Source: Leisingera aquaemixtae
GTDB lineage: Bacteria > Pseudomonadota > Alphaproteobacteria > Rhodobacterales > Rhodobacteraceae
Assembly: GCF_019801145.1 (NCBI RefSeq)
Contig: NZ_JAHVJQ010000009.1
Location: forward strand, 1 to 64,000
DNA length: 64,000 nucleotides
Reading direction: 5' to 3'
Shown here: positions 1 through 64,000 of the stretch, piece after piece
How the letters are laid out: each line of letters opens with the position of its first letter
Position numbering within the stretch: position 1 is the stretch's first letter
Made by a program: the position numbers and the translations under genes
Notes under the pieces: generated by a model
The model's input: only the letters and a program-made list of their open reading frames with translations
Told to the model about the DNA's origin: nothing
Database searches by the model: none

Positions 1-114
1 ATGTGAAGAATTTTAGAAAGCTGCCGACTGCAGAGAAGCGCGAAAAACATCAACTTCGATTGACGCGCCCTACCGCAGTACCGCCTTGCAGGCATTATAG
101 CCTTCAGTTTCCAG

Positions 115-430
115 CCTACATGGCTCTCCACCACGCGTTCGATGAGACCGCGCACAGTCTCCAGCGCCTCTGTGCGGACCTCTCTGTCTGCGAGGGTCGC
201 GGAAAGCTCGGCGACCTTCTTAGGGTAAAGCTCTGAGAGATTGGGATTGAACCGAACCGGTTCCGGGGCAGGGGCGGCGAGCTCGGAATCGAGCTCTGAG
301 AGGCGTGCCTTCAGTTCTTCCAGCCGGACCTGAAGACCGGGGGGCGGAGGCCTATCGCGTCATAAAGCCCGTCAAGCTTGCGATTGGCGGCAGCGCGTTC
401 TGGACACTTGGCTGTGAAAGTCAGCGAAGG
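115..430 (-). pseudogene. Remnant of a serine site-specific recombinase (C-terminal part)
   Basis: On the minus strand the stretch reads RAAANRKLDGLYDAI, then in another frame GLQVRLEELKARL, SELDSELAAPAPEPVRF and ALETVRGLIERVV. This is the coiled-coil C-terminal segment typical of large serine recombinases of transposons and integrative elements. The reading frame shifts inside a C-rich run near 345. No start codon, catalytic N-terminal domain or DNA-binding middle is present, so it is a dead fragment. It suggests a former mobile element at the left edge, next to the catabolic island. I identified it by recognising the family pattern, not by alignment. Confidence 0.6.
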
Positions 431-610
431 GCAGCAACGAGCCCAATGCCGCCGATTGCTGCGTGTTGCTTGAACTGGCGCCAAGCGCGAAACGGTGACA
501 TTGGCCATTGCAGGGCAGGCCCACAAGACACTCTTCCAGCCAACTTAGACACAAAGGGCAGGAAGCCAGCTTTCAGGATTTGTACGGGCAAACCAAAGTT
601 GCGATCCAAG
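431..610. other. Non-coding spacer, no recognisable gene
   Basis: Between the recombinase remnant and the 3' end of the methyltransferase gene I see no frame with a family signature. The short open frames here are not supported by a ribosome-binding site or composition. It may be further decayed mobile-element DNA. Confidence 0.4.
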
Positions 611-2113
611 CTAGGCTGCTTGAACGCGGTACTTGTTTGAAATCGCGGATACAGCAGCTTTGGTTTCCGGCGGCAGTTCCGGCTGCTCCAGTTCTGCCAG
701 CATAACCTTGAGGTCGCCCTCAATGCGCTTCAGCAGGTCCTGATCCGCAAGCCCGGTGTTGCTGAGCGGAATGTTCGGGCCGAAGTAGCGGGAATTCCAG
801 ACCTGCGTCCGGCAGTTGTCGACGGTGTGCTGATGTGCGAGGAAATTCCCTGTGGGGCCAACCTCGCGGATCAGGTCGACGGCCATCTGATCGGCCGAGA
901 TTTCCAGACCTTGCCACATCTTGCGCAGCAACCCCGCAAGGTCGTCGCAGAGCAGCAGGGCATGCAGCGAATAAGTGAGGCCCTGGTCGAGCGAACCCAT
1001 GTAATCGATCGTGGCGGGGCGGTTGTAGAACATCTGGGTCATGTTCGAGGATATCTCCCAGACTGCATCTTGATTAAAGCGGCGGGCAACGGAACAGCCG
1101 CCGATGCCGGTCAGCGAGGGGAAACCCAGCGCGCGGCGCACCTGGCACATCGCCATGTCGCCGACGGATGTCTGGGAAAAACTGCCGATGGCGCCGGTGG
1201 CCGGCTCCATGAAATTCACGTCGGAGCTGCCCACGCAGAAACTGCCCTCGGCAGCCAACTGTCCAAGGACGATGGCAGCAAAGTCCGTCATCAGCGCATG
1301 GGTGATGCAGCCGGCCAGGGTGATGGGCGACGACGCACCGCCAATCGGCAGGGTGCCGACGCTCACCGGGATACCCGCCCGGGCGGCGGTAATGATCTGG
1401 TCCGAATGGATCCGTGCAAGGTTCACCGGTAGAGGTGTGATCAGATGCAGGAAATATGGCTTCTGCCGAAGCGCCTGGTGCGATCCGCGCAGCGCGGCCG
1501 CCATCTCGATCACCGCATCCAGAGAGGAAGGGTGTTCGCAAAGGTATTCCAGCGGCTTGGTGGTGTTTTCCATAAGGCAGGCGAATTCATCGATCTCGCC
1601 GAACTGGTTCGACTCCTCGACATTCTTCACGGCGATGCAGACGCCGTCGACATTCGGCAGCTTGTCCGCGATCCGGGTGATCAGGGCGAGGTCTTCCCGC
1701 GTCGAGGGGCGCGGCTCTCCGGTGTCCTCGTCGTAGACGGCGATGCAGGTCATACCGGGCATGAACCAGGTGTGGTTGCAGTCGATCGTGATGGGGTTTT
1801 CGCCGTTCCGGTCCCAGAGTTCGGTCTTGCGGGCCGCGGTTTCCAGCGCGCGGCGGGTCACGGTTTCCGGGATTGTCACAATGCCATCGTCCGACTGGCT
1901 GCAGCCGGCGTTGCGCAGCAGGCTGTCGGCCTCGCCGCCCGGCTCGAACACCACGCCGGAGGTGGCCAGCAATTCAACCGCGGTGTCCACGATCTTGTCC
2001 ACCTGTGCCTGGGTCAACGGCGTGTAGGCTGGCGTGGCCAGAGAGTGCGGGCCCTTGCTGGCAGGAGTGTCAGCGGAAAGGGGAGATCTTCTGCGGCTTC
2101 TGGCGCGGCGCAT
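611..2113 (-). CDS. MttB-family trimethylamine/betaine methyltransferase, non-pyrrolysine type
   Basis: A 500-residue protein of the trimethylamine methyltransferase (MttB, COG5598) superfamily. Characterised members without pyrrolysine demethylate glycine betaine, proline betaine, carnitine or butyrobetaine and pass the methyl group to a corrinoid protein. The frame is continuous, so there is no amber-coded pyrrolysine. Two ATGs are possible, at 2122 and 2113. I prefer 2113 because AAGGA lies about 8 nt upstream of it, while the same motif directly abuts the ATG at 2122. A palindromic operator sits just upstream of the start. The gene is divergent from the Rieske oxygenase gene and probably acts on the same quaternary amine. 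No corrinoid-binding partner gene is present in the window. Family certain, substrate unknown. Confidence 0.85.
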   Translation of the reverse strand: MRRARSRRRSPLSADTPASKGPHSLATPAYTPLTQAQVDKIVDTAVELLATSGVVFEPGGEADSLLRNAGCSQSDDGIVTIPETVTRRALETAARKTELWDRNGENPITIDCNHTWFMPGMTCIAVYDEDTGEPRPSTREDLALITRIADKLPNVDGVCIAVKNVEESNQFGEIDEFACLMENTTKPLEYLCEHPSSLDAVIEMAAALRGSHQALRQKPYFLHLITPLPVNLARIHSDQIITAARAGIPVSVGTLPIGGASSPITLAGCITHALMTDFAAIVLGQLAAEGSFCVGSSDVNFMEPATGAIGSFSQTSVGDMAMCQVRRALGFPSLTGIGGCSVARRFNQDAVWEISSNMTQMFYNRPATIDYMGSLDQGLTYSLHALLLCDDLAGLLRKMWQGLEISADQMAVDLIREVGPTGNFLAHQHTVDNCRTQVWNSRYFGPNIPLSNTGLADQDLLKRIEGDLKVMLAELEQPELPPETKAAVSAISNKYRVQAA

Positions 2114-2128
2114 TATGTCCATCCTTTG

Positions 2129-2150
2129 AGTTTGAGCGGTCGCTCAAACT
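2129..2150. promoter_or_regulatory. TetR-type operator, copy 1
   Basis: Perfect inverted repeat AGTTTGAGCG-GT-CGCTCAAACT, directly upstream of the methyltransferase start. Its half-site TTTGAGCG recurs at 2205, 7603 and 15785, always between divergent genes of this island. The likely ligand is the island's own TetR/BetI-like protein encoded downstream of 15868. Assignment to that regulator is inference. Confidence 0.7.
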
Positions 2151-2204
2151 TGACGCGCATTTCCGGGTTTGTCCAGCCGCCAAAGTGTTCTCGACCGAAT
2201 TATT

Positions 2205-2224
2205 TTATTTGAGCGCTTAAATAA
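2205..2224. promoter_or_regulatory. TetR-type operator, copy 2
   Basis: Near-perfect 20-bp palindrome TTATTTGAGC-GCTTAAATAA with one mismatched pair, about 40 nt upstream of the Rieske gene start at 2264. It shares the GAGCGCT core with the other copies and lies in the AT-rich divergent promoter region. It probably controls the Rieske/ABC-transporter operon. Confidence 0.7.
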
Positions 2225-2263
2225 ACAATGCTACTGATTCTGGTCAGAGGGAAGGAGACCCAC

Positions 2264-3469
2264 ATGAAGGACGACGTGCTGTTTCAGGCTGATCCCAGGG
2301 CGGGCCGGACCGGATTGCCTGCGTGGAGCTACACCAATCCGGAGCTTCTGGAGGAGGAAAAGGAGCTTCTTTTCCGCCGCCACTGGCAATTGGTTTGCCA
2401 TGTGAACGATGTGCCGGAGCCCGGCGATTTCATGGCCGCGGATTTCACCGGCGAACGGGCCCTGGTGGTTCGGGGCGCGGACGGCCAGGTGCGCGCCTTT
2501 CACAATCTGTGCCGCCATCGCGGCAGCCGGGTCGTGGCCGAGAACAAGGGCCATTGCAAAAACGCCATCATCTGCCCGTTCCACGGCTGGGCCTTCAATC
2601 TTGACGGCACTCTGCGCGGGGCGGCGCGGCCTGAAACCCTGCCGGATCTTGACCCGGTGGAATGGGGGCTGAAGCCGGTGGAGATGGACATCTGGCACGG
2701 TTTTGTCTTTGTCCGCTTCAAACCGGGTCCGCAGCCCGCGGTGTCCGAGGTGTTGGCGCAGTTCGAAGACGAGGTCGGCCCTTACGGCCTCACGGAGCTT
2801 CTGCCGGATGGCAACGGGATCAGCATCACCGAGATTGCAGCCAACTGGAAATGCGTCCGCGACGTGGACAACGAGGGCTACCACGTGCCGCTGGCGCACC
2901 CCGGCCTGCATGACCTGTTCGGCGGCAACTATGACGATCAGCCGTTCAGCATGGGTGCGGCGCGGTCCTTTGGCGGCTTCCGCCCCGGCGGCGGGCGGCT
3001 GTGGAGCGTGCGCAACTACAAGAAACTGCTGCCCAAGGCCGAGGCGCTGGACGACGAGCATCAGGCAGCCTGGCTTTACCTTGGGGTCTTTCCCAATCTT
3101 GTATTCGGGATTTACCCGGATTCGGTGATCTTCTACCATGAATTCCCGGTGGAAAACGGCCGCACCATTCAGCGCGCCGCCTGCTACAAACGCCCGGCAG
3201 AAGACCGGCAGATGCGTGTTGCGCGCTACCTCAGCGGCCGGATCGACCGGATCACCTCGAAAGAGGACGAGCAGCTGATCGAATGGTGCTGGGAGGCGGC
3301 CTTCTCCAGCGGTTACGATGGCGTGATCCTGTCGGACCTGGAACACGGCGTACGCAGCTACCACGACGAGCTGCGCAAGCTGTTTCCGGTTCTGGAACAG
3401 GATGAGCCGGAACCCGGGCAGCTGAAGACCAGGAACGCAGAACTGCTTGCCCAGCGCGGCAAGACATGA
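2264..3469 (+). CDS. Rieske non-heme iron oxygenase, alpha subunit (betaine-demethylase-like)
   Basis: A 401-residue Rieske [2Fe-2S] ring-hydroxylating-type oxygenase. The Rieske ligands are visible as C83-x-H85 and C104-x2-H107 (NLCRHRG, CPFHGW). The mononuclear iron site follows as NEGYHVPLAHPGLHD, with H207 and H212. Relatives include the glycine-betaine and stachydrine demethylases, which hydroxylate an N-methyl group and release formaldehyde. No dedicated reductase gene is adjacent, so electrons must come from elsewhere. The start at 2264 has GAAGGAGA upstream, while the in-frame codon at 2228 has no ribosome-binding site. It leads the operon that continues into the ABC transporter. Substrate inferred only as a methylated amine. 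Confidence 0.85.
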   Translation: MKDDVLFQADPRAGRTGLPAWSYTNPELLEEEKELLFRRHWQLVCHVNDVPEPGDFMAADFTGERALVVRGADGQVRAFHNLCRHRGSRVVAENKGHCKNAIICPFHGWAFNLDGTLRGAARPETLPDLDPVEWGLKPVEMDIWHGFVFVRFKPGPQPAVSEVLAQFEDEVGPYGLTELLPDGNGISITEIAANWKCVRDVDNEGYHVPLAHPGLHDLFGGNYDDQPFSMGAARSFGGFRPGGGRLWSVRNYKKLLPKAEALDDEHQAAWLYLGVFPNLVFGIYPDSVIFYHEFPVENGRTIQRAACYKRPAEDRQMRVARYLSGRIDRITSKEDEQLIEWCWEAAFSSGYDGVILSDLEHGVRSYHDELRKLFPVLEQDEPEPGQLKTRNAELLAQRGKT

Positions 3470-3474
3470 ATGAA

Positions 3475-3502
3475 GGGCGCCGCCAAAGCACTGGCGGCGC
3501 CC
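3475..3502 (+). terminator. Strong intercistronic hairpin between Rieske and permease genes
   Basis: GGGCGCCGCCA and TGGCGGCGCCC form an 11-bp perfect stem with a 6-nt loop, starting just after the Rieske stop codon. Only TATTAA follows, not a long T tract. It may therefore be a weak terminator or an mRNA-stabilising element that sets the enzyme:transporter ratio. Confidence 0.5.
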
Positions 3503-3528
3503 TATTAACGGGGCAGGAGGACCCAGGA

Positions 3529-4386
3529 ATGTTAACAGGAGAGAGGCGCCAAGGCCTCGCTTTGATCAGCCCGACATTGCTCTATTCGCTGCTGATGCTG
3601 GCCGCACCCCTGATAATGGTGCTGACGTTCAGCTTCTGGACCCAGAACTATCTGGAGCTCGATACCACTCTCACGCTGGATAACTACCGGGAGGCCTGGA
3701 GCAAGCCGATCTACAGCACCTTGATCTTCCGCTCGCTGAAGATCTCGCTGATTGTCACGCTTGTAACCGTGGTTCTGGCCTTTCCGATTGCCTATTACCT
3801 GTCCTTCCACGTCAAGCAGCGCAAAGCGCTGTGGCTGTTCCTGATCACGGTTCCGTTCTGGACCAGCTATCTGCTGCGCGTGTTTCTGTGGAAGGTGATC
3901 CTGGGCTACAACGGCGTGCTCAACACCGCTCTGAAGGGGTTGGGCATCATTGAAGAGCCGCTGACCTTCCTTCTGTATAACGCCAACGCGGTGGTGCTGA
4001 CGCTGGCCCATGCCTGGGCGCCGTTTGCGATCCTGCCGATCTTCGTGGCGCTGGAGAAAATCGACCGCTCGCTGCTGGAGGCAGCCGAGGACCTGGGCGA
4101 CGGGCCGGTGCGGCGGTTCTTCCGGATCACCCTGCCGCTGGCGATGCCGGGCGTGGTCGCCTCCACCCTGATCGTCCTGATCCCGACCGTTGGCGATTTC
4201 ATTACGCCGAAGCTGGTCGGCGGCACTGACGGGCTGATGATTGCGAACATGATCCAGATCCAGTTCGGCAAGGCGAACAACGCGCCGCTGGGCGCTGCGC
4301 TGGCGCTGTCGTCGATGCTGATCGTGGCAAGCATCAGCGCGGTCATCTTTCTGCTTGGCAAACGGTTTGGAGGCAAGGTCCAATGA
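3529..4386 (+). CDS. ABC transporter permease, PotB-like (polyamine/opine/betaine family)
   Basis: A 285-residue inner-membrane permease with about six hydrophobic segments and the binding-protein-dependent transport motif near 210 (EAAEDLGDGPVRRFFRITLPLAMPG read in parts: EAAEDLG, then RITLPLAMPG). It resembles PotB/YdcU-type permeases. The start at ATG 3529 is chosen because AGGAGGACCCAGGA lies directly upstream and the protein then begins MLTGERRQGL with a hydrophobic first helix near residue 15. It overlaps the next permease by 4 nt, which indicates translational coupling. With the following two genes and the binding protein at 6429-7490 it should form a complete importer for the island's substrate. 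Confidence 0.88.
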   Translation: MLTGERRQGLALISPTLLYSLLMLAAPLIMVLTFSFWTQNYLELDTTLTLDNYREAWSKPIYSTLIFRSLKISLIVTLVTVVLAFPIAYYLSFHVKQRKALWLFLITVPFWTSYLLRVFLWKVILGYNGVLNTALKGLGIIEEPLTFLLYNANAVVLTLAHAWAPFAILPIFVALEKIDRSLLEAAEDLGDGPVRRFFRITLPLAMPGVVASTLIVLIPTVGDFITPKLVGGTDGLMIANMIQIQFGKANNAPLGAALALSSMLIVASISAVIFLLGKRFGGKVQ

Positions 4387-5216
4387 AATCCGCATTGAAG
4401 GCTTTTCCGTCCAAATGGCTGGCGGTATACGCCGTTGCCTACATGGTGTTTCTCTATGCGCCGGTGATCCTGCTGCCGATGTTCGCGTTCAACGATGCCA
4501 CGGTCATCTCGTTTCCGCTGACCGGGTTCACGGCGAAGTGGTTCGGCGTGCTGTGGCAGACCGAAGCGCTGCATGGCGCGGTGCGGAATTCGCTGGTGGT
4601 GGGCCTCTCCTCGGCGGTGCTGAGCACCGTGCTGGGCGCCTGCGCCGCGAGGGCAGCGGCCCGCTACCGGTTTCCGCTCAAGCGCGGCATCATGAGCTTC
4701 ATTTTGCTGCCGCTGGTGCTGCCGGAGATTATCGTTGCCGTGGCGCTGCTGGTTCTCTTGATGCAGCTGGGCATGCCGCTGTCGCTGGTGACTGTGGTCC
4801 TGGGCCATGTGCTGATCTGCACACCCTTTGCGATTGCGATCCTGAGCTCGGCCTTCCAGGGGCTTGATCAAAGCCTTGAGGAAGCCTCCTTTGATCTGGG
4901 CGAAACTCGCTGGGGCACCTTCCGGCGCGTGATCCTGCCGTTAGTGATGCCAGGGGTGGTGTCCAGCCTGCTGATCACCTTCACCATCTCGCTGGATGAG
5001 TTCATCATCGCCTTCTTCCTGACCGGCACCGAGGTCACCCTGCCGGTCTACATCTGGAGCCAGCTGCGCTTCCCTGGCAAGCTGCCGTCGGTGATGGCGC
5101 TGGGGACGATCCTTCTGGTCCTGTCCGTCCTGCTCCTGATCCTGGCCGAGTGGTTCCGCCGCCGGTCGGCCAGGAAACAGGGTATCGAAGCTTCAGCCAC
5201 CGGAGGATTTGCCTGA
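4383..5216 (+). CDS. ABC transporter permease, PotC-like
   Basis: A 277-residue second permease of the same importer. It has multiple hydrophobic helices and the EAA motif EEASFDLGETRWGTFRRVIL (around residues 164-183) that contacts the ATPase. The ATGA overlap with the upstream permease and the tight junction to the ATPase gene show one transcription unit. Length and layout match PotC/YdcV-type proteins. Confidence 0.88.
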   Translation: MKSALKAFPSKWLAVYAVAYMVFLYAPVILLPMFAFNDATVISFPLTGFTAKWFGVLWQTEALHGAVRNSLVVGLSSAVLSTVLGACAARAAARYRFPLKRGIMSFILLPLVLPEIIVAVALLVLLMQLGMPLSLVTVVLGHVLICTPFAIAILSSAFQGLDQSLEEASFDLGETRWGTFRRVILPLVMPGVVSSLLITFTISLDEFIIAFFLTGTEVTLPVYIWSQLRFPGKLPSVMALGTILLVLSVLLLILAEWFRRRSARKQGIEASATGGFA

Positions 5217-5217
5217 A

Positions 5218-6321
5218 ATGACGACCCCGCTCCCCAAGCCTATCATCGATCTGACAGGCATCACCAAGTCATTCGGGACCTTTCAGGCCCTGAAGGGCAT
5301 CAATGCAACCATCAACGAAGGTGAGTTCTTTTCCCTGCTGGGACCCTCGGGATGCGGCAAGACCACCCTGCTGCGGATGATCGCCGGGTTCGAGTCGCCA
5401 ACGGACGGCACCATCGTGATCGCAGGCCAGGACATGGCAGGCGTGCCAGCCAACCGCCGCCCCACCAATATGGTGTTCCAGTCCTACGCGATCTTTCCGC
5501 ACCTCAGCGTCGCCGACAACGTCGGTTACGGCCTGAAGACCCGCAAATTGCCCAAGGCCGAGATCGCCCGCGAGGTGGATCAGGCGCTGCAAATGGTGGA
5601 TCTCGGCGGCCTGGGGTCCCGCGCCGCGCATGAGCTGTCGGGCGGCCAGAGGCAGCGGGTGGCGCTGGCGCGGGCCCTGGTGATGAAACCCAAGGTGGTG
5701 CTGCTGGATGAGCCGCTGTCGGCGCTCGACAAGAAGCTGCGCGACCAGATGCAGGTGGAGCTGCGCCAGCTGCAGCAGCGGCTCGGCATCACCTTCATCC
5801 TGGTGACCCACGACCAGGAGGAGGCGCTGACCATGTCGGACCGCATCGCAGTGATGTTCGACGGCCGCATCGCCCAGCTAGCCACGCCGGAGGAGCTGTA
5901 CAGGCGTCCTGTGGACCGGCGGGTGGCGTCCTTCATCGGGGTGATGAACTTCCTCGACGCCCGCGCCACCGGCAGGATGAACGGCCATCTGGCGCTCGAC
6001 ATTCCGGCGCTAGGCAGCATCGAACTGCCGTCGGCGCAGGTCCCCGAAGGGCTGGAGTTGCGGAACCTGGAGACCATCGGTATCCGCCCGGAGATGCTGA
6101 CCATCCTGTTCGAAGGCAGCGAGCAGACCGAACACGTTGCCAGGGGCGAGGTAACGGGCACCGCCTACTATGGCGACATGACCTATTACAGCGTGCGCCT
6201 GCCCGGCCACAGCGAGGACGTGACCATTTCGATGCGCAATACGGCCGGCCGCTCCATCGTGCCGCCCGGCAGCGAGGTGCCGGTGGGCTGGGGTGCGGAC
6301 TCCATCGTGCTGTTCCAGTAA
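5218..6321 (+). CDS. ABC transporter ATP-binding protein, PotA-like
   Basis: A 367-residue ATPase with Walker A GPSGCGKTTLL, Q-loop VFQSYAIFPH, signature LSGGQRQRVALARAL, Walker B VVLLDEPLSALD and switch VTHDQEEAL. A C-terminal TOBE-like regulatory domain of about 130 residues follows, as in PotA. I choose ATG 5218, which lies 11 nt after GGAGG. The in-frame TTG at 5209 sits only 2 nt from that motif. The gene ends the Rieske-permease-ATPase operon and faces the binding-protein gene across a bidirectional terminator. Confidence 0.9.
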   Translation: MTTPLPKPIIDLTGITKSFGTFQALKGINATINEGEFFSLLGPSGCGKTTLLRMIAGFESPTDGTIVIAGQDMAGVPANRRPTNMVFQSYAIFPHLSVADNVGYGLKTRKLPKAEIAREVDQALQMVDLGGLGSRAAHELSGGQRQRVALARALVMKPKVVLLDEPLSALDKKLRDQMQVELRQLQQRLGITFILVTHDQEEALTMSDRIAVMFDGRIAQLATPEELYRRPVDRRVASFIGVMNFLDARATGRMNGHLALDIPALGSIELPSAQVPEGLELRNLETIGIRPEMLTILFEGSEQTEHVARGEVTGTAYYGDMTYYSVRLPGHSEDVTISMRNTAGRSIVPPGSEVPVGWGADSIVLFQ

Positions 6322-6363
6322 GGCCGGCGCTTCGGCCCTTGCCCTATCAACACAGGTGCAAAC

Positions 6364-6405
6364 AACATGAAATCGCCCCGCCAAACGGCGGGGCGTCTTC
6401 ATGTT
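6364..6405. terminator. Bidirectional terminator between convergent ATPase and binding-protein genes
   Basis: AACATGAA-at-CGCCCCGCC pairs with GGCGGGGCG-tc-TTCATGTT around an AAAC loop, giving a long, nearly symmetric hairpin between two converging genes. It can serve both strands. Confidence 0.7.
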
Positions 6406-6428
6406 GGCAATGAGCGGATTGGCGAGGC

Positions 6429-7490
6429 TCAGAAACCGGCTTTGATCAGCTCGAACTCGGCGATCATCTTCTCGCGCAGCGCGGAGGGCACCGGGGCCTG
6501 CCACAGGGTTTTCGTCTTCAGGTCTTCGCTGACCTCAAGCCCCATTGCGGCCAGCTCCCCTGCGTTCATTTCCGCCATCGCCTTGGCATTGCCGTGGCCA
6601 TAACCCCAGCTGGATACCAGATAAATGGCAGTCTTCGGCTCCAGCCAGGCGTTGATGAAGTCATAGAACTTGTCTTCGGACCCTGGTGCATCGGCAAGCT
6701 TGGCATAGCCGCAGACCCAGCTGGACGCGCCCTCATCGGTGTCGCGCTTGATTGCGATCGGGTGGCCTTCATAGCTCATCGTCGAATAGGTCTCGTTCCA
6801 GGCCCAGGCCAGGTAGACCTCTCCGCTTTGCATCAGCTGCGCCAGCGAGGCGCCGTCGGACCAGTAGGTGCGCACGTTCTGATGAACCGCGCGCAGGAAG
6901 TCCGAGGCCGCCTGGAACTGCTCTTCCGTGGCATTGGTCCAATCCTTGACACCGGTGGCCAGGAAGCCCAGCGCATAAGCATCGTCCACATTGTCCCCGA
7001 TCGAGATCCGTCCCTGATGCTTGGGATCCGCGAAGGCCTGCAAAGAGGCGACATCCGCGTCGCTCAGATGATCGGTGTGATAGGTGACCGCCGTGTTGCC
7101 CCAGTCTGCCGGAATGAAGTAATTCTGCCCGTCCTTGGTGTAGGCCCTGATATCGCGGAAACTGGGCTCCAGCTCGTCCCAGCGTTCAATCCGTGCGGTG
7201 TCGAGCGGCGCCAGCAGCCCTGCCTCGATCCACTTCGGCACCGATTGAGAGCAGGGATGCGCAACATCGGCGCGGAACCCGGAGCGCAGTTTCTGGAAAG
7301 CCTCCTCCTCGTCGCCGAAGAAGGCGAAGGTGGGCCCGTCCCCGTGCTCTTCTATATAGGCAGCGAAGAAACCCGGGTCCTCGTATCCGGCCCAGTCGAA
7401 AACCGTCAATTCCGCATCAGCGGCCTGGCCTGCCCCTGCTAGAAGCGGCAGAACCATGCCAAGCGCAGTGGCTGTTTTCAAAATTTTCAT
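6429..7490 (-). CDS. Periplasmic substrate-binding protein, PotD-like
   Basis: A 353-residue extracellular binding protein for the Pot-type ABC importer. It begins MKILKTATALGMVLPLLAGA with a typical Sec signal peptide, and the mature part starts AELTVFDWAGYEDP, the characteristic first strand of PotD/PotF-like proteins. The start at 7490 has GGAGAC upstream on the minus strand. An upstream ATG at 7595 would add a non-signal extension and overlap the operator region. It is divergent from the flavoprotein gene at 7658 and shares its operator. Ligand probably a cationic amine, not determined. Confidence 0.88.
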   Translation of the reverse strand: MKILKTATALGMVLPLLAGAGQAADAELTVFDWAGYEDPGFFAAYIEEHGDGPTFAFFGDEEEAFQKLRSGFRADVAHPCSQSVPKWIEAGLLAPLDTARIERWDELEPSFRDIRAYTKDGQNYFIPADWGNTAVTYHTDHLSDADVASLQAFADPKHQGRISIGDNVDDAYALGFLATGVKDWTNATEEQFQAASDFLRAVHQNVRTYWSDGASLAQLMQSGEVYLAWAWNETYSTMSYEGHPIAIKRDTDEGASSWVCGYAKLADAPGSEDKFYDFINAWLEPKTAIYLVSSWGYGHGNAKAMAEMNAGELAAMGLEVSEDLKTKTLWQAPVPSALREKMIAEFELIKAGF

Positions 7491-7586
7491 GAAAGTCTCC
7501 CTGTTGCCGCGGCCCTGTTTTCCCGCCTTTCGCCCTCTCCGGCACGGTCCCGGCCGTGGTAGGAAAAGGTTAGGAGGGAAACCGGC

Positions 7587-7614
7587 TTGACACAAGAAAT
7601 ATTTGAGCGCTCAA
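7587..7614. promoter_or_regulatory. Promoter -35 box and TetR-type operator, copy 3
   Basis: A TTGACA hexamer at 7587-7592 points toward the flavoprotein gene. It is followed within the spacer by the perfect 12-bp palindrome TTGAGCGCTCAA at 7603-7614. A repressor bound there would cover the promoter. The -10 box is not clear. The site lies between the binding-protein and flavoprotein genes and may control both. Confidence 0.65.
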
Positions 7615-7657
7615 TCAAATTACAAAGTGAAACCTGCCTATCGAAGGGTAATGACTG

Positions 7658-9697
7658 ATGCGCGACCCCCGCCATGACATCCTGTTCCAGCCGCTGAAAA
7701 TCGGCCCGGTGGAGACAAAGAACCGGTTCTACCAGGTGCCGCACTGCGCGGGCATGGGCTGGCGGCGGCCGCGGACCGTGGCGGCGATGCGCGGGATGAA
7801 GGCAGAAGGCGGCTGGGGTGTCGTGAACACCGAGTTCTGCTCAATCCACCCGACCTCGGACAACGACTATTACCCCTATGCCGCGCTGTGGGATCAGGAT
7901 GACATCCGCGCCAACCGGCTGATGACGGACGCCGTGCATGAGCATGGCGCGCTGGCCGGGGTGGAGCTGTGGATCGGCGGCGGCATGGTGACCAATTTCG
8001 GCACCCGGCTGGCGCCATTGGGCCTGCGCAACCGGCCGCAGACGGATGCCACCGTGCTGCATCCTGGCCAAGCGCGAAAGATCGACCGCGAGGACATCCG
8101 CAACATCCGCAAATGGCACCGCGATGCGGCGCTGCGGGCGGTCGAGGCCGGGTTTGACATCGTCTATGTCTACGCCACCCACGGCTACCTGCTGTCGGAA
8201 TTCCTTGACCCGGTGAACAACACCCGCAGCGATGAATACGGCGGCAGCCTGGAAAACCGGGTGCGGCTGGTGCGCGAGCTGATCGAGGAAACCAAAGAGG
8301 CGGTCGGCCACAAATGCGCCGTCGCCACCCGCTTCAGCGTCGGACTGGGGGATGCGGAAAGCTACGACGCCTTTGCGATGCTGGCGGATCTGCCGGACCT
8401 TTGGGATCTGGTGGTGCCCGACTATGGCGTCGAGATGGGGGCCAGCCGGTTTGTGAAGGAAGCCTCATTCGCCGACAGCATTGCGCAGGCGAAATCGCTG
8501 ACCTCAAAGCCCGTTGTTGCGGTGGGCCGCTATACCTCGCCCGACACCATGGCGCAGGTGATCCGCCAGGGCGGACAGGACCTGATCGGCGCGGCGCGGC
8601 CGTCCATTGCCGATCCGTTCCTGCCCAAGAAGATCGAAGAGGGGCGCAGCGAGGACATCCGCGAATGCATCGGCTGCAACATCTGCTATGCGCATGACTC
8701 GCTGGGGGTGCCGCTGCGCTGCACCCAGAACCCGACCATGGGCGAGGAATGGCGCCAAGGCTGGCACCCCGAGAAAGCCGGGCGCAGCGAAAAGCCGGAA
8801 AAGGTGCTGGTCGTCGGCGCCGGCCCCGCCGGGCTGGAGGCTGCCCGGGTGCTGGGCGAACGCGGCCATTCGGTGATGCTGGCAGAGGCCAGCCGGACCC
8901 TGGGCGGGCGTGTCACCCGCGAATCCCGCCTGCCGGGGATGAGCGAATGGGCCCGCGTGCGCGACTGGCGCGTCGGGCAGATTGAAAAGCTGCCAAATGT
9001 GGAGGTCTACCCGGAAAGCCCGCTGGACGCGGCGGATGTGCTGGATCTCGGCGTTGCCCATGTGATTGCAGCAACCGGGGCGGTCTGGGCATCCGACACC
9101 GTCGGCCGCCACTCCGACACCGGGCTGGAGGAGGAAGTGCCCGGCATGATCGTCTCCGCGGAAACTGTGCTTAACAGCGAGCCGCTCGATGCCGATCATG
9201 TGGTGATCTATGACGACGACCATTACTACCTTGGTTCGGTGCTGGCGCTGCAACTGCGCAAGGAAGGGCACCGGGTCACCCTGGTGACGCCCGCAGGCCG
9301 CCCCTGCGACTGGGGACAGTGGACCACGGAGGTCTACCAGTCGAACGCCGCCCTGATCGAGGCAGGGGTCGCAGTGGTGCCCAACCGGATGCTGATTGCC
9401 GCGCAGAAGGGCGAAGCTGTGCTGTCCTGCATGTTCTCGGGCACCCGCAGCACCTTTGCCTGCGATGCCATCATCCCCCTCACTCGCCGCCTGCCGGTTC
9501 TGGGGCTATACGACGGGCTGAAGGAGATGGGAGACGGGCTGCAGGAGGCCGGCATCAAATCGATGGCCCGGATCGGCGATGCCGAAGCCCCGCATATCAT
9601 CGCCGCCGCCGTGCAAAGCGGCTACCGCGCGGCGATGGACCTGGGCCAGAATATCGATATCGCCAAGAAATACGGGCGGCGCGAGCATACCGTGTAA
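7658..9697 (+). CDS. TMADH/DgcA-like FMN/FAD/4Fe-4S dehydrogenase
   Basis: A 679-residue enzyme of the old-yellow-enzyme/trimethylamine-dehydrogenase group. Residues 1 to about 340 form the FMN TIM barrel, beginning HDILFQPLKIGPVETKNRF. A 4Fe-4S cysteine set follows as CIGCNICYAHDSLGVPLRC (C-x2-C-x2-C-x11-C). Then comes a nucleotide-binding domain with VLVVGAGPAGLEAARVLGER. Family members oxidatively demethylate trimethylamine, dimethylamine, dimethylglycine or stachydrine-derived methylproline. It likely carries out the next demethylation after the Rieske or MttB step. A GAAGGG-type ribosome-binding site precedes the ATG, and the operator at 7603 lies upstream. Confidence 0.85.
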   Translation: MRDPRHDILFQPLKIGPVETKNRFYQVPHCAGMGWRRPRTVAAMRGMKAEGGWGVVNTEFCSIHPTSDNDYYPYAALWDQDDIRANRLMTDAVHEHGALAGVELWIGGGMVTNFGTRLAPLGLRNRPQTDATVLHPGQARKIDREDIRNIRKWHRDAALRAVEAGFDIVYVYATHGYLLSEFLDPVNNTRSDEYGGSLENRVRLVRELIEETKEAVGHKCAVATRFSVGLGDAESYDAFAMLADLPDLWDLVVPDYGVEMGASRFVKEASFADSIAQAKSLTSKPVVAVGRYTSPDTMAQVIRQGGQDLIGAARPSIADPFLPKKIEEGRSEDIRECIGCNICYAHDSLGVPLRCTQNPTMGEEWRQGWHPEKAGRSEKPEKVLVVGAGPAGLEAARVLGERGHSVMLAEASRTLGGRVTRESRLPGMSEWARVRDWRVGQIEKLPNVEVYPESPLDAADVLDLGVAHVIAATGAVWASDTVGRHSDTGLEEEVPGMIVSAETVLNSEPLDADHVVIYDDDHYYLGSVLALQLRKEGHRVTLVTPAGRPCDWGQWTTEVYQSNAALIEAGVAVVPNRMLIAAQKGEAVLSCMFSGTRSTFACDAIIPLTRRLPVLGLYDGLKEMGDGLQEAGIKSMARIGDAEAPHIIAAAVQSGYRAAMDLGQNIDIAKKYGRREHTV

Positions 9698-9845
9698 GGG
9701 GGAAGCCCTCAAAAGATACCGGTTTCGCGGCAGTGTCCGCGGCACCGCACACTCTCCAAAACTGACAGTGAGAGGATCGGCGCACCGCTTGTTCAGTGGT
9801 GTGCGATAGCGGCCGCATGCCCGGAGGCATGATAGTGCAGGCGCA

Positions 9846-9880
9846 AAAAGGGCGGGCACCGGAACCCCTTGGCGCCCGCC
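9846..9880 (-). terminator. Rho-independent terminator of the aminotransferase operon
   Basis: On the minus strand GGCGGGC pairs with GCCCGCC across a 16-nt loop and is followed by CTTTTTGC. It lies downstream of the aminotransferase stop codon, so it ends the four-gene minus-strand operon 15718-9924 before the convergent flavoprotein gene. Confidence 0.65.
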
Positions 9881-9923
9881 AGTTCGGGAAGGGTGACGGG
9901 AGCCTGTGCCACCCCCTCCAGCC

Positions 9924-11303
9924 TCACGCTGCCAGCTGTGCCTCCACCTGCTGGATGGCACGCTCCAAGATGCCGAACATCTCGTCGATCTGGTCCAAAG
10001 TGATGATGAGCGGCGGCGAAAACACCGCCATGTTGATCAGCGGGCGCACGATCAGGCCCATCTCCTCGCAGGCGGCATCGATCATCGAACCGAGCCTGCG
10101 CTCGGCCTCCAGATCCCCGGCCTGGCACTCGATGCAGCCCAAAAGCCCTTCGCCACGGGCGTCGCCGACGATATCGAACCTCATCAGATCGCGCAGGCGC
10201 GCCTGGAAATGCGGAGTGACGGCGCGGACATGCTCTAGAATGCCTTCGCGCTCGATGATCTCGATGTTTTTCAGCGCCGCGACGCAGGACACCGGATGGC
10301 CCGAATAGGTATAGCCGTTGGTGTAGGAGGAGGGCGTCCCCAGATGGCTCATCTGCTCCATCACCCGGTCGGAGATGATGCAGGCGCCAAGCGGCAGATA
10401 GCCGGAGGTCAGCCCCTTGGCGCAGGTGATCATGTCGGGCTGGATGCCAAAGACCTCCTCGGAGGCGAACCAGTGGCCGAGGCGGCCGAAGCCGGTCACC
10501 ACCTCGTCGGAGATATAGAGAATGTCATTGGCGCGGCACAGCTCCCAGGTGCGCTTGTGGTAGCCGGGCGCGGGCACGATAACCCCGCCAGAGGACAGGA
10601 TCGGCTCAGCGATGAAGGCACCGATATTCTCCGCGCCGATCTCTGCAATAGCGTGTTCCAGATCCGCGACCTTGGCATCGCACCAGTCCGCGACGCTCAT
10701 GCCTGCGGGGCGGCGGTAGGGGTTCACGTCGGGCAGGAAATGCACCAGCCGGGTCTCGAAATCGAAATGGCTCTTGTCGCGTTCCTTGCCGGTCACCGAA
10801 TGCGCCAGATAGGTGGAGCCGTGATAGCCCTTCTCGCGGGCAATGATCTTCTTCTTCTGCGGCTGGCCGCGGCGGTTGTTCATGTACTGCATGGTGCGCA
10901 GCGCGGTATCCACCGCGGTAGAGCCGCCGGTGGTGAAAAAGACATTGTTCAGGTCCCCCGGCGCCACTTCGGCGATCTTCTTGGCCAGCACTGCCGAGGG
11001 CTCGGTGGTGTTGGTAAAGGGGGAGGTATAGGGCAGCTTCATCACCTGCGCGGCGATGGCATCGGCCATTTCCCGGCGGCCATATCCGATCTGGGTGCAC
11101 CACATGCCGCCCGGCCCGTCGATGTAGCGCTTGCCGGCAGCGTCCCGCAGATGGATGCCGTCGGCGCTCTCCATCAGCATGTTGTCGTAGCCGCGCCAGT
11201 CGTCCATTGCCATCCAGGGGTGCAGCTGATGGGTGCGGTCCCATTCATGCAGGGTGTCAGGGCTTGGCTCGTTGGCAAAACTGTTCGGTTTCATCTTGGT
11301 CAT
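9924..11303 (-). CDS. Class III pyridoxal-phosphate aminotransferase
   Basis: A 459-residue class III (omega/acetylornithine-type) aminotransferase. The PLP-lysine motif is ITCAKGLTSGYLPLGA, and the upstream aspartate lies in YISDEVVTGFGRLGHWF. Relatives transaminate primary amines such as polyamines, beta-alanine, taurine or 4-aminobutyrate using pyruvate or 2-oxoglutarate. It is the last gene of a minus-strand operon with a GcvT-like protein and two FAD oxidoreductases. This points to a substrate that carries, or gains, a primary amino group after demethylation. An alternative ATG at 11294 is possible. Amino donor unknown. Confidence 0.87.
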   Translation of the reverse strand: MTKMKPNSFANEPSPDTLHEWDRTHQLHPWMAMDDWRGYDNMLMESADGIHLRDAAGKRYIDGPGGMWCTQIGYGRREMADAIAAQVMKLPYTSPFTNTTEPSAVLAKKIAEVAPGDLNNVFFTTGGSTAVDTALRTMQYMNNRRGQPQKKKIIAREKGYHGSTYLAHSVTGKERDKSHFDFETRLVHFLPDVNPYRRPAGMSVADWCDAKVADLEHAIAEIGAENIGAFIAEPILSSGGVIVPAPGYHKRTWELCRANDILYISDEVVTGFGRLGHWFASEEVFGIQPDMITCAKGLTSGYLPLGACIISDRVMEQMSHLGTPSSYTNGYTYSGHPVSCVAALKNIEIIEREGILEHVRAVTPHFQARLRDLMRFDIVGDARGEGLLGCIECQAGDLEAERRLGSMIDAACEEMGLIVRPLINMAVFSPPLIITLDQIDEMFGILERAIQQVEAQLAA

Positions 11304-11320
11304 GGGGCACCTGTTAGGGC

Positions 11321-12499
11321 TCAGAACGGGCGCGGCGGGGTCGCCCGCGCGCGGCTGTTGATAAAGAAGGGTTTGTCTTCAACGGTGACCGGCACCAGCC
11401 GCTTGTTCCATTGGCCTTCCTCGTTGACGTAGATTTCGGCCCACAGGTCATCGGTGATGCCGTCGCCGAAGGGCGCCTTGAACTCGGCCAATGCGATGTT
11501 GCGCTTGGTGGTGGGGGACCAGACGCCAGAGGTCACATGCCCCACTTCCCTCTTTTTCTTGTGATAAATCAGCGCGCCGTCCGCCGGTTTGAAGCCGCCG
11601 ATCTCGATTTTGCGCAGGTGGTAGCGCAGGCCGTTCTTTTGCTGGTCCAGCAGCGCCCGGCGGCCGTTGAAATGGCCCTTGGTGAAATCGACCATCTTGC
11701 CGAACCCTAGTTCCAGCGGGCTACGGCCGCGGCCCAGCCGCATGGCGGTGTGCACCGGCTGGAAGTCGAAGCCCGCGGCGATGAACCCGGCCTCGATCCG
11801 GCAGATGTTGAGTGCGTCAAACCCGATCGCCTTCAGCCCCCAGGGGCCGCCTGCCGCCCAAAGCCGATCCCACAGCTCCAGCGCCTTGCCGTTCGGCACC
11901 CACAGCTCATAACCCAGATCGCCGGTGAAGCCAGTGCGTGAAACCCACAGATCCGGCTCGATCTCGCGCCAGTCAAAGGGCTTCATCTCCGCGACAGCCT
12001 CCAGGCCCGCGTCCTGCAGCAATGAGAACGACGTGGGGCCTTGCAGCGACAGCGCCGCGATCTCATCGCTCTCGTCTGTGATTTCCGCGTCAAAGCCCCA
12101 GGCGGTGTCCAGCAGCCAAGTGTACATCGGTTCCTGGCAGCACAGGCGGAAATCCGTCTCCGAGAAGCGGAACAGGGTGCCGTCGTCGATCACCATACCC
12201 TCTTCGTCGCACCACAGGGCATAGCCGACCCGCCCGTCACGCAGCTTGGCGGCGTCGCGGGTCACCAGCCGGTTCACCACCCGCAGCGCGTCCGGCCCGG
12301 TGAGGCGGTATTTGTGCATCGGCGAAATGTCGAACAGGGTGGCCTGATTGCGGATCGCGAAATACTCGAACTCCACCGTGTCCAGCATCCCGGGCGATAC
12401 ATAACCGGCCCAATTGGTCCAGCTCTTGGCAGTGCTGAGCGCTTGCAGCCGCGGCTGGAACGGGGTTTCGATCAGGCCGATGGGTACATGTTTGGTCAT
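11321..12499 (-). CDS. GcvT/DmdA-like aminomethyltransferase family protein
   Basis: A 392-residue protein of the folate-dependent GcvT family. The N-terminal part TVEFEYFAIRNQATLFDISP and the region SLQGPTSFSLLQDAG, later SRTGFTGDLGYELWVP, match the tetrahydrofolate-binding fold. The C-terminal barrel domain with VGHVTSGVWSPTTKRNIALA is also present. Members transfer one-carbon groups to tetrahydrofolate: glycine cleavage T-protein, DMSP demethylase DmdA, or the folate domain of dimethylglycine dehydrogenase. The start at 12499 overlaps the upstream oxidoreductase stop by one base. It likely captures methyl or formaldehyde units released in the pathway. Confidence 0.85.
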   Translation of the reverse strand: MTKHVPIGLIETPFQPRLQALSTAKSWTNWAGYVSPGMLDTVEFEYFAIRNQATLFDISPMHKYRLTGPDALRVVNRLVTRDAAKLRDGRVGYALWCDEEGMVIDDGTLFRFSETDFRLCCQEPMYTWLLDTAWGFDAEITDESDEIAALSLQGPTSFSLLQDAGLEAVAEMKPFDWREIEPDLWVSRTGFTGDLGYELWVPNGKALELWDRLWAAGGPWGLKAIGFDALNICRIEAGFIAAGFDFQPVHTAMRLGRGRSPLELGFGKMVDFTKGHFNGRRALLDQQKNGLRYHLRKIEIGGFKPADGALIYHKKKREVGHVTSGVWSPTTKRNIALAEFKAPFGDGITDDLWAEIYVNEEGQWNKRLVPVTVEDKPFFINSRARATPPRPF

Positions 12500-14070
12500 C
12501 AGAGAACCCCGTCTTTCAGCAGTTGCAGCGCGCTGTTGCGGCCGGCCAGCCCGGTCACGTCGCCACCCGGATGGGCCCCTGCGCCGCAGAGGTAATAGCC
12601 CTCTGGGCCAAAGCGGTAATGCGCCATGCCGTTGGCAGGCCGCACTGTCAGGATCTGGTCGACACCTATCTCCGCATGGTGCCAGTGGCCGCCCGGCGCA
12701 CCGGTCCGCGCCTCGATGCAGGCGGGGCTGAGCACTTGGCGTTCCGTGACCAGCGCACTGATGCCCGGCGCATATTTCTCCAGCGTTGCAAGTGTGGCAG
12801 CTGCCAGCCGTTCACGGGCGGCCGCATCCCAGCCGCCCTCCAGCCCGTAGGGAACGGAGCCGACCACAGCCGACAGCACGTGCCGCCCGCCGCCCGCCAC
12901 TTCTGGATCTGTCAGGCTTGGTATGACGGCCTCGATCACCGGGTTTGCGGGCATTTCCCCGTATTTCGTCGGGTTGAAGGCGCGCTCCACATAGGAGGTG
13001 CTGGGCGCGATCAGTAACCGGCCGGCCATCAATTCGGGGCTAAGGCCAGGGAACACGGGCGCGGCGTTCAGAACCAGGTTCACCTTGGCGGCTGTGCCCT
13101 TGCAGCGCTGGTTGCGCATCCGGCGCACCGCTTCAACGTCGTAATGCTCTGCACCCGCCAGCATCATCGCGGCCATCGGACCGGTGTTGCTCAGAACCGC
13201 CTTGCCAGAGATCTCGGTGCCGTCCTCCAGCACCACGCCTGCAGCGCGATCGTTCTCGGTCAAGACCCGGGCCACGCTGGCACCAGTGCGGATTTCCGCC
13301 CCGGCGGCGCGGGCCGCTGCCTCAAACGCTGCCGCAACCGCGCCCATGCCGCCCATCGGCAGCTGCGCGCCGCCGCCCTGCCCCAGCCGGTACATCAGCG
13401 TGAAAACGGTCCCGGGCGAGCGCGGCCCGGCAAAGGCGCCGCGCACCGCATCCGCCGCCAGCGCGCCCGCCAGCGGGCCGTCCTCGAGGTCGTCCAGGAT
13501 CAGGTCATAGGCGTTGGACAGCAGCACGCGGAGAAACTCGCGCATGTCCTTCTTGCCCATCCGCTTCAGATCCAGCCCCAGCTTGGCCAGCCCGGCAAGC
13601 TCCGTCAGCGTGCCCAGGCTGGCCAGACCGCCCTCAAGCGAGGGCGGGGATTTGGTTGAAAGCTGCCCCAGCAGCCCGGCAAACAGCGTCAGGCGGCGCA
13701 TCATTTCGTCAAAGGCTGCGGCCTCCGGGTGCGGCCGGCCGTCTGCCAGCTCCGCCCTGCCGCTGCGAATCACAGCGTGGTAGCCGTCCTCCGACAGCGA
13801 GACCGCTGGCAGTTCGCGCACCTCCAGCGGCGCGCGGGGAGAGCCAAGGCCCAGTTCCTTCTTCACCTTGGGGTGCAGGTTATACAGCAGATGCGCGATT
13901 TCCGGCGCCTTGATGCCGCCGGCCAGCGTGGTGTTGCGGGCCATGCCGCCGGCGGTTGCGTTCCTTTCGATCACGCAGACCGACTTGCCTTTGCGCGCCA
14001 AGGTTGCTGCCGCGGCCAGCCCGTTGTGGCCCGCGCCGATGACAATTGCGTCGTAGGTGGGTGTGGTCAT
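12499..14070 (-). CDS. Phytoene-desaturase-like NAD(P)/FAD-dependent oxidoreductase 1
   Basis: A 523-residue flavoprotein of the COG1233 (phytoene dehydrogenase/amine oxidase-like) group. It has an N-terminal dinucleotide-binding fingerprint in DAIVIGAGHNGLAAAATLAR and a C-terminal FAD motif region GYYLCGAGAHPGGDVTGLAG. It follows the second oxidoreductase by 10 nt and overlaps the GcvT gene by one base, so all are co-transcribed. No carotenoid genes are nearby, so a carotenoid role is unlikely. In this context it may oxidise an amine or a C-C bond of the catabolic intermediate. Confidence 0.82.
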   Translation of the reverse strand: MTTPTYDAIVIGAGHNGLAAAATLARKGKSVCVIERNATAGGMARNTTLAGGIKAPEIAHLLYNLHPKVKKELGLGSPRAPLEVRELPAVSLSEDGYHAVIRSGRAELADGRPHPEAAAFDEMMRRLTLFAGLLGQLSTKSPPSLEGGLASLGTLTELAGLAKLGLDLKRMGKKDMREFLRVLLSNAYDLILDDLEDGPLAGALAADAVRGAFAGPRSPGTVFTLMYRLGQGGGAQLPMGGMGAVAAAFEAAARAAGAEIRTGASVARVLTENDRAAGVVLEDGTEISGKAVLSNTGPMAAMMLAGAEHYDVEAVRRMRNQRCKGTAAKVNLVLNAAPVFPGLSPELMAGRLLIAPSTSYVERAFNPTKYGEMPANPVIEAVIPSLTDPEVAGGGRHVLSAVVGSVPYGLEGGWDAAARERLAAATLATLEKYAPGISALVTERQVLSPACIEARTGAPGGHWHHAEIGVDQILTVRPANGMAHYRFGPEGYYLCGAGAHPGGDVTGLAGRNSALQLLKDGVL

Positions 14071-14080
14071 CTTCCGCTCC

Positions 14081-15718
14081 TCAGGCCGCGTAGCCGGTCA
14101 TGTTGCCGCTGCGGCCGATGTTGCGCAGGATTTCGCGGGCCGCATTGGCCCCCGGCGCCGCCATCACCCCGCCGCCCGGATGCGCGGAGGAGCCGACGAT
14201 ATACATGCCGTCAATCGGGGTGTCGTATTGCGCATATCCCGGCACCGGGCGGTTGAAGAGCAGCTGGTCGAAAGTCAGCTCGCCCTGGAAGATGTTGCCC
14301 TCGGTCAGGCCCACCTCCTGCTCGATGTCCCAGGGAGTGCGGATCTCTGCGTGCACGGTCTTGCTGCGGATGTCGGGGCAGGCTTGCTCCAGCTTGTCAA
14401 AGACGCAATCGGCAAAGGCGCCGCGGGTCTGGCCGTTCCAGTTGGTGCCCGCGCGCACGCCGCCCACCTCCAGGTCATAAGGCGCATACTGTACGAAGAC
14501 GGTCATCATGTGCTTGCCCGGCGGTGCCATGGTCGGATCGATCTGGCTGGGGATCAGCATGTCGAAGTACGGGTTCTGCGACCAGCGCCCCTCCTTCCAG
14601 TCGTCGTAGGCGCGTTCCAGCTCGTTCAGGCTTTCGGCGCAATGCAGATCGCCGCGCAGGAAGGGCGCGCCCTTGGGGGCGGCGGGGAACTCGGGCAGGG
14701 CATCCAGTGCGATGTTCAGCTTGCCCGAGGAGCCGCGGATCTTGAACCGCTTGACTGCCTTCACGAAATCGCCGGGCAGATGCTGCTGGCCGGTATGCTG
14801 CAGGAAGGTGCGTTTCACATCCATGTTGGAGGCGACGATGGGCGCGTGGTATTCGTCGCCGTTGTCCAGTGCCACGCCGGTCACTTTGCCATTGTCCACC
14901 AGGAAGCGGTCGACGCCGGAGCCGGTGACGATGGTGCCGCCTGCCTCCTCGAAACAGGCCCCCAGCGCGTTGGAAATCGCGCCCATGCCGCCGCGGGCAA
15001 AGCCCCAGGCCCCGATCGCGCCGTCCACGTCGCCCATGTAGTGATGCAGCAGCACATAGGCCGTGCCCGGTGAATAGACCCCCAGCCCGGTGCCGATGAT
15101 CCCGGCCCCGGCAATATGCGCCTTGATCAGGTCATTTTCGAAATGCTCGTCCAGGAAATCGCCGATCGACATCGACCAGAACCGCAGCGTTTCACCCAGC
15201 TCCTTCTTGCCCAGCCCGTGCGCCTGTCTGATCAGGAACAACAACTCACCGATGTCGCGCGGCTTCAGCGAGGTCGGATCCGGCGCATTGCGCAGCAGGA
15301 ACGGCCGGATGAAGCGGCACTGGCGGATCACTGTCTGGCTGAACCGGTCGTAGGCATCCGCATCATGGGCGCTGTGGCGGGAGATTTCCCGGCGCAGCGC
15401 GTCATGGTCGGACATATAGGCAAAGTAATCGCCGTCGCGGCTGAAGCTGGCGCCGCCTTCGTAGGGGATCACCTGCAGCCCGTATTTCGGCAGCTCCAGA
15501 TCGCGCACGATCTCGCGGCGCAGCAGCGAACAGACATAGGAGCAGTTGGAGTAGGTCCAGCCCTCATGCAGCGACCGGCTGACTGCGGCGCCGCCGATCC
15601 AATCGTTCTTTTCCACCACAAGCACCTTCAGCCCGGCTTTGGCCAGGTAACAGGCGGCTGTCAGGCCGTTATGCCCTGCCCCCGCCACGATGGCGTCATA
15701 TCTGTCGTGCTGCCCCAT
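14081..15718 (-). CDS. Phytoene-desaturase-like NAD(P)/FAD-dependent oxidoreductase 2
   Basis: A 545-residue paralogue of the next gene, again COG1233. It shows DAIVAGAGHNGLTAACYLAK at the N-terminus and GMYIVGSSAHPGGGVMAAPG near the C-terminus. Two such proteins in tandem may act as a heteromer or on successive steps. It is the first gene of the operon; an ATG at 15718 is preceded by an AGGAGAG-type site on the minus strand. The promoter region carries operator copy 4 shared with the TetR gene. Substrate unknown. Confidence 0.82.
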   Translation of the reverse strand: MGQHDRYDAIVAGAGHNGLTAACYLAKAGLKVLVVEKNDWIGGAAVSRSLHEGWTYSNCSYVCSLLRREIVRDLELPKYGLQVIPYEGGASFSRDGDYFAYMSDHDALRREISRHSAHDADAYDRFSQTVIRQCRFIRPFLLRNAPDPTSLKPRDIGELLFLIRQAHGLGKKELGETLRFWSMSIGDFLDEHFENDLIKAHIAGAGIIGTGLGVYSPGTAYVLLHHYMGDVDGAIGAWGFARGGMGAISNALGACFEEAGGTIVTGSGVDRFLVDNGKVTGVALDNGDEYHAPIVASNMDVKRTFLQHTGQQHLPGDFVKAVKRFKIRGSSGKLNIALDALPEFPAAPKGAPFLRGDLHCAESLNELERAYDDWKEGRWSQNPYFDMLIPSQIDPTMAPPGKHMMTVFVQYAPYDLEVGGVRAGTNWNGQTRGAFADCVFDKLEQACPDIRSKTVHAEIRTPWDIEQEVGLTEGNIFQGELTFDQLLFNRPVPGYAQYDTPIDGMYIVGSSAHPGGGVMAAPGANAAREILRNIGRSGNMTGYAA

Positions 15719-15784
15719 GAATCTCTCCTGGTCCGGCTGTTGCTGACGGGAGCCTAGTGGAGATGATTTTTGCGGTAAAGTTTT

Positions 15785-15798
15785 TTTGAGCGCTCAAA
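15785..15798. promoter_or_regulatory. TetR-type operator, copy 4
   Basis: Perfect 14-bp palindrome TTTGAGC-GCTCAAA in the divergent region between the oxidoreductase operon and the regulator gene. Placement next to the regulator's own start suggests autoregulation together with control of the operon. Confidence 0.75.
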
Positions 15799-15867
15799 TA
15801 AAAATAATCGGGCTGACAGGCGCAGCGAATTGTGGAACAAGGAAGAAAATTGAATTCTGGATTTCTC

Positions 15868-16524
15868 ATGGTGGCATCGCAGGGCAGCGGCAGGAAGCCG
15901 CGCAAGGAACGCAAGGAAAACGCCGACATGCGGCGGCGGCAGATTCTGGATGCAACGCTGAAATCCATTGTTGCCAACGGCTTGGCCAAGACGACGCTGG
16001 CCACCGTGGCCAATGAGGCCGGGCTGTCCCAGGGCGTTGCGGTTTTCTACTTCAAGTCCAAGACCGGCATTCTGACCGAGGCGCTGCGGGATCAGTACCA
16101 GACCTACGAGGCCCACTGGCAGGCGGCGCTGGACAAGGCACCCGAGGATCCCGCAGCCCGGCTTCGCACGATCATCGAGGCAGATTTCAGCCCCAAGGTC
16201 TGCAACCCCAGCGCCCTTGCTATCTGGTTCGCCTTCTTCGGAGAGCAGAATTTCGTCCCGCAATATGCCGAGATCACCGGTGAGTTTGAGGAGAAGAGGT
16301 CTCAGATGCTTGCCGAGATCTGCCACAAGCTAATACTGGAGGATCCCGTGAAGGCGGACAGGGCCGGCGGGTGGATCGACTCTCTGACTGACGGATATTG
16401 GCAGAAGCTGCATTTGTTCCCGCACATATACAGCCGGGAAGGAGCGCTGGAGCAGACGCTGAACTTCCTTCAAACACTGTTCCCCAGCCATGCGGAGGCT
16501 TTCCAGGCAAAGGCTGGCAGTTAA
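15868..16524 (+). CDS. TetR-family transcriptional regulator, BetI-like
   Basis: A 218-residue regulator. The basic N-terminus and helix-turn-helix lie in RRRQILDATLKSIVANGLAK, TTLATVANEAGLSQGVAVFY and FKSKTGILTEALRD. The C-terminal part matches BetI-type ligand domains (YQTYEAHWQAALDKAP). BetI represses choline/betaine genes, so a related quaternary-amine inducer is plausible. The ATG at 15868 is my choice, though a GTG at 15832 is in frame and would add 12 residues; neither has a strong ribosome-binding site. It is divergent from the oxidoreductase operon, with an operator in between, and is the obvious local regulator of the four palindromes. Confidence 0.85.
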   Translation: MVASQGSGRKPRKERKENADMRRRQILDATLKSIVANGLAKTTLATVANEAGLSQGVAVFYFKSKTGILTEALRDQYQTYEAHWQAALDKAPEDPAARLRTIIEADFSPKVCNPSALAIWFAFFGEQNFVPQYAEITGEFEEKRSQMLAEICHKLILEDPVKADRAGGWIDSLTDGYWQKLHLFPHIYSREGALEQTLNFLQTLFPSHAEAFQAKAGS

Positions 16525-16963
16525 GCCAATCAGCAGCCTGACAGGCGTTCTCCACCACAACGAATTCCCGCAAATATGCATGGAGTTCAGCAAAATGCCT
16601 GCGTTGGACCGCTCGAGTTTCTCCCTCTCGAGGTGCATTTGCCCCGGTGCTGGTTCTGAACACCTGATTTTGGCATGCCTCAAGGCCTGCATGAGGCTGT
16701 TGCAAACTTCTGTTTCCGTGTTCATCGGGATCCCCGCACACAAAATACGCAGTGTGCCACTATTGCGGCAGCATGCAGGGAAGGGGCGCATTGTCCGCTT
16801 AGCGTCAGTTCGTGCCTGGCGCAGCGCAAGGCGAGTTCGTCGCGAATCGCGCTCGTAGTGCGCCACTAGGGGAAAGTAGTGGGGAACGGTATCGCACAGG
16901 TTGCCTTGTCTAGAAATTCTGTCCAGATTGGTCGCGTGAGGCCAATTCTTGAGTAAGAAAGCG
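16525..16963. other. Gene-free stretch at the boundary of the island
   Basis: No frame here shows a family signature. A CCACTA...TAGTGG inverted repeat (CCACT at 16861-16865, loop AGGGGAAAGT, AGTGG at 16876-16880) lies upstream of the resolvase stub and could be part of an old transposon end or resolution site, but that is not demonstrated. Confidence 0.4.
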
Positions 16964-17107
16964 ATGTCCGAATCCGAAAATGCGCCGGTTCGCAAGATCG
17001 GGTACGCCCGTGTCTCGACAGCAGACCAAGACCCGGGCATGCAGACCCAAGCGCTCAAGGACTACGGCGAGACGTTCTCGGCATATTGGTTCGGACCATC
17101 CAACTAG
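16964..17107 (+). pseudogene. N-terminal stub of a small serine resolvase
   Basis: The frame begins MSESENAPVRKIGYARVSTA and continues DQDPGMQTQALKDYG. This is the start of the resolvase/invertase catalytic domain, with the active serine in YARVSTADQD. The frame runs into the left end of an IS5-family element at 17104 and stops after 47 codons. No continuation is visible on the far side. It is therefore a resolvase gene broken by an insertion and probably a further deletion. Confidence 0.75.
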
Positions 17108-17574
17108 GGTCAGGACCCATTGATTTCAGGCTTTCAGCATGATTCACAGGCCGAAAATCGAGCGGTGACATGTCTAATCTCTTCTGGCTGACCGACGCGC
17201 AGATGGCCCGTTTGGAACCCTTTTTCCCGAAATCCCACGGCAAGCCGCGCGTTGATGGCCGGCGCGTCCTGAGTGGAATTATCTTTATCAATCGCAACGG
17301 CTTGCGGTGGCGGGATGCGCCCAAAGAGTACGGCCCGCACAAGACCCTGTACAATCGCTGGAAGCGGTGGAGCGATAAAGGGGTCTTTGCGCGGATCATG
17401 GCAGCCAGCGCGCTGACCACGGACCGAAGCATGTACCCGAAAGACCTCAACCGAAAGCCGCAGCAAAAAGCAGGAAGGGCTAGAATAGAACCGGCGGAAC
17501 CGCTTTGGCGGATCAATTTGCCTGCCTAAAACCGCTTGACTGGGACGGCCTCGTTACCGAAGTCCTGACCCTAG
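17104..17574 (+). mobile_element. Internally deleted IS5-family element with intact ends
   Basis: The ends are perfect 13-bp inverted repeats, CTAGGGTCAGGAC at 17104-17116 and its complement at 17562-17574. The outer CTAG (or TA) may be target duplication. The total is about 470 bp, roughly half of a normal IS5/IS427-type element. It contains only the N-terminal part of a transposase. Such shortened copies can be mobilised in trans by an intact relative. Confidence 0.75.
17170..17529 (+). pseudogene. Truncated IS5-family transposase
   Basis: A 119-codon frame starting MSNLFWLTDAQMARLEPFFP and continuing VDGRRVLSGIIFINRNGLRW and RDAPKEYGPHKTLYNRWKRW, the canonical N-terminal domain of IS5/IS427 transposases. 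After about residue 80 the sequence no longer matches, and the catalytic DDE core is missing. The protein cannot transpose the element by itself. Confidence 0.75.
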
Positions 17575-17929
17575 GGAAGCGCGATCTGTCCGCTTGGTCG
17601 CTAACAGTGTCAATGAGATTGAGAAGGTTGACCTAAGAGGTGCGGGTTTCTTTCCATATGTTTACGCATCAGCGCGTTTCGATCATGTGTTCTCCAAACT
17701 CGACGAGATGAATTGCCGGTAGTGCCACCGAGCCTTATAGGCGCGGGCGCGTGGGAAGCGGCTAACTAGAGTCTGAAAAGGGAGCGCTCGCCGACGCATC
17801 GCAAGCGCAATGAGGAGCGAGTTTTTCCCACACCTAGTCACCTATTTAATAAGGCACTTGTTCGGTAAAGGCCAAATCCTGCTCCCGCAACCAACGTTTC
17901 CGGCCAAGCCCTCGCCACCAGCGGGGGAT
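17575..17929. other. Gene-free stretch between two mobile-element remnants
   Basis: No coding signature or RNA gene is visible. The segment is flanked by the IS5 right end and the IS3 remnant and is probably decayed accessory DNA. Confidence 0.4.
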
Positions 17930-18233
17930 TTTTCGATTCAGGCTGGCCGTGGGAGAACGGATACGGCGAAAGCCTCAACGCCCGGTTCTGCCCCTCTCGG
18001 CAGCATGCTTTGCATGCGCCTGCCGGGCAATGGATGAACTGCTCAACGGTGAATTCTTCTACAGCCTGCACGAGGCTCAGATCCTGATCGAACAATGGAT
18101 GAAGCACTGCAACACAAAGAGATAACGCAGCGCCTTGCGCTATCGCCCGCCAGCTCCGGAAACAGTCGTCCTGAAGGACCAGAGGCCGGTCATACTCTGC
18201 CAATCAAACCGGACCACTCAGGTGGGGCTGATC
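17930..18233 (+). pseudogene. IS3-family transposase remnant (ORFB C-terminus and right end)
   Basis: Plus-strand frames read GWPWENGYGESLNARF and, after a frameshift, DELLNGEFFYSLHEAQILIE, then QWMKHCNTKR, a stop, and ALRYRPPAPE. This is the conserved C-terminus of IS3-family ORFB, including the catalytic glutamate region ENGYGE. A 45-nt foreign hairpin repeat interrupts it at 17992-18036. The DNA ends with GGACCACTCAGGTGGGGCTG before 18233, resembling an IS3-type terminal repeat. The upstream two thirds of the element are gone. Confidence 0.7.
17992..18036 (+). repeat. 45-nt insertable hairpin repeat, copy A
   Basis: Begins CCCTCTCGG, contains GCATGC-TTT-GCATGC and ends CCTGCCGGGCAATGGAT. 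It interrupts an IS3 transposase frame between NARF and DELLNGE. A second copy lies on the minus strand at 46250-46294 inside a different IS3 transposase. 34 of 45 positions agree, and the differences inside the stem are compensatory. Confidence 0.65.
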
Positions 18234-18280
18234 ACATGGTTTATTGAGAAACAAAGTGGAGTAATGTCCTCAATCATGCT

Positions 18281-18296
18281 ACACTCTTTATAGTGT
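18281..18296. promoter_or_regulatory. Short inverted repeat upstream of the peptide gene
   Basis: ACACT and AGTGT flank CTTTAT. TATAGT at 18289-18294 within it could be a -10 box about 25 nt before the peptide start. No convincing -35 hexamer is visible. The IS3 remnant ends about 50 nt upstream, so a new or hybrid promoter is possible. Confidence 0.3.
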
Positions 18297-18318
18297 GATT
18301 TTATGAGTGAGGGGACCC

Positions 18319-18573
18319 ATGACAATTGATCGTGAAGGCAGAGCCTCAGAAGTCGAAGAGAGCCTCGATGATGCGGAACGCAGAGAAGTGCTTGCTTCTC
18401 TTGCCAAGTACACTGCGACCGTAGCCGGGGCATCCACTGTTGTTCTGTCGGCATCTGCATCGGTTTCTCAAGCCAGTGTGAGCGGCTCAGGCGGCAGGCC
18501 AAGACCGCCACGGCCGCCAAGACCTCCGAGGCCCCAGAGGCCGCCGAGACCGCCGAGGCCCAGGAGACCATAG
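18319..18573 (+). CDS. Candidate RiPP precursor with Arg/Pro-rich core
   Basis: An 84-residue peptide. Residues 1-35 are acidic and charged (EVEESLDDAERREVLASLAK). They are followed by a small, weakly hydrophobic stretch YTATVAGASTVVLSASAS, then VSQASVSGSGG and a 25-residue tail built from RPP units with one RPQ and a final RPRRP. RR followed by VL and the hydrophobic stretch also resembles a Tat signal. The GG just before the array resembles a leader-cleavage site. The ATG at 18319 has GAGGGG directly upstream; an in-frame GTG at 18307 is less likely. A hairpin terminator separates it from a PqqD-HprK fusion gene. The tail resembles animal proline-rich antimicrobial peptides, but function is unproven. 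Confidence 0.7.
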   Translation: MTIDREGRASEVEESLDDAERREVLASLAKYTATVAGASTVVLSASASVSQASVSGSGGRPRPPRPPRPPRPQRPPRPPRPRRP

Positions 18574-18591
18574 AGGTGGCTATGGTGATGA

Positions 18592-18633
18592 TTGGCAAAG
18601 CCCGCCACGCGCAGAGGGCTTAGCAATTTTTTT
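18592..18633 (+). terminator. Hairpin with T tract between precursor and modification genes
   Basis: AAGCCC at 18598-18603 pairs with GGGCTT at 18616-18621, with flanking TTG/CAA pairs, followed by seven T residues at 18627-18633. The position allows abundant precursor transcript with reduced read-through into the downstream enzyme genes, a common layout in peptide clusters. Confidence 0.6.
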
Positions 18634-18641
18634 CAGAGCAT

Positions 18642-19880
18642 GTGACGCAGTTGATCGATACCCGCGACGTCAAGAGTGTGCAAAATCTTGACCGAGACCT
18701 GAAGATGCTGCGAAGTCCGGCGCGCTTGGTTGAGAGCGCCGGATTGGGGCGCAGGTTCGTATTATTCGCACCTGCGTCCGGGGCAATTGTCCTTACAGAC
18801 CGGTTGGGGATCGAGCTCCTATCTGGGGTTGTGGCTTGCGAGGATGCGAAGACAATAGCATCCCGGCTTTCAAACATGTCTGCGGCGTCAGAGCCATTCG
18901 GTAGCCAGGAGGCATCTGAAATCGCATCAGCAATCTTGGCCAGCTGGAGAGATGCCGGGCTGTTTGCGAAAGAACAATTGCCCTTTCCTGACGCCGTGAC
19001 CGACCATGGCGGCGAGGCGCTCAATAAACGGGGGTATGTCTCGGAATTCGGACGGCTCCTGATTGAGAGCGACGATCTGAGGCTCGCCGAACAGTTGGAT
19101 GAAATACTTGGGCAGTACGCATGTGAAGATATTGGTGCCGGGCAGGAATGGGCTAAGGCCGGGCGGGAATGGGTTAAGGCACGGTGCGTGTACTGCGAAG
19201 GCGGCGGACGGGGTGTTTTTCTGGGAGATACGCCGCTCTGGGGACGATCAACACGGGATGAGGCGCGGTATTTTCTGATCCGGGAAGCTGCTGAGACGTT
19301 ATGCGGAGACGGTCAGGTGGGCGCTGTCCTGCATGGGGCGGCGGTGCTTGGCAGCTCCGGTGCATTGCTTATTGTTGGGGACAGCGGCCGCGGCAAGTCG
19401 ACACTCGCACAAGGGCTGGTCGAAGCCGGGTGCGGTTTCCTTGCCGACGATCACTTGCCTTTGCATTTGGATGGCCGCCACTTGCTTGCCTTTCCTGCCG
19501 GCAGTGCCGTCAAGCATGGCGCGCGCGAGTTGAGCGAGGTCAGAAGGCTGGCCGTCCGCCACGGCAAGCTCGCGAGTTCTCGAAACAGAGTGAACTATCT
19601 TACTCTTCCCCCCGCTGCAGCTGTTGGAGCACGCGTTCCCATAAAAGCGATTGTGCTGCCCGAGTTCAGAGCGGGAAGCGATCTCGCAGTCGAAAAGATA
19701 GACCCGGAACAGGCCTTCACTGACTGCGTTGTCACTGGCGCCAGGCCATCGCGGAGAAACACGCAAATCACCCCCTTGGCCGTAATGTGTGATACCTTTC
19801 CCGCATACCGGCTCATCTTTGGAGAGTCTCAGCAGTCCGTTTCGGCCTGCTTGGACTTGCTGAGCTCTTGCAACTCTTAG
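18642..19880 (+). CDS. PqqD-like domain fused to HprK-related kinase
   Basis: A 412-residue fusion. Residues about 20-110 resemble a PqqD/RiPP-recognition domain (GAIVLTDRLGIELLSGVVAC, then EIASAILASWRDAGLF). Residues about 225-410 resemble HPr kinase-type ATPases: HGAAVLGSSGALLIVGDSGR at 231-250 leads into P-loop GDSGRGKST (246-254), with ADD at 268-270. HprK relatives in lasso-peptide clusters phosphorylate the precursor peptide, and PqqD domains bind leaders, so this protein could recognise and phosphorylate the upstream peptide. The start is a GTG at 18642 with a weak site; ATG at 18705 is an alternative. A 21-nt tandem duplication at 19140-19181 encodes AGQEWAK-AGREWVK. Confidence 0.75.
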   Translation: MTQLIDTRDVKSVQNLDRDLKMLRSPARLVESAGLGRRFVLFAPASGAIVLTDRLGIELLSGVVACEDAKTIASRLSNMSAASEPFGSQEASEIASAILASWRDAGLFAKEQLPFPDAVTDHGGEALNKRGYVSEFGRLLIESDDLRLAEQLDEILGQYACEDIGAGQEWAKAGREWVKARCVYCEGGGRGVFLGDTPLWGRSTRDEARYFLIREAAETLCGDGQVGAVLHGAAVLGSSGALLIVGDSGRGKSTLAQGLVEAGCGFLADDHLPLHLDGRHLLAFPAGSAVKHGARELSEVRRLAVRHGKLASSRNRVNYLTLPPAAAVGARVPIKAIVLPEFRAGSDLAVEKIDPEQAFTDCVVTGARPSRRNTQITPLAVMCDTFPAYRLIFGESQQSVSACLDLLSSCNS

Positions 19881-19900
19881 AAGAATGCCCATCGGCGCCG

Positions 19901-20986
19901 ATGCGCGCGCTGCTTGGGCTTGTGGCAACGGCAATCTCTGCAGAGCCCCCGCGTGGGTTGGCGGAAATGCTTGCGGAAACCAGTCCGGAAGACCTCGCTC
20001 GGGTGGCCCAGCTGAACCAGGTCCACACTATGATCGCTCCGGTGCTGAAGGCGCATCCGGAAGCTGCCGGCGCCTTGCCGCGGGACCTGTTAATTTTCTT
20101 TGAGACGATGCATCGGGCGAATAACGCGCGTCTGGCATCTGGCATCGCCCAATTGACTGAAATTGGCCTTGCGTTAAGAGAAATTGAGGTTCCTGCTGTC
20201 GTCCTTAAGGGCGGGGCTGACATGCTGGATGCATTGCACGAAGATCAGTCAATCCGCTTTGTAGGTGATCTGGATATTCTTGTGCCCATCAGCCGCGCTT
20301 TGGAGGTCGAAAAGTGCCTATACGACATTGGGGCGACGGCACCTTTTGAGCGTCTGGGTACGAAACCAGAGCTTAACTGGAGAGGGCGGCGGATCCCGGA
20401 GCATCACCTGCCAAAACTCACACGTTCGGACTGGCACTTTCCGGTCGAGCTGCACACAAGAACCGGCCCCGGCCTGACAGATCGCATGCTGGCCGCCGAG
20501 AGCGTGATTTCCCGGCGAGTTCCTGCCAGGGTTCCCGGGCTCTCTTATCCAAACTGGGAGGATCGTGCCTGCCACCTTGTGGTCCATGCAGGCCGTCACT
20601 CAGGGCAGGTCTCTTTGCGTGCATGGGTTGATTGGGTGGCTATGCGGAAGCACTGCGCCTTGTCTGAGGTGCGGTCGCGTTTAGAAGCCCATGACCTTCA
20701 TGAAGCCTATGCCGAGTTTGAGCATCTGGCTGACTTCTTGGAGAATGCTTTGGTGATCTCAAATAACTCCTCTGAGAAATATTCCTTCGTAAGCTCTGCG
20801 TTGAAAGTCCTGTGCGCAGAAAGCAGACCCAGCTATTTCGATTTGCTGCGGCAGGTTTTCCGCCGGGCAAGAATGCTTGCCGAGTCGAAAGATTACCGCA
20901 GATACATTGCAAGAAATTTGCTCGATCCAAGGTGGTGGGCTCGCGTTTGGTCTTCGCATATTGGGTCAAGATGGCGTTCCCACTAA
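19901..20986 (+). CDS. NTP_transf_5-type nucleotidyltransferase
   Basis: A 361-residue protein of the PF14907 nucleotidyltransferase family. The core motif is VVLKGGADMLDAL followed by RFVGDLDILVP, where the D-x-D pair should bind metal-NTP. Similar proteins accompany HprK-type kinases and PqqD-like proteins in lasso-peptide and other peptide clusters, where their exact reaction is little known. ATG 19901 lies 20 nt after the kinase stop. A TTG at 19868 in the same frame would overlap the kinase gene by 13 nt. The two are clearly one operon. Its role in modifying the Arg/Pro peptide is inference. Confidence 0.75.
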   Translation: MRALLGLVATAISAEPPRGLAEMLAETSPEDLARVAQLNQVHTMIAPVLKAHPEAAGALPRDLLIFFETMHRANNARLASGIAQLTEIGLALREIEVPAVVLKGGADMLDALHEDQSIRFVGDLDILVPISRALEVEKCLYDIGATAPFERLGTKPELNWRGRRIPEHHLPKLTRSDWHFPVELHTRTGPGLTDRMLAAESVISRRVPARVPGLSYPNWEDRACHLVVHAGRHSGQVSLRAWVDWVAMRKHCALSEVRSRLEAHDLHEAYAEFEHLADFLENALVISNNSSEKYSFVSSALKVLCAESRPSYFDLLRQVFRRARMLAESKDYRRYIARNLLDPRWWARVWSSHIGSRWRSH

Positions 20987-21134
20987 CCGCGCCGGGTTGA
21001 TGCGCGGCCGGGATCAGAGTTTGATTTTGTTCCAATGGCGTTTGAAGGCGCCCAATTGGCGCCCTAGGTGCCACATTCCTGGCGCTCTGTGCTCCGGTGC
21101 CTAGGCCGGATGGAGGAAGATTCTTCCGCAGGCC

Positions 21135-22214
21135 TCATAACCCGATTTGAAGCAGCCTCCAGCGGCGGTCGAGATCACGCTTTTCCTCACCGCTGCGGGG
21201 GTTGACGAAATAGAGCCTGCTGCGGAGTTCCTGCGGCATGGCAATCGCGGGGAGATCATATTTGGAACCGCTGATCGTTTGGTGTGATGACGGAACACTG
21301 TTTGTGGCGTTGGTGTAGACGGTCGCCTGGGCCATCATGTCAGGCCGCAGCACGTAATCGATAAGCCGGTTAGCAGCGGCGGTATCTCCGGCATCGCTGG
21401 GGATGACAAACAGGTCGGCCCAAAGATTGGCGCCTTCTTTGGGGATGACGTAGTGGTACCTGTCGCTATCCTCTTCCAACAGCGGCGCCAGCCCGTCAGT
21501 GCTCCAGGTAATTGCAAGGCAGATTTCTTCGTCCAGCAGCGCATCATACTGATCAGAATCGAATGAGCGGACATAGGGTGCGATCGAAGACAGGACGCCG
21601 AACGCGGCCTCCAGATCCTGCGCTGAGTGTGATTGCGGGTCCAGCCCAAGGTAGGCAAGCGCTGCCGCCACAACTTCCTCTACCGAATTTACAATCGTGA
21701 TGCCGCAATCTGCGAGCTCGCGGGCATTGGCGGGATCAAACACCAGCGCCCAGCTGTCAAGCGGTGCATCCGGCAGGCGTTCCAGAACCGCGCTCCGGTC
21801 GAACACGATCCCCGTCGTGCCCCAGAGGTAAGGCACGGCGTACCCCTTGGCTTGCGGAGCGGATGCCAGAAACATCTCCATAAGCTCGTCGTCAATAGCG
21901 GCGGCGTTCGGAATACTGGCCAGGCTGATTTCCTGGAGCGCTCCGGCCTCAACCAAACGGCCGACAGTTTCCGAGGCTGCCACCGCCAGGTCGTAACCGG
22001 TGCCGCGGGCAATCAGGCGCGCCTCTGCCTCGTCGGCTTCGCCATAAGTGTCCAGAATGATCCTGGTGCCTGTGGCTTCCTGAAAACTCTCGACGGTCTC
22101 AGGGGCGATGTAGCCGCTCCAGTTGTAGAGCCAGACGTCCTCTGGGTCTGCTGCGGCCGGGGCTGTCATTGCGGCGGCGGCCAAAGCCGCGGCAAAGCGA
22201 GTCATCAGGCGCAT
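21135..22214 (-). CDS. PotD/PotF-like periplasmic binding protein (orphan, with kinase)
   Basis: A 359-residue secreted binding protein. The signal peptide MRLMTRFAAALAAAAMTAPA is followed by DVWLYNWSGYIAPETVESFQ, the first domain of spermidine/putrescine-type binding proteins. There is no permease or ATPase gene beside it. Its start overlaps the 3' end of the hybrid kinase gene by 10 nt, so the two are translated together. This suggests a sensory binding protein that delivers ligand information to the kinase rather than to a transporter. The start at 22214 is chosen for its signal peptide; the longer frame to 22412 lies inside the kinase gene. Confidence 0.82.
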   Translation of the reverse strand: MRLMTRFAAALAAAAMTAPAAADPEDVWLYNWSGYIAPETVESFQEATGTRIILDTYGEADEAEARLIARGTGYDLAVAASETVGRLVEAGALQEISLASIPNAAAIDDELMEMFLASAPQAKGYAVPYLWGTTGIVFDRSAVLERLPDAPLDSWALVFDPANARELADCGITIVNSVEEVVAAALAYLGLDPQSHSAQDLEAAFGVLSSIAPYVRSFDSDQYDALLDEEICLAITWSTDGLAPLLEEDSDRYHYVIPKEGANLWADLFVIPSDAGDTAAANRLIDYVLRPDMMAQATVYTNATNSVPSSHQTISGSKYDLPAIAMPQELRSRLYFVNPRSGEEKRDLDRRWRLLQIGL

Positions 22215-24058
22215 TTTGTGTCCTCTTGATTGGCGGTTCCAGCTGCTTCTGGCCAGAGCCGAGTCAGAGCGGCGGCGAGCGCCGCTTTGTTGACAGGTTT
22301 TGCAAGGTAGTCGTTCATGCCCGCGGACAGGCCCTCGGAGCGTTGTTCGCTCATCGCGTTGGCGGACAGGCCAATGACCGGAACCGGCGGCAGGCTTTGC
22401 GCCTTCTCCCACTCCCTGATTGCCCGGGTGGCTCCCAAGCCGTCCAATTCAGGCATCCGGACATCCATGAGCACCACATCAGGTGCCCAGTTTTGCGTCA
22501 GCTCCACCGCTTCAAATCCGTTGCCTGCGGTGATGACGGTGCACCCCAGCTTTTCCAGCATTTTGCCCGCGACCATCTGGTTCACCCTGTTGTCGTCAAC
22601 GACCAGCACTTTCTTGTTGAACGAAGCGCTGACAAGAGCCTGCGCTGGAGCCTCCGCGGGAGGCGGGACATCCTCCACTGGAAATTGCAAAGTGAATTCC
22701 GCGCCTTCGCCCTCCGCGCTATGCAACGAGATCGTGCCGCCGATCGCCTTGGCGAGGTTCTTCACGATGGCAAGGCCGAGCCCGGTTCCGCCAAACCGCG
22801 TGGTGGTGGTGGCATCGGCCTGTGCGAATTGCTCGAATATCCGCTCCTGCGCTTCTGCAGGTATCCCGATTCCACTGTCCTTCACGGCAATCTGGATCAG
22901 CCGCGTCCCGTCCGGACCGGGCGCCAATTCCTGCAGCTTCACATCGACGGACCCGTTCTCGGTGAATTTCAACGCGTTGCTGATCAGGTTGACAACGATC
23001 TGACGGATCGCAGTGCTGTATCCCAGCACATGCCAGCTGCCTACCTGCGGGTCCGCGGTCAGTTTCAGGGCGATCCTGGCGCTTTGGGCGCGCGCGGAAA
23101 ACAGGTCTATGACCTCCAGGCATGTCGCGCGGACGTTGAACGCCTCAGCCTCCATTTCCAGCTTGCCTGCTTCAGCTTTGGACAAGTCCAGCACATCATT
23201 GATAATGCTCAGCAGGGAATTTCCGCTCACGATCATCATGCGGATCATGTGCCGCTGCTTGTCATCAAGCTGGGTGTCGTTCAGCAGTTCCGCCAGGCCC
23301 AGAACACCGTTCAGCGGGGTCCGGATTTCGTGGCTCATCGTCGCCAGGAAAACCGACTTGGCCTCGGATGCGGCCTCGGCTTTGCGTCGGCTTGCTTCAA
23401 TCTCTGCCTGTGCACTGATGATGAACCGTTCCATCGGCAGATGCACAAACCGGGCGGCGACGTAGACGCCAATAGCGCCGATGGCGACAGCCACCAGCGC
23501 ATAGAGCAGCTGGACTTTTGCTGCGATCCGGGCGGTCTGGGCCTCAGCCTCCTTGACCTTCATGAAGACTGGCAGCAACCGCCTGGACAGGTCCGAGGCC
23601 AATGCGGCGGCCTTAGTATCGGAGGCAGCTTCCCGGTCTTCCCCCGGATCAGTGAGAACCCCGGAAAGAAACAGGATGTCTTGCAGTTCGGACACGGGAT
23701 TGAGCGTTGGCTGGGACAGGATTTCCTGCGCTTGCGGCGAAAACGCTGCGAGCGCATCGGCACCGGAAAGCTCTGCCAGCGAGTCGGCTGCAGGCCTGGC
23801 GCTGCGGCGGATGCGCCCCCGCGCAATCAGCGCTCTCTGGCTGCCCGGGTCGTCTTTCAATTCATCAAAGGCCAGCGACAGTTCAGCAAGCGAAACCAGA
23901 AGCTGGTCCAGCACCCTGGTGTTTTCCACCCGCCGGGCCACGCTTCTCTGCCCGGACAGGGTGACGCAAAATGCGGCCACTGCGGCGGCCAGCAGGATCG
24001 CCAAGGCGATACCGCTGCGCAGCCGGAGGTATCGCCGGGTAATGCGCTGCTGTGTCAT
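22205..24058 (-). CDS. Hybrid sensor histidine kinase with receiver domain
   Basis: A 617-residue membrane kinase. A first membrane helix at about 15-33 (SGIALAILLAAAVAAFCVTL) and a second at about 187-205 bracket a periplasmic helical sensor of about 150 residues. Then come HisKA (FLATMSHEIRTPLNG, phospho-histidine in SHEIR), HATPase (DSGIGIPAEAQERIFEQFAQ, GGTGLGLAIVKNLAK) and a C-terminal receiver (VLVVDDNRVNQM, VVLMDVRMPELDG). No separate DNA-binding regulator is adjacent. The downstream binding protein overlaps it. It is divergent from the TRAP operon at 24390, a plausible target or partner through a shared ligand. Confidence 0.88.
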   Translation of the reverse strand: MTQQRITRRYLRLRSGIALAILLAAAVAAFCVTLSGQRSVARRVENTRVLDQLLVSLAELSLAFDELKDDPGSQRALIARGRIRRSARPAADSLAELSGADALAAFSPQAQEILSQPTLNPVSELQDILFLSGVLTDPGEDREAASDTKAAALASDLSRRLLPVFMKVKEAEAQTARIAAKVQLLYALVAVAIGAIGVYVAARFVHLPMERFIISAQAEIEASRRKAEAASEAKSVFLATMSHEIRTPLNGVLGLAELLNDTQLDDKQRHMIRMMIVSGNSLLSIINDVLDLSKAEAGKLEMEAEAFNVRATCLEVIDLFSARAQSARIALKLTADPQVGSWHVLGYSTAIRQIVVNLISNALKFTENGSVDVKLQELAPGPDGTRLIQIAVKDSGIGIPAEAQERIFEQFAQADATTTTRFGGTGLGLAIVKNLAKAIGGTISLHSAEGEGAEFTLQFPVEDVPPPAEAPAQALVSASFNKKVLVVDDNRVNQMVAGKMLEKLGCTVITAGNGFEAVELTQNWAPDVVLMDVRMPELDGLGATRAIREWEKAQSLPPVPVIGLSANAMSEQRSEGLSAGMNDYLAKPVNKAALAAALTRLWPEAAGTANQEDTKCA

Positions 24059-24389
24059 TTACACTCCGGTGCGTTAGGGGGCATGGCAGGGAAAGGCAGC
24101 CGTATTCCGCAAAGTAGAACCGGGTTTCCATTCTGAAAAGCAAGCGTTGAAAATCAATTAAAATGAAATTGATGGTTTGCCTGTCCCCGCTGCGGCCGTT
24201 TGCAGGCCCCTGTCAGAAAGTCGCGATTTGGATTGCAGCAAGCGATCCGAAGCTGAAACAAACAAATTGAAGCGTTGAGCAGATTCCGCTTTCCTGAAAA
24301 GCACTGATCCAAAAATCAGGGGATCAGACCCGGATTCTGGTAGCGAAGGTTTTTTGTGCACCGGTATCCTTGCTTCAGGAGGAGCCAAA
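24059..24389. promoter_or_regulatory. Divergent control region, kinase and TRAP operon
   Basis: This region separates the kinase gene from the TRAP operon. It contains the palindrome ATCAATT-N7-AATTGAT (24153-24173) and a CTGAT-N6-ATCAG repeat (24304-24319). Both could be regulator sites. No gene is visible. Confidence 0.4.
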
Positions 24390-25400
24390 ATGAAGAATTT
24401 TCTGCACTCTCTCTCAGCCGGCCTGACAGCGCTATGCATCGCATTTGGCCCTGCGTCCGCCGAGGAATGGCGTTTCAATAACTTTTTGCCGGAAGCCCGG
24501 CCGGAAACTGCGGAGCTGGAGCAGTTCGTAGCCGATGTAAACGGTGCACTGGGCGGGAACCCCGAATTTGTTCTCTACAGCGGCGGATCGCTAGGCCTGC
24601 CGAACACCGACACGCTCCGATTCCTGCCCAAGGGGGCTGTTGAAATGAGCCTGATGTGGGCCAACTACCTGGGGCGTGATGCTCCGGCGCTGAGTTCTGT
24701 TGTGGTTCAGGGGACCATCGGGTCGATCGAAGAGTTTGAGAAAGCCATCCCGGAGGTCCGGAAAATCTATGAAGAGGAGTTCGCGGACTGGGGGGTTGCA
24801 TCCGTCGGCTATGTCGCAATTCCTATGCTGTCGGTTTCCGTGTTCTGCCGGGACGAACCGGTGAACTCGATCGAAGCGCTCAAATCGAAGAAGCTGCGCG
24901 TCTGGGCGCGAGATCAGGTTGAAACTTTCACCCGCCTGGGTGTGGCCGCGCAAATCATTCCGCAGGAAGAAATGTATGTGGCGCTCAAGACAGGTGTGGT
25001 CGATTGCGCGCTTTATCCGGCGCTTTATGCCCATACCGTTTCGCTGCAGGAGGTCGCAAAATATGCGTCCTTCCTCTATCCGATGGCCTCCGGCCCCTAT
25101 GTGATCGGCGTGGCCGCTGACCGATGGGCCGAGACCGGGAGCGACGTCAAAGACGCCGTCGCAAAGGCAGCTGAAGACCTTTGGAACCGCACCAACCAGT
25201 ACGAGGACGACTTTGAGCGTGAGCTGAAAGCGCGGGAAGATCTGGTGGCTGCGGGTGTGACCTGGGGCGAGGACTTTCCGCAGGAGGACCGCGAACTGTT
25301 CGTCTCCTCTGTGACCGAGACCTGGGAAATGCTGGCGGAAGAGGCGGGAGGCAATGCTCCGTCCTACCGCGAGCGGGTTCTGAAAGCGATTGGCCGCTGA
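24390..25400 (+). CDS. TRAP transporter substrate-binding protein, DctP family
   Basis: A 336-residue periplasmic solute receptor. The signal peptide begins MKNFLHSLSAGLTALCIAFG, and the mature part starts EEWRFNNFLPEARPETAELE. The DctP-type region ALKSKKLRVWARDQVETFTR and a conserved Arg-containing strand support the family. An AGGAGGAGCC ribosome-binding site precedes ATG 24390. It is followed within 8 nt by the small permease gene. TRAP receptors bind organic acids or related anions; the ligand here is not predictable. Confidence 0.88.
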   Translation: MKNFLHSLSAGLTALCIAFGPASAEEWRFNNFLPEARPETAELEQFVADVNGALGGNPEFVLYSGGSLGLPNTDTLRFLPKGAVEMSLMWANYLGRDAPALSSVVVQGTIGSIEEFEKAIPEVRKIYEEEFADWGVASVGYVAIPMLSVSVFCRDEPVNSIEALKSKKLRVWARDQVETFTRLGVAAQIIPQEEMYVALKTGVVDCALYPALYAHTVSLQEVAKYASFLYPMASGPYVIGVAADRWAETGSDVKDAVAKAAEDLWNRTNQYEDDFERELKAREDLVAAGVTWGEDFPQEDRELFVSSVTETWEMLAEEAGGNAPSYRERVLKAIGR

Positions 25401-25408
25401 GCGGCATC

Positions 25409-25951
25409 ATGGCCTGGCTGTTGAAAAAGCGAATTGCGCGGGGGCTGGAAATACTGGCCCTTGCCTGTGCCGCTGCCGCAGCGCTGGGCATGACCGCGAT
25501 TGTGGGCATCATCGTCACCAGCGTTTTGATGCGCAAGTTCGCGAATGCGCCGCTGCATATCACCGAGGAGGTGGTTGGCCTGCTGCTGAGCGTGTCACTG
25601 TTTCTGGGGCTTCCAATGGTTACCCTGAAGGCAAACCATGTCCGTGTCGCTCTGCTGGCCGACTTCCTGAAAGGGAGATGGCACACGGTGATGCAGTTTG
25701 CTGCCTTGCTGGTGGGGGCCGCCTTTTTCACATGGCTGATCATTGAAACCGTGCCCTGGTTCGAGTTTGCGTTCAAACGCAACCTCCGAACGGAGACAGC
25801 ACGTATCCTCCTCTATCCCTGGATGGCGCTCATGCCGCTGTCTCTGGCGCTGACCGGGCTGATCTATCTTGCCCGCCTGACCGGCATTATCGCCCGGGCT
25901 GACGAATCCGATATCGAGACGCCGGAAACACTCGCTGGCGGGAAATCCTGA
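25409..25951 (+). CDS. TRAP transporter small permease, DctQ family
   Basis: A 180-residue membrane protein with four predicted helices (around 20-45, 55-75, 90-115 and 135-155 by hydrophobicity), the DctQ layout. It sits between receptor and large permease genes and shares one base with the latter (TGATG-type junction at 25951). DctQ supports assembly of the sodium-coupled transporter. Confidence 0.85.
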   Translation: MAWLLKKRIARGLEILALACAAAAALGMTAIVGIIVTSVLMRKFANAPLHITEEVVGLLLSVSLFLGLPMVTLKANHVRVALLADFLKGRWHTVMQFAALLVGAAFFTWLIIETVPWFEFAFKRNLRTETARILLYPWMALMPLSLALTGLIYLARLTGIIARADESDIETPETLAGGKS

Positions 25952-27243
25952 TGTCGTTCTGGCTTACTCTGATCGGCGGGTTGGCGGCTACTGCCGGAAC
26001 AGGCGTGGCCCTTGGGGCGGCGCTGGGCCTGACTGGGCTAATCATCCTGCAATTCTTCTCAAACGGTGCCACCTCGCTTGCCATTGATGCAATCTGGAGT
26101 GTTTTCAACTCCTTCACCCTGAGCGCTGTTCCCATGTTCATCCTTCTGGGTGAGGTGCTGCTGCGCAGCGGCATCAGCGAAAAGGCTTATGCTGCTTTTT
26201 CACCGCTCTTCCGCAGAATTCCCGGGGGCCTGCTGCACACCAATATCGCCGTTTGCACATTGTTCGGCGCGGTTAGCGGTTCCAGCCTGTCCACTGCGGC
26301 CGCAGTGGGATCGGTGGCGTACCCGGAAATGACAAGGCGCGGCTATGACAAGGATACGGTTGTGGGCAGTCTTGCCGGCGGCGGCACGCTGGGCCTGCTG
26401 ATCCCGCCGAGCCTTTCCTTCCTGATTTACGGCGCTTTGACAGAAACCTCGATTGGGCGCCTGTTTGCGGCGGGCATCATTCCGGGGTTGCTGGTTGGGA
26501 GCCTGTTCATGCTCTATCTGCTGGTCAAATGCACCCTCAGCCCGGGTATCGCGCCCCGTGATACGGCGAAGCCGTCCGGGGCGCAAACGCTTGCGGGTTT
26601 CAAGCAGATCTGGCCGTTGCTGGCGCTGATCCTTGCGGTCATTGGCAGCATCGTCGCCGGCCTGGCAACCCCAACCGAAGCGGCGGGCGTCGGCGTAGTG
26701 CTGGCAGTGCTGGTTTCCTGGGTTTGGGGCGACCTTACCTGGGCACGGCTGATTGACGCGATCTACCGCTCAGCTCTGCTGTTTTCTGCAGTTGGCTTTC
26801 TGGTCCTGGGGGCAACAATCCTGGCGCAATCGGTCAGTATCCTTGGAGTGCCGCAAAAGATCCTGGCGGGTGTCGCGCAAAGCGGGCTGGGCACATACAG
26901 CGTTCTGCTGATTGTCGTGCTGATCTATCTCATTCTGGGGTGTTTTTTCGACGGCTTGTCGCTGATGATCATGACGCTGCCGGTGGTGTTTCCGCTGCTG
27001 ACCGGGCTGGGCTTCGACCCGGTCTGGATTGGCGTGGTGATCACCATCGTCATCGAAATCGGGCAAGTCACACCGCCGGTTGGGCTCAACCTGTCGGTGC
27101 TGACTGCACTGACCGGAAACGAGGTCAGCCTGGGCCGTGTCGCCATTGCGACCGTCCCCTATTGGGTTATTCACCTATTCACAATCCTGATCCTGACCCT
27201 GTTCCCCGTACTTGCCCTGTACCTGCCGGATCTGCTTTTCTGA
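25951..27243 (+). CDS. TRAP transporter large permease, DctM family
   Basis: A 430-residue polytopic membrane protein with about 12 hydrophobic segments. Typical DctM motifs include FILLGEVLLRSGISEKAY, NIAVCTLFGAVSGSSLSTAA and IPPSLSFLIYGALTETSIGR. It is the sodium-driven translocation subunit that works with the two upstream proteins. The OsmC gene follows after 12 nt and probably belongs to the operon. Confidence 0.9.
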   Translation: MSFWLTLIGGLAATAGTGVALGAALGLTGLIILQFFSNGATSLAIDAIWSVFNSFTLSAVPMFILLGEVLLRSGISEKAYAAFSPLFRRIPGGLLHTNIAVCTLFGAVSGSSLSTAAAVGSVAYPEMTRRGYDKDTVVGSLAGGGTLGLLIPPSLSFLIYGALTETSIGRLFAAGIIPGLLVGSLFMLYLLVKCTLSPGIAPRDTAKPSGAQTLAGFKQIWPLLALILAVIGSIVAGLATPTEAAGVGVVLAVLVSWVWGDLTWARLIDAIYRSALLFSAVGFLVLGATILAQSVSILGVPQKILAGVAQSGLGTYSVLLIVVLIYLILGCFFDGLSLMIMTLPVVFPLLTGLGFDPVWIGVVITIVIEIGQVTPPVGLNLSVLTALTGNEVSLGRVAIATVPYWVIHLFTILILTLFPVLALYLPDLLF

Positions 27244-27255
27244 AAGGAACACTGA

Positions 27256-27663
27256 ATGACACTGAAAGTCCGGCCAAAAGCGTTCGGCCCGGTTTATGCC
27301 CAGTTCGATGGCACGGACGGCATTCGCTATTCCCTGGCCAGTCTGGAACACACGTCGCAGCACCCGCCGTCAGATACCCCGGTTGACACTCTTCTTGCTT
27401 CTCTGGCGGCATGTATCATCAAGTCGGTGCAATGGTCCGCAGGGCAGCAAAAGGCGCCTCTCAATCCATTCTCTGTCAAGGTTTCCGCGGTAAAAACGCC
27501 CGAACTGCCAGGGCGGATCGAGAGTATGGAAATTGCCGTTTTGGGGCAGCCCGTTGATGACCCCGTGCTGGTTCCCGCGATTGTGGCACAGGCAAAATCA
27601 GCGTGCACAATCAGCAACAGTTTGAATTGCAAAGTGAGTGTCGTCATCTGCGAACCGGATTAA
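27256..27663 (+). CDS. OsmC/Ohr-family protein
   Basis: A 135-residue protein of the OsmC fold. The first cysteine lies in ASLAACIIKSVQW and the second in AKSACTISNSLNCKVSV, positions typical of the thiol-peroxidase active site. OsmC/Ohr proteins reduce organic hydroperoxides, and short variants also bind fatty acids. It follows the TRAP large permease by 12 nt, an unusual partner. The link could be detoxification during use of the transported substrate, which is inference. Confidence 0.75.
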   Translation: MTLKVRPKAFGPVYAQFDGTDGIRYSLASLEHTSQHPPSDTPVDTLLASLAACIIKSVQWSAGQQKAPLNPFSVKVSAVKTPELPGRIESMEIAVLGQPVDDPVLVPAIVAQAKSACTISNSLNCKVSVVICEPD

Positions 27664-27865
27664 ATCTGGGCGGGCTGGCATGTTGGAAACGCCTCCGAGG
27701 AGGGGTCGCAGTTTCTGCAGCCGTGTTTGCTGCCAATGTTTTTGCGAATTATTAATGCAATCTTAGATTGTTATTTAATAATTTTAACCTGTGACTGGTT
27801 TTAAAATTTTGGTCGGGAATTGCATTCTTCGACTCCCGGTCAGGACAATTCTAGTGGAGGCGCGA

Positions 27866-29671
27866 ATGGGAGCGGACACGCCGGGCGGCAGCAGCCTAGC
27901 AAAAGAACGCGCAGCTTTGGCGAAAATGTCCCACCTACATTGGGTACATTGGCTGATTGTTCTGCTGTCGCTGCTTCTGACGGTGACGGCCTGGCACGTC
28001 ACCCGGACAGAGATCCAGACCCGGACCCAGGAACGTTTTCAGCGCGCGGCGGCCCAGCTGACCAGCCTGGTCCGGGAGGGGATGGAGAAGTATGAGGATG
28101 CGCTGCGAAGCGGTGTCGCGCTGATCCATGCATCAGGCGAAGAAGTCTCGCTGGCGCAATGGGCGCGGTTTTCGAGCAGCCTGGAGATCGAGCGGCGCCA
28201 TCCGGGCATCAACGGCATCGGTGTTATCTACCCTGTCGCGCAAAGCGGCCTGGATGATTTTGTCGCCCGCCAGCAGGCGGAACGGCCGGGCTTCAATGTC
28301 CACCCGCAGCACTCAGCCAGCCTGCGCCTGCCAATCACTTTTATCGAGCCGGCGGATATGAATGCAGCTGCAATCGGCTTGGATATCGCCCATGAAACAA
28401 ACCGGCTGACCGCAGCTCTGAAGGCGCGGGATACCGGAACGGCGCAGATTACCGGGCCGATCATCTTGGTGCAGGACGAAAACAGATCGCCTGGCTTTCT
28501 GTTTTACATGCCCTATTACAGCTCCGAAAACCTGGCCAGCGTGGAGCAGCGGCAGCGGCATTTCAGTGGACTGGTCTATGCCCCGTTTGTGTTCAGCAAG
28601 CTGATTGATGGCGTGCTGGAAAAGGAGAACCGGATGGTCCGGTTTTCCGTGCGCGATGGCCAGGAAGCCCTGTATGACGAAGCCGATGGCAACGGTCTGC
28701 GCGAAGAGTCAGAGTTCCGCCAGCAGGTCAGCCTTGGCATGTATGGGCGGCGCTGGGAGTTTGAGATCTGGGAAAGCCCGGAATTCAGGGTGCTGAATGG
28801 CAGCAGCGAGCCGCTGCTGATCCTGATTGGCGGCCTGACCATCGATTCATTGCTTCTCGGGTTGTTTGTTATGCTGACCCGGTCGAACCGGCGAGCGATT
28901 GCTTTTGCCAGCCGGATGTCTGCCGAAGCCAACCGCAAGGCGGAGGCCCTGCAGAAATCAAACGAGGATCTGGAACGCTTTGCCTATGTAGCCTCCCATG
29001 ATCTCAAGACACCGCTGCGCGGCATCGCTTATCTGGCCGGTTACCTGCGCGAGGATCTGGAGCCGGTTCTGCAGGCCGCGGGCGGCGCGGCGGAGGTTGA
29101 GAACCATTTGGACCGGTTGGAGCAGCAGGTTCAGCGGATGGAGGCGCTGATCTCCGGGATTCTCTCGTATTCTGCCCTGCAGCTGGAGGACCGGCCGGTC
29201 AAGCCCGTCGACACCCGTGAACTGGTCATCAAGCTGGTGCAGCAACTGGGATTGCGCGGCGATCAGACCCGGGTGACTGGCAGTTTCCCTAAAATTGAAA
29301 CCGATGAAACCGGTCTGGAGCAAGTGCTTTCCAACCTGCTTTTCAATGCGGTGAAGTATCATCATCAGCCCGAGATCGCATTGATCACGGTTTCAGCCCA
29401 GGTCCAGGATGGCTGGCTGACGATCGATGTGTCGGACAATGGCCCGGGCATTGCGCCCAGGTACCACAGGAAAATCTTTGAGATGTTCCAGACACTGCAA
29501 GCCAAGGATGAAAGCGGCAGCACCGGTATCGGATTGGCGATCGTTCAAAAAACGGTCGAACGCTATGGCGGCGTTGTTCGGCTGGCCTCTGAGGAGGGGC
29601 TGGGCGCAACCTTCACGATTGTCTGGCCGCTCCGCCACCAGAACCAAACCGACATCCAAAAGGCTGCTTAG
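27866..29671 (+). CDS. CHASE-domain sensor histidine kinase
   Basis: A 601-residue membrane kinase. A first helix (HWLIVLLSLLLTVTAWHVTR) precedes an extracytoplasmic CHASE-type domain with RRHPGINGIGVIYPV and GFLFYMPYYSS. A second helix follows (LLILIGGLTIDSLLLGLFVM). HisKA carries H378 in YVASHDLKTPLRG, and HATPase shows ISDN-type boxes VSDNGPGIAP and GSTGIGLAIV. The start at ATG 27866 has GGAGG upstream. The stop abuts the next receiver gene, so the pair is coupled. The phospho-acceptor motif HDLKTPL and small-receiver partner resemble bacteriophytochrome-Rcp pairs, though no chromophore domain is present. Confidence 0.87.
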   Translation: MGADTPGGSSLAKERAALAKMSHLHWVHWLIVLLSLLLTVTAWHVTRTEIQTRTQERFQRAAAQLTSLVREGMEKYEDALRSGVALIHASGEEVSLAQWARFSSSLEIERRHPGINGIGVIYPVAQSGLDDFVARQQAERPGFNVHPQHSASLRLPITFIEPADMNAAAIGLDIAHETNRLTAALKARDTGTAQITGPIILVQDENRSPGFLFYMPYYSSENLASVEQRQRHFSGLVYAPFVFSKLIDGVLEKENRMVRFSVRDGQEALYDEADGNGLREESEFRQQVSLGMYGRRWEFEIWESPEFRVLNGSSEPLLILIGGLTIDSLLLGLFVMLTRSNRRAIAFASRMSAEANRKAEALQKSNEDLERFAYVASHDLKTPLRGIAYLAGYLREDLEPVLQAAGGAAEVENHLDRLEQQVQRMEALISGILSYSALQLEDRPVKPVDTRELVIKLVQQLGLRGDQTRVTGSFPKIETDETGLEQVLSNLLFNAVKYHHQPEIALITVSAQVQDGWLTIDVSDNGPGIAPRYHRKIFEMFQTLQAKDESGSTGIGLAIVQKTVERYGGVVRLASEEGLGATFTIVWPLRHQNQTDIQKAA

Positions 29672-30085
29672 ATGACGGTACAAGAGATTTTGCAAATCCT
29701 GCATGTCGAAGACCACGACCTGGATGCAGAGGCCGTGCTTCGGACATTCCGCAAGCTTGGCGTGGACATCCCGGTGGCGCGTGCGCCGGACGGCGCCGAA
29801 GCACTCGAAATGCTGCGCGGGATGGATTCCGATGCAATCCGCAGAACCGTCATGCTGCTTGATCTTAACCTGCCGAGGATGAGCGGGTTAGAACTGCTTG
29901 AACAGATGCGTGGCGACGGTGAACTGGGTGCAATGCGCGTGTTCACCTTCACGACTTCGGAAAGCAAGGAAGACCGGGCAGCGGCGCAGAGCTTCGGGAT
30001 TGAAGGGTACATTGTGAAACCCGCAATCAGCAGGGAGCTTCCGGCTGCCCTGACACCTTTCCGCGACTTCCTGCGCTCTGCCTGA
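29672..30085 (+). CDS. Single-domain response regulator, Rcp1-like
   Basis: A 137-residue stand-alone receiver. It has LHVEDHDLDAEAVLR near the N-terminus, phospho-aspartate in VMLLDLNLPRMSGLELL, threonine in FTFTTSESKED and lysine in YIVKPAI. It starts directly after the kinase stop codon, so the kinase at 27866 is its likely phosphodonor. Without an output domain it must act by protein contact or pass phosphate on. Confidence 0.87.
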   Translation: MTVQEILQILHVEDHDLDAEAVLRTFRKLGVDIPVARAPDGAEALEMLRGMDSDAIRRTVMLLDLNLPRMSGLELLEQMRGDGELGAMRVFTFTTSESKEDRAAAQSFGIEGYIVKPAISRELPAALTPFRDFLRSA

Positions 30086-30140
30086 TCGCCGCTGAACGGA
30101 CCGTGGCCTGGGTGCAGGCCCCGGCCAAGAGGAGAGCAGT

Positions 30141-30536
30141 ATGTCTGAAGACCGCCAGCCCGACCTGCAAATCCTGCTTGTCGAAGACGACAGTTTCGAC
30201 GCGCGGCATTTCAAACGCCTGCTGTCCAGGTCTGGTGTGCCTGCACGCTGCGAAGTCTATGCAACCCCACATGATGCGCTGGCACATCTGGCCGCCGCCC
30301 CTCCACCCCGGGTCGACATCCTGTTCCTTGACATGAATTTGCCAGGAATGAGCGGGATCGAATTTCTGGAAGCCTGTGTGACACAGTTTGGAGTGCCCTT
30401 ATCCTGCCGAGTCATTCCAATGCTGTCGGTTCCGCTGATGGCATCAGACGAAGCGCGGCTCAAGACGCTGCTTGGAGATTTCCAGACGCTGGCTAAGCCG
30501 TTTGACCAGCAGGAGCTGCTTCAAATCCTGCGATGA
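30141..30536 (+). CDS. Single-domain response regulator
   Basis: A 131-residue receiver. The acidic pocket is in ILLVEDDSFDARHFKRLL, phospho-aspartate in ILFLDMNLPGMSGIEFL, and lysine in LAKPFDQQELL. AGAGGAGA precedes the ATG. It is the second small receiver after the CHASE kinase, 55 nt downstream of the first, suggesting a branched phosphorelay. Confidence 0.85.
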   Translation: MSEDRQPDLQILLVEDDSFDARHFKRLLSRSGVPARCEVYATPHDALAHLAAAPPPRVDILFLDMNLPGMSGIEFLEACVTQFGVPLSCRVIPMLSVPLMASDEARLKTLLGDFQTLAKPFDQQELLQILR

Positions 30537-31206
30537 TGGCTTTGGGCCGATTTCCGTCCTCGTGGCGCTGGCGCTCAGCGAAGAGGGGGCTGCACGCCGC
30601 CTGAACCGGGTTTCCGATCAAATTCCAGGACGAGCTTGCCCGGAATTCCGGCATCACCCCGGCTGCGCGCGAAATCCTTGTCGCAGCGGTTCTACAGGGC
30701 CAATCTGGCGGCTGGTTGCGGCCGCCGCTAGTGCACTGGAGCGGATCGCGGAATTTAGCGACGCAGATGAGGCTGAGTGCGCCAATCCGTTCCGCAACCC
30801 GGGCATTCAGGTGATGCTTGAGGATGTGATATTTGACCTGCAGCCTCTCGGCACCAACGGCAACTTCAAAGGCAAATACTACCTGACTGGTATGGGGCAC
30901 ATGTCCGGAATACAGGCCTGCGCGTTAATACGGCCGGCACGGCAGAGCTGAATGCGGCCGGCACCATTCTTCGGAACCCTCCGCAAGAGTTGCCGCACGT
31001 TCATCAGGGTTGCCGGCTGGTGCTGCAAGCTGACGCCATCATGTTGGCTATCACCCCGTTTCCGACAACCAAACCTCTAGCAAGGGCACAAGCTGCAACC
31101 CCGGCGATCACTTCTTGGCGATCCAGCCGCCTGCAAGATGACTGGGACGCAACTTTGTATCAGCATGGGAGGGCCTGATGCGTCTTTCGATTAGAAAGGA
31201 AACAGC
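30537..31206. other. 670-nt stretch without a convincing gene
   Basis: A plus-strand frame extending from inside the preceding receiver gene to 30951 reads ECANPFRNPGIQVMLEDVIF and DLQPLGTNGNFKGKYYLTGM in its last part. This looks coding-like, but I do not recognise it and no start is supported. It may be a decayed gene. The last 20 nt hold AAAGGAAACAGC, the ribosome-binding region of the receiver-dehydrogenase gene. Confidence 0.35.
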
Positions 31207-32856
31207 ATGGCCGACCAAAACGTCAATGTCCTGCTCGTCGAGGACAACCCGCTCCACATGAAGCTTGTCGAACGGCTGATCGCAAGCGAGCCTCAATTGC
31301 AGTGTACTGTCGATCTTGCCGCCAATCTTGCCGATGGCCTTGCCCGTCTGGCTGCCGGCGGCATCGACCTGGTGCTGCTGGATCTGGTTCTGCCCGACAG
31401 TCAGGAGCTTGAAACACTGTTCCGGGTCCGCGCGGCAGCGCCGGATACGCCGGTGGTTATTCTCACCGCCATGGACGACCTGAAACTCGCCGCAAACGCG
31501 GTGGAGGCCGGTGCCAGCGATTTCCTGGTCAAATCCAACCTTAACGCAGTCGCGCTGGGCCGCGCGATCCGCTACTCGCTGGCCCGCGCCCGGGCGCGCA
31601 CGGCGGAGTGGGACTCTCCTATGTTCCGTCTTGCCCAGCAGCAGTTCCTGAAGGCAGCGCAGATCATGGAGCTGGATGACAACATCCGCCAGCGGCTGCT
31701 GTTCCCGCAGCGCACCCAAGTGGTGTCCTTCCCGTTTTTCCGCGATGACCGCAGCCAGGTGGAAACCGTGTTCGGCTACCGCGTTCAGCATGTGCTGACG
31801 ATGGGGCCGACCAAGGGCGGGGTGCGCTACCACGAAGATGTGGACCTGGGCGAGGTCGCGGCCCTGGCCACCTGGATGACCTGGAAGTGCGCACTGATGA
31901 ACCTGCCCTATGGCGGCGCCAAGGGCGGCGTGCGGGTCGATCCTACTGGGCTGTCGCGGCATGAGCTGCAGCGGCTGACGCGCCGCTATACCACCGAGAT
32001 CATTGATATCATCGGTCCTGACAAGGACATACCAGCCCCTGATATGGGCACCAACGAGCAGGTGATGGCATGGATGATGGACACTTACAGCCAGCAGGTG
32101 GGCTACTCCGTGCCGACGGTGGTCACCGGTAAGCCGGTTGTGCTGGGCGGGTCGCTCGGCCGCCGCGAGGCCACAGGGCGCGGATTGGTTTATATGATCG
32201 AAGCTGCTGCACGCCATTCCGGGCTCGACCTGAACGGCGCACCTGCCGTGGTGCAGGGCTTCGGCAATGTCGGCAGCTTTACGGCGAAATTCCTGGAGGA
32301 GGCCGGAGCGAAGATCGTCGCTGTCAGCGATGTTTCGACCGGGCTTTACAATCCCAACGGGCTGCCGGTTCAGGCGCTGATGGATTACGTGGCAGAACAC
32401 CGGGTGCTCAAGGATTACCCGGAGGCCGATCACCTCAGCAATGCCGAGCTGCTGGAAACCAAATGCGATGTGCTGGCACTGGCGGCATTGCAAAACCAGG
32501 TCACTGCCGAGAACGCGGACAGGATCGACTGCAAGATCCTGGCTGAGGGGGCCAATGGACCGACGACGCTGGAGGCCGATGAAATCCTCAACGAGAAAGG
32601 TGTCATGATCGTGCCGGACGTGCTGGGCAACGCAGGCGGCGTCACAGTGTCCTACTTCGAGTGGGTGCAGGGCACCCAGAACCTGACCTGGAAACTGGAC
32701 GAGATTAACGGCCGGCTCCAGGAAATCATGCTCAACGCTTTTGAGCGCACGGTGGTGCGTGCCGCGCGTGATGGGCTCGATATGCGCACGGCAGCGCTGG
32801 TTGAGGGTGTGCAGCGGGTGACTGATGCCAAGCTACTGCGTGGATTGTTCCCATAG
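31207..32856 (+). CDS. Receiver domain fused to glutamate dehydrogenase
   Basis: A 549-residue fusion. Residues 1-130 are a complete receiver: E12/D13, phospho-aspartate D59 in LVLLDLVLPD, T87 and K109. Residues from about 135 to 549 are a full-length Glu/Leu/Phe/Val dehydrogenase: K203 in PTKGGVRYH, catalytic K239 in PYGGAKGG, D279 in PAPDMGT, and a Rossmann motif QGFGNVG near 350. Glutamate dehydrogenases interconvert glutamate and 2-oxoglutarate plus ammonium. All residues for phosphorylation and for catalysis are present, so phosphorylation probably gates enzyme activity. AAAGGA precedes the ATG. Kinases lie on both sides. The nucleotide preference cannot be read from the sequence. Confidence 0.9.
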   Translation: MADQNVNVLLVEDNPLHMKLVERLIASEPQLQCTVDLAANLADGLARLAAGGIDLVLLDLVLPDSQELETLFRVRAAAPDTPVVILTAMDDLKLAANAVEAGASDFLVKSNLNAVALGRAIRYSLARARARTAEWDSPMFRLAQQQFLKAAQIMELDDNIRQRLLFPQRTQVVSFPFFRDDRSQVETVFGYRVQHVLTMGPTKGGVRYHEDVDLGEVAALATWMTWKCALMNLPYGGAKGGVRVDPTGLSRHELQRLTRRYTTEIIDIIGPDKDIPAPDMGTNEQVMAWMMDTYSQQVGYSVPTVVTGKPVVLGGSLGRREATGRGLVYMIEAAARHSGLDLNGAPAVVQGFGNVGSFTAKFLEEAGAKIVAVSDVSTGLYNPNGLPVQALMDYVAEHRVLKDYPEADHLSNAELLETKCDVLALAALQNQVTAENADRIDCKILAEGANGPTTLEADEILNEKGVMIVPDVLGNAGGVTVSYFEWVQGTQNLTWKLDEINGRLQEIMLNAFERTVVRAARDGLDMRTAALVEGVQRVTDAKLLRGLFP

Positions 32857-32911
32857 CCGGGCAGCAAGATAGCGGCGTGATCACTCGAACCGGTTGTTGG
32901 AGGCTGGCCAG

Positions 32912-35900
32912 ATGAGCGACAAAGCAACCCACTCCGGTCCCGCAGCTGGCGATCGGGTGTCGCTCGCAAGCCGCATTTTCGTCCGCGGCCGGGCCTGGGT
33001 AACCGGCACCGTCGGGGTGCTCAGCCTGGCGCTGACACTGGTTGTCTGGCAGGCGCTGCTGAAGGAGGAGCGCGAAACCGCGGCGGCCGAGTTCGACCGT
33101 GCCGCCGCGCGACGGGTGGAGGCCGTCAAACGGCAGATGCTGCAAGGGGCATCGGTGATTGATGCGCTGCACGGGCTCTTTGCCAGTTCACGCTCAGTGG
33201 AGCGCCGGGAGTTCCAGATATTCGTGCGGCCTTTCCTGAACGATCAGCCCAACATTGAACTCGTGCTGTTTGCGCCCCGGGTTGAGAATAATCTGCTGCC
33301 TTTCTGGGAGAACCTAGGCGCCGCACAGCTGAAAACTCCCTATGGCATCTACCAGAGCGCTCCGGACGGGTCGCGCATACCCCCGCAGCCGCGGGACGTG
33401 CATTTCCCGGTGTTCTTCGTCGAGTCGCGCCGCAGCGCGGCTCTTGGCACCCTTGGATATGATCTGGCGTCCGACCCGGTGTTCCTAAAGGTGATCGAGC
33501 AGGCCCGTGACGGCGGCGGCGCCGTGGCCAGCCCGCATATCACTATGCCGGGCCTGACCGCCGGGCAGTCTCGTATTGCTATTGCCGCCCCGTATTTCAC
33601 CCGCTCCGGCCCCGCGCTGCGCCGCGAAGAGCTGCAGGGTGTAGTGGCCGTGATTCTGCGGGTGAGCGATGTCCTGAAGGATGCGCTGGACAGTTTTCCC
33701 GGAGACGGAGTTGAGGTCTATCTGGCCGACGGTGCAACTGGTGAAAGCTTCCATTTGCCGGACAGACAGGCAGACGGCAATGCAGAGCAAGGGCGCATTG
33801 CTGATCCGGCCGCCTTGGCTGCCGCGGCTGGTCTAAGCCATACAGCCGAATTTGAACTGCGTGGGCGGAGCTGGACATTTCTGGCAGTCCCGGGGGAGGG
33901 TTTCCGGCCCAAGGCATGGCCGTCCGATGCGAGCATTGCATTGGCAGGCGGCTTGGCGGTGACAGCCATCCTGGTTGCCTTCCTGATATCCCTCAGCCGC
34001 CAGATCGCCGAACGCAGCCGCGCCGAGGCCTCGCTGCGGGAAAGCTCGGCGCTGCTGAAGTGCAACCAGACAATCACCCGGGCTGCCAATGAAGCGGAGA
34101 GCATCAGCGATGCCTTCCGGGTTGCGCTGGATGAGATCTGCACGCACACCGGCTGGCCGGTCGGGCATGTCTACCTTTACGACGAAGAGGCAGGCGACCT
34201 GGCGCCGTCGGATATCTGGCATCTGGCGGATCCCGATGCCTTTCAAACTTTCCGCAAGGTGACCTGTGCAACCCGTTTTGCACCCGGCTCCGGCCTGCCT
34301 GGGCGGGTGTTCAGCAGCGGTGAAGTGGCCTGGATTCCGGATGTGAACCGCGATCCCAATTTTCCGCGCGCCAAACTGGCCAAGGAAATCGGGGTGAAAA
34401 CCGGAGCCGGCTTCCCCGTGACGCATGGCGGGCGTGTCGTTGCGGTGCTGGAGTTTTTCTCGAGCCGCGTGGAAGAGAAGAACCCTGCTTTGCAGGATGT
34501 AATGGCACAGGTGGGAACGCAGCTGGGCATTGTGGTTGCGCGGCAGCGTGCCGAAGCCGAGGTGCAAGAAGCGCGCGCACGGGCCGAATATGCCAGAACG
34601 CAGCTGGAGGATGCGATCGAGTCGGTCGAAGAGGGGTTTGTCCTTTACGATGCCGAGGACAGGCTGGTCCTGTTCAACTCGGTTTTCCGGGAGAAATTCT
34701 TTCCGCAGGTGGAAAAGCTGGAACCGGGGATGACGTTCGAGGATGTGCTGCACGCGGTATTCAGAGCGGGGCTGGTTTCGACTGGGGATGTCGGTGAGGA
34801 GGAATGGATTGAAAACCGTCTGGCCGTCCACCGAAACCCGGGCAAGCCCATTGCCGTGCATCACACCACAGGGCGCTGGCTCTGGATCAGCGAGCACAAG
34901 ACCCGCGATGGCGGCACCGTCAGCGCCTACACAGATATTACCGAATTGCAAAAGCACCGCAGCCGGCTGGAAGAGCTGGTTGCCGCCCGCACGGCCGAAC
35001 TAGAACAGCGCACCGGGGAACTGCGGCGCTCTCATGCTGAGCTGGAAACGGCGCGCGATGCGGCTCTGCAGGCAAGCGTCGCCAAGAGCCAGTTCCTGGC
35101 AAACATGAGCCATGAAATCCGCACACCTCTCAATGGGGTGATCGGTATGGCAGAGCTGCTTTGCGGAACTGACCTCACGCCGCAGCAGAGCGAGTATGCC
35201 CGGATCATCATGCGGTCAGGCGACACCTTGCTGAATCTCATCAATGACATTCTGGATTTCTCCAAGATCGAAGCCGGCCGGCTGGAGCTGGAGGCCACCC
35301 CCTTCCGGCTGCGCGATCTCTTGGGCGATACCCTGCAGACACTGGCCGTGCGGGCGGGTGAAAAAGGGCTGGAACTGGCCCATCACATCCCTCCAGAGGT
35401 TCCCGACCGGCTGGTCGGCGATCCGACACGCCTGCGCCAGATTATCGTCAACCTTGTCGGCAACGCCATCAAGTTCACCGAGGCAGGCGAGGTGGTGGTC
35501 GATACCCGGCTGGCAGGCCTCAGCGAAACTGGAGTGACGGTGCAAATCGAAGTGCGCGATACTGGCATCGGCATTCCAAAGGAACAGCAGGACAAAATCT
35601 TCGAAGCTTTCGGCCAAGCCGACACTTCAACCACCCGGCAATATGGCGGAACCGGTCTAGGCCTCGCGATCTCGGCCCAGCTGGCCCGCAAGATGGGCGG
35701 GGAAATGACGCTGGAGAGCGTGCCAGGCAAGGGCAGCACGTTTTCGTTTGCCGTGAAGATGGGGCTGGCCAGCGAGGACGACCTGCCGCGGGCGGCAGTG
35801 CCCAAGGAATTGCATGGCATGCCGGTGCTTGTCACCGATGACAACGCGACCAACCGCAAGATACAGGCGGAGGTTCTGGAGAATTGGGGCATGACGCCGG

Positions 35901-37036
35901 TGCTGGCAGACTGCGGGGCGGATGCGCTAGCACGTCTGGATGCAATGATCTCCCGCGGCACCCAGCCGCGGCTGGCACTGCTTGACCTGATGATGCCGGA
36001 AATGGACGGCATGGCGCTGGCCGCGAAAATCCGCGAACGCCCGGCGCTGGATGCAATGCGCATTCTGATCATGTCTTCCGCTGGTTACTCAGGCGGCGAA
36101 GCGCGCCTGCGAGAGTTGAAAATTCACCGGATGCTGGTCAAGCCTGTGAAGCAGTCCGACCTGCTGAACGCCATCCTTGCGGCAATTGGCACCCAGGTGC
36201 GCGAAGCTGCACCTCAGGCCGCCGCAACTGAGGCGGGCGTTACACCGTTGAAAATCCTGCTGGCCGAGGATGGCGCGGTCAATCAGAAGGTCGCAATCGA
36301 TCTTTTAACCCGGCGCGGGCACAGCGTGGACCTGGCCGAAAACGGTCAGGAGGCGGTCGACGCCACGGCGCGCAAGACATACGATTTGGTGCTGATGGAT
36401 ATGCACATGCCGGTAATGGACGGTGTGGCTGCCGCGAAAGCGATCCGTGCCCGTGAGCAGGCAGAGGGCGGCCGCTTGCCGATTATCGCCTGCACCGCCA
36501 GCGTGACGCCCGCGGACCGCGAGCGCTGCGCCAATGCCGGGATGGACGATTTTGTTGGCAAACCGTTCCGCGCTGAGGGCCTGCTGGGGGCCGTTGAACA
36601 GGCAACCCGCGGCGCGGTTCCCCGGCAGTCCCCGCCAGCAACGGAGCTGCCGGAGGCAGAACCAGCCGGCGCGGTTGCTGATGCCCCCGCTGATGTGCAA
36701 CCGGTTGACTGGCAGGCCGCCCTTGGGAGGCTGGGCGACGAAGGGCTGCTACGGGAGATGGCGGAACTGTTTCTGTCGCAAGCCCCGCAGCTGGCAGCCG
36801 ACATTGAAACCGCTCGCCGCAACGGAAATGCCGAAGACCTGCGGCGTGCGGCGCATACGCTCAAAGGGTCAGCAGCCGTTGTGGGTGCTACCCAGGTTGC
36901 CGAAGCCGCGCGGCGGCTGGAGAATGTGGGGCGTGACGGGCAGCTTGACGAAGCGCCGCCGGTGCAGCGTGATCTTGAGGCGGAACTGGAACGCTGCCGG
37001 ACCGCACTCAGAGACATCCTTGCCAATAATGGGTAG
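32912..37036 (+). CDS. Large hybrid histidine kinase (CHASE-GAF-PAS-HisKA-HATPase-Rec-Rec-Hpt)
   Basis: A 1374-residue membrane kinase. The order is: helix near 30-50, CHASE-type extracytoplasmic domain to about 340, helix near 345-368, GAF about 385-545, PAS about 565-690, HisKA with H734 in NMSHEIRTPLNG, HATPase to about 960, receiver 1 with D1025 (LLDLMMPEMDG), receiver 2 with D1163 (LMDMHMPVMDG) and a C-terminal Hpt with H1315 (AAHTLKGSA). It carries a full internal phosphorelay ending in an Hpt that can pass phosphate to free receivers. GGAGG precedes ATG 32912. The neighbouring receiver-dehydrogenase is a plausible final acceptor, an inference from adjacency. Confidence 0.9.
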   Translation: MSDKATHSGPAAGDRVSLASRIFVRGRAWVTGTVGVLSLALTLVVWQALLKEERETAAAEFDRAAARRVEAVKRQMLQGASVIDALHGLFASSRSVERREFQIFVRPFLNDQPNIELVLFAPRVENNLLPFWENLGAAQLKTPYGIYQSAPDGSRIPPQPRDVHFPVFFVESRRSAALGTLGYDLASDPVFLKVIEQARDGGGAVASPHITMPGLTAGQSRIAIAAPYFTRSGPALRREELQGVVAVILRVSDVLKDALDSFPGDGVEVYLADGATGESFHLPDRQADGNAEQGRIADPAALAAAAGLSHTAEFELRGRSWTFLAVPGEGFRPKAWPSDASIALAGGLAVTAILVAFLISLSRQIAERSRAEASLRESSALLKCNQTITRAANEAESISDAFRVALDEICTHTGWPVGHVYLYDEEAGDLAPSDIWHLADPDAFQTFRKVTCATRFAPGSGLPGRVFSSGEVAWIPDVNRDPNFPRAKLAKEIGVKTGAGFPVTHGGRVVAVLEFFSSRVEEKNPALQDVMAQVGTQLGIVVARQRAEAEVQEARARAEYARTQLEDAIESVEEGFVLYDAEDRLVLFNSVFREKFFPQVEKLEPGMTFEDVLHAVFRAGLVSTGDVGEEEWIENRLAVHRNPGKPIAVHHTTGRWLWISEHKTRDGGTVSAYTDITELQKHRSRLEELVAARTAELEQRTGELRRSHAELETARDAALQASVAKSQFLANMSHEIRTPLNGVIGMAELLCGTDLTPQQSEYARIIMRSGDTLLNLINDILDFSKIEAGRLELEATPFRLRDLLGDTLQTLAVRAGEKGLELAHHIPPEVPDRLVGDPTRLRQIIVNLVGNAIKFTEAGEVVVDTRLAGLSETGVTVQIEVRDTGIGIPKEQQDKIFEAFGQADTSTTRQYGGTGLGLAISAQLARKMGGEMTLESVPGKGSTFSFAVKMGLASEDDLPRAAVPKELHGMPVLVTDDNATNRKIQAEVLENWGMTPVLADCGADALARLDAMISRGTQPRLALLDLMMPEMDGMALAAKIRERPALDAMRILIMSSAGYSGGEARLRELKIHRMLVKPVKQSDLLNAILAAIGTQVREAAPQAAATEAGVTPLKILLAEDGAVNQKVAIDLLTRRGHSVDLAENGQEAVDATARKTYDLVLMDMHMPVMDGVAAAKAIRAREQAEGGRLPIIACTASVTPADRERCANAGMDDFVGKPFRAEGLLGAVEQATRGAVPRQSPPATELPEAEPAGAVADAPADVQPVDWQAALGRLGDEGLLREMAELFLSQAPQLAADIETARRNGNAEDLRRAAHTLKGSAAVVGATQVAEAARRLENVGRDGQLDEAPPVQRDLEAELERCRTALRDILANNG

Positions 37037-37116
37037 CTCACGACGCTCCCCGAGGCAGCCATGGGACGAGGGCCGCGCCGGCGCTGCAGATGAGCAGGTT
37101 GGCCCTTGCCTGTCAG

Positions 37117-37794
37117 TTAATGCGCCCCGGCACGGATGATGCCGGCTATCTCCGCGAAGCCGCGGGCTTCGGCATGCTGGAGCGGGGTGACACCGTCAAA
37201 GTCGGCAATCCCGGCATCGGCTCCGGCCTCGACCAGCGCTTGCACGGTTGCGATATGATCCGGCCCGCCGTCACCCAGCACCACCGCCTCCATCAGCGCG
37301 GTCCAGCCCAGGTTGTTGACGTGATCCAGCGGTGCGCCGCCGGCGATCAGGCGCCGAACGACCTCGTGGTGCCCCAGGTGGGCCGCAGCGATCAAGGCGG
37401 TGCCGTCATAAATGCTGGTGGTCAGGCCAGGATCATTGCCCAGCTCCAGCGCCAGCGAGACCATTTCGGGGTCATCCGCAACCGCGGCAATGGTCAGGAC
37501 GTCATAGACCCGGCCTTCCAGCGCATTCATGTCGGCTCCGGCTTCGGCCAGGGACCGCAGCGCCGCATCGTTGGACGCGAAGGCGGCAACATGCGCCGGA
37601 GTCCGTCCGGCCCGGTCGCGGGCATTGGGATCAGCCCCCGCAGCGGCAAGGTCGCGGATGGCAGCGGCGTTGCCTTCGTGCGCTGCCCGGTGCAGGCCTT
37701 CGTAGTCTGCGATATCGGCGGGTGAGGGCGGCGTCTGTGCCTCTGCGGCGGTGCCGGCAGCCAGCAGGAGCAGACCCAGGAGTGTGCGCAGCAT
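37117..37794 (-). CDS. Secreted ankyrin-repeat protein
   Basis: A 225-residue protein. A signal peptide (MLRTLLGLLLLAAGTAAEAQ) is followed by about five ankyrin repeats, recognisable as GLHRAAHEGNAAAIRDLAAA, RTPAHVAAFASNDAALRSLA and GWTALMEAVVLGDG. It is probably periplasmic. Ankyrin repeats mediate protein contacts, and periplasmic ones often support oxidative-stress or haem proteins. The ATG at 37794 has AAGGAGG upstream. It follows the HbpS/GlcG-like gene by 64 nt on the same strand. Confidence 0.85.
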   Translation of the reverse strand: MLRTLLGLLLLAAGTAAEAQTPPSPADIADYEGLHRAAHEGNAAAIRDLAAAGADPNARDRAGRTPAHVAAFASNDAALRSLAEAGADMNALEGRVYDVLTIAAVADDPEMVSLALELGNDPGLTTSIYDGTALIAAAHLGHHEVVRRLIAGGAPLDHVNNLGWTALMEAVVLGDGGPDHIATVQALVEAGADAGIADFDGVTPLQHAEARGFAEIAGIIRAGAH

Positions 37795-37858
37795 TGTCTT
37801 GAACCTCCTTGATATGCGGCCGCCCCGAACGGGCCGGCCGCAGGCTTTTGCAAATCCT

Positions 37859-38341
37859 TTACTCGGCGCCGATGGCGTCCAGGCCGGCGCGGACGCAGGT
37901 TGCATCGATGTCACCCGAGGGTGCTCCGCCTGCACCGATGCCGCCGACCAGTGCACCGCCGATGCGGATCGGCATGCCGCCGGCCTGGATCACCAGCCGA
38001 CTGTCCATATCGCGCAGCCCGTCATTTTGCGGGTTGCTGCCAATGAAGCCGGCCAGCCCGGCGGTATCGCGGCCCATGCTGGCCGAGGTGAAGGCCTTGC
38101 CGGTGCTGCTGCCGACGGTGTGCGGGCCTGCGTTGTCGGCGCGCAGGATCACTTTGGTCACGCCGCTGCGGGCGACGACGGCGACGCTGACATTGTGGCC
38201 TTCGGCGGCGCAGGCTTCAACCGCGGCCTGCGCGGCAGTCTGGGCCATGTCCAGCGGCAGGTAGGGGGCGGTGGGCAGCTCCTGCGCGGCACCGGAAACG
38301 GGGGCCAGCAGGGCAGCGGCGAGGGTCAGTTTGCGGATCAT
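37859..38341 (-). CDS. GlcG/HbpS-family secreted protein
   Basis: A 160-residue protein with signal peptide MIRKLTLAAALLAPVSGAAQ and the GlcG/HbpS (DUF336) fold. The motif region AEGHNVSVAVVARSGVTKVI, KAFTSASMGRDTAGLAGFIG and GGMPIRIGGALVGGIGAGGA is typical. In Streptomyces, HbpS binds haem outside the cell and modulates the SenS/SenR kinase pair. Here a kinase and LuxR-type regulator lie directly upstream on the same strand, the same three-part arrangement. Haem binding is not shown by the sequence. Confidence 0.83.
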   Translation of the reverse strand: MIRKLTLAAALLAPVSGAAQELPTAPYLPLDMAQTAAQAAVEACAAEGHNVSVAVVARSGVTKVILRADNAGPHTVGSSTGKAFTSASMGRDTAGLAGFIGSNPQNDGLRDMDSRLVIQAGGMPIRIGGALVGGIGAGGAPSGDIDATCVRAGLDAIGAE

Positions 38342-38429
38342 TGCGGTCTTCCTTCAGTTCTGATGGAAGAACCCTAGCGGCGCGGGCAATGCCCGGGAAT
38401 TGGTAGAGCTTGCAGCGGTCTCGGTAGTT

Positions 38430-39038
38430 CTACGGAGTGCCGTGCCCCTCCAGCCAGAGCCGGGTCAGCTCAGCGGCGGAGGTCGTTCCGGCCTTGGTGC
38501 CGATGGCGGCGCGGTGGCTGTCGACGGTGCGGGGCGACAAGTCCAGCACCTCTGCAATCTGCCGTGTGGTCAGCCCCTTGGAGATCATCTCGAGAACTTC
38601 TGTTTCACGGCCCGTAAGCCGGGCCAGCAGGCGCTGGGCCTCGCTGGCTTCAGAGACTTGGCGGCGGCTGCGCTCCAGTTCCGCCTGGCCGCGCTGGATA
38701 GCGTCGATCAGGTCCTGCTCGTCCACCGGCTTGCAGAGAAAATCAATGGCGCCGCCGCGGAAGGCGCGGCGGCAGGCCTCGATATCGCCATGGCCGCTGA
38801 TGACAACAGCCGGCCAGTCCACGCCGGTCGCGCGCAGCTGCTCCTGCAGCTTGAGCCCGGAAATCACCGGCATCCGGATGTCGAGGATCAGACATCCCGG
38901 CGGCAGCGTGCCCAAAGCGCTGAGAAACGCCTCCGGTGCGGCAAAGCTGCGGACCTCGATGCCGACGGTCAGCAGCAGCAGCGACAGCGCTTCGCGCACC
39001 GCGTCGTCGTCATCCACCAGGTACACCGGGCAGCTCAT
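38430..39038 (-). CDS. FixJ/LuxR-type response regulator
   Basis: A 202-residue regulator: receiver with VYLVDDDDAVREAL, phospho-aspartate in CLILDIRMPVISG and lysine in FLCKPVDEQDL, then a LuxR-type HTH (LTGRETEVLEMISKGLTTRQ, IAEVLDLSPRTVDSHR). It overlaps the 3' end of the kinase gene by 4 nt (ATGA), so that kinase is its partner. Likely targets include the downstream HbpS-like and ankyrin genes, which is inference. Confidence 0.9.
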   Translation of the reverse strand: MSCPVYLVDDDDAVREALSLLLLTVGIEVRSFAAPEAFLSALGTLPPGCLILDIRMPVISGLKLQEQLRATGVDWPAVVISGHGDIEACRRAFRGGAIDFLCKPVDEQDLIDAIQRGQAELERSRRQVSEASEAQRLLARLTGRETEVLEMISKGLTTRQIAEVLDLSPRTVDSHRAAIGTKAGTTSAAELTRLWLEGHGTP

Positions 39039-40576
39039 TCCGCGGCCTCCGCTGTCAAGGCCTGTGCCTCCGGCAGGCGCAAGCGGAAAACGGTCTCAGC
39101 CGTATCCAGTGCGAGCGACAGGTCGCCGCCCATGCGTTCGGACAGCCTTTGGCACAACGCAAGCCCGAGGCCGGTGCCGCCCGGCTTGCCGGTCACGAAG
39201 GGTTCAAACAGCCGCGGGCGAATGTCTGCGGGCACCCCCGGGCCGCTGTCTGCCACTTCGATCAGAACGTCGCTGCCGCTGCGCTGAGCTGTGAGAGAGA
39301 CGCGCTTTTCACCGCCCTGCGAGGCGGCCTCGATGGCGTTGCGCACGAGGTTGAACAGGACCTGCTCCAGTTCGACCGGATCGGCGCGGACCATCAGCGA
39401 AGGCGGGACCGGGCCGGCTTTCAGCTGGATTCCCGCGCGCTCCGCCTCCGGGCGCAGCAGCAGTTCGACGCTCCTTACCGCCTCTTGCACCTGGACCGGT
39501 GCGGCGCGGCCTTGGCGCGGCCGGGTCCAATTGCGCAGGCGGCCGAGAATGGCCGAAGCGCGCTTTGCCTGTCCTGCGATGCCATCGAACACCTGGGCAA
39601 GCTGATCGGGGTCGCCGCGCGCTGCCAAATGCCGCCCGGCCTGGGCCTGGCTGAGGATCGCTGTGAGCGGCTGGGTCAGTTCATGCGCCATGCCGCTGGC
39701 CATCTCGCCCAGGGTGTTGACCCGCGAGGCATGGGCGAGGCGGGCGTCCTGGGCGCTCAGCCGGGCCTGGGTTTCCGCCTGCCGCGCCCGAAACAGCTGG
39801 CGAAGGCCGAGAACAGAGAGCAGGTACAGGACGGTGGCGAGCACTGCTGCGGCCAGCAGGCGGCCCGGTGGCAGCAGGTCAGCCAGACTGGGCGATATTC
39901 CAGCCGCAAAGACCAGCGGCTGCGAGGCACTGCCGAGGGTTTTTTCGAATTGCACGCCTGCGGCTGGGCCGCCGCCCATCAAGGCGGTTCCATCGGGCAA
40001 GTGCAGGTTTCGCAACACCGACGGGCGTGACCAGAAGCTGCTGTCGGAGGCCAGCAGCGCCTGTGCATCGATCTGCAGTGCAAGCCCGAAACGCGCGTTG
40101 TCGGTGTTCGGACTCCGCTTCACAAGCAGGTAACCTCCGGGCGCGCCGGGGGCGGGTGCCAGCATCAGCTGCCCGTTTGTCTCCCGGGCGGACCGCTGGA
40201 TCAGCGCGATGGTTTCTTCAGGCAGGCCGGTGCGGCTGGTCAGGTAGCTGCTGCCGTCCAAGGGCACCAGATCAATAGCGCTGATCCGCGGGTAGAACCG
40301 CAAGATGCTGGCGCCGACGTCTAGAAACAGATCCCGCCGCGCGTCCTCTCCGGCGGTGGCCAACGCGGAAAGAGACGTCAGATGCGCATCGTGCTGATCG
40401 GCCCGCTGCGAGGCGAGGCGGTGGAGAATATGCGCTTCGGTTTGCAGCTCGGACAGCAGCTTCTGGCGCTCCAGCAGGGCTGAAAGCCCGAGCGCAACGA
40501 TCAACAACAGCACCCAGCCGCCCAGCAAGCGCAGGGCGGCAGCGGATGGGAATGTCGTCGGGCGGGGTGCTTTCAT
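39035..40576 (-). CDS. Membrane sensor histidine kinase, DctB/FixL-like
   Basis: A 513-residue kinase. The N-terminal helix LLGGWVLLLIVALGLSALLE is followed by a periplasmic sensor of about 220 residues and a second helix LLAAAVLATVLYLLSVLGL. HisKA carries the motif MASGMAHELTQPLTAILSQA, and HATPase shows DSGPGVPADIRPRLFEPF and GGTGLGLALCQRLSE. The start at ATG 40576 directly precedes the membrane helix; the longer frame to 40792 adds a cysteine-rich stretch without support. It is coupled to the FixJ-type regulator by a 4-nt overlap. Confidence 0.87.
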   Translation of the reverse strand: MKAPRPTTFPSAAALRLLGGWVLLLIVALGLSALLERQKLLSELQTEAHILHRLASQRADQHDAHLTSLSALATAGEDARRDLFLDVGASILRFYPRISAIDLVPLDGSSYLTSRTGLPEETIALIQRSARETNGQLMLAPAPGAPGGYLLVKRSPNTDNARFGLALQIDAQALLASDSSFWSRPSVLRNLHLPDGTALMGGGPAAGVQFEKTLGSASQPLVFAAGISPSLADLLPPGRLLAAAVLATVLYLLSVLGLRQLFRARQAETQARLSAQDARLAHASRVNTLGEMASGMAHELTQPLTAILSQAQAGRHLAARGDPDQLAQVFDGIAGQAKRASAILGRLRNWTRPRQGRAAPVQVQEAVRSVELLLRPEAERAGIQLKAGPVPPSLMVRADPVELEQVLFNLVRNAIEAASQGGEKRVSLTAQRSGSDVLIEVADSGPGVPADIRPRLFEPFVTGKPGGTGLGLALCQRLSERMGGDLSLALDTAETVFRLRLPEAQALTAEAAE

Positions 40577-40836
40577 GTTCCGGTTCGCGCAGCTTAGCCA
40601 GGACAGACCGTATGTGACGGTGTGTTCCGCTGCAAGCGGCGGCGGTTTGCCAGGGTTGAAGGGGAAAAAGGCCGGGGCGTCAGGGATGCCTGCCTTGCCG
40701 TCGTCTTGACCCAAGGCGGTTGCGGTATCGCATTGCCGGCAGCAGCAGCTGTCCGCCGAAAAAAGAAACCTGATGCGCTGCTCAAAACGCACCAGGTTTA
40801 CACTGCGCCTGCGGGTGCAAGCGCAGGGGAGGAGAC

Positions 40837-41802
40837 TTATTTCCTGTTGTGGAAGATGAAGCCGATGAAGTTCAGCAGAAGCTGCGCGGCCAGGATCTGG
40901 GTGCTTTCCGCCGGATCATAGGCCGGGGCGACCTCGACCAGGTCGATGCCAACGACATCACCGCGTTTGCTCAGCCCTTGCAGGATTTCCAGCACGTCGT
41001 AGTACTGGAAACCTCCGTGGCTCGGGGTGCCGGTGCCAGGCGCGATTGACGGGCAGAAGGCGTCGATGTCGATGGTCACGTAGTAACGCGCGCCTTGGGG
41101 GATGCGCTCAAGCACCGCCTCTGTGCCCAGCTTGCGCACCTGGCGCACCGACAGGATATCTGAGCCGCGCTCGCGGGCGTCGATATAGCCTTCCTTGGCG
41201 GTCGAGGACACGTTGCGGATGCCCAGCTGGGTCATGCCGCTGACGTAGTCCTTCTCAATCGCGCGGCGCATCGGGTTGCCGTGGCCGTCGGTGACGCCCT
41301 TGCGCTCGTCTACGAAGTCCAAATGCGCGTCGATCTGGATCACATGGATCGGGCCGTTCTTGGCACAGTCCTCGGCATAGGCGTTGATACAGGGGATGTT
41401 GATCGAATGATCGCCGCCGATGGTGACGGGCAGGGCGCCTGCATCGAGGATCTTCTTCACACCGTATTCGATATTGGCGTGGCTCTCCTCGGTCTTGGTG
41501 TGGATGATGTCGGCATCGCCCAGATCGACGATCCGCACGTCCGCGCCCAGATAGGTGGCGTCATCCTCGTGATCATAGGCGCCGGCATGGCCGAAGCTGA
41601 ACAGTGTCGAGGCCTCGCGCACCGCCCTTGGGCCGAACCGCGCGCCGGAGCGGAACTGGCAGCCGAAGTCAAACGGGGCGCCCAGGATCGCAACGTCGGC
41701 GTCGATGCTGTCCCAATCCTCCACATAGGGTTTCTTGCCGAAGGTGGCGATGCCGACAAATGGCAGGTTCAGGCGGCCGGATTCGTAACCGTGTCCAGAC
41801 AT
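40837..41802 (-). CDS. Agmatinase-family ureohydrolase
   Basis: A 321-residue enzyme of the arginase/agmatinase family. The binuclear manganese ligands are visible in TIGGDHSIN, VIQIDAHLDFVDE and YVTIDIDAFCPSIAPGTG. Members split agmatine, guanidinobutyrate or guanidinopropionate into urea and an amine. It is 18 nt downstream of the TRAP large permease gene on the same strand, so it is very likely co-expressed with a transporter for its substrate. The exact guanidino compound cannot be read from the motifs. Confidence 0.88.
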   Translation of the reverse strand: MSGHGYESGRLNLPFVGIATFGKKPYVEDWDSIDADVAILGAPFDFGCQFRSGARFGPRAVREASTLFSFGHAGAYDHEDDATYLGADVRIVDLGDADIIHTKTEESHANIEYGVKKILDAGALPVTIGGDHSINIPCINAYAEDCAKNGPIHVIQIDAHLDFVDERKGVTDGHGNPMRRAIEKDYVSGMTQLGIRNVSSTAKEGYIDARERGSDILSVRQVRKLGTEAVLERIPQGARYYVTIDIDAFCPSIAPGTGTPSHGGFQYYDVLEILQGLSKRGDVVGIDLVEVAPAYDPAESTQILAAQLLLNFIGFIFHNRK

Positions 41803-41820
41803 GTTGATTCTCCGTTTTTC

Positions 41821-43101
41821 TTAACGATAGGCCAGTTCCGGCAGGAACAGGGCGATTTGCGGGAAGGCGACCAGCAGGCCGGTCACGATCAAGAGGATGA
41901 CGAGGAAGGGCGGCACGCCCCGCACCACCTCGACAAAGGGGCGGCGGAACACAGCGATGGCGGTGAACAGGTTGCAGCCAAACGGCGGGGTTGCGGCACC
42001 GATGGCGACCTGCAGGGTGATCAGCACGCCGACAAGAACCGGGTCGAGGCCGGCGGCTTTGATCATCGGCGCAAAGATCGGCACCAGGATCAGGATCACC
42101 ACAATCGAGTCGACGAACATGCAGCCTAGGAAAAAGGCAAGGTTCACGGCCACAAGCACCATCAGCGGCCCGGCCTCATCTAGTCCCAGCGAGGCGATGA
42201 TCTGCTGCGGCACTTGGGCAAAGCTCAGCGTCCAGCTGAAGGCCGCGCCCGCCGCGATCAGGATGAACACAACCGAGGTGATCGCGCCGGTTGACAGCGC
42301 AATGTCCCAGAGGTCGCGCAAGCGGACCGAGCGGAAGATCAGCACCTCCAGCACCGCAGCGTAAAGCACGCAGATCGCGGCAGCCTCGGTCGGCGAGAAC
42401 ACCCCGCCGTAGATGCCGCCCACGATGATCGCCGGAAAGCCCATCGGCCACAGCGCCCGGCGCATGGCGGTAAAGCGCTGGCCCCAGCCCTCGCGCGGCA
42501 GCACGGGAATGTCATGGCGGTAGGCGTAGACCATGCAATAGGCCGAGAACAGCACCACGATCAGCAATCCCGGCACGATGCCCGCGATGAACAGCTGAGA
42601 GATCGAGGTGCCCGAGACCACGCCATAGATGATCATCCCGATCGACGGCGGGATCAGATAGGCCAGGTCAGCGGCATTCACAATCAGTCCGATGGCAAAG
42701 CTGTCCTTGTAGCCGGATTTCAGCATCCGGGGCCGCATTGCGCCGCCGATTGCCACCACAGTGGCCTGGGTGGAGCCGCAAACCGCGCCGAACAGCGCGC
42801 AGGCCGAGGTGACCGAGATCGCTAGCCCGCCCTTGATATGGCCCATGAAGCTCATCACCACGTCGATCAGCCGGTTGGCGGAATGGCCGCGGGTGATGAT
42901 ATCGGCGGCCAGGATGAACATCGGCACTGCAATCAGCGCCGCAGGTTTCACGCCGCCGATCATCTGCTGCACCAGGATCTGCAGGCTCATGTCCGGGAAG
43001 TAGACGAGGAAGCCCAGAACAGCAGCCGAGATCAGCGGCATCTTCATCGGGAACCCTGCAAGCAGCAGCAGGATCATCACGGCAAGCATCAGTTCGGTCA
43101 T
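41821..43101 (-). CDS. TRAP transporter large permease, DctM family (second system)
   Basis: A 426-residue polytopic membrane protein with DctM motifs FILAADIITRGHSANRLIDV, TSACALFGAVCGSTQATVVA and YLIPPSIGMIIYGVVSGTSI. It shares 4 nt with the small permease gene and is followed after 18 nt by the agmatinase gene. The two TRAP systems of the window are clearly different in sequence, so they are not a local duplication. Confidence 0.9.
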   Translation of the reverse strand: MTELMLAVMILLLLAGFPMKMPLISAAVLGFLVYFPDMSLQILVQQMIGGVKPAALIAVPMFILAADIITRGHSANRLIDVVMSFMGHIKGGLAISVTSACALFGAVCGSTQATVVAIGGAMRPRMLKSGYKDSFAIGLIVNAADLAYLIPPSIGMIIYGVVSGTSISQLFIAGIVPGLLIVVLFSAYCMVYAYRHDIPVLPREGWGQRFTAMRRALWPMGFPAIIVGGIYGGVFSPTEAAAICVLYAAVLEVLIFRSVRLRDLWDIALSTGAITSVVFILIAAGAAFSWTLSFAQVPQQIIASLGLDEAGPLMVLVAVNLAFFLGCMFVDSIVVILILVPIFAPMIKAAGLDPVLVGVLITLQVAIGAATPPFGCNLFTAIAVFRRPFVEVVRGVPPFLVILLIVTGLLVAFPQIALFLPELAYR

Positions 43102-43721
43102 GACTTTTCCCCTTTCCCGGTGTTTGTGGTGCCGGCCTCTTCATAGCGCTGGATGGCCGCGGCGGTTTCCGGGTCTTCGTAGCTGTCCACCTCCAGGTAG
43201 GAGACATAGATTTCGGCTTCCGTAAAATTCAGGTTGCGCAGCGCGGTCAGCAGGTACTGCAGCGCGGTCAGCGCCAGCCCGGCCACCACCCAAACGTAGG
43301 TGAGATACAGGGGCAGCTGCAGCGCCGGCGTGATGCGGCCTCGGCTGGCGACCTTCTGCACGTATTCCAACGCGTACCAGGCCAGCAGTCCCATCATCAC
43401 CGCCGTGGTTGCAGCGATCACCACCATCAGCCCTTTGCGCATCTTCGCTGGCAGCGCGTCATAAATCGCCGACATGCGGATATGGATGCCCTTTCGGGTG
43501 GCATAGCCGAGCCCCATGAAGGTGACGATGATGATCAGGAACTCGTTCAGCTCCTCGGAGAAATAGATCGACTGGTTGAACACGTAGCGGCCGAAGACAT
43601 TGGCGATGGTGTTGCCAGCCATCAGGATGATCCCCCAGCCCAGGATCCAGACTTCGGCACGGCCAATGGCACCGTCAATCTTGCCCAGAAGGCCGAAGGG
43701 AGCGGGTTTGGCATGTGGCAT
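43098..43721 (-). CDS. TRAP transporter small permease, DctQ family (second system)
   Basis: A 207-residue membrane protein with four helices and the DctQ features EVWILGWGIILMAGNTIANV and NEFLIIIVTFMGLGYATRKG. It overlaps the large permease by 4 nt. The C-terminal extension of about 35 residues (YLEVDSYEDPETAAAIQRYE) is charged and cytoplasmic, longer than in the first TRAP system. Confidence 0.87.
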   Translation of the reverse strand: MPHAKPAPFGLLGKIDGAIGRAEVWILGWGIILMAGNTIANVFGRYVFNQSIYFSEELNEFLIIIVTFMGLGYATRKGIHIRMSAIYDALPAKMRKGLMVVIAATTAVMMGLLAWYALEYVQKVASRGRITPALQLPLYLTYVWVVAGLALTALQYLLTALRNLNFTEAEIYVSYLEVDSYEDPETAAAIQRYEEAGTTNTGKGEKS

Positions 43722-43775
43722 GATATCCTCCCTTGGATTGGCCCCGCACAGATCCGCGCGGGGCCGGAAGCGGGA

Positions 43776-44792
43776 TCAGTTGCCCGCCAGCTCAGCCTGC
43801 AGCGCGTCCAGCAGCTCTTGGCCGCGGGCGCCTGCGGTCTCGACATAGGCCGCGGCAGTATCGCCTGAGCGGGCACGGAAGGCATCACGCTCTTCCTCGG
43901 TCAGCACCACCAGGCCAATGTCCGGCTTGGCGTCCTTGATCACGTCCAGGCGCTGCTGGTTGAAGTCTGCGACCACGCCGTCGATGTAGCTGGTCATACC
44001 CGCCATCGTGTCGCGCACCAGCTGCTGGCGGTCCGGGCTCAGGGTGGCAAACCAGTCGGAGCCTGCGACCACGGTGGTCACCAATTCCTGCTCGCCGGCC
44101 CAGATCAGATGGCTGGTGACCTCGTAGAACTTCATCTCCTCGATGGTCGGGATCGGGTTCACCTGGCCGTCCACCGCGCCCAATTGCAGCGCGCCGAACA
44201 CTTCTCCGAACGGCAGCGGGGTCGGGCTCGCGCCCATGTTTTTGTAGGTCTCCAGCAGGATCGGCGACACCATCACACGCATCTTGAAGTTCTCGAAGTC
44301 CTCCGGCGTGCGGATCTCGCGGTTGGTGGTCCAGACCTGCGGACCTTCGGAGTACATGGTCATGATCTCCAGGCCGCGCTTCTGGAAGTCCTCATTCAGC
44401 GGGCCATAGATGGTCTCAGAACCGCTGAGAACCTTTGACACCGCCTCCGCACCGGACGGCAACAGATAGGGCAGCAGGAACACCTGGCTCTCCGGCACGA
44501 TGGTGCCCAGGTTGCCGATCGAGACATTGGTCAGCTGGATGATGCCATCCGCTGCCTGTTCAACTGTCTCCGTCGGAGTGCCCAGTGTGCCCATCGGATA
44601 GATGGTCACGGTCACATCGCCACCGGTGGCCGTCTCAATGCGCTTTTTGAACTCCTGTGCATAGGCGTCCATGATCGATCCCGGAATCTCCTCGATGGCG
44701 AATTTCCAGTCCTCCGCAAAGACGGCTGCGGGCGCCAGGCTCAGCAGCGCGGCGGCGGCGGTGGTTTTCAGGTTCTTCAAGCTAAGGGCCAT
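43776..44792 (-). CDS. TRAP transporter substrate-binding protein, DctP family (second system)
   Basis: A 338-residue receptor. The signal peptide runs from MALSLKNLKTTAAAALLSLA, and the mature part begins EDWKFAIEEIPGSIMDAYAQ. The DctP-type region TPEDFENFKMRVMVSPILLE and the substrate-contact segment LQLGAVDGQVNPIPTIEEMK are present. The ATG at 44792 has GGAGGAGACCC upstream on the minus strand. It heads the operon of receptor, small permease, large permease and agmatinase. The downstream enzyme suggests a guanidino compound as ligand, which would be unusual for a TRAP receptor. Confidence 0.85.
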   Translation of the reverse strand: MALSLKNLKTTAAAALLSLAPAAVFAEDWKFAIEEIPGSIMDAYAQEFKKRIETATGGDVTVTIYPMGTLGTPTETVEQAADGIIQLTNVSIGNLGTIVPESQVFLLPYLLPSGAEAVSKVLSGSETIYGPLNEDFQKRGLEIMTMYSEGPQVWTTNREIRTPEDFENFKMRVMVSPILLETYKNMGASPTPLPFGEVFGALQLGAVDGQVNPIPTIEEMKFYEVTSHLIWAGEQELVTTVVAGSDWFATLSPDRQQLVRDTMAGMTSYIDGVVADFNQQRLDVIKDAKPDIGLVVLTEEERDAFRARSGDTAAAYVETAGARGQELLDALQAELAGN

Positions 44793-44865
44793 GCGGGTCT
44801 CCTCCCAGTTGGCATGGTTAATGGGGCTGGGAGGCACCACAGCATGAAGCCAAGCGTTGAAAAAT

Positions 44866-44905
44866 ATTACATTGATTATCTTTGCATAAGAGAATTTCAT
44901 GTAAT
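44866..44905. promoter_or_regulatory. Candidate LysR site in the divergent region
   Basis: ATTACAT (44866-44872) and ATGTAAT (44899-44905) form a perfect inverted repeat separated by 26 nt, between the TRAP operon and the LysR gene. LysR proteins often bind such AT-rich dyads upstream of their divergent target. Confidence 0.4.
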
Positions 44906-44933
44906 TCCGCACCAACCACATAAGAGCCGTGTC

Positions 44934-45839
44934 ATGAAACTGCTGCGCAACACGCTGTTGGAGACATTTGTCACCGTGGTTGAATGCGGTGGGTTTTCTG
45001 ATGCGCAATACGCGCTCGGCGTCACTCAATCTGCCATCAGCATCCGTATCCGCGACCTGGAAACCTCGCTTGGCTACCGGATCTGTGAACGCGGGCGCAG
45101 CGGCTTCCGTCTGACGGAGCGCGGCGAGATCGCCTATCAGAAGGCCCGCGACATTCTGCGAAGCGCCCGGGACTTCGACGCCGAACTGCTGGAGCTGCGG
45201 AATACGATAGCCGGGGATCTGCGGATTGGCATCGTGGATGCAATCGACAGTCTCCCTAGCCTGAAACTGGTGAATGCCCTGCAGCGGTTCCTGGCCCGCC
45301 CGAATGAGGTCAGGATCGAAATCGTGGTTGCTTCTCCCATGGACCTGACTCAGCAGCTGATCAGCGGTGAATTGAACGCTGCCGTGGCACCATTCCGCAG
45401 CCAGGTGCCCGAGCTGGAATACTCCGAACTGTGCAGTGAGGAACACAGGCTCTACTGTGCGCAAGGGCACCCGTTGTTCAAAGAGCCGGACAGTGAAATC
45501 AGCCTCGAAGCTATCGGGCAGTATCAGTTATGCCAGCGGTCCTACGACATGTTGGTGTCGCCTGATCTTGGATCGCCTGAGCCCAAAGCAGTCGTGGCCA
45601 ACATGGAAGCCATGGCGATGCTCATCGAAACGGGGCATTTTCTGGGGCCATTGCCGACGCATTTTGCGCGCAGGCGCGTCGAGGAAGGCAAGTTCCGGGA
45701 AATCAGGAACAGTCAAATGCGATGGTATTCGGCGTTCTATCTCGCAACCCGACGTGTTCATGTCCTCCGGCACGCTGTGGAGCTTTTTGCTCAAGATCTG
45801 CAGCATGCTTGCGACAGCCAAGACGAACCACAGCCGTGA
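44934..45839 (+). CDS. LysR-family transcriptional regulator
   Basis: A 301-residue regulator. The winged HTH is in LLETFVTVVECGGFSDAQYA, LGVTQSAISIRIRDLETSLG and YRICERGRSGFRLTERGE. The ligand domain follows from about residue 90 (GDLRIGIVDAIDSLPSLKLV). It is divergent from the TRAP-agmatinase operon, the classical position of a LysR activator relative to its target. ATG 44934 is chosen because the HTH begins at once; the frame to 44814 would add 40 unlikely residues. Confidence 0.88.
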   Translation: MKLLRNTLLETFVTVVECGGFSDAQYALGVTQSAISIRIRDLETSLGYRICERGRSGFRLTERGEIAYQKARDILRSARDFDAELLELRNTIAGDLRIGIVDAIDSLPSLKLVNALQRFLARPNEVRIEIVVASPMDLTQQLISGELNAAVAPFRSQVPELEYSELCSEEHRLYCAQGHPLFKEPDSEISLEAIGQYQLCQRSYDMLVSPDLGSPEPKAVVANMEAMAMLIETGHFLGPLPTHFARRRVEEGKFREIRNSQMRWYSAFYLATRRVHVLRHAVELFAQDLQHACDSQDEPQP

Positions 45840-46027
45840 AGCTCGCATGAGGAAGAAATGCTGAAAAGGAGGCTTCGTTGTGAAGTCTTGCTTCATTGCA
45901 ATTAGAAACCAGGCACATGCTGTCGTCGAAGTGTGGATTTCAGGCCAGAAGCAAGCTGCTGGTTAGCTGCAAGCGAAGCGGGGGTAAGTGAGCTACTGCC
46001 CAATGTTTGGACAGGATCTGGTGTAGT

Positions 46028-46707
46028 TTAAGCTACTTTCTGCTCCTGCTGATTGGTTTGGGGTTCATTTTTTCTCAGCCAATAGACCATGGCGGGAGGC
46101 TTGCCGCCAAGGGCGGAATGTGGGCGTTTTCGGTTGTAGAACTCGATCCATCTGCCGACACCCGACTTGGCTTCCGATCCGGTCTCCCAAGCATGCAAGG
46201 AGACGCACTCGTATTTCAGGCTCCGCCACAGGCGTTCCACGAAGATGTTGATCCACTGCCCGGCAGGGCATTGCGAAGCAATGTCCCGAGAGGGGAGGAA
46301 CCGGCCTTTGCCATCCATCGAGATGCGCACACCGGATCGCCGCAGCCTGCCCGTCCAGGCGAAGGACGTGAACTGGCTGACCTGATCTGTATTCATGATC
46401 TCGGGCGGGCCGAACTTGTGGATGGCCTCGTTCAGCGCCTCGACACAGAAGTCCGCTTCCAGCGTGTTCGAGATGCGCCAAGCCAGCACCTTGGGCGTGT
46501 GCCAGTCAATGATCGCCACCAGATACAGGAACCCCTTGCGCATCGGCAGATAGGTGATGCCTGCCGCCCAGACCTAGTTCGGGCGCCCCACCCGCAGACC
46601 ACGTAGCAAATACGGGTAGGTCTTGTGTCCCTTCGCCGCCTTGCTGGTGTTTGGCTTCTGGTAGATCGGCATGAGCCCCATCACCCTCATCAGCCGCCTG
46701 ATCCGCT
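46028..46707 (-). pseudogene. IS3-family transposase ORFB, inactive
   Basis: The frame reads KRIRRLMRVMGLMPIYQKPN, then a stop where PNQVW is expected, then VWAAGITYLPMRKGFLYLVA. The expected first catalytic aspartate (ADITY in relatives) is glycine here. The second is kept in IMNTDQVSQFTSFA and the glutamate in IFVERLWRSLKYE. Between GKGRFL and NIFVERL a 15-codon insert (PSRDIASQCPAGQWI) replaces one residue. The frame from 46543 to 46028 is otherwise open. The loss of one catalytic residue plus the stop make it dead. Confidence 0.8.
46250..46294 (-). repeat. 45-nt insertable hairpin repeat, copy B
   Basis: On the minus strand: CCCTCTCGG, then CATTGC-TTC-GCAATG, then CCTGCCGGGCAGTGGAT. It sits in frame inside the IS3 ORFB and encodes PSRDIASQCPAGQWI. 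Copy A at 17992 reads PSRQHALHAPAGQWM in its corresponding frame. The stem bases differ between copies but stay paired. Confidence 0.65.
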
Positions 46708-47222
46708 TTTCGTTCACCAAATGACCCTCATTGCGCAGATGCTAAGTCATTTGCCGCACACCGAAGAACGGCGTTTCCAGGAACTGTTCGTCGATCCGAC
46801 GCATCAAAATCAGGTTCAGAGCTGTCTTGCCTTTGGGTTGAAAATAGAACGACGACCGCGAGATCGACAGCAGCTTGCACTGCTTGCCAATGGGCAGATT
46901 GGCATTGGCAGGCTCGATCATTTTCCGTCTCACCTGCCGATCCACAGTTTGAGCTTTCGTGACAAAAAATCGTTGGAACGGCCAGCTCCCCAATCTTAGC
47001 GTGCAGCTCTTTGACCTGTTCTTCGTCAATCTCTTGGGGCTTCCTGCCGCCGCGCTCGAACACGCCAGACGCGCCCTCCAGAAGAGCCCGCTTCCAGCTA
47101 TGGATCATCGCCGGGTGTACGCCAAACTGGCTTGCCAGCTCTGCGACCGTCCGCTCGCCCTTCAAAGCTTCAAGCGCAACCTTGGCCTTGAATTCAGGCG
47201 AATGGTTCTTCTGTTTCGACAT
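46708..47222 (-). pseudogene. IS3-family transposase ORFA and start of ORFB, disrupted
   Basis: ORFA starts MSKQKNHSPEFKAKVALEAL and shows the HTH region VAELASQFGVHPAMIHSWKR and the leucine-zipper-like EEQVKELHAKIGELAV. It then shifts frame into FQRFFVTKAQTVDRQVRRKM, SISRSSFYFQPKGKTALNLI and DEQFLETPFFGVRQMT, which is ORFB, and reaches a stop. Normal IS3 elements use one programmed shift; here extra changes break both frames. Confidence 0.75.
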
Positions 47223-47303
47223 CTCTGATCTCCTCTTCGTCGAAGATCAGCAGACAGCAAATCGTAGCTTACGTCAGTGTCCAAATTTCAGGGGGGTAGC
47301 TCA

Positions 47304-47612
47304 GTATTTCCCTGCCAGGGGTCTCTGAAGCGGATGTAGTAGTAGGGGCTGCGAGGGATCTTGTAGATCGCCAGCCCCTTCCGGAGGTGTTTGATCGTTG
47401 TAGTTCGATTTTCGGAATCTTTGGCCCAACCGAGCCCATATGAGAAGTGTATACCAACCCAACCCGTTCGAGGCGTAGGCAAAGCGTGATCCGAGACGTT
47501 CGGCGTAGTCCTTGGCTTGGCCAATGCCCTCGCGGTGGCTGATGCCCGCCCGCTTGAAGTAGAAAACGCCATCCTTCACGAAGGTGAACGCAGGCGAAAT
47601 GGTCTCCGACAT
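47304..47612 (-). pseudogene. Scraps of a tyrosine integrase and an HsdR-like protein beside tRNA-Phe
   Basis: From 47612 the minus strand reads MSETISPAFTFVKDGVFYFK, resembling an integrase N-terminus. It then reads QAKDYAERLGSRFAYASNG, which resembles the motif of type I restriction R subunits. A second frame ends LRKGLAIYKIPRSPYYYIRF followed by RDPWQG, again an integrase start, cut by the IS3 end. Frames change several times, so nothing functional remains. The position next to tRNA-Phe marks an old integration locus. Family matches are from memory of motifs. Confidence 0.5.
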
Positions 47613-47673
47613 GGTCTACGGCTCCTTGCACGTGCAAAAAGCTGGAGCAAAACTAATGTGTTATCTGAAGTAA

Positions 47674-47748
47674 TGGTGCCCGGGGGCGGAATCGAACCAC
47701 CGACACGAGGATTTTCAATCCACTGCTCTACCCCTGAGCTACCCGGGC
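47674..47748 (-). tRNA. tRNA-Phe (GAA)
   Basis: 75 nt including the encoded CCA. The acceptor stem is GCCCGGG/CCCGGGC, the D-arm GCTC...GAGC, the anticodon loop TTGAAAA with anticodon GAA, and the T-arm GGTGG-TTCGATT-CCGCC. One anticodon-stem pair is T-T. It lies between the integrase scraps and yacG. Confidence 0.93.
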
Positions 47749-47829
47749 ACGGGAAGGCTGTTTGCCTTGGGTGTGGGCCTTCTATGCTGTGGGCGCGGCG
47801 GTGTCCAGAGGGTTTTTGAAAGAAAATAT

Positions 47830-48033
47830 CTAATGTCGGGTTTGGTGCGGTTTCCCGTCTTGAGCGCGGATGCGTTCCGCTACTTCCAAAGCATTTTCAA
47901 TGTCTTCCGGCTCCTGGCTCGGCACCGAATATGCACCGTTCAGCCATTTGCCGAGATCGATATCCGCGCAGCGTTTGGAGCAGAACGGCCGGTAGCTCTT
48001 TTGCGATTCCCCGCCGCAGATAGGACAGCTCAT
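47830..48033 (-). CDS. yacG: DNA gyrase inhibitor YacG
   Basis: A 67-residue zinc protein. The ligands are CPICGG near residue 3 and FCSKRCADIDLGKWL, the C-x2-C...C-x3-C pattern of YacG. YacG binds the GyrB C-terminal region and inhibits gyrase. Its start overlaps the stop of the RNase gene by 4 nt, an arrangement common in Rhodobacteraceae. Confidence 0.9.
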   Translation of the reverse strand: MSCPICGGESQKSYRPFCSKRCADIDLGKWLNGAYSVPSQEPEDIENALEVAERIRAQDGKPHQTRH

Positions 48034-49052
48034 TTCAGCACCTCCTGCAGCAAGGGCCGGCCGCGTTTGCGCTGCAATTCGTAATGGCCAAGATTGGTCC
48101 AGCCGGCCAGAACGGTTTCCTCAGAATCCGCCCGGAAGGCAGCCCGCATGGCGGTTTCAAATCCGCGGCGGTCCTTCTTTGGCATCGGGGCCAGGTCCAG
48201 CACGATCTGGCCGCCAAGGCCGCGCACCCGCAACGCGCGGGGGAGGGCTTTGGCAGCCGCTATATTGGCCTTCACACCCGCCGCGAGCGATGTGTCAGAG
48301 CCGGTGTTCACATCCACTGCCACCAGGGCGCGGGTCGGTTCGATGAACAGGAAGCCGCCGCCCGGCAGCGGCTCGCGGATACCCTGTGCAACGTCCAGCG
48401 CATCCAGCACGCCCAGGCGTTCAAACCCGCCGGGATCACGCTCCACATCCGCAGGATCGGCCCAGTCCCGCCAGGCCAGCAGATGCGGGGTGTCGCCTTC
48501 GGCCAGAACCTCCGGCTCGGAGCCTTCATCCTGCATCACCTGCGCCGCCAAGGCCGCCATGGCGGCAACGTCTTCGGCGATCTCTTCGCCGTCTGCCCCG
48601 GCGCAGGCAGAGCGCAGGATAAGGCCATAGCCCGACTCGCCCATTTCCTCATGGGCAATCTCCAGCAGCCGGTCGCGCTCCTCCTCATCGCGGATGCTGC
48701 GCGAGATGTTCAGGCCGGGTGCCTCCGGCGTGACAATAGCATAGCGGCTCTTGAACAAAAGCTTCTGGGTCACCGGAATGGCCTTGCCCGGCTCGGCGTA
48801 ACCGGACACCTGCACCAGGATCATCTGGCCCGGTGCCAGCCCTTTGACCTGACGCAGGAAGGCTGGGCCGTCCGGGGTTGTCAGGAACATGCCGCCCTGG
48901 CCCTTGACCGGCCGGTCAGCGCGGGCGCGGTAGATGGTGCCGGGGGCAGGGGCGTCGCTTTCGACCAGGAAGTCCTCCAGCTTGCCGTCCACCATCAGCG
49001 CAGCGGCTTCGCGGTCCTGGATGTGGTCGAGAATGATGGTGCGGCCCTTCAT
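48030..49052 (-). CDS. Ribonuclease E/G family protein (short form)
   Basis: A 340-residue protein of the RNase E/G family, shorter than RNase G (about 490). The catalytic-core motifs are seen in [20 protein letters not shown] (the metal-binding aspartate DVNTGS) and [20 protein letters not shown] (second aspartate, VLDL). The zinc-link and C-terminal parts of full RNase E are absent. It is translationally coupled to Maf and yacG. Such short forms next to maf/yacG are usual in this family of bacteria; full RNase E is expected elsewhere. Confidence 0.87.
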
Positions 49053-49630
49053 GCGGCGGCCTCCTGATAGAGCGGCAGACCGGCTGCGCGCAACAAGTTT
49101 GCGGTCTCGGACAGCGGCAGACCGACGATGCCGGTAAAGGAGCCGCTGATCCAGGGAATGAAAGCGCCTGCGGGTCCCTGGATGGCGTAGGCGCCGGCCT
49201 TGCCCTCCCAGTCGCCGGTGGCGAGATAGGCGTTCAGCTCCTCGTCGGAGAGGTTTTTCATCTTCACCTGGCTGACCACGTCTTTCTCCCAGACGCGGTC
49301 TCCGCGGCGGACGGCAACGGCGGTGATCACCCGGTGGCGGCGGCCGGAGAGGGCCAGCAGGAACTCTGCCGCCTCGCCGGCATCGCGCGGCTTGCCCAGG
49401 ATACGGCGCCCAAGGGCAATGGTTGTGTCAGCGCAGAGAACAACATCGTCCGCCCCCGCAGGGACAGCTTTGGTTTTTTCCCGCGTGACCCGGGCGCAAT
49501 AGGCCCGCGGCAGTTCGCCTTTCAGCGGCGTTTCGTCAATTTCCGGCGGGCGCACCGCGTCAGGATGCACCCCAAGCTGCGCCAGCAATTGCAGCCGCCG
49601 CGGACTGCCAGATCCCAGGATAAATGCCAT
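49049..49630 (-). CDS. Maf-family nucleotide pyrophosphatase
   Basis: A 193-residue Maf protein. The N-terminal signature is [17 protein letters not shown], later the catalytic region [20 protein letters not shown] and [20 protein letters not shown]. Maf proteins hydrolyse non-canonical or pyrimidine nucleoside triphosphates to monophosphates. It overlaps the RNase gene by 4 nt and follows infA after about 180 nt. Confidence 0.92.
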
Positions 49631-49752
49631 GCCTTGGCCCTCTTACCGGTTTGCGCCTGTAATACGGCGAAAACTGGCAGCGTGAAAAGAGCGGCCCGCT
49701 CTTTCATCTTTCCAGAAATACTCCCGCCGGAGGCAGCGGCCGCCAGGCCGCT

Positions 49753-49783
49753 TCAAAACAAAAGCCCGGCAGAGTGCCGGGCC
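49753..49783 (-). terminator. Terminator after infA
   Basis: On the minus strand GCCCGGCA-CTC-TGCCGGGC is followed by TTTTGTTTTG. It lies 26 nt downstream of the infA stop codon and separates it from the Maf-RNase-yacG genes. Confidence 0.75.
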
Positions 49784-49808
49784 TTGATATTTTTTCCAGA
49801 TCAACGGC

Positions 49809-50027
49809 TTACTTGAAGCGGTAGTTGATCCGTCCCTTGGTCAGGTCATAGGGGGTCATTTCCACCTGGACCTTGTCGCCAGCCAGAACACGGATGCGGT
49901 TTTTGCGCATCTTGCCTGCCGTATGTGCGATGATCTCATGGCCGTTCTCAAGCTCGACCCGAAACGTCGCGTTAGGCAGGAGTTCCTTCACGACACCGGG
50001 AAATTCGAGCGTATCTTCCTTGGCCAT
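49809..50027 (-). CDS. infA: Translation initiation factor IF-1
   Basis: A 72-residue S1-like OB-fold protein, [20 protein letters not shown] at the start and [20 protein letters not shown] near the end. Length and sequence are canonical for bacterial IF-1, which occupies the ribosomal A site during initiation. The gene is followed by a strong terminator. Confidence 0.97.
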
Positions 50028-50110
50028 GTTGTCTCCATCATTGGGTTAACCCGCAAACTGCGGGACGTGCGCTTAAATGGGGTCATTTTTCCAATATTTC
50101 AAGGGCTCAA

Positions 50111-50989
50111 TCAGCAAAGAGCGGCCTTTGTGACCGATTTTACCCGCGGCATTTGCTCCTCCCAGTGCAGCCGGTTCAGCACCCCGCCATCGGCCCGGAC
50201 ATTGGCAATCGCGTCCAAGTCGGCCTCGGCATAGGTCCAGCCTGGCTGGTTCAGCGTGCCCTCTGCCAGAACACCGGTTCCGGGGAAGCCCTTGTCCGGC
50301 GGGCCGAAAATGCCGCCGGTGCCGGTGTTCATGTCCACAGCTTCGGACCATTCATTGGCTCCAACGATAGAGGCCATGGCAGTCACACACTGGTTTTCCA
50401 GCGCCCGCGACATGGCGCCGATACGCACCCGCCAGTAGCCGGCCAGCGCCTCGGTGCAGGAGGGAACGAGAATCACATCCGCTTCCGCCAGCGCGCGGCC
50501 CAGCAATGGGAATTCGCTGTCATAGCAGATCAGCACCCCGATTCTTCCCAAAGAGGTGTCGAAGATCTTGAGAGGCCCGCCGCCCATGATGCCCCAGTCC
50601 TCGCGCTCAAACCGGGTCATGATCTGCTTGTCCTGATGATCCCGCCTGCCTGCGGGCGTGTAGAGCTCCGCCCGGTTCACCGGCCGGGCCAGCCCGCTGT
50701 TGACTGGGGCGGAGGCGCCCAGGATATGCACACTGTATTCAGCGGCCAGTTTCATGTGCAGCGCAGCGGCATCTTCCATTTTCTCGGAGACGGAATGAAT
50801 GGATTGTTCCAGGTCTCTCGCAACCGCGGCGCCGTCCAGCGTCGACAACTCCATGGCGCCGTACTCCGGAAACACCAGCAGTTCTGCGCCATTGCCGGCG
50901 GCTTCCGCCACCCAGGCGGCGAGCTTGTCTTCATACTGCGCCCAGCTGTCGAGCCAGCCGAGCGGGTAGGCGGCGGTAGCGATTTTCAT
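50111..50989 (-). CDS. Carbon-nitrogen hydrolase (nitrilase superfamily)
   Basis: A 292-residue enzyme with the nitrilase triad: Glu in LLVFPEYGAMELS, Lys in RDHQDKQIMTRFERED, and Cys in IGVLICYDSEFPLLGRALAE. Such enzymes cleave nitriles or amides, for example omega-amides or carbamoyl-polyamines. ATG 50989 begins MKIATAAYPLGWL, the normal family start. It stands between the core infA gene and accessory genes and has no operon partner, so its substrate is open. Confidence 0.87.
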   Translation of the reverse strand: MKIATAAYPLGWLDSWAQYEDKLAAWVAEAAGNGAELLVFPEYGAMELSTLDGAAVARDLEQSIHSVSEKMEDAAALHMKLAAEYSVHILGASAPVNSGLARPVNRAELYTPAGRRDHQDKQIMTRFEREDWGIMGGGPLKIFDTSLGRIGVLICYDSEFPLLGRALAEADVILVPSCTEALAGYWRVRIGAMSRALENQCVTAMASIVGANEWSEAVDMNTGTGGIFGPPDKGFPGTGVLAEGTLNQPGWTYAEADLDAIANVRADGGVLNRLHWEEQMPRVKSVTKAALC

Positions 50990-51206
50990 GTTCTGGCTGC
51001 CTTTCGAGCGCAAGTTTCAAACAATGGCTAGCGCGGCCTTCGCCCGGGGCCAAGCCCTGCGGCGCAATTTCCGGCAGCGTACGCAGGACAAAGGCTGGAC
51101 ACGCGGCTCCGGCTGCCGCCGGTCAACCGGTGCAAACTCGACAGCAACGGAGGAAAATGCCTAAATTGCCGGAGCGGGCAAAAAAATACAAGCAGGAGAA
51201 CAGGGC

Positions 51207-52094
51207 GTGTCCACGACATTGAACGACAAGAACATTAGCTCAGTCATTAAAGATATTCCGAAAAAAGGCTTCACCGTGAAATTCTGGCAGGACCACCGCT
51301 CTGCGTTTGTTCAGGGCAGCGGTGTGGCCAAATGCTTGAAAGCTCTCAAGGACAGAGGTGTTCCCCCGTCCGGCGACCCGTCCGGTGTGCCGCCGAAAGA
51401 GATGGAACACGTCATTGACTGGTTCTACAAGCTGGACAGCGCTTTGGCCAAGGCCAAGAAAAAATGCGGCAAACCGCAGAGCCACACGGAGAAATTCTGC
51501 GCTGCCTTCATCAAGGTTGTTCTGAAACGGTTGGAAGAAGCTCAGGGGCTTCTGAAAAATGCGTCCAGGGCTGAGGCAGCACAGGAAAAACAGCGCCAGG
51601 ACACCGACAAAGAGCTTCAGAAATTCAAGAAGCAGCAGGAAAAACAGCAGGAACTGGTGCTGGATGAACTGGCCGATCTGGATAAGCGGGCCAAGAACAT
51701 GGCCAAGGCCTGCGAAGAGATGACCAAAGACATCAAGCTGGCCACGGCGGATGTGAACAAACTGATCAAAGGTTTGGAGACCCAGCGGAATGGCGACGGG
51801 AAGATCGCTCCGGACTTGGGCAAGCGGTTCGAAAACGGGCTGACAGCGATCCAGAAGAAGTACAAGCTTCCTCTGCATGGGCAAAACCTGAAATCCAGCT
51901 TGCCCAAGGTGCTGAAAGAATTGACCAGCCTTTTTCAGCAGTATCTCAAACTGGATTATGCAAAGCGGGAACGTATCTCTGCCGGCGCCTCGCTGAAAGA
52001 GGCTCAGGACGGGTTAAAGGCCGCCAATGCCAGCTTCAAAATCTATGCCGAGTCCCATAAAAAGCTGGCGCTTGCGTTTAAGGAAACCGCGTAA
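51207..52094 (+). CDS. Hypothetical lysine-rich coiled-coil protein
   Basis: A 295-residue soluble protein I do not recognise. Residues about 1-100 are lysine-rich and mixed (MSTTLNDKNISSVIKDIPKK). Residues about 105-200 form a long charged helix with heptads (KQRQDTDKELQKFKKQQEKQ). The C-terminal third is again helical. There is no signal peptide or membrane segment. The GTG start has AGGAGAAC upstream. It is the only plus-strand gene in a minus-strand block, and its composition is more lysine-rich than the neighbours, which suggests acquisition. Structural or binding role only, function unknown. Confidence 0.65.
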   Translation: MSTTLNDKNISSVIKDIPKKGFTVKFWQDHRSAFVQGSGVAKCLKALKDRGVPPSGDPSGVPPKEMEHVIDWFYKLDSALAKAKKKCGKPQSHTEKFCAAFIKVVLKRLEEAQGLLKNASRAEAAQEKQRQDTDKELQKFKKQQEKQQELVLDELADLDKRAKNMAKACEEMTKDIKLATADVNKLIKGLETQRNGDGKIAPDLGKRFENGLTAIQKKYKLPLHGQNLKSSLPKVLKELTSLFQQYLKLDYAKRERISAGASLKEAQDGLKAANASFKIYAESHKKLALAFKETA

Positions 52095-52134
52095 CCACGC
52101 GTGCGCGGCAACAGAGGCAAAGCCAAAGAAAGAA

Positions 52135-52156
52135 CAGGCGCCCTGAGTGGCGCCTG
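52135..52156. terminator. Hairpin between convergent coiled-coil and acetyltransferase genes
   Basis: CAGGCGCC-CTGAGT-GGCGCCTG forms an 8-bp perfect stem. On the minus strand it is followed by TTCTTTCTTT. It lies between two converging stop codons and can serve both. Confidence 0.55.
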
Positions 52157-52162
52157 ATACAC

Positions 52163-52750
52163 TTACAGATCCCGGATCCAGAACTGCAGCGGTTTGCGGG
52201 TCTCCTCCGCCTGGTCCACATCCTTCCAGGAGAAATGCGCAATGGCGCCCTCCAGCGGCGCATAACCGCGCTTGCGCCAGAACGGATCCAGCGGCGCATA
52301 ACCCGCAGGCCGCAACGGGTGATCCGCCGGGCGCTGCACCCCGCAAAACGCGGTTTTGCTGAACCCGTGCTTGCGGGCGTGCGCTTCGCGCGCGTCAAAG
52401 AACCCGTGGCCGACGCCATGGCCTCGGTATTCCGGCAGCAGCACGGATTCGGCGCAGTAAAAGACGTCGTTCAGGTCAATCCCAGTGCCTTCGAAGGCCG
52501 CCGCGAAATCATCCGCGTGGTCCGCCAGCGGCGCACCGGTGGACGCGCCGACCAGGGTGTCTCCGTCAAAGGCCCCGACCACCACGGCCCGTTCACTGTC
52601 GCGGTAGCTTTGCAGGTACTCGCGCTCATACGCCAGATCGCCGTCATAGAGATACGGCCAGGCGCGGAACACCTTGATCCGCAGGCGCGCCACATCGTCC
52701 AGCGCGGCATCCAGCGCCGCGCCGGTCATAGCTTCGACCAGGATCGTCAT
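52163..52750 (-). CDS. GNAT-family N-acetyltransferase
   Basis: A 195-residue protein with the GNAT acetyl-CoA segment in VLLPEYRGHGVGHGFFDARE (R/Q-x2-G-x-G/A pattern) and preceding strands AVVVGAFDGDTLVGASTGAP. The acceptor is unknown. It overlaps the NTF2-like gene by 4 nt, and that gene overlaps the phosphatase gene, so three or four genes are coupled. Confidence 0.83.
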   Translation of the reverse strand: MTILVEAMTGAALDAALDDVARLRIKVFRAWPYLYDGDLAYEREYLQSYRDSERAVVVGAFDGDTLVGASTGAPLADHADDFAAAFEGTGIDLNDVFYCAESVLLPEYRGHGVGHGFFDAREAHARKHGFSKTAFCGVQRPADHPLRPAGYAPLDPFWRKRGYAPLEGAIAHFSWKDVDQAEETRKPLQFWIRDL

Positions 52751-53145
52751 CCTGCCGAAACCTGGGCGATCCAGTCCGCCAGGTTGTAATAGGTGGTGAC
52801 GCGGGAGATCTTGCCGTCCTTCAGTTCAAAGAACGATCCGCCCGGCAGGCGGTAGGTCTGGCCGTTGGCCTCCGGAAGGCCCTCGTCGGTTACCAGGTAG
52901 GTGCCGTTGACGATGAACTCCGCCGCCGCGCGGGTGCCGTCGTCGTTGGAAAAGATCACCATATCGGTCAGCTCTTCCTTGTAGCAGCGGCTCATATGGG
53001 CGCAGAATTCCGCGAATTTCTCCTTGCCGACGCGGATTTTGCCCTCGTTGACGTGGTGGGCGATCTGCTCGTCCAGGCAGTCCAGCATGGTGTCCGTGTC
53101 GCCGGCGTTGAAGGCTGCGAAATAGCGCGCGATGGTGTCGGTCAT
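52747..53145 (-). CDS. NTF2/SnoaL-like small protein
   Basis: A 132-residue protein of the nuclear-transport-factor-2/ketosteroid-isomerase-like fold: IARYFAAFNAGDTDTMLDCL at the start, then FIVNGTYLVTDEGLPEANGQ and GGSFFELKDGKISRVTTYYN. The fold serves many enzymes and binding proteins, so no reaction can be assigned. It is coupled by 4-nt overlaps to both neighbours. Confidence 0.83.
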   Translation of the reverse strand: MTDTIARYFAAFNAGDTDTMLDCLDEQIAHHVNEGKIRVGKEKFAEFCAHMSRCYKEELTDMVIFSNDDGTRAAAEFIVNGTYLVTDEGLPEANGQTYRLPGGSFFELKDGKISRVTTYYNLADWIAQVSAG

Positions 53146-53600
53146 GTTCTCTCCGTCGGTTCACCCCAGCGGTTTTTCAGGTGCTGGATGATTTGATCCC
53201 GTGTTTGACGGTAGATATCTAGCTTGGCCTGACGCGTCTCGCCGAGCCCGGTAGGGTCCATAATCGGCCAATATTCGACATCGAGGTGAAAAAAACGGGT
53301 GAGCTCCAGCGCCCGGCGCTGGCTGGCGGGCGACAGCGCCACCACCAGGTCAAAAGACGACAGGTCATCGCCCCAGCGCTCCATCTCGTCAAAGGAGCGT
53401 GACCGGTGCCGCGACAGTTCGACATCGATCTCCTGGCAGACCGCGATGGAGAAGCCGTCGATCTCCATGTCGTTCTTGACACCGGCGGACTGCACGTAGG
53501 TGCCGGTGCCGTAGAATTTCTTCATGATGCCCTCCGCCATCGGAGAGCGGACCGAATTGTGGTCGCAACAGAACAGAACGGACTGCGGCAGCTCCTCCAC
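53142..53600 (-). CDS. Low-molecular-weight phosphotyrosine phosphatase family protein
   Basis: A 152-residue protein with the P-loop region VLFCCDHNSVRSPMAEGIMK (C-x5-R, here CDHNSVR) and the aspartate region YWPIMDPTG (general acid). It belongs to the LMW-PTP/arsenate-reductase fold. Variants located next to UPF0262 and infA are usual in Rhodobacteraceae. The P-loop has an asparagine-serine-valine variant, CDHNSVRS, close to classical CxGNxCRS, so activity is likely but substrate open. Confidence 0.85.
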   Translation of the reverse strand: MEELPQSVLFCCDHNSVRSPMAEGIMKKFYGTGTYVQSAGVKNDMEIDGFSIAVCQEIDVELSRHRSRSFDEMERWGDDLSSFDLVVALSPASQRRALELTRFFHLDVEYWPIMDPTGLGETRQAKLDIYRQTRDQIIQHLKNRWGEPTERT

Positions 53601-53603
53601 GCG

Positions 53604-54083
53604 TCAGCCTCCGAAGTGCAGGACGCAGATCAGGGTGAACAGGCGCCGGGCGGTGTCGGTATCAACCTCGGCCTTGCCCTCCAGCCGTTCCTGCAGAACC
53701 CGGCTGCCTTCGTTGTGAATGCCGCGCCGCGCCATGTCGATGGTTTCGATCTGGCTCGGCGGAAGGGTTTTTACCGCGGTGAAGTAGCTCTCGCAGATCT
53801 GGTAGTAGTCCTTGACCACCTGCCGGAAGGGCGACAGCGACAGGTGGAATTCCGCGGCCTTCTCACCGGATTCGGTGTTGATATCAAAGACCAGCCGCTT
53901 GTCGCGGATCGCCAGCCCCAGATGATAGGGGCCGGCCGGAATATCACGGTCTTCCCTCTGCGGCAGCGCAAAGCTGTTATCCTCGATCAGGTCATATATC
54001 GCCACCTTGCGCTCCTGCTCGATCTCGGGAGTCGGGGGCGGCAGGTTGCGGTCGTCCAGTTCGATATGGCTGATGCGGCTCAT
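53604..54083 (-). CDS. UPF0262 family protein
   Basis: A 159-residue conserved protein, starting MSRISHIELDDRNLPPPTPE, with QVVKDYYQICESYFTAVKTL and IETIDMARRGIHNEGSRVLQ. UPF0262 is found in alphaproteobacteria and has no assigned function. It ends 3 nt before the phosphatase start. ATG 54083 is chosen over the longer open frame because the family begins here. Confidence 0.88.
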   Translation of the reverse strand: MSRISHIELDDRNLPPPTPEIEQERKVAIYDLIEDNSFALPQREDRDIPAGPYHLGLAIRDKRLVFDINTESGEKAAEFHLSLSPFRQVVKDYYQICESYFTAVKTLPPSQIETIDMARRGIHNEGSRVLQERLEGKAEVDTDTARRLFTLICVLHFGG

Positions 54084-54245
54084 GGGTCTTTTGTCTCTGA
54101 AATGCGCGGAGGCGTCCGGCCATGAGTATCGCACCGCCGTGCCCGGGGCAATGCAGCAGCGGGCGTCAATATGCTGGCCGTTTGCGGCAGTGCTTGACAG
54201 GCCACGCCCCCGCGCCCAGCCTGCCGCCAGCAGGAGGCCGCAAAG

Positions 54246-55004
54246 ATGACAGCGCTTGAACAGTTTTCTCTCAAAGGCCGGCGTGCGCTGGTGACAGGCT
54301 CCACCGATGGTCTCGGCTTTGCCGCCGCCAGGCTGCTGGCCGAGGCCGGGGCCGAGGTCTGGATCAACGGCCGCGGCACGGACCGGGTAGAGGCCGCGCT
54401 TGCCCGGATGCCCGGAACCGCCCGCCCGCTGGTGCTGGATATCGCCGATGAAAGCGCTGTCACTTTGGCAATGGCAGCGATTGCGCACGAAGGCGGCCTG
54501 GACATTCTGGTCAACAACGTCGGCCAGCGCGACCGCCGCAACCTGCCGGAGTTCACCCGTGCCGACCTGCAATCGCTATGGGAGGTCGATCTGGTCTCGC
54601 CGTTCCGCCTTGCGCAAATGGCCGCCGCACAGATGGCCCCCAAGGGCTGGGGTCGCATCATCAATATCTCCTCGATTGCGGGCCTCATCGCACAACCGGG
54701 CGACGCGGCCTATACCACTGCCAAGGCTGGCATCAACGGCATGACAAAGGCGCTGGCAGCTGAACTCGGCCCTCAAGGGATAACTGTAAACGCCGTTGCT
54801 CCTGGGTTCTTCAAGACCGCCCCCAACATGGCCGCAGCAGCAGACCCGGCAATTGCAGAGAAGCTCAGAAACGCCACCGCGATAGGCCGGTGGGGGGAGC
54901 CGGAAGAGCTGGCGCCCGCCATATTGTTCCTGGCTTCGCCCGCAGCCTCCTACATCACCGGGCAGGTGCTGGCCGTGGACGGCGGCTATACCTCGCATTA
55001 CTGA
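54246..55004 (+). CDS. Short-chain dehydrogenase/reductase
   Basis: A 252-residue SDR. The cofactor motif is ALVTGSTDGLGFAAARLLAE (TGx3GxG), the middle motif is VNNVGQRD, and the active site is INISSIAGLIAQPGDAAYTT with Tyr and the downstream AKAGINGM lysine. The C-terminal end TGQVLAVDGGYTSHY is typical. It reduces or oxidises an alcohol/ketone with NAD(P). It is divergent from UPF0262 and convergent with hisD, with no operon partner. Confidence 0.92.
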   Translation: MTALEQFSLKGRRALVTGSTDGLGFAAARLLAEAGAEVWINGRGTDRVEAALARMPGTARPLVLDIADESAVTLAMAAIAHEGGLDILVNNVGQRDRRNLPEFTRADLQSLWEVDLVSPFRLAQMAAAQMAPKGWGRIINISSIAGLIAQPGDAAYTTAKAGINGMTKALAAELGPQGITVNAVAPGFFKTAPNMAAAADPAIAEKLRNATAIGRWGEPEELAPAILFLASPAASYITGQVLAVDGGYTSHY

Positions 55005-55011
55005 GATCTGC

Positions 55012-55033
55012 GTCATTTTTCGGGAAAAATGAC
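55012..55033. terminator. Hairpin downstream of the SDR gene
   Basis: GTCATTTTT-CGGG-AAAAATGAC, a perfect 9-bp stem with its own T run on either strand, 7 nt after the SDR stop codon. Confidence 0.55.
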
Positions 55034-55202
55034 TTGATGCCTCCGGCGGGGAGTGAGCGCCGGTCAAGAAACGCTCCAGGGGAGCGTTTCAGGTGCGAAC
55101 GGGCGGAGCCCCAGGGCCAGATGAAGAAACGGATCATTAACCAAGCTTGGCAACCCTGGTCCAGCGGTACAGGCGGGGACGCCGATGACCGCGCCAGGTG
55201 AA

Positions 55203-55226
55203 GCGCCCCGGCGGGCTCCGGGGCGC
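55203..55226. terminator. GC-rich hairpin between convergent SDR and hisD
   Basis: GCGCCCCGG-CGGGCT-CCGGGGCGC forms a perfect 9-bp stem in the gap between the two converging genes. T runs are weak on both sides. Apart from these two hairpins the 300-nt gap holds no gene. Confidence 0.4.
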
Positions 55227-55303
55227 GGATCCCTTTTCATCTGGCCCCAAATATCCCGGGGTGAATGCGCGGCACGCGCAGAGGGGCAGCGCCCCCCACT
55301 CCC

Positions 55304-56605
55304 TTAGCCGTTCAGAGCATCCAGACGTGCAGTTACGGACAGCCCGTGCGCTTCCAGGCTTTCGCTTTTTGCCAGCACCTCGGCTGCCGGGCCGATGGCG
55401 CGCAGCGAGTCCGGGGTCATCTGGCTCAGCGTGGTGCGCTTGAGGAAATCCATCACCGACAGGCCGGAGGAGAACCGGGCAGAGCGCGCGGTTGGCAGCA
55501 CATGGTTCGGCCCGCCGACGTAGTCGCCGATTGCTTCGGGGGTGTACTGGCCGAGGAAGATGGCCCCGGCATGGACGGTCTTTTCACTCAGAGCAACCGG
55601 GTCGGCGACGCACAGCTCCAGGTGTTCCGGCGCGATGCGGTTCGACAGCGCTGCCGCTTCATCCAGGTCCCGCACGGTGATCACAGCACCGAAGTCATTC
55701 CAGGACCTACCGGCAATGGCGCGGCGCTCAAGCGTTTCCAGACGCTTTTCCACCGCCTCAGCCACCGCACGGCCAAAGGCTTCGTCATCTGTGATCAGGA
55801 TCGACTGGGCGCTTTCGTCGTGTTCGGCCTGGCTCATCAGGTCCAGCGCAATCCAGTCCGGATTGTTGTCCTTGTCTGCGATCACCAGGATTTCCGAAGG
55901 GCCCGCAATCATGTCGATGCCGACCTTGCCGAATACCCGCCGCTTGGCAGCGGCGACAAAGGCGTTGCCGGGGCCGGTGATCTTGTCCACCGGCGCGATG
56001 CTTTCGGTGCCGTAGGCCAGCGCCGCGACTGCCTGCGCACCGCCCACGCGGTAAATCTCGTCTACGCCCGAGACCCTGGCTGCCAGCAGCACCAGCGGGT
56101 TGATCTGCCCGTCAGGGGTCGGCACCGTAATGGCCAGCCGCTGCACACCCGCAACCTTGGCGGGGATCGCGTTCATCAGCACCGAGGACGGGTAGGAGGC
56201 CAGCCCGCCCGGCACATAAAGACCGGCGGCTGAGACCGCCGACCAGCGCCAGCCCAGCGTTGCGCCGCTCTCATCCGTCCACTGCGCGTCCTCGGGCATC
56301 TGGCGCGCATGGTAGGCGCGGATGCGTTCCGCTGCCAGTTCCAGCGCCCTGCGTTCCTCGTCGGAGACGCCCGCGATAGCCGCATCCACTTCCGCCTCGG
56401 AAAAGCGCAGCTGCGCCGGTTCCAGTTCCAGCCGGTCGAATTTTGCCGTCAGCTCCACCAGCGCCGCATCGCCGCGGGCGCGGACATCAGCAATGATCCC
56501 GGCCACGATGGCGTCCACATCCGGGCTGTCCTCGCGCTTGGCGCCCAGCAGTGCGGTGAAGGACTGTTCAAAACCGGCATCAGCGGTGTTCAGAAACTGC
56601 GGCAT
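55304..56605 (-). CDS. hisD: Histidinol dehydrogenase
   Basis: A 433-residue enzyme that oxidises histidinol to histidine in two NAD-dependent steps. Characteristic regions are VPGGLASYPSSVLMNAIPAK, IYRVGGAQAVAALAYGTESI, the signature ITGPGNAFVAAAKRRVFGKV, and AGPSEILVIADKDNNPDWIA. Metal-binding residues lie in DLMSQAEHDESAQSILITDD. ATG 56605 (MPQFLNTADAGF) is chosen, with AAGGAGATT upstream; the frame to 56653 is an extension. Confidence 0.96.
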   Translation of the reverse strand: MPQFLNTADAGFEQSFTALLGAKREDSPDVDAIVAGIIADVRARGDAALVELTAKFDRLELEPAQLRFSEAEVDAAIAGVSDEERRALELAAERIRAYHARQMPEDAQWTDESGATLGWRWSAVSAAGLYVPGGLASYPSSVLMNAIPAKVAGVQRLAITVPTPDGQINPLVLLAARVSGVDEIYRVGGAQAVAALAYGTESIAPVDKITGPGNAFVAAAKRRVFGKVGIDMIAGPSEILVIADKDNNPDWIALDLMSQAEHDESAQSILITDDEAFGRAVAEAVEKRLETLERRAIAGRSWNDFGAVITVRDLDEAAALSNRIAPEHLELCVADPVALSEKTVHAGAIFLGQYTPEAIGDYVGGPNHVLPTARSARFSSGLSVMDFLKRTTLSQMTPDSLRAIGPAAEVLAKSESLEAHGLSVTARLDALNG

Positions 56606-56727
56606 CGGAATCTCCTTTGGCCCCCGCATATCCGCAAGGGGGCAGAGCCTCAAGATTTATGCACGGGGCCGGTGCAATTGGACGCAAGCAAAAGGTCGGC
56701 GCATACAGGTCAAAAGCCGCTGAGACC

Positions 56728-57240
56728 TTAGCCCAAGGCTTTGCGCATCGGAATACAGGGGGTGCCGCAGCATCCGCCGGCCTCGTTCGCCTTCTGCCAG
56801 CCGTGCTTTCGGTAGAAGTCCAGCGCGGTGCGGGTAGCGTTAAGCCGGGCCTCAACATGGCCATCGCGCAGCAGTTCCGCCTCCAGATGCGCCAGCAGGG
56901 CGCCGCCTGTACCCTGGCCGGCCGCGGCAGGCGCCACATAAAGCAGGGAGATAACCCCATTCGGATCCAGCCCGCCCACGGCAGCAGCCTCTCCACCCCG
57001 TTCCGCCAGCCAGTAGCGGCCGGGGCCTCCGATCCATTTGCGGATCTGGTCCGGCGTCTTGCCGGCGGTCCATTCGGCGATCCGGGCGGCATCACCTCCG
57101 TGGTCCGCGCCGCAAAGGTCGCGGATTGAGGCGTGCAGGACCCGGCTCATGGAGAAAACGTCAAAAACCGTGGCGCGGCGGATTTCCAGCGGTGCCGCCG
57201 GTGCAGCAAACGCCTGAGAGATCCCGCGCTTGTTCTGCAC
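56728..57240 (-). CDS. GNAT-family N-acetyltransferase
   Basis: A 170-residue protein with the acetyl-CoA motif in ISLLYVAPAAAGQGTGGALL and the C-terminal LDFYRKHGWQKANEAGG. It ends CCGTPCIPMRKALG with a cysteine pair. It lies 3 nt after the DUF2948 gene, so murA, DUF2948 and this gene form one transcript toward hisD. Acceptor unknown. Confidence 0.87.
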   Translation of the reverse strand: MQNKRGISQAFAAPAAPLEIRRATVFDVFSMSRVLHASIRDLCGADHGGDAARIAEWTAGKTPDQIRKWIGGPGRYWLAERGGEAAAVGGLDPNGVISLLYVAPAAAGQGTGGALLAHLEAELLRDGHVEARLNATRTALDFYRKHGWQKANEAGGCCGTPCIPMRKALG

Positions 57241-57243
57241 TGC

Positions 57244-57720
57244 TCAGGCGCCGTGGTCCGGGGCCTGGCCGGACGGCGCCAGGTAGGGGCGGGTGACATC
57301 GCGCAGGGACACTTCCAGCGCCTCCACAGACAGGCGCACGGCACCGTCGCCGGCCAAAGTGAGCAGCACATGGCCTGCGCCGTCTTCGCCCGGTTCAAAG
57401 GTGACGGAGAGCAGTGACAGAATCAGATCCTTGTCCTTGCGGTCCACGCCTTGCGAGGAGACGCCCAGCACATTGTCGACCACCAGCAGCGACTGCACCC
57501 GCTCGTAGGACCGGCCGCGGCGTTCGGCGGCGTCGCGGTCCTCCCAGCGGAACCGGTTCACCAGCAGCGCAAAGCGGCGTTCAGATGCGCGCCAGCTCAT
57601 TTCAGTCACTGGAAACACGGCGTCCTGCAGCAACGTGGACAGAACCTTGAGGTCCTCCTCCTCCAGCGCGCCAAGGTTCAGCGGCGCTTCGCGGCCGTCC
57701 TCAAAGCTCGCGTCGGTCAT
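57244..57720 (-). CDS. DUF2948 family protein
   Basis: A 158-residue protein, [20 protein letters not shown] then [20 protein letters not shown], matching DUF2948, a family restricted to alphaproteobacteria. Function unknown. It overlaps murA by 4 nt, a constant neighbour in Rhodobacteraceae, suggesting a link to envelope or growth control. Confidence 0.87.
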
Positions 57721-58988
57721 GACTGTTCCTTGATCCGCTCGATTTTGGCGCCGACACCGGACAGCTTGCGCACAACATGCTCGTAGCCGCGGTCCAGGTG
57801 GTAGACCCGGCTGACCCGGGTTTCGCCTTCGGCCGCCATGCCCGCCAGAATCAGCGAGACGGAGGCGCGCAGGTCGGTGGCCATCACCGGGGCGCCTTTC
57901 AGCTTCTCGACGCCGGTCACCGTGGCATGGCCGCCGTGAACCTCTATCTGCGCGCCCATGCGGACCAGTTCCGGAGCATGCATAAAGCGGTTCTCAAAGA
58001 TCTTCTCTTCCAGAACAGAGGTCCCTTCGGCCGTGCACATCAGCGCCATCATCTGCGCCTGCAGGTCGGTCGGGAAGCCGGGGAAGGGTTCGGTCACCAC
58101 ATCCACCGCGCGGACCCGGCCGTTCTTGCGGCTGACGGTCAGGCTGTTTTCGTTTTCGGTGATCTCGATGCCGGCCGCTTCCAGCTTGGCGCAGAAGCTT
58201 TCCAGCAGGCTGCGGCGGCCGCCCAGCAGTTCCACCTCGCCGCCGCAGATCGCGGGTGCCAGCATGTAGGTGCCCAGCTCGATCCGGTCGGTCACCACTT
58301 GATGAGTCGCGCCATGCAGGCGGTCAACGCCCTGAATGGTGATCTCTGGCGATCCGTCGCCCTCGATCTGCGCGCCCATCTTGCGCAGGCAGTCGGCCAG
58401 GTCGACAATTTCCGGCTCGCGCGCGGCGTTCTTGATGACGGTTGTGCCCTTGGCGAGCGTCGCCGCCATCATGATGTTCTCGGTCGCGCCGACAGAAGCG
58501 AAACTCAGCTCTACCACCGCGCCTTTCAGGCCGCCCGGCGCCTTGGCGTGCAGATAGCCGTCCTTCAGCTCGATCTCTGCCCCCAGCGCCTCAAGCCCAT
58601 GAATATGCAGGTCCATCGGCCGGGCGCCGATGGCGCAGCCGCCGGGCAGAGACACCACCGCCTGGCCTAGCCGTGCCAGCATCGGGCCCAGCACCAGGTT
58701 GGACGCGCGCATCTTGCGGACGATATCATAGTCCGCGACGTGGCTGGTCAGGTCGTGGCTCGACATCGCCAGCACTTGGCCGTCCTGCAGGCTGGACACT
58801 TCGGCCCCCAAGGACTGCAGCAGCAGGGTCATGGTCTTGATGTCGCTCAGCCGCGGCGCGTTTGTGAGCGTCAGCGGCTCCTCGCTCAGCAGTGTCGCCG
58901 GCATCAGGGTGAGGCAGGCGTTCTTGGCGCCGGCGATCGGGATCTGCCCGTTCAGCGGGCCGTTGCCCGTTACCAGAATCGAATCCAT
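57717..58988 (-). CDS. murA: UDP-N-acetylglucosamine 1-carboxyvinyltransferase
   Basis: A 423-residue enzyme of the first committed step of peptidoglycan synthesis: it adds enolpyruvate to UDP-GlcNAc. The active-site cysteine loop is [20 protein letters not shown], so it keeps the Cys that fosfomycin attacks. Other family signatures are [20 protein letters not shown] and [20 protein letters not shown]. The upstream small gene is 7 nt away. Confidence 0.96.
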
Positions 58989-58994
58989 CTGACG

Positions 58995-59150
58995 TTATTC
59001 TCCGCTCTTGCCCGTGTCCTGGTCCTGCTTATCCGCCCGTGCCTTGGCCTGTGCCTTGCGCCGGGCCATGTTTGCCTTGAGCGCCGCCTTCAGCCGGTCT
59101 TCGCGCGATGCTGCGGAACCGTCGTTTTTTGGTGATTTCTTCTCTGCCAT
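58995..59150 (-). CDS. Small basic protein upstream of murA
   Basis: A 51-residue charged protein, MAEKKSPKNDGSAASREDRL then KAALKANMARRKAQAKARAD, with no hydrophobic segment. It starts at 59150 and ends 6 nt before murA, so it probably heads the murA transcript. The helical, lysine/arginine-rich composition suggests nucleic-acid or ribosome binding, but nothing specific can be assigned. Confidence 0.6.
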   Translation of the reverse strand: MAEKKSPKNDGSAASREDRLKAALKANMARRKAQAKARADKQDQDTGKSGE

Positions 59151-59235
59151 AAGACTTCTGTAACTTAGTGCGAAAAAACCGTCCAGAATGCTCTTGCGCC
59201 CCCCCGCGTTTATGCCTAAAAGCCCCCTCACCGGC

Positions 59236-59310
<75 letters not shown>

Positions 59311-59645
59311 TTATCCTGAAAATGAAAAAATACCGCACCGTTTCAACGGCTTGTTCCTGCGAGCCGCGGTTCAAAGAGCGCCGCGCCGGGTGTTCGGCCC
59401 ATTCCGGGGCCTTTGCAGGCACTTTCTTGCTGCCAAGCCGGGGACAAAGCCGCCGGGCCGGGCAAGAGGTGATCTGCAGCACCCCGTTTCCGCATATCCG
59501 AGTGTGATTCGACCATCGCCGTCAGCGCCGGGGCGTCTCACGAGCCACTGCCGCGGCTGGACCTCGGCAGGTCAACTGCAGGCGAATCGGCTTGCAGGAT
59601 TCAGCTGCGATTCAATCGGCCATCAGATACCGGACAATCAGGCCG
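59311..59645. other. Gene-free stretch downstream of tRNA-Thr
   Basis: No coding frame with a signature and no integrase or attachment-site repeat of the tRNA 3' end could be seen. It separates the tRNA from the hypothetical gene that converges on it. Confidence 0.4.
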
Positions 59646-60515
59646 CTAGAACCACTGCCCTGGCTCCATCAGCCCCAAGTCGAGGAGCTGGCGCGAATGC
59701 CATTCGAACGGTGCTGAATTGTGCCAGCGGAAGGTGTCTATATCAAATGTGGAACCAGGATTGCGCTTGAGCGCTTTGGCAGTGCGGAAGGAGCATACCG
59801 CGGCGGTCAGGTTGTGATGCCAGGGGCAGGCATAAGTATTGTATTCCTGATCATTGAAAGTGTGATCAGGCCGCAATTCCAGCCCCGGTTTGGCGCGGAA
59901 CAGCGAAATCCGGTCGATCTTGCGGCTGCCTGCGGGAATATGTTCCTCGAACCGCCAGCGCACACCGCCGAAGAAGTCCAGCTGCCGCTCCCGCGGGTGT
60001 CCCGTTGCCGGGTCCTGGCGCGACTGGGCATAATACCCGGATTTGTCGAGATAGGCATCTTCGAGGGAAACAGCGCCGGGACAAGCCGCCAGATCGCCTG
60101 CGTAAAGGTCAATCACATAGGTGAGCATCGCATCGCGGCGCTCTTCGGTGTGAAAGGCCAGCATCTCGCCGACTCCGCGGGCTTCGCAGAACGGGTAGAA
60201 CAGGTATTCCGCGTTGTAGCAGTAGTAGAGCCAGCAGCCCGGCTGCGCCGCCGCGGCCACGGCATTGACGGCGCCGGTCACTGCGCCTTGGGGGCCGCAA
60301 TCGAAAGGCACCCGGTTGACCTTGGCGCGCACATCCTGCGGCAGATCGAACGCATCCGGCATCAGGGCGACGACTGTGTTGAAGCCGCATTGCAGGTGAT
60401 GGCGCAGGGTGGTGGCGATTTCCACTTCGTCTTCGATGAAAACCAGTGCCACCGGCCCTTTGGCCAGCAGCGGTTTCCCGTCCTTCAGAAAATTCTGAAG
60501 CGAAGAATACATCAT
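59646..60515 (-). CDS. Conserved hypothetical protein, possibly glycosyltransferase-like
   Basis: A 289-residue soluble protein beginning [20 protein letters not shown]. The region [20 protein letters not shown] then [14 protein letters not shown] resembles the N-terminal strand-helix of family-2-like glycosyltransferases. Later parts ([40 protein letters not shown]) do not give me a clear family. GGAGG lies about 9 nt upstream of the start. It is divergent from miaB. The glycosyltransferase idea is weak. Confidence 0.7.
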
Positions 60516-60642
60516 GCCTGCCTGCCTCCGCCTTTCTGGCCTTTGCAGTCAAAATCGGGTAAATCCGGCCTCATTGCAAGCAGCGGCAATTGCCTGTATT
60601 GCAGGCCGCTGTTTACCCACCCTGGCTGGAAGGCTGACCCGT

Positions 60643-61965
60643 ATGAGCGCCCCGAAGAAGCTGTTTATCAAGACCTATGGCTGTCAGATGAATGTCTATG
60701 ACAGCGAACGCATGGCAGAGGCGCTGGGCGGGGAGGGCTATGTCGAGACGAAGTCGCCTGATGATGCCGACATGATCCTGCTCAACACCTGCCACATCCG
60801 GGAGAAGGCGGCAGAAAAGGTCTATTCCGAACTGGGCCGCTTCAAGGGGCTGAAGGCAGAGAAGCCGGACCTCAAGATCGGTGTCGCAGGCTGCGTGGCC
60901 CAGGCCGAAGGCGAGGAAATTATGCGCCGCCAGCCGCTGGTTGACCTAGTGGTTGGACCGCAGAGCTACCACCGGTTGCCGGAGATGGAAGCCAAGGCGC
61001 GCGAAGGGGAGAAGGTGCTGGACACCGATTTCCCTGAAGAAGACAAATTCGAAAAACTGAAAAACCGTCCCAAGGCTAAGCGCGGCCCGACCGCTTTCCT
61101 GACGGTTCAGGAAGGGTGCGACAAGTTCTGCGCCTTCTGCGTCGTGCCGTATACCCGCGGAGCGGAGGTGTCGCGCCCGGCGGACCGCATCCTGCGCGAG
61201 GCGCAGGAACTGGTCGAGCGCGGCGTGCGCGAGATCACCCTCCTGGGCCAGAACGTGAATGCCTACCATGGCGCAGGCCCCAACGGCGACTTGACCCTGG
61301 CGCAGCTGATCTGGGAGCTGGACAAGATCGACGGGCTGGAGCGTATCCGCTTCACCACTTCGCATCCCAATGACATGCAGGACGACCTGATCGAGGCGCA
61401 CGGCACCTGTGCCAAGCTGATGCCCTATCTGCACCTGCCGGTGCAGGCGGGCTCCGACAAGATCCTCAAGCGGATGAACCGCTCGCATACCGCTGAAAGC
61501 TATCTGCGCCTGATCGAGCGCATCCGCGCCGCGCGTCCGGACATCCTGATCTCCGGCGACTTCATTGTCGGTTTCCCGGAAGAGACCGAAGAAGATTTCC
61601 AGGCCACGATGGATCTGGTGGAAGAGGTGAAATACGGCACCGCTTATTCCTTTAAATACTCCACACGTCCCGGCACCCCGGCGGCTGAGCGTCCCCAGGT
61701 GGATCCGGCGGCAGCCGATGACCGGCTCCAGCGCCTGCAGGCTCTGCTGACCCGCCAGCAGCGCGAGGTGCAGGACAGCATGGTCGGCCGTGAGGTTGGC
61801 GTGCTGTTCGAAAAGACAGGCCGCCTGCCGGGCCAGATGGTTGGCAAGTCTGATTACCTGCACGCAGTGCATGTCGCCGACTGCAACCGCCAGGCGGGCG
61901 ATCTGGCGCGGGTGCGTATCGTCTCTTCCGGTGCCAACTCCCTAGCGGGCGAGCTGATCGCTTAA
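60643..61965 (+). CDS. miaB: tRNA-2-methylthio-N6-dimethylallyladenosine synthase
   Basis: A 440-residue radical-SAM methylthiotransferase that modifies A37 of tRNAs reading U-starting codons. The N-terminal cluster cysteines are in [36 protein letters not shown] and [14 protein letters not shown]. The radical-SAM motif is [16 protein letters not shown] (C-x3-C-x2-C), and a C-terminal TRAM domain ends near residue 440. ATG 60643 starts [15 protein letters not shown]; the longer frame overlaps the divergent gene. Confidence 0.96.
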
Positions 61966-62230
61966 GGGGAGGGGGCGCTGCCTCCGCGGTGGCCTGCATC
62001 CGGGCCGCCCCTCCGTCGGAGTGCAGGTGAGTCGCTATTGCATCAGTTTTCAGGACAATTTGCCTTAAATGCTGTGAGTGTTTGAGTGAGGCGGTTAATC
62101 TCTGCGGAAAATCAATATTTTTGGCGGGTGCACTTTATCTCTTGCAGGTAACTTGGCTTTTATTGCCTGAACGGTTGCCGCTTGCGGGCGGCGTACACCC
62201 CGGGGGAACTTAGGTGAAGGATTTCTGGTC

Positions 62231-62809
62231 GTGCCGATACTCAATTTGAACAAGGCGATTGCGCTGGCTGCCGCTGCCACGGCCGCGCTCGGCATCGCCG
62301 CAGCGCCAGCAAGCGCGCAAAGCCAGCAGCGGACCATCAAAGGCGAACGCTATGTGCCCACCATCTGGGTTGACCCTGATGGCTGCGAGCATTGGGTGAT
62401 GGATGATGGCGCCGAAGGCTACATGACCCCGCATGTCAAGCCGGACGGCAAGCCGGTCTGCCGCCGCGGCAATATCTGCGGAGTAATGCCGACCGACCAG
62501 TTCTTTGCCACCGACAAGCATTACATCAACGCAGCCGGCAAACAGCGCCTGCGCCAGTTTTTCCGGCAGGCGCAGGGCAACGGCGCACGCTCTTTCATCG
62601 TTGCCGGCCACACCGACAGCAGGGCTTCGGATGAGTACAACATCCGGCTGTCCGAGCGCCGGGCAAAGGCCGTGGCCACGGTTGGCCGTTCGGCCGGGGC
62701 GAATATCGCTGGCGTCCGCGCCTATGGTGAGCGCGACCCGCGGGTGCCCAACACCAGCGCCGCGAACATGGCGCAGAACCGCCGCGTCGAAATCTACTGC
62801 CTGCGCTGA
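62231..62809 (+). CDS. OmpA-like outer-membrane/periplasmic protein
   Basis: A 192-residue protein. The signal peptide (LNLNKAIALAAAATAALGIA...ASA) is followed by an unusual 50-residue segment, YVPTIWVDPDGCEHWVMDDG then EGYMTPHVKPDGKPVC. An OmpA peptidoglycan-binding domain follows, with FIVAGHTDSRASDEYNIRLS and ERRAKAVATVGRSAGANIAG. The start is a GTG at 62231 with GAAGGATT upstream. The gene for a lipoprotein with the same segment follows 9 nt later. Likely an envelope protein anchored on peptidoglycan. Confidence 0.87.
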   Translation: MPILNLNKAIALAAAATAALGIAAAPASAQSQQRTIKGERYVPTIWVDPDGCEHWVMDDGAEGYMTPHVKPDGKPVCRRGNICGVMPTDQFFATDKHYINAAGKQRLRQFFRQAQGNGARSFIVAGHTDSRASDEYNIRLSERRAKAVATVGRSAGANIAGVRAYGERDPRVPNTSAANMAQNRRVEIYCLR

Positions 62810-62818
62810 GGGGGAAAC

Positions 62819-63127
62819 ATGACACGTTTTTTGCACGCCGTTGCCGGCCTGGCCGCCGCCGCCGCCGTTTCCGCTTGTTCGCCGACTGTCGACAAAACCA
62901 GAGACCAGCATATCGCGGACGGGAAGTCGCTCGACTTGTCGAACCTGACGGCAGGCATCTGGATTGACCCGAATGGCTGCGAGCATTGGATTATCGACGA
63001 CGGCCTGGAGGGTTATGCAGACCTGCGCCGCACACCGGACGGCAAGCCGGTCTGCAACAGCGACTTGCCTCCCACGCTGGCAACCGGCCCGTTCAAGGAT
63101 GGTTCGACCTTCGGGGATCCGCTCTGA
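62819..63127 (+). CDS. Small lipoprotein sharing a motif with the OmpA-like neighbour
   Basis: A 102-residue protein. The signal peptide ends in the lipobox AVSAC, so Cys at about position 20 is the lipid attachment site. The mature part carries IWIDPNGCEHWIIDDGLEGY then PDGKPVC, closely matching the OmpA-like protein (IWVDPDGCEHWVMDDG). GGGGAAAC precedes the ATG. The pair is probably co-transcribed and interacts in the envelope. The motif has two conserved Cys that could form a disulfide. Confidence 0.82.
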   Translation: MTRFLHAVAGLAAAAAVSACSPTVDKTRDQHIADGKSLDLSNLTAGIWIDPNGCEHWIIDDGLEGYADLRRTPDGKPVCNSDLPPTLATGPFKDGSTFGDPL

Positions 63128-63149
63128 TAACTGAGCTCAGCTTGGATTG

Positions 63150-63179
63150 CAGCCGCCCTCCGGGGCGGCTGTTTTGTTT
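63150..63179 (+). terminator. Terminator after the lipoprotein gene
   Basis: CAGCCGCCC-TCCG-GGGCGGCTG is a perfect 9-bp stem followed by TTTTGTTT. It lies 22 nt after the lipoprotein stop codon. Confidence 0.8.
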
Positions 63180-63267
63180 CAACAAAGTGATTTTATGCAG
63201 CGACTGCTTGCGCAAACGGAACCGCGAAGGCAGACTGAAAGGGCAACGCCAGATTGAGGAGATCAGC

Positions 63268-64000
63268 TTGGCCATCAGCGCCCTGAATGACCCGCAGACC
63301 CAGACCGCAACCCACGAAGTGCTGCTGGAATTTCCTGACAACCGATTGCTGATCGACCTTTGCGGCGAATACGACCGTAACCTTGCTGACATCGAACAGA
63401 AACTGGGCGTGCAGATCGTCCGCCGCGGCAATCAGCTGTCCGTGATGGGCGAGGATTCGGCGCGCGAACAGGCGGCGGGCGTGCTGGCCGCGCTGTATGA
63501 CCGGCTGGAAACCGGACGCAGTGTCGAAAGCGGCGACATCGACCGCGAGCTGCGGATGGGGCCGGACACCGATGACGCCGAACCCGACGGTCAGCTGCAA
63601 ATGTTCCGCGGCGGCCGGGTGGAGATCAAGACCCGCAAGAAGCTGGTGGAACCGCGCACGGAGGCGCAGAAGGCCTATGTGCAGTCCCTGTTCGAGCACG
63701 AACTGGCTTTCGGCATTGGCCCGGCAGGCACCGGCAAGACCTATCTTGCCGTCGCCGTGGGGGTTTCCATGTTCATCACCGGCCATGTCGACCGCATCAT
63801 CCTGTCCCGCCCGGCGGTGGAGGCCGGGGAAAAGCTTGGCTACTTGCCCGGCGACATGAAGGACAAGGTCGACCCCTACATGCAGCCGCTTTATGACGCG
63901 TTGAATGACTTCCTGCCTGGCAAGCAGCTGGCCAAGCTGATCGAAGACAAACGGATTGAGATCGCACCGCTGGCCTTCATGCGCGGCCGCACGCTGTCCA
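63268..64000 (+). CDS. phoH: PhoH-family ATPase (partial, runs off the window)
   Basis: The first 244 residues of a PhoH-like protein. An N-terminal KH-like segment (LLEFPDNRLLIDLCGEYDRN) precedes the NTPase domain with Walker A GIGPAGTGKTYLAVAVGVSM and the following HVDRIILSRPAVEAGEKLGY. The start is a TTG at 63268: GAGGAG lies 6 nt upstream, and no ATG or GTG is in frame back to the preceding hairpin. In related genomes phoH precedes ybeY, here beyond the window. PhoH proteins are thought to act in RNA metabolism. Confidence 0.9.
   Translation, partial: MAISALNDPQTQTATHEVLLEFPDNRLLIDLCGEYDRNLADIEQKLGVQIVRRGNQLSVMGEDSAREQAAGVLAALYDRLETGRSVESGDIDRELRMGPDTDDAEPDGQLQMFRGGRVEIKTRKKLVEPRTEAQKAYVQSLFEHELAFGIGPAGTGKTYLAVAVGVSMFITGHVDRIILSRPAVEAGEKLGYLPGDMKDKVDPYMQPLYDALNDFLPGKQLAKLIEDKRIEIAPLAFMRGRTLS

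Follow-up and report, generated by a model that had tools for sequence, protein, structure and literature searches.

The 64,000-nucleotide stretch of Leisingera aquaemixtae DNA analysed here (the window) carries three adjacent genes, for a short peptide, a PqqD-HprK fusion kinase and a nucleotidyltransferase, that are real and together form a fused, miniaturised relative of HPr-rel-A, a system that is named but uncharacterised. We consider it an even call that the cassette produces a small exported peptide and two cytoplasmic enzymes that would modify it, with a leader that may double as a Tat signal. A sequence-only reading had proposed a new, self-contained RiPP-like system whose peptide resembles proline-rich antimicrobials, and this interpretation is partly supported.

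Table 1. Positions of the cassette features in the window
Feature	Position	Strand	Basis
Peptide gene P0001, 84 aa	18319..18573	+	ORF plus homologues
Tat-like leader, residues 1-52	18319..18474	+	46-peptide alignment; similarity to Tat signals
Junction Ser55-Gly56, candidate modification site	18481..18486	+	conservation; function putative
RPP array, residues 60-84	18496..18570	+	ORF translation, codon comparison
PqqD-HprK fusion kinase P0002, 412 aa	18642..19880	+	profiles, homologues, AlphaFold2 model
PqqD/RRE-like domain, ~residues 30-112	18729..18977	+	profile match, homologues, model
P-loop GDSGRGKST, residues 246-254	19377..19403	+	homologue alignment; HprK structure sequences
Asp269-Asp270 motif	19446..19451	+	invariant 33/33
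NTP_transf_5 nucleotidyltransferase P0003, 372 aa	19868..20986	+	PF14907 match

Peptide family

A GAGGGG box at 18309-18314 precedes the ATG of the peptide frame, whose product ends in SGSGG followed by 25 residues of Arg/Pro units; the terminal GG and array are as the sequence-only reading had described. That reading held that a conserved leader with a variable tail would support a precursor peptide, and this is what the 50 peptides that we collected display: the leader is kept, the tails differ by clade, and a Ser-Gly junction lies between them. Across 37 leader codons, the window differs from locus L021 by 20 synonymous and 5 nonsynonymous changes, from L022 by 25 and 5, and from L023 by 24 and 6. 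This synonymous excess, together with 40 listed protein homologues, argues that the frame is not a chance ORF. The probability that it is decayed or fortuitous is close to nil given also the intact enzyme motifs, even though the window peptide itself is absent from the homologue protein listing and mobile-element fragments lie nearby.

Leader identity to the window is 84-86% in L021-L023 and 70-76% in L080, above the values for the kinase (49-52% and 42%) and the nucleotidyltransferase (44-45%). At greater distance, in the G016 and Tropicibacter loci, the leader has no clear lead in conservation (36-44%, against 39-40% for the nucleotidyltransferase). Scans for promoters, terminators and RNA folds in the peptide-kinase interval gave no excess over shuffles, and tblastn of plasmid records with the kinase and peptide gave no match. 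An empty-site comparison found both flanks in three relatives (G014, G015 and G018), but on different contigs of draft assemblies.

Likeness of the leader to Tat signals

The leader resembles Tat signal peptides, as judged from profile similarity rather than a trained predictor. Among 46 aligned peptides, R21, R22, K30, Y31 and V49 are invariant, and the layout runs from R21 R22 through K30 Y31 and an uncharged stretch to a putative cleavage site after SQA52, placed by eye. In all 46, position +2 after the twin arginine is V or A, position +3 is L, V or M, and an uncharged run of at least 15 residues starts at the Tyr of KY; the leaders thus have the twin arginine, hydrophobic residues and uncharged stretch by which Tat signals are recognised, although the window motif is RR-E-V-L and not the strongest form, SRRxFLK. 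The leader profile scored 19.1 against nine Tat signals, a score reached by none of 100 column shuffles (best 11.4). It scored 18.8 against HPr-rel-A leaders and so is no closer to these than to generic Tat signals.

Searching with the leader profile returned ten matches besides the known peptides and G145, of which seven were N-termini of DctP periplasmic proteins; all seven were confirmed as DctP, with Tat-type N-termini. L163, L164 and L166, which also matched, are neither peptides nor clear Tat proteins. NCBIfam Tat models matched 12/44 and 2/44 peptides (best E 0.0028), compared with up to 4/44 for unrelated NCBIfam models, one at E 1e-4.

The sequence-only reading had noted the lack of a dedicated exporter. 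Our scan of neighbouring genes likewise found neither a protease nor an exporter, but a Tat-signal-like leader would explain the missing exporter and changes how its absence is read.

Fusion kinase and nucleotidyltransferase

The described PqqD-HprK fusion, with its P-loop and ADD motif, held up. P-loop residues G249, G251, K252, S253 and T254 are invariant in 33/33 kinase homologues, the P-loop can be aligned to HprK structure sequences, and the acidic motif is FLADDH at 267-271. The match to PF07475 (E 5e-5, 23 bits) lies below the cut-off of 33, and the P-loop kinase fold places the protein in the HprK/PEPCK superfamily. Its AlphaFold2 model has a mean pLDDT of 93.5, and a Foldseek look with the kinase gave PEPCK entries only, which is compatible with HprK or PqqD likeness.

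The N-terminal domain is modelled as three strands followed by three helices. A profile of this domain aligned with three PqqD_rel_X proteins over 77 columns (hhalign probability 88, E 3e-6), and PF05402 matched 2/33 kinase homologues. The PqqD part of the window kinase had no Pfam match, TIGR04353 did not match the window kinase up to E 1, and the domain alone found nothing among PDB sequences up to E 1.

The third gene was correctly assigned to NTP_transf_5 (PF14907, E 3.5e-23, over the cut-off), and K114, G115, R130, D134, D136, H179 and H196 are invariant in 10/10 aligned nucleotidyltransferases. The catalytic motifs of both enzymes are intact.

Gene neighbourhoods

Inspecting loci from the enzyme side, as the sequence-only reading had proposed, we found the leader peptide adjacent to the long HprK-like kinase in 13/15. 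It lies upstream of the kinase in the window, L021, L022, L023, L036/L026, L037/L025, L080, L151-L153, L143 and L170, and just downstream on the opposite strand in L142. No recognisable leader peptide was found at L169 and L171, whose matches to the kinase profile are weaker (E 3e-11 and 8e-14) and whose N-termini are not PqqD-like by eye. In the reverse test, the leader profile found the G145 peptide, with a kinase (E 5.6e-69) and a nucleotidyltransferase (E 2e-71) downstream. With G145 there are 16 loci, and in 13 of them the kinase has a neighbouring nucleotidyltransferase gene; L023, L143 and L171 are the exceptions. Six other HprK-like candidates (L003, L004, L005, L008, L010, L011) lacked such a peptide and, by look, belong to other kinase families without the fusion. 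The arrangement of a conserved-leader, variable-tail precursor beside putative modifying enzymes is that expected of a RiPP locus.

Genes scanned between 12499 and 24058 encode FAD oxidoreductases, TetR, transposase/resolvase pieces, a solute-binding protein and a hybrid histidine kinase. IS and resolvase fragments lie near the cassette.

Polysaccharide genes were linked to 5 of the first 10 loci, not including the window, L021, L022, L023 or L037. These neighbourhoods and the HprK kinship of the kinase would suit a cytoplasmic peptide serving as an HPr-like phosphorylation switch over polysaccharide synthesis. We regard this as very doubtful, as the leaders are Tat-type with AxA-like ends (by eye), the tails vary strongly and a nucleotidyltransferase is usually present.

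The Ser-Gly junction

The sequence-only reading had named serines before the GG as possible phosphorylation sites. The alignment modifies this picture: the hydroxyls that the family conserves sit inside the leader or where leader and tail meet. Position 55 is Ser in 43/46 and Tyr in 3/46 aligned peptides, and SG occupies the junction in 46/50 peptides.

This conservation bears on a reading in which the Tat-exported cationic peptide has a PqqD-guarded leader, and the enzymes act instead on another substrate, for example a sugar or lipid from which polysaccharide is made. Polysaccharide genes adjoin L036, L080, L151 and canonical HPr-rel-A loci, and the kinase fold is common to PEPCK, a small-molecule enzyme. 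We nevertheless consider it rather unlikely, since kinase and PqqD domain form one protein and the reading gives no reason for the conserved junction.

The RPP array and other tails

Proline-rich antimicrobial peptides are Arg/Pro-rich, and the tail of the window peptide is like theirs. In a comparison of six array units with AGGCCGCCG, leaving out the first and last array residues, 8 synonymous and 1 nonsynonymous changes were counted (expected synonymous fraction 0.30, P 4e-4); because units that arose by duplication depend on one another, this lends weak support to protein-level selection. The in-frame, codon-diverse array and the split between leader and tail fit a classical RiPP, in which a plain RRE leader is cut by a protease encoded elsewhere and the tail is a proline-rich antimicrobial that enters cells and hits the ribosome.

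The array is private to the window, however, as 0/49 other collected peptides have RPP units. A Roseovarius albus relative has an acidic tail, DPPQDPPYDPP, with DPP units in place of RPP, and other tails are Gly/Asn-rich or Arg/Lys-rich. A ribosome-blocking proline-rich antimicrobial is thus not conserved in the family, and conservation does not support the antimicrobial comparison of the sequence-only reading. As the leader is also Tat-like and the scan of neighbouring genes showed neither protease nor exporter, we find the classical RiPP distinctly improbable. What recurs is charge: polycationic tails unrelated in sequence reach a net charge of at least +10 in 11/50 peptides.

Relation to HPr-rel-A and phosphorylated lasso peptides

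HPr-rel-A comprises HprK_rel_A (TIGR04352), PqqD_rel_X (TIGR04353) and NTP_transf_5 components, and the window likewise has PqqD-type, HprK-type and PF14907 parts, with the nucleotidyltransferase gene beside the kinase. In HPr-rel-A, the PqqD and kinase are separate proteins encoded in a row and the putative substrate is a protein of 130-290 aa, whereas the window has a fusion, related to PqqD_rel_X by profile similarity only, and a short peptide. The window kinase scores 40 bits against TIGR04352, below its cut-off of 200. At a canonical locus (L082), the PF14907 match has an E of 8e-62.

A Tat-type protein lies just upstream in 31/37 canonical loci, a total unchanged after correction (L140 was counted but looks false; L134 was missed but has a real Tat-type protein), compared with 5/211 control ORFs. 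As controls we took the longest frames of either strand that did not overlap; some of these are spurious, and the match is therefore not perfect. This upstream protein, common to both systems, is our own addition to the definition of HPr-rel-A. The cassette is a variant of HPr-rel-A and not, as first claimed, a free-standing new system. The leader profile gave one match (E 0.22) in 30 canonical loci, indicating that the short leaders are not close kin of the longer HPr-rel-A Tat proteins beyond Tat-likeness. Literature searches for HPr-rel-A by name, an HprK-related kinase with PqqD, HprK with exosortase, and PF14907 found none of these.

The proposed link to phosphorylated lasso peptides was upheld by the precedent of PsmK and PsmN. 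In the available text on paeninodin and pseudomycoidin (PadeK, PsmK, PsmN), the same pair of HprK-like kinase and nucleotidyltransferase acts on a ribosomal peptide, and on pseudomycoidin a phosphate from the kinase is followed by a further group from the nucleotidyltransferase (PMC9266682, PMC8498205). Those clusters have a lasso protease and cyclase; neither B2 protease nor C cyclase was found among the genes scanned between 12499 and 24058, in agreement with the sequence-only reading. Lasso kinases use a C-terminal Ser, whereas 4/46 peptides here end in Ser and the window peptide in Pro, and the window kinase, unlike those of paeninodin and pseudomycoidin, has its own PqqD-like domain. Literature joining a RiPP recognition element with an HPr kinase was found for lasso peptides only.

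Proposed pathway

In the exported-peptide model, the N-terminal ~52 residues would be a Tat-type signal peptide and at the same time a leader of the RiPP kind. By binding this leader, the PqqD-like domain would bring the substrate to the kinase and could delay export until modification is complete. The HprK/PEPCK-fold kinase would phosphorylate a junction hydroxyl, most likely Ser55 of S-V-S-G and next Ser44, and by analogy with PsmK/PsmN the nucleotidyltransferase may add a hexose or nucleotidyl group to the phosphate. Tat would then export the peptide and the signal would be cut near Ala52, leaving a cationic peptide of ~30 residues with a modified N-terminal Ser box; it may act on the outside of the cell, where it would probably touch surface polysaccharide.

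Bufferins offer a parallel for a RiPP leader that is also an export signal, using Sec and MNIO enzymes in place of the Tat-like signal, kinase and nucleotidyltransferase of the window; the available portion of that report terms such signals highly unusual and demonstrated for Sec only (PMC12452194). A literature search pairing twin-arginine with RiPP, precursor peptide or PqqD gave no twin-arginine among the matches listed.

More tentatively, the PqqD-type RRE may be a Tat proofreading chaperone, with a phosphate-linked sugar or nucleotide placed on Ser-Gly and the cationic conjugate joining surface polysaccharide. If true, this would also account for orphan HPr-rel-A systems found in exopolysaccharide clusters, and an RRE-guarded Tat-type leader would join peptide modification to Tat quality control. 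The tails of the family make up a naturally occurring set of short, polycationic peptides. HPr-rel-A, so far found as a name without a function, now has a family of candidate substrates and a proposed sequence of steps that can be tested.

A fused peptide-modification cassette in the window

The 84-residue peptide gene, PqqD-HprK fusion kinase and NTP_transf_5 nucleotidyltransferase that the sequence-only reading placed in a row were confirmed by ORF reading and profile matches. The peptide starts at ATG 18319, or at GTG 18307 in a longer, 88-aa version; 68 bases separate it from the kinase, whose frame shares its last 13 bases with the nucleotidyltransferase frame. Because a truncated resolvase and a partial IS5-type transposase adjoin the cassette on its left, an acquired segment is suggested. 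Farther left, beside a TetR regulator, lie two adjoining FAD oxidoreductases.

A kinase search of genome contigs found three further loci, in Aliiruegeria lutimaris (L021), an uncultured Rhodobacteraceae bacterium (L022) and Roseovarius albus (L023). At each, the gene just upstream of the kinase encodes a peptide that shares the window's leader but not its tail, the pattern of conserved leader and variable tail that had been proposed as support. A four-peptide profile then picked out 40 protein-database peptides from 8000 scored candidates at an E limit of 10, the weakest match having E 5e-4; three of them belong to L021, L022 and L023. Eight of the 40 lay on contigs of exactly the same length as the contig of a kinase match (5909, 155860, 17101, 3350, 3075, 2100, 4301 and 6205), three again being L021, L022 and L023, which suggests that peptide and kinase are linked on the same contigs. 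Leaving out fragment P0084 and adding the window and four locus peptides gave a 44-row alignment (A4); two peptides from a second R. albus locus (L080) made a set of 46, and those of L151-L153 and of genome G145 (L156/L168) a set of 50. Peptides of L142, L143 and L170 are outside both counts.

The cassette is rare. Strong kinase matches occurred in 2/394 family genomes and 2/21 genus genomes (G000 and G016), with weak matches in genus genomes G011 and G015; G011, G015 and G018 carry a third-clade version. The peptide profile matched in 3/394 family genomes (one falsely, within a 5398-aa frame), 3/61 relatives (one weakly) and 1/385 class genomes.

The leader is conserved and Tat-like

Residues R21, R22, K30, Y31 and V49 were invariant in all 46 peptides, and residue 44 was always Ser or Thr. 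At the junction, residue 55 was Ser in 43 and Tyr in three, and residue 56 was Gly in 43. Comparing 37 leader codons of the window with L021, L022 and L023 gave 20, 25 and 24 synonymous and 5, 5 and 6 nonsynonymous changes; this codon comparison makes selection on the leader at the protein level clear. The leader was also better conserved than both enzymes across L021, L022, L023 and L080, and about level with the nucleotidyltransferase in G016 and Tropicibacter (36-44% versus 39-40%; kinase 33% in G016).

The Tat-type leader is the most surprising trait of the cassette. Two NCBIfam Tat models matched weakly in 12/44 and 2/44 peptides (best E 0.0044 and 0.0028); up to 4/44 peptides were hit by models unrelated to Tat, one of which reached E 1e-4 in a single peptide. 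Compared with nine Tat signals, the leader profile scored 19.1; with 21 leaders of the HPr-rel-A system, it scored 18.8. In either case 0/100 column shuffles reached the score (best 11.4 and 13.0). A second leader profile (A10) hit 14 places in 13/325 family genomes: the window, two Tropicibacter peptides, a short G145 peptide that was new, seven N-termini with ERRNFLKL-type signals, all confirmed as DctP by Pfam, and three unclear or false. The junction S-G pair was present in 46/50 peptides versus none of the five DctP signals compared, drawn from those seven; by eye, one (L142) of the L142, L143 and L170 peptides has it.

Tails vary and are mostly cationic

Tail net charge was positive in 43/50 peptides and +10 or more in 11. 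The cationic tails include RPP units in the window, RMRRV units in G016 and KKKKYL units in R. albus, as well as poly-Arg and mixed Arg/Lys types and Lys/Arg-rich tails such as KPKKKKRKKKRRGRKRRR in G011, G015 and G018. The largest peptide group instead has a conserved tail, GQNPGN-KPVG-APF-GTRGQVPSG, and at R. albus locus 1 the tail contains DPP units, its net charge being -3. In G016, Tropicibacter oceani (G359) and R. albus L080, a single enzyme pair is preceded by tandem peptides whose tails differ from one another. Reading the RPP array as a proline-rich antimicrobial peptide is possible but not favoured.

Coordinates of features in the window and at related loci
Locus	Positions	Feature	Remarks
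Window	12499-15718	Two FAD oxidoreductases	Phytoene-desaturase-like (by eye)
Window	16949-17107	Truncated resolvase N-terminus	PF00239 E 1e-4, just under cut-off
Window	17170-17529	Partial IS5-type transposase	Just left of cassette
L023	573-1442	TauD-type dioxygenase	Pfam
L023	1439-2881	TPR protein	ATP-grasp-like C-terminus (by eye)
L036 (G016)	7434-8150	Tandem peptide pair	Common leader, very different tails
L037 (T. oceani)	8454-9109	Tandem peptide pair	Common leader, very different tails
L080 (R. albus)	5548-6617	Tandem peptide pair	Common leader, very different tails
L142	4823-5095	Leader peptide	Convergent with kinase, not upstream; leader GRREFLARAGRFAAFTPPAVTLLL, junction GSGG
L152	2289-6812	1507-aa surface-type protein	FG-GAP and cadherin-like repeats; divergent from peptide gene
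L168 (G145)	8914-9222	Short peptide	Tat-type leader, GGGHGN / GRGG repeat tail; upstream of third-clade kinase and nucleotidyltransferase

Peptide, kinase and nucleotidyltransferase usually lie together

Of the 15 loci surveyed, each with an HprK-like kinase frame ~360 to 490 aa long, 13 had a peptide adjoining the kinase. One or two leader peptides lay directly upstream at all ten of the window, L021, L022, L023, L036, L037, L080 and L151-L153, a short Tat-type peptide was upstream at L143 and L170, and at L142 a Tat-type peptide sat on the opposite strand just beyond the kinase; no recognisable leader peptide was seen on inspection of L169 and L171. In the reverse direction, the G145 peptide picked up by the leader profile was followed by both enzymes. 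Counting that locus (L168), a nucleotidyltransferase stood beside the kinase in 13/16, that of L169 being a weak match. None was found beside the L023, L143 and L171 kinases; in R. albus, the species of L023, a nucleotidyltransferase gene is present at L080. The TPR and dioxygenase genes beside the L023 peptide-kinase pair possibly encode additional modifying enzymes.

Polysaccharide genes flank the G016, R. albus L080 and G015 loci (Poly_export, epimerase and methyltransferases in G015). Genes like those of G015 by sequence occur in G011 and G018, L152 has a glycosyltransferase by Pfam, and L170 has polysaccharide genes nearby by eye; the stretches read around the window, L021, L022, L023 and L037 contained none. 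L151 has a frame resembling the L152 surface-type protein at the same place.

Relation to HPr-rel-A and known modification systems

The HPr-rel-A kinase model TIGR04352 scored above cut-off in 50/299 phylum genomes versus 0/14 control genomes. In a sample of 40 loci, 37 above that cut-off, 31/37 had an upstream ORF with a Tat-type N-terminus whose end lay no more than 900 bases from the kinase match, compared with 5/211 other ORFs of those loci passing the same test. For the nucleotidyltransferase profile, 23 of the 37 loci had a match no more than 60 bases from the kinase end, one had a match at 440 bases and six at 1.5-2.4 kb; seven had none within the fetched stretch. The small ORFs matched TIGR04353 (PqqD_rel_X) above cut-off in all three cases tested. 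Among neighbours chosen by look from six canonical, unfused loci, XrtA/PEP-CTERM exopolysaccharide families exceeded cut-off at four (L111, L113, L119 and L122); an asparagine-synthase-type gene at L130 fell below the XrtA model's cut-off, and L121 had a sugar epimerase that scored below cut-offs.

Precedents exist for the enzymology. According to reviews (PMC9266682, PMC8498205), PsmK phosphorylates pseudomycoidin at its C-terminal Ser, and PsmN decorates that phosphorylated Ser with one or two hexoses or possibly works as a true nucleotidyltransferase. The bufferin paper (PMC12452194) regards it as highly unusual for a RiPP precursor to carry a Sec signal, gives bufferins as the only case with experimental proof of Sec use in the natural host, and argues that premature export must be prevented somehow, perhaps by a partner protein masking the signal. 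By analogy, the kinase-fused PqqD domain, previously read as a leader binder, would fit such a masking role, here for a Tat signal. A term search of the main texts of the RRE survey (PMC12710340) and RRE-Finder (PMC7470986) returned no 'HPr', 'kinase' or 'twin-arginine'.

We conclude that the window carries a genuine, conserved cassette for peptide modification, which is best classed with the HPr-rel-A kind as a variant both fused and miniaturised.
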